From the IMG/VR virus record IMGVR_UViG_3300031772_000313, positions 1 through 22,370 of that record: a stretch of 22,370 nucleotides of DNA; one strand, given 5' to 3'. Below, in pieces: positions 1 through 22,370 of the stretch (its first letter is position 1; the number at the start of each line of letters is the position of its first letter). This stretch comes from a virus. The notes beneath the pieces were generated by a model that was not told where the DNA came from, did not search any database, and worked only from the letters and a program-made list of their open reading frames with translations. The position numbers were made by a program, and so were the translations under genes.

Positions 1-1
1 A

Positions 2-112
2 AATGATGTTTTTTGTGCTGATGTAAATAAAAATAATGAATGCAAAGATTTTACACCTAGTTTGTGGTGTTTGTTCCGTCCTTTTTTAGATTTGTTAGAT
101 AAATTATTTTAA
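2..112 (+). CDS. 3' end of an unidentified gene (5' truncated by the window)
   Basis: An open frame runs from the window edge to a TAA at 110-112, giving the last 36 residues of a protein, ending LDLLDKLF. The fragment is too short to assign a function. I treat it as coding because it is open from the edge, lies in the same direction as all other genes, and stops exactly where the recurrent intergenic module begins (TAAATAAAGTGTAAAAT). That module also begins at the stop codon of the next gene, at 770. It could still be a chance open frame. Confidence 0.5.
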   Translation, partial: NDVFCADVNKNNECKDFTPSLWCLFRPFLDLLDKLF

Positions 113-183
113 ATAAAGTGTAAAATAAAAAAAGTGTTGTTGTAAAAAAAGATTTGTAACGTATAAGTTAGATAAATGAGGGG
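110..183 (+). repeat. Diverged copy of the intergenic promoter/leader module
   Basis: The 5' part, TAAATAAAGTGTAAAAT (110-126), and the 3' part, GTATAAGTTAGATAAATGAGG (161 onward), match the module at 770-858. The middle is about 11 bases shorter and unrelated. The clean TTGACA and TATTAT boxes of the other copies are missing here. A weaker TTGTAA (140-145) and TATAAG (162-167) pair with 16-bp spacing is possible. This copy may therefore be a weak promoter, or one that needs another factor. Confidence 0.6.
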
Positions 184-190
184 TAAGAAA

Positions 191-772
191 ATGAAAATAA
201 CAAAAAGTGATCTGCGTGATGGTATATATTATGATGGTACTTTAATTTGCAATGAAAATTTAAAAATTGATTGTGATATAATTATAACAGGTTATTTGGA
301 TTGTCGAGGCGATTTGGTTTGTGGGGGCAATTTGGTTTGTGGAGGCGATTTGGTTTGTCGAGGCGATTTGGTTTGTGGGGGCAATTTGGTTTGTCGGGGC
401 AATTTGGATTGTGGGGGCTATTTAATTTGTCAAGGCAATTTGGATTGTCGAGGCAATTTGGTTTGTGGAGGCTATTTGAATTGTCGAGGCTATTTAATTT
501 GTCAAGGCTATTTGAATTGTGGAGGCTTGCTAACAATAAAATCAAAGTTAGTTGTAAAATACCTGCAACTAGGTAAAATAGGGTCACGCAATAGCGACAG
601 CATATTTTACATAACGGAAGATGAAGTATTTTGTAAAGTCGGCTGTTTTGAAGGTAGTATGGGTGAATTGGAAAAAGCAATTGCGGATAAGCACAATGTT
701 GATAGTATTTATTTTAAGGAATATATGGAAACAATAAAATATGTTAAGGCGTTGTCTTTGTTATATGTGTAA
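191..772 (+). CDS. Hexapeptide-repeat, beta-helix-like protein
   Basis: The protein has 193 residues. An ATG at 176 is in frame, but it lies inside the SD stretch. AGGGG (179-183) sits 7 bases before ATG 191, so 191 is the better start. Residues 35-112 are 13 tandem six-residue units of the form [DNY]-L-[VDIN]-C-[GRQ]-G, preceded by degenerate units. Such a regular hydrophobic/Cys/Gly period of six predicts a solenoid beta-helix, as in bactofilins and hexapeptide-repeat proteins; this is inference from periodicity only. Residues from about 113 to the end form a separate non-repeat domain containing VGCFEGSMGELEKAI and a Tyr-rich tail. There is no signal peptide or membrane segment. Its own leader and the promoter-bearing module after it suggest a short, independent transcription unit. 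The function is unknown. Confidence 0.8.
   Translation: MKITKSDLRDGIYYDGTLICNENLKIDCDIIITGYLDCRGDLVCGGNLVCGGDLVCRGDLVCGGNLVCRGNLDCGGYLICQGNLDCRGNLVCGGYLNCRGYLICQGYLNCGGLLTIKSKLVVKYLQLGKIGSRNSDSIFYITEDEVFCKVGCFEGSMGELEKAIADKHNVDSIYFKEYMETIKYVKALSLLYV
293..526 (+). repeat. 13 tandem 18-bp coding repeats
   Basis: Thirteen consecutive 18-bp units of the type [TAG]ATTTGGNTTGTSGRGGC encode the hexapeptide repeats of the surrounding gene. Units differ mainly at the first base of the first codon (Tyr/Asn/Asp) and in the fourth and fifth codons. Because a stop-free 18-mer is repeated, all three + frames and one - frame stay open here, which creates spurious overlapping reading frames. Confidence 0.9.
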
Positions 773-858
773 ATAAAGTGTAAAATATTAAAAATATATT
801 TGACATGATATATAAAAAATGATATTATAAAGTATAAGTTAAACAAATAAATGAGGAG
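770..858 (+). repeat. Intergenic module copy 2 (promoter, leader and SD)
   Basis: The module starts with the TAA stop of the upstream gene and continues through TAAATAAAGTGTAAAAT, an AT-rich stretch, a consensus promoter (800-828) and the leader TATAAGTTAAACAAATAAATGAGGAG. It is nearly identical to 18177-18258 and to 22317-22370, but it lacks the terminator hairpin that precedes those two copies. Confidence 0.9.
800..828 (+). promoter_or_regulatory. Consensus extended -10 sigma70-type promoter
   Basis: TTGACA at 800-805 is a perfect -35 box. The spacer is 17 bp and the -10 box is TATTAT at 823-828, preceded by TG one base upstream (820-821), which makes an extended -10. The predicted transcript start is near 835-836. 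It would drive the LRR gene at 866. The same boxes and spacing occur at 18207-18235. Confidence 0.85.
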
Positions 859-865
859 ATTAGAG

Positions 866-1276
866 ATGAGTGATATAACAATAAATATTTTAGATCCAAA
901 CTTTGAGAGAGCAATTAGAAGGGAAATAGATAAACCGATTGGCCTTCTTTATAAAAGTGATTTGGAGAAAGTGAGAAAATTGTATCTTACTTTTCATGGT
1001 GTTAAAAGTGTACAAGGAATAGAGTATTGTACTAATTTAGAAATATTTTATGGGATGAAAAACGAGTTAACATGTCTAGATTTATCAAAGAATACAAAAT
1101 TAAAAGAATTATATTGTAATGTCAATGAGCTGACAAGTTTAGACTTATCAAGCAGTATTGATTTAGAAATTTTACATTGTCAGTATAATAAATTGACAAG
1201 CATAGACTTGTCAAATAATGTGCAATTGCGATCAGTGAATTGTTCAAATAATGTAAAGATAGTAGGTCGTGTTTAA
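866..1276 (+). CDS. Small leucine-rich-repeat protein (internalin-J-like repeats)
   Basis: The protein has 136 residues. AGGAG (854-858) sits 7 bases before ATG 866; the in-frame ATG at 851 lies within the SD stretch. Residues 1-60 form a cap containing LDPNFERAIRREI and SVQGIEYCTNLE. Three 21-residue LRR units of the form L-x-x-L-x-C-x-x-N-x-L-T-x-[LI]-D-L-S-x-x-x-x follow, then a partial unit. LRRs of this length with a Cys in the strand position are known from Listeria internalin J. There is no signal peptide, LPXTG or membrane segment, so it is probably cytoplasmic. It is a paralogue of the protein encoded at 21083 and of the C-terminal half of that at 20265. Its partner is unknown. Confidence 0.8.
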   Translation: MSDITINILDPNFERAIRREIDKPIGLLYKSDLEKVRKLYLTFHGVKSVQGIEYCTNLEIFYGMKNELTCLDLSKNTKLKELYCNVNELTSLDLSSSIDLEILHCQYNKLTSIDLSNNVQLRSVNCSNNVKIVGRV

Positions 1277-1277
1277 A

Positions 1278-1308
1278 TATAAGTTAAATAAATATAAAAA
1301 ATAAGAGG
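1278..1308 (+). promoter_or_regulatory. Recurrent 5' leader motif with SD
   Basis: TATAAGTTAAATAAATA (1278-1294) repeats the leader found downstream of the promoters at 834 and 18240, but no TTGACA/TATTAT pair precedes it here. It leads into AAGAGG (1303-1308), the SD of the gene at 1316. It may be a remnant of the intergenic module or a conserved translation-enhancing leader. Confidence 0.55.
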
Positions 1309-1315
1309 TTATAAA

Positions 1316-1579
1316 ATGGTAGTTATAACAGATATATGTATGAATCATGTTATTTCTCATAGAAAAAAAATGGTTAAAGAATATAATAAGAAACATAAGA
1401 TAGCATATAAACCTTATGTTATTTATAAAAATACACTATGGCTATTTGATCTCTCTTATAAAAATACAAAAGTTAGATATATACCATTTAAATGCTTTGG
1501 TAATAGCCTTATTGTTCAAGGCGATCCAACAATTCTAAAAAAAATGGGCAGAATAACAAATAAAAATAGTTGTATTTAA
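1316..1579 (+). CDS. Hypothetical 87-residue protein
   Basis: The start is set by AAGAGG 7 bases upstream of ATG 1316. The protein is basic and rich in Lys, Tyr and Ile, with a pattern suggesting beta strands (YKPYVIYKNTLWLFDLSY, then VRYIPFKCF). There is no membrane segment, signal peptide or motif that I recognise. The gene follows the LRR gene with a shared-type leader and is followed by a hairpin terminator, so it closes the left accessory unit. Its function is unknown. Confidence 0.65.
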   Translation: MVVITDICMNHVISHRKKMVKEYNKKHKIAYKPYVIYKNTLWLFDLSYKNTKVRYIPFKCFGNSLIVQGDPTILKKMGRITNKNSCI

Positions 1580-1624
1580 GGATTCTTTTTTTAAATCTTT
1601 AAATACTCCTTATTTTAACTTAGG

Positions 1625-1661
1625 AAGGACTGTTTAGCTTATGCTTTCAGTCCTTTTATTT
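1625..1661 (+). terminator. Rho-independent terminator
   Basis: AAGGACTG (1625-1632) pairs with CAGTCCTT (1648-1655), and an inner AGC/GCT pair closes a TTAT loop. TTTTATTT follows. It separates the left accessory genes from the replication module. The next SD and start follow within about 15 bases, so transcription of the module either reads through or uses a promoter I could not identify. Confidence 0.7.
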
Positions 1662-1675
1662 AAAAAGGATATTAT

Positions 1676-2647
1676 ATGAGTATAGATATAGAAAAAAAAG
1701 AAAAATTATTTAATATAATTAGAGAATACTTAAAAAAAAGATCTGAAAATGATCCAAAGTTTCCAAGATTTGAATATCTAAAAAGTGAATTGATTGTAAG
1801 TGATAATAATGAGTTGAAGCTTCTTCTAAGATCATTAGAGGATGATGGTAGACTGATAAGAAAAGTATCTAAATATGATATTATTGAAAAAAAAGAGCCT
1901 GAAAAAATTGAGATAGTAAAGCAAAAAAAACAAATAGATATAAGTAGTCTGATATTTAAAGTATTTGTTTTAAGCCTGACATTATTGTCGGTATATGTAT
2001 CACTCTATTTTTCATTTAATTTTTTTAAAATAAATAATGCTGTTTTTATGGCAGTCTTTTTTGCTATTATTGTTGTCGGCTTCTTTCTTGTGTTTTTTGA
2101 GCTGATGATATATGTAGCTTTATCTAAGTTAAAGTTTTACTTAAAGGTACTTATTATTATACCATGTCTGTTTTTTTATTTGCTGTTATCATTGTTTTCA
2201 ATGATTACAACAATTGCAGCACAATACAGATCAGTGAAAGAGAATACTTATTATATCGATGCATTTGCAGAAAATAAAAGTATAATAAAAAAGGATTTAA
2301 ATGATCTTGAACTTGAATTGAAAGCTTTAAGGGTTGAAAGAGACATTCTACAAAGTTTTCTTTATAAATTAAATAGCCATGATTATGAGTATATTAAAAT
2401 AAATAATAGGCTTTTAAATAAGGACGCTGTTATAGAATTAAAAATTAAAGCGATAGCAGATAAACGATCAAAGCTAATAGATTATAATTCTAAATATGTG
2501 CATAATGACTTTTTTTATATGTGGTTATCAAAAATAGTAGGTGTAAGTATTAGTACTTTACAATTTATTTTGTTTTCGTTTGTTTCTGTTATCGTGGATC
2601 TTTTAGCTTCTACGGGGTTGGCGGTTGTACTATTTTTTAAAAAATAA
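1676..2647 (+). CDS. Membrane protein with winged-helix-like N-terminus and coiled coil
   Basis: The protein has 323 residues and a start set by AAGGAT just upstream. Residues 5-70 look like a small helical domain with a wing (FEYLKSELIVS, then LRSLEDDGRLIRK), resembling a winged helix-turn-helix. Three hydrophobic segments follow at about 91-114, 122-149 and 154-178. A long charged, probably coiled-coil stretch lies at about 195-275, and a last hydrophobic segment at about 290-320. I see no enzymatic motif. The gene directly precedes the helicase gene (15 bases to the chosen helicase start). A speculative role is tethering DNA or the replisome to the membrane. Confidence 0.7.
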   Translation: MSIDIEKKEKLFNIIREYLKKRSENDPKFPRFEYLKSELIVSDNNELKLLLRSLEDDGRLIRKVSKYDIIEKKEPEKIEIVKQKKQIDISSLIFKVFVLSLTLLSVYVSLYFSFNFFKINNAVFMAVFFAIIVVGFFLVFFELMIYVALSKLKFYLKVLIIIPCLFFYLLLSLFSMITTIAAQYRSVKENTYYIDAFAENKSIIKKDLNDLELELKALRVERDILQSFLYKLNSHDYEYIKINNRLLNKDAVIELKIKAIADKRSKLIDYNSKYVHNDFFYMWLSKIVGVSISTLQFILFSFVSVIVDLLASTGLAVVLFFKK

Positions 2648-2662
2648 GGGTTGTACGAAATT

Positions 2663-4123
2663 ATGGAAATAAACATTAAAAAAATAGATCTTAGTGAAGA
2701 GAAAAATATTTTAACAGGTTGTATTTTAGATGACATTTTTTGTAGAGACATTAAAAGTATCGTCAAATTAGAATGGATTAAAAGCCCTTATATTAAGTTG
2801 GTATTAAAATGGTCATTTGACTTTTTCGAAGCTTATCAAAAAAGTCCTAAAAATGAAATACTTGATATTTTCTCAGTTAAAAAAAACAATTTGAAAGATT
2901 TAGAAATCGACTATATTACTGATTTTTTAGGTTATATTTCAGATGTTTATTTTGTAGATTTGACAGCTTTTAATGTGCAATATTATTTTCAAAAAGCCGA
3001 ATTGTATTTGAAAAAACGATCACTAGATTGTTTAGCTGAAAATATAAGGGGGTTTTTGCTTGAAGATGATATAAGAGAAGCTGAAAGTATAGTAACAAAA
3101 TATAACATAGTTGAAAAAGAGCTAGGCACAGGTATAAATGTATTGAATGATCGTCAAGCTATGATTGATATTTATTTGGACAATAAAGACGCTGTTTTAT
3201 ACCTTCCGGGAGTGTTTGGAAGAGCTGTCCGGGAAATGTATCGGGGGGATGTGGTTTGTGTTGGTGCTCCGATGAAAACTGGGAAAACATGGATGCTTTT
3301 ATATTTTGCTTCTATGGCATTAAGATTAGGTTTGACAGTAGCTTTTTGGACTTTGGAAATGAAAAGCTCGATTATGATTAAGCGTTTTTGGCAGTATATG
3401 TGTGCTATGCCAAAAAGTAAATTGAATGAAGTTTATTATACAAAATTGAATTCTGATAATGAATTTGAGATTGTTATAAAAAATATAAACGATTCTATCA
3501 GCTTGTCAAGTGTTTTGAAAAAGCAAGAAATATTAAAAAAGCGTACCCGGGGGGGTATGTTAAAAATATTCGATCAATCAAGTGGTGGTGGAACTATTGA
3601 CGCTATGAAATATACACTTGATAATGAGGAAAGGAGTCATAATTTTGTACCCGACATAATTATCACTGATTATTTGGATATTGTTGAATTTGGAAAGAAT
3701 GCGCCACGTGACTATCGACAAGCTTTGAATCATACATGGCTACAATTTAAAAAATTGGCACAACAAAGGAATTGTTTAGGTATTACTGCAAGCCAGTTAG
3801 GTAAAAAAACTATGAAAGGAAAAGGAGGGGTAGAAGACGCTGCCGAGGATATTAGAAAATGGGCGCATGTCAGCCAATGGATCAATATTCTACAAACAAA
3901 AGATGAGAAGCGTTGCGGGTTAATGCGTGCATCGGTTCAAGGACGGCACGATGAATTTGATAGTGATGATGAGATTTTACTTTTTCAATGTTTGGCATTG
4001 GGCAGTCCTGTTATAAGTAGTGAAAAAAAGTATATTGTTAAGAATTATGATGAAAAAGTTAAGGAATTATCAAAAAAATTTTACAAAATAAAGGAGCGAC
4101 AAAAAAATGAAATTGAAAACTGA
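2663..4123 (+). CDS. DnaB-like replicative DNA helicase
   Basis: The protein has 486 residues. A TTG at 2651 is in frame but directly abuts AAGGG (2646-2650), so ATG 2663 is preferred. The N-terminal 180 residues are helical and divergent. The RecA-like motor follows: Walker A APMKTGKT near residue 202, FWTLEMKSS near 227 (the DnaB 'SLEM' motif), Walker B IIITDYLDIV near 331-340, and ITASQLGKK as the sensor motif. DnaB/gp41-family proteins form hexamers that unwind the replication fork. No primase domain is fused. It overlaps the clamp gene by 17 bases, which implies translational coupling. It could also be called a gp41-like or generic RecA-fold phage helicase. Confidence 0.88.
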   Translation: MEINIKKIDLSEEKNILTGCILDDIFCRDIKSIVKLEWIKSPYIKLVLKWSFDFFEAYQKSPKNEILDIFSVKKNNLKDLEIDYITDFLGYISDVYFVDLTAFNVQYYFQKAELYLKKRSLDCLAENIRGFLLEDDIREAESIVTKYNIVEKELGTGINVLNDRQAMIDIYLDNKDAVLYLPGVFGRAVREMYRGDVVCVGAPMKTGKTWMLLYFASMALRLGLTVAFWTLEMKSSIMIKRFWQYMCAMPKSKLNEVYYTKLNSDNEFEIVIKNINDSISLSSVLKKQEILKKRTRGGMLKIFDQSSGGGTIDAMKYTLDNEERSHNFVPDIIITDYLDIVEFGKNAPRDYRQALNHTWLQFKKLAQQRNCLGITASQLGKKTMKGKGGVEDAAEDIRKWAHVSQWINILQTKDEKRCGLMRASVQGRHDEFDSDDEILLFQCLALGSPVISSEKKYIVKNYDEKVKELSKKFYKIKERQKNEIEN

Positions 4124-5267
4124 CGATATTAAAAAAGCCTTAAAGGTTTTAAAAACCAATGTTACTAATCCTACTAATCTATTAGAAGCTTCTGCTTACA
4201 TATATATTGTTGATTCAAATATATATGTTTACAATGGCAGAGTTGCGATGATGTACACGCTGCCAAATAAGCAGTTATTCAGTGAAAAAGAGAGTATTAT
4301 TGCATTGCCATTAGTTGAGTTTTCAAAATTATTATCAAAAATAAAAACAAAAGAAATTGATATTGAAGTCAAAGATGATTTGATAATAGTTATTGCTAAT
4401 CGGATTAAAGCAGAGTTTATTTTTAACAGGCGGATATTGACACAAGTAGATCTATTATTTGATGGCTATGATCCCGATTTGATTCTTGAATTACCCGAGG
4501 ATTTTAGAGCTGGATTACATTTTTGTAGTTTTTCGTGCGGGAAAAATGATCGAACATCAAAGATACTGATTGACTCTGATTGTATAGTTTCAACTGATAC
4601 TGTCAGGTTATCTTATTATAAATTGGTAGAGGCTTTAAAAGATCGGTTTTTGATTCCTCTTGACTGTGTGCAAGAGATCTTAAAGCATCCAATCACAGAG
4701 TATTATATAAGAAGTAATCGGATATTTTTTACAACTGATGATCATGATTTGTTTATTTCTTTTCCTGTTTTTAATGAAGCTTTCTATGACTATAAGAAGC
4801 TTATCCAGCAACCTTTTACAGATAAAACAGGCATACCTCTTGATAGTAGTTTGATCCATGATGTTGATCTGGTATCAGTTTTATCCGAAGATGATTTTAA
4901 ACGTGACAATGTTATTATTATGTCGATTGATGATGGTTATATAAGTTTTTTTGGTGAGGGTAAAGTTGGAAGAATCGGATCAACAATATTTGAAAAATCT
5001 TTTAAGGGCATTTCATTAACCATTGAAATCAATCCACAATTTTTACAGGATGTTTTGAAAACAAGTCCTATTATGAAGATAAAAGACGATTTGGCACAGT
5101 TTGAAAAAAACAATTTTATACATATTTTCCCAGTTACACCGATCAAAGAGAAATTGGAAACATCAAAAAGACTTTTTTTAAAAGCAGATGAAAAAGTAGA
5201 TGGATTGAATGATGATGCCTCTGAAAAGTACCATGATGGGATCCAAAATTCAGATATGGAATTATAA
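4107..5267 (+). CDS. Sliding clamp (DnaN-like processivity factor)
   Basis: The protein has 386 residues, close to the usual length of bacterial beta clamps (about 366). GGAG precedes ATG 4107. Sequence similarity is weak. The pattern matches three repeated beta-rich domains: an N-terminal DDIKKALKVL helix, the IDIEVKDDLIIVIANRIKAEF strand pairs, and a final NFIHIFPVT strand in the place of the DnaN C-terminal MPMR-like strand. An acidic tail of about 35 residues follows. Position supports the call: it lies between the helicase and the polymerase, with a clamp loader downstream. DnaN dimers encircle DNA and tether polymerase. A structure-based comparison would settle the assignment. Confidence 0.72.
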   Translation: MKLKTDDIKKALKVLKTNVTNPTNLLEASAYIYIVDSNIYVYNGRVAMMYTLPNKQLFSEKESIIALPLVEFSKLLSKIKTKEIDIEVKDDLIIVIANRIKAEFIFNRRILTQVDLLFDGYDPDLILELPEDFRAGLHFCSFSCGKNDRTSKILIDSDCIVSTDTVRLSYYKLVEALKDRFLIPLDCVQEILKHPITEYYIRSNRIFFTTDDHDLFISFPVFNEAFYDYKKLIQQPFTDKTGIPLDSSLIHDVDLVSVLSEDDFKRDNVIIMSIDDGYISFFGEGKVGRIGSTIFEKSFKGISLTIEINPQFLQDVLKTSPIMKIKDDLAQFEKNNFIHIFPVTPIKEKLETSKRLFLKADEKVDGLNDDASEKYHDGIQNSDMEL

Positions 5268-5277
5268 GGGAAAACTT

Positions 5278-7887
5278 ATGAGATCTCTTTTTAAAGAAAA
5301 TTTAAAAAATTCAGATTGTTCTTTTTGTCCACTGTATAAATGTAAAAGCCAAGAAGCTAATATTTTTCATTTTGATAAAACTAAAAAAGCAGGTATTCTT
5401 ATAGTGGGTGAAGAGGTGTCTAAGACAGAGTTTGAGGATCAATTATTATTAACAAACTCATATAATTCCTTTTGGGTTGAGTGGTTAGAAGAGAAAAAAT
5501 TATTTGGTAGAGGCACATTTGATTATGTGCCTTTTATAAACTGTTTTTTTGATAAGTATTCTTTTAGTGTCGAGAATAAAAAGAAAATTAAAGATTATTG
5601 CTCTGCTTTTTTGTATGAATTTATTCAGAAATCAGATTATAGGATCATTATCATTATGGGGGAATCTGCGTTTAAGTCTTTATATGCTTCACGTTTATCG
5701 TCTCGAATTGGTGTTACAGATTATAATGACAAATGGATCGGTTATATTATTCCTGATTTGGATTTAAAAAAAGAAGTTTTTTTGCTGCAAGCTCCCAGCA
5801 CACTAGATTTTAATGTGTCGGGCAAAGAAAAAAATAGGTCTAAATTTATTTTTTTAGAAAACCTTGAAAAAGCCTTTAAAGCAGATGGTGAAGTTTTATT
5901 GATAGAGGCGTTAAGTTTAAACTCAAAAATGAATAGCGTTGAAACATCCACTAATCTAGATGTTGTTAATATTTTTTTAGATCATATTATTGAAAAAGCT
6001 AATCTAATAGCATTTGATTATGAGACAAATGGTAAAAAACCTTATGATAATGAAGGCGTGATTGTGTGTATGTCTATTTCTTATGCTGCACGAACATTAG
6101 CTTTTCCAATTTTTGAAGATGCTGGTTTTTTGGAAAGGATAAAAAAAATATTGACAAATGAGAAGATAAAAAAAATATCCCATAATATGAAATTTGAACA
6201 AAACTGGACACGCTTTTGTCTTGGTTATTCTGTTGAGGGTTGGTTGTTTGACACGATTATTTCAGCACATATTTTAGACAATCGAAAAGGTGTTACAGGG
6301 TTAAAGTTTTGTACCTTTAATAATTTTGGGATAACCGACTATGATAGTGATACGGCACAGTATATCGAGACGTCTGGCAAAGATCCTTATGAAAAAAATA
6401 AACTTGCTTTTGTTTTTTGGAGGCGTGCAGGTATTAGGGATCAGATTTTACAATACTGTGCAATGGATTCTTTTTATACATATCATTTAGCTTTAAAGCA
6501 TATAGATAATTTAGCCAAGAAGCCAAATTTAAGAAAAGCTTATGATTATTTTCATAGGTTGCAATTGGCTTTGGCTGATGTCGAGTTTAATGGGTTTCCG
6601 TGTTCTGTTGAGCGCCTCCTTGAAGAAGAATTGAAAATAGATAAAGAACTTCTTGAAATAGATGAGAAAATCAAATTATCAGCCGAATTAAAAGAATGGC
6701 AAAAAGCATATCCAAGAAAAGCATTTAATTCTGATTCTCCTGATCAGCTAGGGGATCTTTTATATAATATTTTAAATGTTCCTATGAAAAATAAAACAAA
6801 AGGCGGAAAAGGATCTACTGATGTGGATGCTTTGGAGGGTATTGACCTTCCTTTTATTAAATTGCTTTTACGGCATAGAAAATTATCAAAAATAAAAGGT
6901 ACTTATATAGCTGGCTTTAAAAGAGAGTGTAAGAGTGGTTATATACACCCATCATTAAATTTGAATTTGGTTTCAACATATCGATCAAGTTGTACATCGC
7001 CGAATTTACAGAATATTCCAGTAAGAGATCTTATTGCAAAAGAAATATTAAGATCCTGTATTGTGCCTAAAAATGATTTTTTGATAGGTGCTGATTATTC
7101 CCAAATTGAAGTAATAGCTTCTGCCTGTTATCACAAAGATCCGAACATGATTGCTTATATTCTGGATCCATCAACAAATATGCACACAGATACGGCTGCC
7201 GATTTATTTTTTCGTGAATCAAAAGATGTCTTAAAAACAGAGCGTCAAGCTGCTAAAAATGGATTTGTTTTTGCACAGTTCTATGGTGATTGGTGGTTAA
7301 AATGTGCTGAGAATGTTTGGGATCAACTTGATGATGAGACAAAGGCGCATTTAAAAAGTAAGGGTGTTCATGGGTTAGGTTTTGTTAAAAGAGATCATGA
7401 AGGGAAAATAACAGAAGTAACAGGATTTTATAAAGTTGTTCAAGAGGTAGAAAATATCTTCTGGAATGAACGGTTCCCAATTTACAAAGAGTGGAAAAAA
7501 ACAAACTGGAAAAAATATATTAAAAGAGGTGTTATCGATTATTACACAGGTTTTGAGGCCGCTTCAAATTTGGAAAAAAATCAAGCAAACAACACGGCCT
7601 TTCAAGGATCTGCTTTTCATATCATGGGTTTGGCTTTATGCGAAATAAATGATTATTTGAAAGCTAATAACATGAAAACAAAAGTGATTTTGGAAATACA
7701 TGATGATATTCTGATGGATGTAGATAAAGAAGAATGGGAAGGTGGATTAAAAAAAGTAGTTGAGGAGAAAATGATAAAATATGTGCGTGAATACTGGAAA
7801 TGGATAATTCTACCTTTAAAGGTTGAATTTACTTATTACGTAAAAAATTGGGCAACGGCTGAAAAAAAAGAGGTGGTTACATTATGA
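5278..7887 (+). CDS. Family A DNA polymerase with uracil-glycosylase-like N-terminus and 3'-5' exonuclease
   Basis: The protein has 869 residues. AAGGG (5266-5270) is 7 bases before ATG 5278, which is preferred to an in-frame ATG at 5209 inside the clamp gene. Residues 1-220 resemble a family 4 uracil-DNA glycosylase, with C14-x2-C17 as possible iron-sulfur ligands, ILIVGEE and MGESAFKSLY. The usual GEAPG and HPS active-site motifs read GEEVS and QAPS, so glycosylase activity is doubtful. The exonuclease has FDYETNG (about 245), ISHNMKFEQ (about 300) and YCAMDSFYTY (about 393). The polymerase has STYRSSCTSPNLQNIP (about 565), motif A GADYSQIE (about 603), motif B RQAAKNGFVFAQFYG and motif C EIHDDILMD (about 805). 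The KNxFVFxQFYG form of motif B suggests a phage-type enzyme. This is the likely replicative polymerase. Confidence 0.93.
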   Translation: MRSLFKENLKNSDCSFCPLYKCKSQEANIFHFDKTKKAGILIVGEEVSKTEFEDQLLLTNSYNSFWVEWLEEKKLFGRGTFDYVPFINCFFDKYSFSVENKKKIKDYCSAFLYEFIQKSDYRIIIIMGESAFKSLYASRLSSRIGVTDYNDKWIGYIIPDLDLKKEVFLLQAPSTLDFNVSGKEKNRSKFIFLENLEKAFKADGEVLLIEALSLNSKMNSVETSTNLDVVNIFLDHIIEKANLIAFDYETNGKKPYDNEGVIVCMSISYAARTLAFPIFEDAGFLERIKKILTNEKIKKISHNMKFEQNWTRFCLGYSVEGWLFDTIISAHILDNRKGVTGLKFCTFNNFGITDYDSDTAQYIETSGKDPYEKNKLAFVFWRRAGIRDQILQYCAMDSFYTYHLALKHIDNLAKKPNLRKAYDYFHRLQLALADVEFNGFPCSVERLLEEELKIDKELLEIDEKIKLSAELKEWQKAYPRKAFNSDSPDQLGDLLYNILNVPMKNKTKGGKGSTDVDALEGIDLPFIKLLLRHRKLSKIKGTYIAGFKRECKSGYIHPSLNLNLVSTYRSSCTSPNLQNIPVRDLIAKEILRSCIVPKNDFLIGADYSQIEVIASACYHKDPNMIAYILDPSTNMHTDTAADLFFRESKDVLKTERQAAKNGFVFAQFYGDWWLKCAENVWDQLDDETKAHLKSKGVHGLGFVKRDHEGKITEVTGFYKVVQEVENIFWNERFPIYKEWKKTNWKKYIKRGVIDYYTGFEAASNLEKNQANNTAFQGSAFHIMGLALCEINDYLKANNMKTKVILEIHDDILMDVDKEEWEGGLKKVVEEKMIKYVREYWKWIILPLKVEFTYYVKNWATAEKKEVVTL

Positions 7888-10217
7888 CATATAATGATTT
7901 TTTATATCAGAAAAACAAAAAGGAACAATCTAAACAAATAGTTATTGATCGTGAAGATCTTCATCCTTCCCTTTTTGAATATGAAAAGGATCTTGTTTTA
8001 TGGGCTCTGAATAAAGGAAGGGCGGCGTTATTTACGATGACAGGGACAGGGAAAACACTGATGCAATTGGCTTATGCTGAAAAGGTTTATACTGAAAAGA
8101 AAGTAAATGTTTTGATCCTCGCTCCTCTTGGAGTTGTTCAACAAACAATAAGAGAAGCAAAAGAGAAGCTTGATCTTACTGTTTTAGATTTGAAAAAAAA
8201 TGATTTTAAGAATTTTTCCGGCATTAACATAACAAATTATGAAAACTTACATAATATCAATAGTTATGATTATGGTTGTATAATCTTGGATGAAAGCTCA
8301 ATAATAAAAAATTATTCTGGGAAAATAAGAAATACTGTAATTGATCTTTTTCATAAGACGCAATATAGATTATGTTGCACTGCTACACCAGCGCCTAATG
8401 ATTATATGGAAATCGGGAATACAGCGGAGTTTTTAGGGATTATGAAACGTAAAGAAATGCTTTCAATGTTCTTTGTACATGATAGCAGCGACACTCAAAA
8501 ATGGAGGTTAAAAAAGCACGCTGAGGGCAAATTCTGGGATTGGTTATCTTCATGGGCGGTGGTGTTAGTCAATCCGTCGGATCTGGGGTATTCGGATGCC
8601 CGATTCACATTACCGGAATTAGTAATAAGGGAAGTTGTAATACCAAGTGATCATAAGTTCAAAAAAACACTCTTTGCAACACAAGCAGAAACATTAGATG
8701 AAAGGCGAGAAGCCCGAAAACTAACAATAAATGAAAAAGTTAAATTGATCGCTGAGAATATAAACAATTCTAATGAAATTCATATTGTTTGGTGCGATCT
8801 TAATATAGAATCGGATAAGTTGAAAAGGGCTATAAAAGATAGTGTTGAAGTTAAAGGATCGGACTCATCGGAACATAAAGAAAAATCCTTGTTGGAATTC
8901 ACACAAGGAAAAATCAAATGCCTAATCTCAAAACCTTCTATCTGTGGATTTGGTTTAAATTTTCAGGTTTGTCATAATGTTCATTTCATAGGGTTGTCGG
9001 ATAGTTTTGAGGATTATTTTCAAGCTGTTAGACGTTGTTGGCGATTTGGACAGAAAGAAAAAGTTATAGTTAATATCTATACTTCTATTTTAGAAGGATC
9101 TGTGTATGAAAATATAAAGCGAAAAGAATTTGATTTTTTAAGAATGGTGGATGAAATGCGTTTGTTGACAATTGAAAACGTTAAAAATGATATAAATAAA
9201 ATAAAAAAAGTAGAATCTGATTATAATCCGGGCGTTGATATGTTTGTTTGTTCAAATTTAGGAGGTTTAAGAAAAAACATGAAAGTAATCGATCAAAAAA
9301 TAACGGATGATTATAGTGCTTATTGCGGTGATAATGTCGAGGTTTTGCAAGGTTTAAAGGACGGTGCGGTAGATTATGCCATTTTTAGTCCTCCCTTCGC
9401 TGATCTTTATTGTTATTCTGATTCGGATCGTGACATGGGAAATTCAAAAAATTATGATGAGTTTTGGAAACATTTTACATTTTTGGTTGCTGAGTTAAAA
9501 AGAGTAGTGAAAAAAGGGCGGTTGGTATCGATACACTGTATGAACATACCAGCATTAAAAGAGCGTGATGGTTATATTGGGATAAAAGATTTCAAATCAG
9601 ATATAATAAAAGCTTTTCAAGATGTGGGGTTTATTTATCATAGTGATCTTGTTATATGGAAAGATCCTTTATTGGAAGCAGTAAGGACAAAGTCATTAGG
9701 ATTATTACATAAGCAGCTTTGTAAAGATTCGTCATTATCTCGACAGGGTTTACCAGATTATATTATAACGATGCGAAATGGGGGAGAAAATTCTATTTTT
9801 ATTGCTAAACCAGAAGGGTTTAAAAATAGTGTATATGCTGGATCAGATGTTATAGAAGATATAGAAGGTGTCGAAAGAAGTCATTTAATTTGGCGTAAAT
9901 ACGCAAGTCCTGTTTGGATGGATATTCGACAAACAAACGTGCTGAATAAAAATGATGCAAGGGGTGAAAAAGATGAGAAGCATATTTGTCCGTTGCAATT
10001 AGATGTGATTGATCGTTGTGTAGAGTTGTGGTCTAATCCGGGCGAGGTTGTGCTTGATCCTTTTGGAGGTATCGGATCAAGTGGTGCTAGATGTATAGAA
10101 TTAGATAGAAAAGCGATTATAATAGAGTTGAAAAAAGTTTATTATGCTCAGAGTATTTTTAACTTAGATCGTGCTGTGAAAGATAAAAAATTAAATATTT
10201 TTGGAGGTGAAAAATGA
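7884..10217 (+). CDS. SNF2-type DEAD/H helicase fused to a beta-class DNA methyltransferase
   Basis: The protein has 777 residues and starts in an ATGA overlap with the polymerase gene, with GAGGTGG as SD. Residues 1-440 form an SNF2/SF2 motor: FTMTGTGKT (motif I, about 50), ILDESS (motif II, about 134), TATPAPND (motif III, about 167), ICGFGLNFQ and QAVRRCWRFGQ (motif VI, about 382). The methyltransferase spans about 475-777: GDNVEVLQGLKDGAVDYAIFSPPF, with catalytic motif IV SPPF near 501, and LDPFGGIGSSG near 724 as the SAM-binding motif I. Motif IV before motif I is the beta arrangement. SPPF is commonest in N4-cytosine enzymes, although N6-adenine cannot be excluded. Likely roles are modification of phage DNA against restriction and fork remodelling. 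Confidence 0.9.
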   Translation: MTYNDFLYQKNKKEQSKQIVIDREDLHPSLFEYEKDLVLWALNKGRAALFTMTGTGKTLMQLAYAEKVYTEKKVNVLILAPLGVVQQTIREAKEKLDLTVLDLKKNDFKNFSGINITNYENLHNINSYDYGCIILDESSIIKNYSGKIRNTVIDLFHKTQYRLCCTATPAPNDYMEIGNTAEFLGIMKRKEMLSMFFVHDSSDTQKWRLKKHAEGKFWDWLSSWAVVLVNPSDLGYSDARFTLPELVIREVVIPSDHKFKKTLFATQAETLDERREARKLTINEKVKLIAENINNSNEIHIVWCDLNIESDKLKRAIKDSVEVKGSDSSEHKEKSLLEFTQGKIKCLISKPSICGFGLNFQVCHNVHFIGLSDSFEDYFQAVRRCWRFGQKEKVIVNIYTSILEGSVYENIKRKEFDFLRMVDEMRLLTIENVKNDINKIKKVESDYNPGVDMFVCSNLGGLRKNMKVIDQKITDDYSAYCGDNVEVLQGLKDGAVDYAIFSPPFADLYCYSDSDRDMGNSKNYDEFWKHFTFLVAELKRVVKKGRLVSIHCMNIPALKERDGYIGIKDFKSDIIKAFQDVGFIYHSDLVIWKDPLLEAVRTKSLGLLHKQLCKDSSLSRQGLPDYIITMRNGGENSIFIAKPEGFKNSVYAGSDVIEDIEGVERSHLIWRKYASPVWMDIRQTNVLNKNDARGEKDEKHICPLQLDVIDRCVELWSNPGEVVLDPFGGIGSSGARCIELDRKAIIIELKKVYYAQSIFNLDRAVKDKKLNIFGGEK

Positions 10218-11113
10218 GTTTACATTTAAAATATCGTCCAAAATCATTTATTGATTTTGTAGGCAATGAAGAATTGAAAGCAAGTCTTATAAAAAAAGTA
10301 GAGGATCATAATCGTCCACACACATATTTATTTTTTGGCGATTCGGGTTGTGGTAAAACCACAGCAGCAAGAATTCTTGCTGGTATGCTGACAGGGGAAA
10401 TTATTGAGATAAATGCCAGTGATGATAATGGGATAGATACTGGTAGAGCTATAAATGAGAATTTAAAGTTCAAGAGGCTTGATGGTGGAAATGTTATTTT
10501 TATTATTGATGAGTGTCATAGATTGTCAAAAGCTGCTATGGATTGTTTGTTGAAGCCGTTAGAAGAGCCACCTGAATGGGTTTATTTTTTTCTTTGTACA
10601 ACTGAACCGGACAAGCTCTTGAAAACAATATTGTCAAGATGTGCTAAATACGGAGTGGTAAAACCATCGGAAAAGGAAATGTTTTCTTTTTTGAAAAATA
10701 TTGTTGAAAAAGAAAATAAAACAATCGATGGCGGTGTTCTACGATTTTTATTATCGGTTGTTGGGACAGCTCCAAGGGACTGCCTGACAGCATTAGAAAA
10801 AATAATTGATATAGAAGATGTTGAAAAACAGAAAAATATGATCGATAAATTGGTAGGTGAAAAAACAAAAGTCTTAGATCTTTGCAGACTATTATTAAGT
10901 AGCGCTGAATGGTCAAAATATGCTGAGATATTAAAAGGTTTAGACAGTGATCCTGAGTCTATCCGTTTAGCTGTTTTGGGGTACATGGCTTCTGTCTTGT
11001 TGAATTCTGATAGTCCCAAAGCGGCTTTTGTAATTGATGTTTTTTCAAATAACTTTTTTAGTTCTGGAAAAGCGGGATTGATAAAAGCCTGCTATGATGT
11101 TTTTGTAGGCTAA
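10214..11113 (+). CDS. Clamp loader ATPase (DnaX/RFC-small-subunit-like)
   Basis: The protein has 299 residues. A full SD, GGAGGTGA (10203-10210), and an ATGA overlap define the start. The N-terminus LKYRPKSFIDFVGNEEL is typical of RFC/DnaX proteins. Walker A GDSGCGKTT lies at 42-50, Walker B IIDECHRLS at 97-105, and the arginine-finger SRC motif at 141-143. The lid domain carries APRDCLTALEK. The DnaX zinc-binding cysteines are absent, and the length resembles T4 gp44 or an RFC small subunit. AAA+ clamp loaders open the sliding clamp onto primed DNA. The clamp and polymerase genes lie just upstream. No separate second loader subunit is seen, so it may act as a homo-oligomer or with host subunits. 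Confidence 0.92.
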   Translation: MSLHLKYRPKSFIDFVGNEELKASLIKKVEDHNRPHTYLFFGDSGCGKTTAARILAGMLTGEIIEINASDDNGIDTGRAINENLKFKRLDGGNVIFIIDECHRLSKAAMDCLLKPLEEPPEWVYFFLCTTEPDKLLKTILSRCAKYGVVKPSEKEMFSFLKNIVEKENKTIDGGVLRFLLSVVGTAPRDCLTALEKIIDIEDVEKQKNMIDKLVGEKTKVLDLCRLLLSSAEWSKYAEILKGLDSDPESIRLAVLGYMASVLLNSDSPKAAFVIDVFSNNFFSSGKAGLIKACYDVFVG

Positions 11114-11124
11114 GAGGTGTGTTT

Positions 11125-11268
11125 ATGGATAATACAAAATGTAAAGAAGATGGTTGTCGATCTTTTATAGTACTAACAAATTATTGCTTATATTACAGCT
11201 TATCAGTCAATGATTTGAAAAGTTGTGCATATAGAGAAAATTCAAAACAAGGAGAGTGTAAAAAATGA
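11125..11268 (+). CDS. Small Cys-rich protein (47 residues)
   Basis: This short gene has AAGAGGTG (11112-11119) 5 bases before ATG 11125, and it ends in an ATGA overlap with the next gene. That is the same coupling used throughout the operon, and it supports real coding. It encodes five cysteines (C6, C11, C21, C34, C45), including KCKEDGCRSF and LKSCAYRE. The spacing could suit a small zinc-binding fold, but no family is recognised. Its place between the clamp loader and the recombination genes suggests a small accessory factor for DNA metabolism. Confidence 0.7.
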   Translation: MDNTKCKEDGCRSFIVLTNYCLYYSLSVNDLKSCAYRENSKQGECKK

Positions 11269-11777
11269 ACTATGAGCAACGTGATATTAGTATCAACAAA
11301 TTTAGGTTGGATGAAGAATTTATAAAGCAACCTGATATGATGCTATTTTTTTCTGATGAATTAGCAGAGATCAACAAAGCGGCCAATGATTCTTGTACAA
11401 GGGTTAATGAGGTTAAAGATGAATTGGAAAAGGTTAAAGCTGAAATTAGTTTGAAGATTCGACAAGGTGAAGGTATCCCGGAAGGTATAAAAATAACCGA
11501 AGAGGCCATTAAGGGGCTTCTTTTAACTAATGATTTAGTTAAGGAAGTGCATAAAAAACTTTATGATTGTAAGTACAAAGAAAATGAACTAATTGAGAAA
11601 AGAGATCGCATAGCCTCAATTGTTGACGCTTTAAGGCATCGAAAGAGTTCATTAGAAAACTTGACCCAACTATACCAAATGGGGTATTTTTCTATGCCAA
11701 AATCGGCTGAAATTGTGAGGGGTGTTGATTTAAGACAAAAACAAGGTTTAAATAAAAATAAAAGAGAGGTTGAATAA
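11265..11777 (+). CDS. Coiled-coil protein, candidate UvsY-like recombination mediator
   Basis: The protein has 170 residues. GGAGAG lies about 9 bases before ATG 11265. The N-terminus QRDISINKFRLDEEFIKQP is followed by helical, heptad-like sequence from about 28 to 145 and ends in the segment ALRHRKSSLENLTQLYQMGYFSMP. That layout (IDKYRLDEE, then a long helix, then ALDHRKKALE..L...YFS.P) is one I recall from phage proteins next to SSB genes, some annotated as UvsY-like. The context fits: it directly precedes the SSB gene with no gap, and the recombinase follows. UvsY-type proteins load the recombinase onto SSB-coated ssDNA. The coiled coil is seen; the role is inferred. Confidence 0.6.
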   Translation: MNYEQRDISINKFRLDEEFIKQPDMMLFFSDELAEINKAANDSCTRVNEVKDELEKVKAEISLKIRQGEGIPEGIKITEEAIKGLLLTNDLVKEVHKKLYDCKYKENELIEKRDRIASIVDALRHRKSSLENLTQLYQMGYFSMPKSAEIVRGVDLRQKQGLNKNKREVE

Positions 11778-12821
11778 ATGGATAAAAATAGAGAAGAGAA
11801 AAGAAGACGATTAAGAGAAAAAATGCAGAATGATGTAAAAGATCGAGATGTGAAGAGCGGCTCTTCTGGGAAGCGTTTGTATGATTTAAAAAATTATAAG
11901 GATGTTAAATTTTTTACAGTAAAGAAGCAAGAAGGAAGAGCAAAGGCTTTGGTGAAGTTGGATATAATGCCGTACATCGTATCATCAAAAAATCATCCTG
12001 ATTACGCTAAATTAAAAAAAAGTGGTATCGATGAGGATTATTTGATCGAATTATGGACGCATACGTTTATCGGTGTAAAAAAAGATAGTTTTCTTTGTCT
12101 GGATAAAATGTATGGCAAACCTTGCCCTATTTGCGAAGAGATGAAGCGTTTATATGAGAATGGGGATAAAAAGAAAGCCGAATCATTAAGACCGAAGCAT
12201 AGGGTTTTGTACAATGTGATTGATGTGCTCTCAGATTCAAAAGATATTATGCTTTTTGAAACGCCTTATGCTTTCTTTCAAAAGATAATGCTTGACGAGT
12301 TGCATGATTACGCTGCCGAAAATGCGGAGGGTTTTCCGATATTAGCCGATATTGAAGAGGGTTATACTGTTAGCTGTAAGGGCACAGAATGCACGTATGA
12401 AGGTAAAAAGTATTTTGAATATGATTCATTCACGTTTCAAAAAAGAAAGGCTTATCCTGAAAGCATTTTGAAAAGAACAATACCACTCGATGCTATTCTT
12501 AATGTTCCAACTTATGAAGAAGTCGCTGCAAGTTTTTTTGGTAATGATTCAGAAGATGATGAGGAAGAAGAAGAAAAGCAAGCAAAAGAACCAGAAAAAA
12601 AGGACGATAAACACATTGCTAAAAAAGCAGATGATCAAGAAGACCAAAAGAAAAAGCATGATCGTGAAGATGTAGTAAAAACTTCTAATACTTCTGATAT
12701 TGTTTGTGAATACGGCTATGTTTTTGGCACTGATTATGATGATCATTATGAATGCGCTGATTGTAATAATTGGCGTGAATGTAAACAGAAAAAAAACGAT
12801 ATGGATGACATTCCGTTTTAG
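11778..12821 (+). CDS. gp32-like single-stranded DNA-binding protein
   Basis: The protein has 347 residues and starts directly after the upstream stop, with AGAGG as SD. A basic N-terminus (EEKRRRLREKM) is followed by an OB-fold region with a putative zinc site: H95, C107, C116 and C119 in THTF...LCLDKMYGKPCPICEE. This matches the His-Cys-Cys-Cys spacing style of T4 gp32. A low-complexity acidic/Lys-rich linker spans about 255-305. A second Cys cluster follows (C310, C326, C329, C335). The protein ends in DDIPF, the tip of bacterial SSB proteins that docks partner enzymes. It should coat ssDNA at the fork and during recombination. A terminator follows it. Confidence 0.88.
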   Translation: MDKNREEKRRRLREKMQNDVKDRDVKSGSSGKRLYDLKNYKDVKFFTVKKQEGRAKALVKLDIMPYIVSSKNHPDYAKLKKSGIDEDYLIELWTHTFIGVKKDSFLCLDKMYGKPCPICEEMKRLYENGDKKKAESLRPKHRVLYNVIDVLSDSKDIMLFETPYAFFQKIMLDELHDYAAENAEGFPILADIEEGYTVSCKGTECTYEGKKYFEYDSFTFQKRKAYPESILKRTIPLDAILNVPTYEEVAASFFGNDSEDDEEEEEKQAKEPEKKDDKHIAKKADDQEDQKKKHDREDVVKTSNTSDIVCEYGYVFGTDYDDHYECADCNNWRECKQKKNDMDDIPF

Positions 12822-12835
12822 TTTTTTGGCTTGTT

Positions 12836-12870
12836 AGTGGTGGGGGTTTTAATGCCTCCACTTATTTTTT
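12836..12870 (+). terminator. Probable intrinsic terminator between SSB and recombinase genes
   Basis: AGTGG (12836-12840) plus the following G-run pairs with CCTCCACT (12855-12862), with a one-base bulge and one G-T pair. CTTATTTTTTAT follows. It lies in a 66-base gap between two otherwise tightly packed genes. The SD AGGGG (12878-12882) follows at once, so partial termination that lowers recombinase expression relative to SSB is plausible. Confidence 0.65.
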
Positions 12871-12887
12871 ATGTATTAGGGGTTTGT

Positions 12888-13982
12888 ATGGAAAAAATAA
12901 ATTATATATCTTCCGGGAATACATTATTGGATATACAGCTAGGTGGTGATACTAATATTATGGGTTATCGTTTGGGGCGTATATATAATATTGTAGGGGA
13001 TTCGTCAACGTGTAAAACTTTTATGTGTTGCGAGATGCTTGCATATAATATTCATAAGTATAAAGAAAAACTTAAATGGGTGTATGATGATTGTGAGAGC
13101 GGTTTTACATTTGATTCAAAAAAGCTTTATGGTGTTAATCTTTCACAAAATAAGGAAAAATCTCAAACAGTTGAAAAGGCTTTGTATAATATTACAAAAT
13201 TCCAAGAAGGATTAAAAAAAGATGAAATTGGTATTTATATTGTTGATTCTCTGGATGGCTTGACGGCTAAGGCAACAGAAGAAAGAATTGATGATCGTAT
13301 TAAAGCAGAGGATAAGGGGGAGGAGTTTAAGGATGGTACTTATGCAATGGACAAGCAAAAGTTTTTAAGCGGTGAATTTTTTCCTCGCATATCTGAAATT
13401 CTTGAAGAAAATGGTAATGTTCTACTAATTATTATTAGTCAGGTTCGAGAGAAGATCGGTGTTTTTTTTGGTGAAAAGCTTGCTCGATCAGGTGGCAGAG
13501 CTTTAAATTTTTATAGTCATACGGTAAACTGGTTGGCGGTTACTGAAACACTTGAAAAAAATGGATTAGCGGCTGGTGTGGTAATAAAAATAAAATCAAA
13601 AAAATCAAAGACACCTCGACCTTACAGAGAAGTATTTATAACTTTTCTGTATGATTATGGTATGGATGATACCGCTTCATGTGTTGATTTTCTTTTTGAT
13701 ATGAGAACTGAAAAAGGCAGTTTGAAAGAAAAGTTTTTGAAAAAGCAGAAGGAGAAAAAGGACGATGAAAAAAAAGAGAATCTCTTAACTTTCAAAGATA
13801 TTGCAGCACAGACAAGGGATCTACTGATTAGACAAATAGAAGAGAAAAATTATCAATCTGATTTACGCTTTGAAACCACTGAAAAATGGGAAGAGAGGGA
13901 AAGAAGTATTCTATCAAATCGGTTACCTAAATTCGGAGATTTAGGAGACTTGCAAAAGATTAAAAAAGGAGTGTCTAAATGA
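12888..13982 (+). CDS. RecA/UvsX-like recombinase ATPase
   Basis: The protein has 364 residues. AGGGG sits 5 bases before ATG 12888. A longer in-frame extension to 12831 would run through the terminator hairpin and is rejected. The RecA-like core has Walker A GDSSTCKT at residues 37-44, WVYDDCESG, Walker B IGIYIVDSLDG (about 114-124), LLIIISQVREKIG as the switch region, and RSGGRALNFYSH. The C-terminal third is charged. The Walker A glycine before Lys is Cys42 (TGT, one base from GGT), which is unusual. The preceding UvsY-like and SSB genes and the following resolvase gene support a strand-exchange role. A Sak4-like annealing ATPase is the alternative. Confidence 0.85.
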   Translation: MEKINYISSGNTLLDIQLGGDTNIMGYRLGRIYNIVGDSSTCKTFMCCEMLAYNIHKYKEKLKWVYDDCESGFTFDSKKLYGVNLSQNKEKSQTVEKALYNITKFQEGLKKDEIGIYIVDSLDGLTAKATEERIDDRIKAEDKGEEFKDGTYAMDKQKFLSGEFFPRISEILEENGNVLLIIISQVREKIGVFFGEKLARSGGRALNFYSHTVNWLAVTETLEKNGLAAGVVIKIKSKKSKTPRPYREVFITFLYDYGMDDTASCVDFLFDMRTEKGSLKEKFLKKQKEKKDDEKKENLLTFKDIAAQTRDLLIRQIEEKNYQSDLRFETTEKWEERERSILSNRLPKFGDLGDLQKIKKGVSK

Positions 13983-14494
13983 GAGATTTTTACATCGGTA
14001 TTGATAACGGTGTGACTGGTACTATTGCGATTGTGGACGGTAAGGGCTGTGGTGAAATGTTTAAAACCCCTGTTATTAAACAACAAGACTATACAAAGAA
14101 AATTCAAAATGTTAGTCGCTTAGACGTTCACGCTGTTTTAAAAATTTTACGATCTTGTATAGAAGCAGAAGAAACCAAATCATCAAACATAAAGGTTATT
14201 ATTGAGCGACCGTTTACAAATAACAATAGGATATATGCAAAAGCTGAACATTCAGCTATGCGGTGTTTTGAGGCTTTCTTAATTATTTTTGATATGCTTT
14301 GTCTACCGTACCAGATCATCGATTCCAGAGATTGGCAAAAAATAATGCTGGGGGGTAGGAAAGGCGATGATACAAAAAAATTAAGCATGGATAAAGGTTT
14401 ACAACTTTTCCCAACACAAAAAGAAATAATTATGAGACATAAAGACGCTGACAGTCTCTTAATGGCTGAATGGGCTAGGCGTGTGAATTTATAA
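13979..14494 (+). CDS. RuvC-like Holliday junction resolvase
   Basis: The protein has 171 residues. It has an ATGA overlap with the recombinase gene and AAGGAGTG as SD. The RNase H-fold residues of RuvC are present: D9 in FYIGIDNGVTGTIAI, E76 in VIIERPF, and D156/D158 in RHKDADSLLMAEWA. Its length matches bacterial RuvC. Such enzymes form dimers and cut four-way junctions symmetrically. After strand exchange by the upstream recombinase it would resolve joint molecules, and possibly branched phage DNA before packaging. Confidence 0.88.
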   Translation: MRDFYIGIDNGVTGTIAIVDGKGCGEMFKTPVIKQQDYTKKIQNVSRLDVHAVLKILRSCIEAEETKSSNIKVIIERPFTNNNRIYAKAEHSAMRCFEAFLIIFDMLCLPYQIIDSRDWQKIMLGGRKGDDTKKLSMDKGLQLFPTQKEIIMRHKDADSLLMAEWARRVNL

Positions 14495-14507
14495 AAAGGA
14501 ATTGAAA

Positions 14508-15572
14508 ATGATCAATCGAATAAAATTAACTAATTTTCAAATTCATGAGTCATTAGAGCTTATGTTTAATGAGGGTGTAAATGCTATCATAGGCTCGTCA
14601 GATTGTGGGAAGTCTGCAGTGATTAGAGCGTTAAGATTTGTACTGCAAAATAAGCCAAACGGAGACGCTTTTATTAGGCACGGAGAGAATTTTACAAAGG
14701 TCGAGCTTGATATTGACAAACATAAAATAATAATGCAGAAAAAAGGACAGACAAGAGAATGTTTTTTTGATGATTTGGTGAATCCGTTATCGGGCTTTGG
14801 TCAAAAGATTCCAAGTCAAATAGAGAATTTAAATTTCTCTGATTTAAACTTCCAATTCCAATTTGATAGACCTTTTTTGTTAGATGATTCGGGTGGTGAG
14901 GTCGGGCGTTTTTTCAATCGTTGCATTGATTTGGATATTATAGACACTTCTTTGAGTGCTATGGATGGTATAAGAAGGACTGCAAAGCATGATTATGAAG
15001 CGAAAATGAAGCAAAAGGAATCATTAGAAGCTGAAATTCAATCATTGGGTTGGATTAACATAGTAGAAAAGAAGCTGAATTTTTTAATCATTCAACAAAA
15101 GAAAATAGAAAAAAGGGAGGAGTTATTAAGACGGCTAATTCCAATTATTGACACTTTGAAAAAGGTGATGGCGGCTAGGGACAAAAAAAAGCTACTTGAT
15201 TCTACTATGCTTGAAGCTGTTTATCAGCGTGTACAAAGAAATATAGAAAGAAGAGGGAATGTAAAAAGGGTAAATGATCTTGTTATTTTAATTAAAAATG
15301 TTGAAGAAAAGAAGAAAATCAATTATATACAGGATTCTATATATGAATCCATTGATCTATCAGATTGTTATAAAAAGAGCCAAGATCTTACAAAAAGGAA
15401 AAATAATCTTAAAAATACGGCTCTGGTAATGAGCTTTTTAACCGCCAGCAAAAAAAATTTAGCTGTTAAGTTAGAAAAACAATCCTTTTTGGATCAAGAA
15501 TTAAAAAGTATAAAAATTGATGTGTGTCCAATTCATAAATGTGTTTGTCCGATTGAGGGGGTTATTTTATGA
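14508..15572 (+). CDS. Split Rad50/SbcC-type ATPase, N-terminal half
   Basis: The protein has 354 residues. AAGGA (14496-14500) is 7 bases before ATG 14508; an in-frame TTG at 14502 is less likely. The N-terminus INRIKLTNFQIHESLEL and Walker A GSSDCGKS (29-36) are typical of SMC/Rad50/RecF ATPases, and SQIENLNFSDLNFQFQFD matches the Q-loop region. Heptad-rich sequence runs from about 165 to 330. A Cys cluster (C340, C345, C347; CPIHKCVCP) near the end may be a zinc-hook remnant. No signature motif or Walker B is present; these lie in the gene at 17545. It probably pairs with that protein and the nuclease at 15569 for DNA-end processing. Confidence 0.87.
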   Translation: MINRIKLTNFQIHESLELMFNEGVNAIIGSSDCGKSAVIRALRFVLQNKPNGDAFIRHGENFTKVELDIDKHKIIMQKKGQTRECFFDDLVNPLSGFGQKIPSQIENLNFSDLNFQFQFDRPFLLDDSGGEVGRFFNRCIDLDIIDTSLSAMDGIRRTAKHDYEAKMKQKESLEAEIQSLGWINIVEKKLNFLIIQQKKIEKREELLRRLIPIIDTLKKVMAARDKKKLLDSTMLEAVYQRVQRNIERRGNVKRVNDLVILIKNVEEKKKINYIQDSIYESIDLSDCYKKSQDLTKRKNNLKNTALVMSFLTASKKNLAVKLEKQSFLDQELKSIKIDVCPIHKCVCPIEGVIL

Positions 15573-16474
15573 AATACGTTTTTACAGCCGACTGGCATAT
15601 CAGGGGGGATAAGCCTTCTTGTAGAAAATCTAATTTTTTGGACATTCAAAAAAAGACAATTGAACAGATCTTTGCTATATCGAATGATAATAATGCTGTT
15701 CTTGTTCATGCTGGTGATATTTTTCATAGTTCAAAAATAAAAGATAGTGAATATTGGCTTAGTTTTCTTTTTGATCGAATTTCTTATTACAATATTAGTT
15801 TTGCTTTTATAGCTGGTAATCATGATCTACCTGAACACAGTGTGAAAGCTGTTGATAATAGTTCTTTTGGTGCGTTTAAAAATGCTTTACATCTGCATTA
15901 TGGTTATTCTATGATAGAAGCTCTTAATAATTTTGCTTCACTAGATTATCCTTGTAATTTTAACACACTAAGTAATAATGCCATGTTAAATTCTTTTTTA
16001 GTGCTTCATTGCTATTGTGCTGAAAAAGCACCCGGATTTATTAAAGATGGTATTTCAGCGAGCGGCTTGTTAGATGAGTTGTCTTTTAAAGTTTTTGTAA
16101 CAGGTGATAATCATCATGGTTTTGTTTTTGAAAAGGATGGAAGGTTTGTAATAAATCCCGGTTGTATTACACGTCAAGCCGTTGATATGAAAGACTATAA
16201 ACCGTTCGTTGTTTTATTTGATGATTTGACTTTTTCTTATGAGAAAATATACCTTTGTGATAATGATGTTGATGATTTTGATCTTTTTGAGTATAACCAA
16301 ACACAAGAGCGTAAAGATCGCTTGGATTCTTCTTTTGTCACTAAATTAAAAAGCACAATAAATATCGATTATTCTTTTGAGGATAATTTAAAAAAAGAGT
16401 GTGTGTTATCGAAAGCATCAGATAGCGTGGAAAATATTATAAAATTAGCTTTAAAGGGAGGGATTGAAGAATGA
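15569..16474 (+). CDS. SbcD/Mre11-like (gp47-like) nuclease
   Basis: The protein has 301 residues, with an ATGA overlap and GAGGGGG as SD. The calcineurin-like phosphoesterase motifs are in order: D8-x-H10 (TADWHIRGD), GD50IFH, GNHD (83-86), H147 in LVLHCYC, and GDNHH (179-183). This is the two-metal nuclease of Mre11/SbcD/gp47. The C-terminal region from about 215 onward is short and acidic, lacking a large capping domain. With the split Rad50-like ATPase it should resect or trim double-strand ends to feed recombination-dependent replication. Confidence 0.92.
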   Translation: MKYVFTADWHIRGDKPSCRKSNFLDIQKKTIEQIFAISNDNNAVLVHAGDIFHSSKIKDSEYWLSFLFDRISYYNISFAFIAGNHDLPEHSVKAVDNSSFGAFKNALHLHYGYSMIEALNNFASLDYPCNFNTLSNNAMLNSFLVLHCYCAEKAPGFIKDGISASGLLDELSFKVFVTGDNHHGFVFEKDGRFVINPGCITRQAVDMKDYKPFVVLFDDLTFSYEKIYLCDNDVDDFDLFEYNQTQERKDRLDSSFVTKLKSTINIDYSFEDNLKKECVLSKASDSVENIIKLALKGGIEE

Positions 16475-16710
16475 GTAATATAGTAGAAAAAATTGATAGA
16501 TTACGTGAAGAAAATAATAAAAATAAAATGGAGATCGCCAACTTAGAAGGTCAGATCTCATCTAATTTAAAAAGGCTTAAAGATGATTTCAATTTGAATT
16601 CTATTGAAGAGGCTGAGATCTTTTTAAATTCGGAAAAAGTGTCTATATTGGAAGAGGAGAAAAAAATTGAAAACTCTATAAATGCGTTAGAGGAGGAGTT
16701 ACATGGATGA
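16471..16710 (+). CDS. Small coiled-coil protein in the Rad50/Mre11 operon
   Basis: The protein has 79 residues, with an ATGA overlap with the nuclease gene and GGGAGG as SD. Two heptad-rich helices (about 1-38 and 50-78) flank a short FNLNSIEEAEIFL linker, predicting a helical hairpin. There is no catalytic motif. Since the Rad50-like ATPase is split and its halves carry little coiled coil, this protein could supply or cap a coiled-coil arm of the complex. That role is inferred from position only. Confidence 0.75.
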   Translation: MSNIVEKIDRLREENNKNKMEIANLEGQISSNLKRLKDDFNLNSIEEAEIFLNSEKVSILEEEKKIENSINALEEELHG

Positions 16711-16819
16711 TAAGATTGTCCTGCTTGTTTTTATTTTGTTTTGTGTGTTAGGTATTTTTTTATATAGCTTAAGGAAATTATATGTTTGTTTCTATAAACA
16801 AAAAAGGAGTAAAAAATGA
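16703..16819 (+). CDS. 38-residue single-pass membrane protein
   Basis: A strong SD, AGGAGGAG (16691-16698), precedes ATG 16703, and the reading frame ends in an ATGA overlap with the next gene. Both support translation. Residues 5-22 (IVLLVFILFCVLGIFLYS) form one hydrophobic helix followed by a basic tail (RKLYVCFYKQKRSKK), predicting N-out/C-in topology. The function is unknown. A membrane peptide inside a DNA-recombination operon is odd. It could be a regulatory peptide or a small lysis or exclusion-type protein. Confidence 0.65.
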   Translation: MDDKIVLLVFILFCVLGIFLYSLRKLYVCFYKQKRSKK

Positions 16820-17544
16820 TAACAAATATTTGTGTATATGGTTTATTTCCAGCTATACAAGGGATTCGGAATAGTTATCAAAGTAAAGATAAAAGTGATT
16901 CTACATCTGTTGGTTTGTGTTTTTTTGGTGGCAATGTATTGTCATATAACCATTGTTTTTTGGGAAAAAAAGATGAAGGACTTATAAGAAGAAAAATATT
17001 ATTACACAATAATGAAATAGGTCACCAAGAGCGAAAATTCATGAGGCAGATTTTTGTTGGTATGGATATTAAAACCTCTTTAAAACATTGGGCGCAAATA
17101 GACACGTATAAGGTAGGCACTGTGCGAGATAGTGAGAGCACTATGCACAATCTCACATTGAGAGAATTAAAACAAAGTGATTTTCTTTTGCCTATTACTC
17201 AAAGAAGCCTTGATGATTTGAATATATTGATATCTTTATATCAAAAGACCATAAATCTTAAACCGCTTACAAAGACAGATTTAGAATATCTAAACATTGT
17301 TTATAATTTTGATTCTGTTTTAGAAAAAAATCACTGTAATGTTGATAGTACTATTTTTGCAATTCTTGAAAATAATTTACCATCAGGGTTTTTACTTTCA
17401 TCGTATTTGACCTGTAATTATGAGAATTTGCGTAATATTTATTTAGCACGAAAAGATCATAAAATGTTTTATTGGGAAATTTTTTTAAAGTCTATTATGT
17501 ATCTGCCTTATGCTGAATTGTTTTTTAAAAATGGAGAAAATTAA
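16816..17544 (+). CDS. Conserved phage-type protein, possibly ThyX-related
   Basis: The protein has 242 residues, with an ATGA overlap and AAAGGAG as SD. Residues 78-112 (GMDIKTSLKHWAQIDTYKVG, then SESTMH) resemble the part of flavin-dependent thymidylate synthase around its RHR/S motif, where R-Q-x-x-R-H-R would lie. Those arginines are absent. Later sections LKQSDF, YENLRNIYLARKDHK and SIMYLPYAELFF recur in phage proteins that I recall as unnamed or ThyX-like. Thymidylate synthesis is therefore doubtful. It may be a ThyX-fold protein with another role, or unrelated. It is translated within the Rad50/Mre11 cluster. Confidence 0.45.
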   Translation: MITNICVYGLFPAIQGIRNSYQSKDKSDSTSVGLCFFGGNVLSYNHCFLGKKDEGLIRRKILLHNNEIGHQERKFMRQIFVGMDIKTSLKHWAQIDTYKVGTVRDSESTMHNLTLRELKQSDFLLPITQRSLDDLNILISLYQKTINLKPLTKTDLEYLNIVYNFDSVLEKNHCNVDSTIFAILENNLPSGFLLSSYLTCNYENLRNIYLARKDHKMFYWEIFLKSIMYLPYAELFFKNGEN

Positions 17545-18126
17545 ATGACATCATTAAATGATTTAATCAGCGTCTTTAATCAAAAAAAGGGTTATCGGGA
17601 TAGACTTGTAAAAGATCTGGATCAGGTGAGTATTGCTATTAGTGCTTCTTATTCCTATATGGTTGATTCTGAAAAAGCACAAATTATAATGCAGAAGGTA
17701 GCTAAGGAGACGCAGGAAAGTATTAAGTTTCATGTTGAGGATCTTGTCACTACCGCAATTGAAAGTGTTTTTCCGGAAACATATAAATTTTTATTAGAAT
17801 TTGAGATAAAGCGAAATAGGACAGAAATCAATATCTTGCTTTTAAAAAACGGTGAAAAGGTATCACCTATGGACTCTTCGGGGGGTGGTTTGATAGATGT
17901 CATATCATTTGCTCTCAGACTGTCTCTATGGAGTTTGTATAAGGGAAAAAAACAATCGATAATGATTCTAGATGAACCGTTTAAATTTCTTAGTCGGGAT
18001 TTGCAGGATAAAGCCGGGCAAATGTTAAAGCAACTATCATCTATGTTGGGGATTCAAGTAATAATGGTTACACATATCCCGGATTTGATAAGAAATGCTG
18101 ATATGGTTTTTGACTTATCAAATTAG
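17545..18126 (+). CDS. Split Rad50/SbcC-type ATPase, C-terminal half
   Basis: The protein has 193 residues. Its start follows the upstream stop directly, with GGAG as SD. A helical arm spans residues 1-75. The ABC signature is DSSGGGLID (110-118), followed by VISFALRLSLW. Walker B and D-loop are SIMILDEPFKFLSRD (138-152), and the H-loop is H177 in VIMVTHIPDL. No Walker A is present; it is in the protein at 14508. The two polypeptides together provide a complete Rad50-like nucleotide-binding site. Divided Rad50-like genes with this signature are familiar in Firmicutes phages, so the split is natural and not a frameshift. A terminator follows, closing the core operon. Confidence 0.88.
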   Translation: MTSLNDLISVFNQKKGYRDRLVKDLDQVSIAISASYSYMVDSEKAQIIMQKVAKETQESIKFHVEDLVTTAIESVFPETYKFLLEFEIKRNRTEINILLLKNGEKVSPMDSSGGGLIDVISFALRLSLWSLYKGKKQSIMILDEPFKFLSRDLQDKAGQMLKQLSSMLGIQVIMVTHIPDLIRNADMVFDLSN

Positions 18127-18137
18127 TATTATAAAGT

Positions 18138-18165
18138 GACAGGTGTAAAAAGCCTGTCTTTTTTT
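18138..18165 (+). terminator. Rho-independent terminator (repeat copy)
   Basis: GACAGG (18138-18143) pairs perfectly with CCTGTC (18153-18158) across a 9-base loop, followed by seven T residues. It ends the transcript of the replication/recombination operon. An identical hairpin lies at 22278-22305. Confidence 0.9.
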
Positions 18166-18206
18166 ATTATTTATCGTAAATAAAGTGTAAAATATTAAAA
18201 ATATAT

Positions 18207-18235
18207 TTGACATGAAATATAAAAAATGATATTAT
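18207..18235 (+). promoter_or_regulatory. Consensus extended -10 sigma70-type promoter (repeat copy)
   Basis: TTGACA (18207-18212), a 17-bp spacer and TATTAT (18230-18235) with TG one base upstream. It differs from the promoter at 800 by one spacer base. The predicted start is near 18242-18243. It would drive the right-hand accessory cassette. Confidence 0.87.
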
Positions 18236-18275
18236 AAAGTATAAGTTAAATAAATAATTTTTTAGGAGCAATGGA

Positions 18276-18449
18276 ATGACAAAATTAGTAGTAAACAAAA
18301 ATGATGATGGTTTTGTGGCACTTGATTCAAACTGTAAAGAGTATTTTACAGCTTTATCATTAGACGAGATCAATCAAGCGATTTTGGATGATGGTTATAT
18401 TTTTGACGGTGAATTTTTTATAAAAAATGATGAAGGATTTAATGTTTAA
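18276..18449 (+). CDS. 57-residue acidic hypothetical protein
   Basis: AGGAG (18264-18268) sits 7 bases before ATG 18276, right after the promoter and leader. The protein is acidic, with alternating strand-like segments (KLVVNKNDDGFVALD, YIFDGEFFIKNDEGF) around a short helix (SLDEINQAILDDG). That composition suits a small soluble alpha/beta protein. No family is recognised. As the first gene behind a consensus promoter it is probably highly expressed, as is typical of small early phage proteins that act on host targets; that role is inference. Confidence 0.72.
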   Translation: MTKLVVNKNDDGFVALDSNCKEYFTALSLDEINQAILDDGYIFDGEFFIKNDEGFNV

Positions 18450-18461
18450 TTAAAAAATTGA

Positions 18462-18496
18462 ATACACCCTCTATCTTTTATCGATAGCGGGTGTAT
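18462..18496 (+). promoter_or_regulatory. Strong intercistronic RNA hairpin without a U-tract
   Basis: ATACACCC (18462-18469) pairs with GGGTGTAT (18489-18496). After one mismatch, CTATC (18471-18475) pairs with GATAG (18483-18487) around a 7-base loop, TTTTATC. The following sequence is AAATAAAAAGG, not a T-run, so an ordinary + strand terminator is unlikely. On the - strand the downstream sequence is only moderately T-rich. It may be an RNA-processing site, a 3' stabiliser or a weak terminator between the first two genes of the cassette. Confidence 0.6.
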
Positions 18497-18515
18497 AAAT
18501 AAAAAGGATTGTAGA

Positions 18516-18848
18516 ATGAGAACATTAGAAGCAAAAAAACAATCGTTATATCGGGAAATACAAAAAAGGTTAGATTCTATATACCATAGATTGCAGATCT
18601 ATTATAATAGTTATGCTTTCAATGTGTTGTTTCGTGATCTCATTATTTTGATCAATGATGAACCGTTTAAGCTTTCGACTGGTGGATGGATAAAGCTTTG
18701 TGATTTATTGCAAAGCAAGAAGACAGAAATTCAAATTATATCGATTGTTGAAAGAGAAAAAGAATTCAAGCCGATTTATGATGATCTATTATTTGATGTA
18801 GGCGTGGTAAACGGTTGTAATAAAGAAATTTTTGAGATGAAGGAGTAG
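18516..18848 (+). CDS. Hypothetical 110-residue protein
   Basis: AAGGA (18504-18508) is 7 bases before ATG 18516. The N-terminal 45 residues are helical and basic (LEAKKQSLYREIQKRLDSIY). Then come FRDLIILINDEPFKLSTGGW and a pattern suggesting a mixed alpha/beta fold. There is no membrane segment or known motif. Its stop TAG overlaps the SD (AAGGAG, 18841-18846) of the nucleotidyltransferase-like gene 4 bases downstream, so the two are likely translationally linked. A partner role is possible but not shown. Confidence 0.7.
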   Translation: MRTLEAKKQSLYREIQKRLDSIYHRLQIYYNSYAFNVLFRDLIILINDEPFKLSTGGWIKLCDLLQSKKTEIQIISIVEREKEFKPIYDDLLFDVGVVNGCNKEIFEMKE

Positions 18849-18852
18849 AATA

Positions 18853-19584
18853 ATGGATGCTATTAAGTTTTATTGTACTAATAAAAGAGTTTTGAATGCG
18901 TTGTTTTTGTATGATCACCTTGTAAAAAAGCATAAAAGTAAGTTTATTTTGGGTGGTAGTTTATCTTTAATGTTACAAGGTGTTATTCAGCAAAGAGATG
19001 TACATGATTTGGATTTAGCTTTTAATAAGTTTGTCAAATTTCAAAAAACAAAAGTGATTGAGGGATCTGATTGTATCAGACAGTCATTCTATGTTGATAC
19101 TTGTAAGCGTAGTGATACTATAAAAGACATACAGTTAGTACCTGTCGATTTATTTATTCGACCTGACGCTGTGTATAAAGAGGTGAAAATAGAAGTTTAT
19201 TATCATGATCAAAGAGTTCTTTTACTGGAATGGTTACCGCTGCAAAGTCTTGGACAAATAATGGAGGCAAAATTAAAATTTTTACACAGGGGTTACTGGA
19301 AGCATTTAGATGATATTACTGCTTATGTTGAATATCTGAAAGAAAAGAACAGAATGTATGATGTTTATCAAGGTCTTTGCAAAGAGGATAAAAAAGATGA
19401 TGATGGTTGTATAAACCGTTTTGCACCATCCCCATTAAGTGGTAGATTAAAAGACAATGATGGTGGTGTTGGTGATCCTGTTACAGATAATGATAATGAG
19501 AATGAGGAAGATCCTTTTATTGATGATTATAATACGCCTGTTACATGTAAAAATGAAAAAATACCAAGTGGGGGTTTAAAATGA
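18853..19584 (+). CDS. Nucleotidyltransferase-fold protein (AbiEii-like)
   Basis: The protein has 243 residues, with AAGGAG 6 bases before ATG 18853. The nucleotidyltransferase pattern is present: LGGSLSLMLQG (33-43, the GGS motif), R48 and D52-x-D54 in RDVHDLDLAF, and a third acidic residue, D99, in PVDLFI. LGQIMEAKLKFLHRGYWKHLDDITAY follows, as in AbiEii/MNT-type proteins that recognise small or RNA substrates. The C-terminal 65 residues are acidic, low-complexity and probably disordered. Family members include tRNA-modifying toxins and antibiotic-modifying enzymes. The phage role here could be host takeover or repair of damaged tRNA, but it is unproven. Confidence 0.68.
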   Translation: MDAIKFYCTNKRVLNALFLYDHLVKKHKSKFILGGSLSLMLQGVIQQRDVHDLDLAFNKFVKFQKTKVIEGSDCIRQSFYVDTCKRSDTIKDIQLVPVDLFIRPDAVYKEVKIEVYYHDQRVLLLEWLPLQSLGQIMEAKLKFLHRGYWKHLDDITAYVEYLKEKNRMYDVYQGLCKEDKKDDDGCINRFAPSPLSGRLKDNDGGVGDPVTDNDNENEEDPFIDDYNTPVTCKNEKIPSGGLK

Positions 19585-19859
19585 ACATAGTTTTAAATGT
19601 TAAAACAAGGGATTTAAATGTAAAACTACATCCCAATACAGAATTCGCTGCTGTTTATATTGATCATATCACAGTGAAGGAATTTGCTGAAAGTGTGATC
19701 AAATTAGAGGATGATGATAAAAGCAGATTAGTGGCTTTTATTTTTGACAGCATTGACTTAAAAGCGTTAGATCTAGCGCACTTTACTATTTTAAAGGGTG
19801 TAAGAGATGAACTAACGAAAAAAATCAGTGCTTGTACAATAGACAAAAGAAGGTGGTAA
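19581..19859 (+). CDS. Hypothetical 92-residue protein
   Basis: The start lies in an ATGA overlap with the nucleotidyltransferase-like gene, with GGGGG as SD. The N-terminus looks like beta strands (MNIVLNVKTRDLNVKL, then EFAAVYIDHITVKEF). The C-terminal half is helical (LEDDDKSRLVAFIFDSI, VRDELTKKI). No family is recognised. It is soluble, slightly charged, and tightly coupled to its upstream neighbour, so the two may be made in fixed ratio. Confidence 0.7.
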   Translation: MNIVLNVKTRDLNVKLHPNTEFAAVYIDHITVKEFAESVIKLEDDDKSRLVAFIFDSIDLKALDLAHFTILKGVRDELTKKISACTIDKRRW

Positions 19860-19862
19860 AAG

Positions 19863-20249
19863 ATGAGTGTTATTGTGTTTAGCCATAATAAAAAGGATAT
19901 AATTCTTTATAATATTGGTTGTGTTTTGGTACTTTTGGCACTTGTGTTTTTAGCGTTTCTTATTTTTTATGTGTTTACTGATTTTTTTGAAAATGAAGAC
20001 AAACAAATACCAAAAACAGCATCATTAGTGTGCCATAGCAAGCTAATCTCTAAAATTGAGTGTTATAAATTTGAACTTGTGTACGATGTAAAAAAAGAAT
20101 GTTATGATCAAATTGAGATCGTCAACAATTTAATTTTCTGTTATAATTTTGATAAAAACAATGTAAAACGGTTTGTTAAAGCTTATCCTGTAAATAATAT
20201 TAAGTTTATCAGGGCTTTGTATATTGAACCAAGACCAGAAGATCGATAA
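19863..20249 (+). CDS. Single-pass membrane protein (128 residues)
   Basis: AAGGTGG precedes ATG 19863. One hydrophobic helix lies at about 14-40 (LYNIGCVLVLLALVFLAFLIFYVF) after a short basic N-terminus, followed by an 88-residue hydrophilic domain with four Cys (C57, C67, C80, C93). By the positive-inside rule the N-terminus is inside and the domain outside, although this call is weak. No known motif is seen. Its stop overlaps the SD of the next gene. Confidence 0.7.
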   Translation: MSVIVFSHNKKDIILYNIGCVLVLLALVFLAFLIFYVFTDFFENEDKQIPKTASLVCHSKLISKIECYKFELVYDVKKECYDQIEIVNNLIFCYNFDKNNVKRFVKAYPVNNIKFIRALYIEPRPEDR

Positions 20250-20264
20250 AGGAGGATTTTTAGT

Positions 20265-21080
20265 ATGAATTTAGAAGAATTAAAAAATGTTATTTTTGAA
20301 AACGCAGTTGAAAGAAATCTATACCATCAAAGTAGTATAGAATCAATGTTATTGCACCTTGTAAGTGAAGTTACAGAAGTCTATCAAACTGTAAAAGATG
20401 GAGGACTTGATGATTTTATTGCAGAGAATCGGCGAGGGAATTCGCTTTCAAAGTATACGCCTGAGCTAATGTTAGAAGATAAATTTAAAAAATTTTTTGA
20501 GGATAATATTAAAGATAGTTTTCAGGATGAATTAGCTGATATTATTATACTAACATTATCAATATGTGCTTATTATCAAGTTGATATTCAGAATTCTGTA
20601 ATGCAAAAGGTACGGTATAATCGTATTCGTGATAAAGGTGTCCACGATCAAAAAAAGGTGTGTAGTAATGAAAAAGTAATTATCCCTGATCCACAATTTG
20701 AAAGAGCAATCAGAGAAAAATTAAATAAATTGTGTGGGGATATTTATAAAGATGATTTAGAGCAGATTAAAGTTTTAGATGTTGATGGGTTGCGCATTGC
20801 AAATTTACAAGGTATTGAATATTTTAATGATTTAGAAGTACTTGATTGTTCTAGAAATCCGTTGAAGGTCATTAATTTGTCAAGAAATCTTAAATTAAAA
20901 GAGCTTTATTGTAGTAATAATCAATTGTGTTCACTTAATTTATTTAATAATATACATTTAAAAGAGTTGTATTGTCAAGGTAATGAAAAATTAGATGTTA
21001 TAGACTTATCTAATAATGTTAATTTAGAGTGTGTAAAATACTCTGGTGTTATAACAATGAAAAAAGGGGAGGGTAAATAA
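20265..21080 (+). CDS. MazG-like pyrophosphohydrolase fused to a leucine-rich-repeat domain
   Basis: The protein has 271 residues, with AAAGGAGG upstream of ATG 20265. Residues 1-127 match MazG/dUTPase-like all-alpha NTP pyrophosphohydrolases: E35-x2-E38 (SEVTEVYQTVKDGG), E89-x2-D92 (QDELADIIILTLSI) and K115/N119 in QKVRYNRIRDKG. Four acidic metal ligands are present, so it could be active on (d)NTPs or (p)ppGpp. From about 138 the protein switches to the LRR cap IPDPQFERAIREKL and NLQGIEYFNDLE, then Cys-containing 21-residue LRR units to the end. This cap and these repeats are also found at 866 and 21083. The frame is continuous with no sign of a sequencing fusion. The LRR may target or regulate the enzyme. 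Confidence 0.8.
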   Translation: MNLEELKNVIFENAVERNLYHQSSIESMLLHLVSEVTEVYQTVKDGGLDDFIAENRRGNSLSKYTPELMLEDKFKKFFEDNIKDSFQDELADIIILTLSICAYYQVDIQNSVMQKVRYNRIRDKGVHDQKKVCSNEKVIIPDPQFERAIREKLNKLCGDIYKDDLEQIKVLDVDGLRIANLQGIEYFNDLEVLDCSRNPLKVINLSRNLKLKELYCSNNQLCSLNLFNNIHLKELYCQGNEKLDVIDLSNNVNLECVKYSGVITMKKGEGK

Positions 21081-21082
21081 AA

Positions 21083-21880
21083 ATGAATAAACAAATAGTA
21101 AATATTCCTGATCTGAACTTTGAACAAGCGGTTAGAGAGATAATAAAGAAACCAACCGATGATATTTATCAAAGTGATTTAGAAAAAATTAAAGAATTGG
21201 ATATGTCTTATTTGGATATTAAAAGTTTACAGGGTGTCGAGTATTTCACTAATTTGACAACGCTTTACTGTAATAATAATGATCTAACGAGCCTGGATCT
21301 ATCCAAGAATGTTAATCTTACAGGGCTTGATTGTTCTACTAACCAGCTAACGAGCCTTGACATATCGAAAAATGTTAATCTGACAGAGCTTAGATGTTAT
21401 ACTAACCCACTAATGACTCTGGATGTATCTAAGAATGTTAATCTTAAAATACTTTTTTGTATGGCTAACCAGCTAACGAGCCTGGATGTATCTAAGAATG
21501 TTAAACTTATAATACTTTCTTGTTATAAGAACCCACTAAAGACTCTGGATGTATCAAAAAATGTTAATCTGACAACGCTTTCTTGTTATTTTAACCCAAT
21601 AAAGACTCTGGATGTATCAAAAAATGTTAATCTGACAGCACTTTCTTGTTCTTATCAACAGCTAACGAGCCTGGATCTATCCAAGAATATTAAGCTGACA
21701 GAGCTTTATTGTGGTGTTAACAAACTAACAAGTCTGGATGTATCGAACAATGTTAATTTGGTTAAGCTCGGTTGTAAAAGAAACCAACTAAAAAGCCTGG
21801 ATCTATCCAAGAATGTTAATCTTACAGGGCTTGATTGTGATAATGCTGTAAAATTGATAAGAAGTAAGGATGGTGAATAA
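21083..21880 (+). CDS. Leucine-rich-repeat protein with nine Cys-ladder units
   Basis: The protein has 265 residues, with GGGGAGGG about 9 bases before ATG 21083. Residues 1-57 form the shared cap (IPDLNFEQAVREII, SLQGVEYFTN). Residues 58-246 are nine exact 21-residue LRRs of the form L-x-x-L-x-C-x-x-N-x-L-x-x-L-D-[LVI]-S-[KN]-N-x-x, then a truncated tenth. Eight of the nine keep the Asn; all nine keep the Cys. This is the repeat type of Listeria internalin J, where stacked cysteines form a ladder. No secretion signal or anchor is visible, so a cytoplasmic protein-binding role is likely. It lies 2 bases after the MazG-LRR gene. Confidence 0.85.
   Translation: MNKQIVNIPDLNFEQAVREIIKKPTDDIYQSDLEKIKELDMSYLDIKSLQGVEYFTNLTTLYCNNNDLTSLDLSKNVNLTGLDCSTNQLTSLDISKNVNLTELRCYTNPLMTLDVSKNVNLKILFCMANQLTSLDVSKNVKLIILSCYKNPLKTLDVSKNVNLTTLSCYFNPIKTLDVSKNVNLTALSCSYQQLTSLDLSKNIKLTELYCGVNKLTSLDVSNNVNLVKLGCKRNQLKSLDLSKNVNLTGLDCDNAVKLIRSKDGE
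21254..21820 (+). repeat. Nine tandem 63-bp LRR-coding repeats
   Basis: Units of exactly 63 bp encode the 21-residue LRRs. Some units are still very similar at the DNA level: a 45-bp stretch at 21290-21334 recurs exactly at 21794-21838, eight units later, and units around 21541 and 21604 share most of their bases. Such identity, including at silent positions, points to recent duplication or gene conversion. Confidence 0.9.
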
Positions 21881-21881
21881 A

Positions 21882-22253
21882 ATGGAAGTAAAATGCAAGA
21901 ATTCTTGTCCGATTTGTGATGCTTTTGAAGATGTAAGAAAAAAGGAGAATTTAACAATGTTGTTAAAAATTAAAAGAAAAATAGGTGTAGAGCTTTTAGC
22001 GCTGCGATCATTCGGTTTAAAGGATTATTTTTTTTCATACCGAAAAGAACAAGTTTTTTATTGGACGTTGGCCTTTATTTCTATAATAGCGACAATTTTA
22101 AACGTTTTCAGCAATAAGATTTGTTTTTTTATTTGGCTCGTGACCAATCTTTTATGGATGATTGTTGATTATAAGAAAAAAATCTATCCACAAGCGTTTT
22201 TATTTTTTATTTATTTTATTTTGGCGATCTTGGGTATAATAAACTGGAAATAG
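21882..22253 (+). CDS. PnuC-like small membrane protein with Cys-rich N-terminus
   Basis: The protein has 123 residues from ATG 21882, which follows GGTGA by 5 bases and lies 2 bases after the upstream stop. An in-frame ATG at 21870 overlaps the LRR gene. A second strong site, AAAGGAG (21941-21947), stands 9 bases before an in-frame ATG at 21957, which would give a 98-residue product without the CKNSCPICDAF segment. Three hydrophobic helices span roughly 56-73, 75-91 and 98-119. The ending LVTNLLWMIVDYKKKIYPQ, then FIYFILAILGIINWK, resembles the C-terminal half of PnuC-type vitamin transporters and small phage membrane proteins. It is too short for a full transporter. Confidence 0.6.
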   Translation: MEVKCKNSCPICDAFEDVRKKENLTMLLKIKRKIGVELLALRSFGLKDYFFSYRKEQVFYWTLAFISIIATILNVFSNKICFFIWLVTNLLWMIVDYKKKIYPQAFLFFIYFILAILGIINWK

Positions 22254-22277
22254 CCTTTATAAATAATGTTATAAAGT

Positions 22278-22305
22278 GACAGGTGTAAAAAGCCTGTCTT
22301 TTTTT
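22278..22305 (+). terminator. Rho-independent terminator (repeat copy)
   Basis: GACAGG (22278-22283) pairs with CCTGTC (22293-22298), followed by seven T residues. It ends the right-hand cassette 25 bases after the last stop codon. Confidence 0.9.
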
Positions 22306-22346
22306 ATTATTTATCGTAAATAAAGTGTAAAATATTAAAAATATAT

Positions 22347-22370
22347 TTGACATGATATATAAAAAATGAT
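22347..22370 (+). promoter_or_regulatory. Promoter, truncated by the window end
   Basis: TTGACA (22347-22352) is followed by the same 17-bp spacer as the promoter at 800, including the TG of the extended -10. Only the first base of the -10 box lies inside the window. A further transcription unit presumably begins to the right. Confidence 0.75.

What the first reader, a model, noticed from the sequence alone, without database searches (positions are those of the whole stretch)
20265..21080. MazG-like pyrophosphohydrolase fused to internalin-J-type LRRs
One uninterrupted frame joins a MazG-like domain with intact ExxE and ExxD metal ligands to a cytoplasmic LRR cap and repeats. I know of no described MazG-LRR architecture. 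MazG-type phage enzymes are linked to (p)ppGpp or nucleotide-pool control. An LRR would add a protein-recognition arm, for example to sense a host or defence protein or to localise the enzyme. The neighbouring free-standing LRR protein has the same cap and could compete for or share the target.
Basis: partly seen in the sequence, partly recalled or inferred. Interest (0 to 1): 0.75.

Follow-up and report, generated by a model that had tools for sequence, protein, structure and literature searches.

The report
Phage nucleotide-cleaving enzyme with binding arm
A bacterial virus carries a single gene in which a nucleotide-cleaving (MazG-type) enzyme runs straight into one of the virus's own leucine-rich-repeat binding proteins; this pairing was not found in any relative searched, but one small insertion or deletion would turn it back into two ordinary genes, and no function has been shown.

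Summary
20265-21080 is one open frame of 271 codons: a complete MazG-type domain (about residues 1-132) followed by a complete internalin-J-type cap and leucine-rich repeats (about 137-271). All superfamily catalytic residues are present (E35, E38, E89, D92, K115, Y118, N119, R122). A structure model with an alignment (mean pLDDT 85) gives two folded domains and a short loose linker; the LRR half matches InlJ best (Z 20.2). The architecture looks unique in what I could search: none of 80 viral MazG homologues has a C-terminal LRR; 38 genome loci with the same cap are mostly secreted LRR proteins without MazG; 391 Clostridia genomes showed no MazG-LRR protein. The junction lies exactly at both native ends, with a leftover Shine-Dalgarno and ATG one frame off, so it probably arose by joining two neighbouring genes and is one indel away from two genes. 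The MazG half is an outlier, changed at 12 of 31 near-invariant family positions. Best reading: a one-off gene fusion giving a nucleotide pyrophosphohydrolase with a cytosolic binding arm, in a strong-promoter accessory operon. The (p)ppGpp idea is weak. Sequencing error or recent frameshift cannot be excluded without reads.

The parts
20265..21080 (+). MazG-LRR fusion gene, 271 aa
   Evidence: single open frame; two-domain model pLDDT 85
20265..20660 (+). MazG-type all-alpha NTP pyrophosphohydrolase domain, native C-terminus at about codon 131
   Evidence: phrog_9236 E 5.7e-12; 80 viral homologues, aligned ones ending ..YNxxRxxxHGKxY or a near variant
20367..20378 (+). ExxE metal-binding motif (E35, E38)
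   Evidence: E35 46/46 and E38 45/46 conserved in aligned homologues
20529..20540 (+). ExxD metal-binding motif (E89, D92)
   Evidence: 46/46 conserved
20649..20690 (+). junction: poly-A, Shine-Dalgarno-like AGGTG and out-of-frame ATG at 20668, at the place where the free LRR genes start
   Evidence: sequence; SD+ATG density 1.3 per kb inside genes
20676..21080 (+). InlJ-type N-terminal cap and about 4-5 LRR units with cysteine ladder
   Evidence: 3bz5 Z 20.2; phmmer InlJ E 2.9e-21
21083..21880 (+). free-standing LRR paralogue, 265 aa, about ten 21-residue repeats
866..1276 (+). third LRR paralogue (listed ORF begins 851; the start with SD is ATG 866)
18138..18257 (+). terminator plus sigma-70-like promoter repeat that opens the operon holding the fusion
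22278..22370 (+). second copy of terminator plus promoter repeat, closing the operon (cut by contig end)

Best explanation
A phage gene fusion. A complete MazG-type nucleotide pyrophosphohydrolase was joined end to end with a complete copy of the phage's own cytosolic InlJ-type LRR protein when the stop/start region between two adjacent operon genes was lost. The product should hydrolyse (d)NTPs to (d)NMP and PPi (inferred from intact catalytic residues) and, because enzymes of this superfamily work as dimers or tetramers (established knowledge), each oligomer would display two or more LRR arms. The arm most likely docks the enzyme on a protein partner in the infected cell, host or phage (inferred). 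Shown: the frame, both domains, the catalytic residues, the fold of the LRR, the uniqueness in the collections searched, the junction at both native ends. Inferred: translation as one protein, activity, oligomer, docking, the partner.
For: Open frame and strong SD; MazG family match and catalytic residues conserved; InlJ sequence and fold match; two-domain model with loose linker; homologues end natively at the junction and lack LRR; free LRR paralogues start at the junction; LRR half shows dN below dS against free LRRs, e.g. 0.39 against 2.27 (dS saturated); the exposed positions of the repeats are variable and the scaffold conserved, as in binding LRRs; other identified genes in the window show no obvious frameshift breaks; a phage MazG that was tested acts on dNTPs (PMC6850273).
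Against: One single case. A one-base indel in an A-rich stretch would give two overlapping genes, and an out-of-frame ATG with an SD-like site remains. The MazG half is changed at 12 of 31 near-invariant subfamily positions, so activity or substrate may differ. No partner, no expression data, no close relative.
Confidence: 0.5

Rival explanations
1. Two genes, not one: the contig carries a one-base sequencing or assembly error, or a minority frameshift allele, and the true arrangement is MazG followed by an overlapping free LRR gene with its own ATG.
For: Junction coincides with both native ends; ATG 20668 with SD-like AGGTG 7 nt upstream lies one frame off right at the LRR start; SD+ATG pairs occur 1.3 per kb inside genes, so about 5% by chance within 40 nt; 80 MazG homologues and the free LRR relatives are unfused.
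Against: The A runs are short (7 and 5), and no other gene in the window looks broken.
Confidence: 0.3
2. The fusion is real but the MazG half is no longer the point: it has lost subfamily function and serves as a dimerising scaffold that makes the LRR bivalent.
For: 12 of 31 near-invariant positions changed, against at most 3 in any of 35 other members.
Against: All metal ligands and the K/Y/N/R set kept; several changed positions are not conserved in MazZ or DCTPP1 either, so the domain may simply belong to another branch.
Confidence: 0.15
3. Programmed -1 frameshifting at the in-phase A AAA AAG heptamer (20651-20657) makes free MazG (ending GV*) besides the fusion, as in dnaX.
For: Canonical heptamer in phase with an immediate -1 stop.
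Against: 12 such in-phase heptamers in 7048 codons of this A-rich window, so it is nothing special here.
Confidence: 0.03

Closest known systems
Phage MazG-like pyrophosphohydrolases, phrog_9236 (e.g. Cellulophaga phage phi14:2 AGO48937.1; cd11542 by its annotation)
   Same: Same domain, same catalytic residues, similar length and C-terminal end up to H and K
   Different: Free-standing, end at HGKxY; the window's copy runs on into an LRR and departs at 12 of 31 near-invariant positions
MazZ (7ody) and dCTP pyrophosphatase 1 (DCTPP1/RS21-C6)
   Same: Superfamily; ExxD and K..N..R core
   Different: Weak sequence similarity, no LRR
Internalin J LRR domain (3bz5)
   Same: Cap, 21-residue repeats with cysteine ladder, best structural match
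   Different: InlJ is long, secreted and wall-anchored; here short, without signal peptide, behind an enzyme
phrog_7816 phage LRR proteins
   Same: LRR half and both free paralogues match
   Different: The match starts near the end of the MazG part; the MazG domain itself is not covered by that profile

Membership tests
MazG-type all-alpha NTP pyrophosphohydrolase | ExxE and ExxD metal ligands | tested here: met
   E35, E38, E89, D92
MazG-type all-alpha NTP pyrophosphohydrolase | downstream K, Y/N, R of the nucleotide site | tested here: met
   K115, Y118, N119, R122
MazG-type all-alpha NTP pyrophosphohydrolase | profile match | tested here: met
   phrog_9236 E 5.7e-12; Pfam MazG 20.7 bits, just below its cut-off of 22
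phage subfamily phrog_9236 | subfamily-specific near-invariant residues | tested here: not met
   12 of 31 changed
MazG-type all-alpha NTP pyrophosphohydrolase | all-alpha fold shared with solved MazG structures | tested here: inconclusive
   model is all-helical but the LRR filled the fold-search lists
MazG-type all-alpha NTP pyrophosphohydrolase | hydrolysis of (d)NTP; dimer or tetramer | not testable with these tools
   needs assay
Internalin-J-type LRR | helical cap, LRR solenoid, cysteine in each repeat | tested here: met
   3bz5 Z 20.2; C in 18 of 19 repeat units
Internalin (secreted surface protein) | signal peptide and wall anchor | tested here: not met
   frame starts with MazG and ends soon after the last repeat

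The most novel reading that the evidence does not exclude
A phage-made enzyme aimed by a recognition arm: an LRR-guided nucleotide pyrophosphohydrolase that acts locally, for instance at a host replication, nucleotide-signalling or defence protein, and part of a small family of interchangeable cytosolic LRR binders made by this phage.
Probability: 0.2. Interest if true: 0.65.

Novelty: new variant of a known kind. Interest (0 to 1): 0.4.

Why it matters
If translated as one protein, it would be a domain combination not seen in the collections searched here and would show a phage turning a housekeeping nucleotide enzyme into a targeted one. It also makes a small set of phage cytosolic LRR binders testable, since the enzyme half gives a read-out. 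If it is a one-base artefact, it shows how easily such 'new architectures' appear at adjacent genes.

Tried and rejected
Programmed frameshift: rejected, slippery heptamer at background frequency. Close relatives by MazG or by the whole protein in IMG/VR: none. DNA polymerase relatives (40 loci, about 30-40% identity): too distant; no LRR or MazG relative among them by tblastn (the one weak LRR hit, L042, came from another search), and no phrog_9236 match in 17 of their records plus the sister contig. Defence-system models for the fusion: none. Fold without alignment: useless, pLDDT 38. Literature: of 32 papers holding both MazG and leucine-rich repeat, the 20 listed were judged by title and start of abstract; none appears to concern such a fusion.

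Full report
Setting. The window is a virus record of 22,370 bases, 31% G+C, with a replication module: DnaB-like helicase, sliding clamp, family A DNA polymerase, clamp loader, gp32-like SSB, RecA-like protein and SbcCD-like proteins. No tRNA. Its only near relative in IMG/VR is contig 3300031772_000130 (L047, L050, L051), found through the LRR cap. The two contigs begin with the same 132 bases and share repeated promoter elements, and they carry complementary modules (structural, lysis-type and primase-like genes there; replisome here). They may be two pieces of one phage or of two sister phages.

The frame. 20265-21080 reads without a stop for 271 codons. The first 132 residues match phrog_9236 (E 5.7e-12) and, below cut-off, Pfam MazG and MazG-like. 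The rest matches InlJ (E 2.9e-21) and phrog_7816.

The MazG half. An alignment-based scan returned 80 viral homologues. None has a C-terminal extension that could hold an LRR: RxxxHGKxY or a close variant (HGKIC, HSKKY, HEKAY, YGGKKF, HGGKKI) closes every tail that was printed; for three rows (L132, L162, L169) the print began at an earlier motif and did not reach the end, but their total lengths (120-136 aa) leave no room for an LRR. In the window this end reads YNRIRDKGVHDQKKV, then CSNEKVIIPD, the start of the LRR cap. The metal ligands E35, E38, E89 and D92 and residues K115, Y118, N119 and R122 are kept. At 12 of 31 other near-invariant positions the window differs, against 0-3 for each of 35 homologues. 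The homologues were found through a peptide pattern, so very divergent ones are under-sampled; the window's domain may be a separate branch rather than fast-evolving. The profile of this family reaches MazZ, DCTPP1 and other solved pyrophosphatases.

The LRR half. Three paralogues lie in the window (866-1276, the fusion, 21083-21880) and two in the sister contig, all with the same cap. The free ones start with MNKQ or MSDI just before the cap; the fusion's LRR starts at the same place. The best structural match is InlJ, 3bz5, Z 20.2, rmsd 2.3 over 140 residues. Across 19 repeat units the cysteine is kept in 18, and the most variable places are positions 4, 5, 7, 9 and 10, which I read as the exposed concave strand, while leucine and asparagine scaffold positions hardly vary. 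This fits a binding surface. At those positions in the first three repeats the fusion agrees with the sister contig's second LRR at 8 of 15 and with its own neighbour at 2 of 15; small numbers, but they do not favour a target shared with the neighbour. dN is below dS in every comparison with a free LRR, so the LRR has been kept as protein; dS is near saturation and the test cannot separate what happened before the fusion from what happened after it.

Structure. With 51 aligned sequences AlphaFold2 gives mean pLDDT 85, a helical MazG half (about 70-89), a loose linker at 128-130 and a well-defined LRR (91-98, falling in the last 20 residues); pTM 0.56 leaves the mutual placement of the halves open.

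How the fusion arose. Both native ends meet at the junction. An SD-like AGGTG and an ATG (20668) lie there one frame off. Such SD+ATG pairs occur 1.3 times per kb inside the window's genes, so about 5% by chance in 40 bases. The simplest history is two adjacent operon genes joined by a small indel. The same fact is the main threat: a one-base error would create the picture. Reads were not available.

Context. A terminator (18138-18158) and a strong sigma-70-like promoter (TTGACA, 17, TATTAT at 18207-18235) open the operon 18276-22253; a near-identical copy (96% over 110 bases) follows it at 22261-22370. The promoter scan as a whole finds no more sites than shuffled sequence; what singles this one out is its repetition. 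The same promoter element precedes the LRR gene at 866 and the LRR pair of the sister contig. This suggests an early, host-polymerase-driven accessory set (inference). Operon members include a possible nucleotidyltransferase (18853), unknowns, a membrane protein, MazG-LRR, LRR and a PnuC-like fragment.

Is it elsewhere? 38 genome loci with the cap, mostly Bacteroidota and Clostridia MAGs, encode LRR proteins, most with a signal-peptide-like N-terminus and none with MazG ahead of the LRR as far as the printed N-terminal stretches show. In 391 Clostridia genomes no listed match covered MazG and LRR together. Phage and plasmid collections gave either half, never both. The strongest cap match is a Clostridia MAG (L054), which hints at, but does not show, the host.

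Function. The phage MazG that was tested against (p)ppGpp in the paper I read did not bind or hydrolyse it and preferred dGTP and dCTP (PMC6850273). I therefore favour dNTP turnover for the enzyme half, with the LRR as docking arm. MazG-type enzymes act as dimers or tetramers (general knowledge), which would make the arm multivalent.

Verdict. Real in the sequence, apparently unique, with a mundane origin (gene joining) and an untested function. New variant of a known kind.

Noticed in passing
window 104-177, 757-850, 18121-18257, 22261-22370; L050:104-189; L051:14820-14930, 17952-18041: Repeated promoter element (AAATAAAGTGTAAAATATT..TTGACA-17-TATTAT), at 18138 and 22278 with an intrinsic terminator just upstream, in front of LRR, bactofilin-like and other accessory genes; its exact core was found in IMG/VR only in the sister contig.
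   Followed up: partly
window 1-132 and L050:1-132: The window and IMGVR_UViG_3300031772_000130 start with the same 132 bases and carry complementary modules; probably assembly-graph neighbours, one phage or sister phages.
   Followed up: partly
window 7884-10217: SNF2-type helicase fused to an N6/N4 DNA methyltransferase (777 aa).
   Followed up: no
window 5209-7887: Family A DNA polymerase with a weak uracil-DNA-glycosylase-like N-terminal domain (E 0.0014).
   Followed up: no
window 176-772: Bactofilin-like protein made of short GNLxCxG-type repeats, also present, shorter, at the right end of the sister contig.
   Followed up: no
window 18853-19584: GGS..DLDL motif suggests a minimal nucleotidyltransferase; weak AbiEii and aminoglycoside adenylyltransferase matches only.
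   Followed up: partly
window 21870-22253: Membrane protein matching only the C-terminal half of PnuC-type NMN transporters.
   Followed up: no
L139:2584-3348: A MazG homologue with about 135 extra residues at its N-terminus and a native C-terminus: another extended MazG, not LRR.
   Followed up: no
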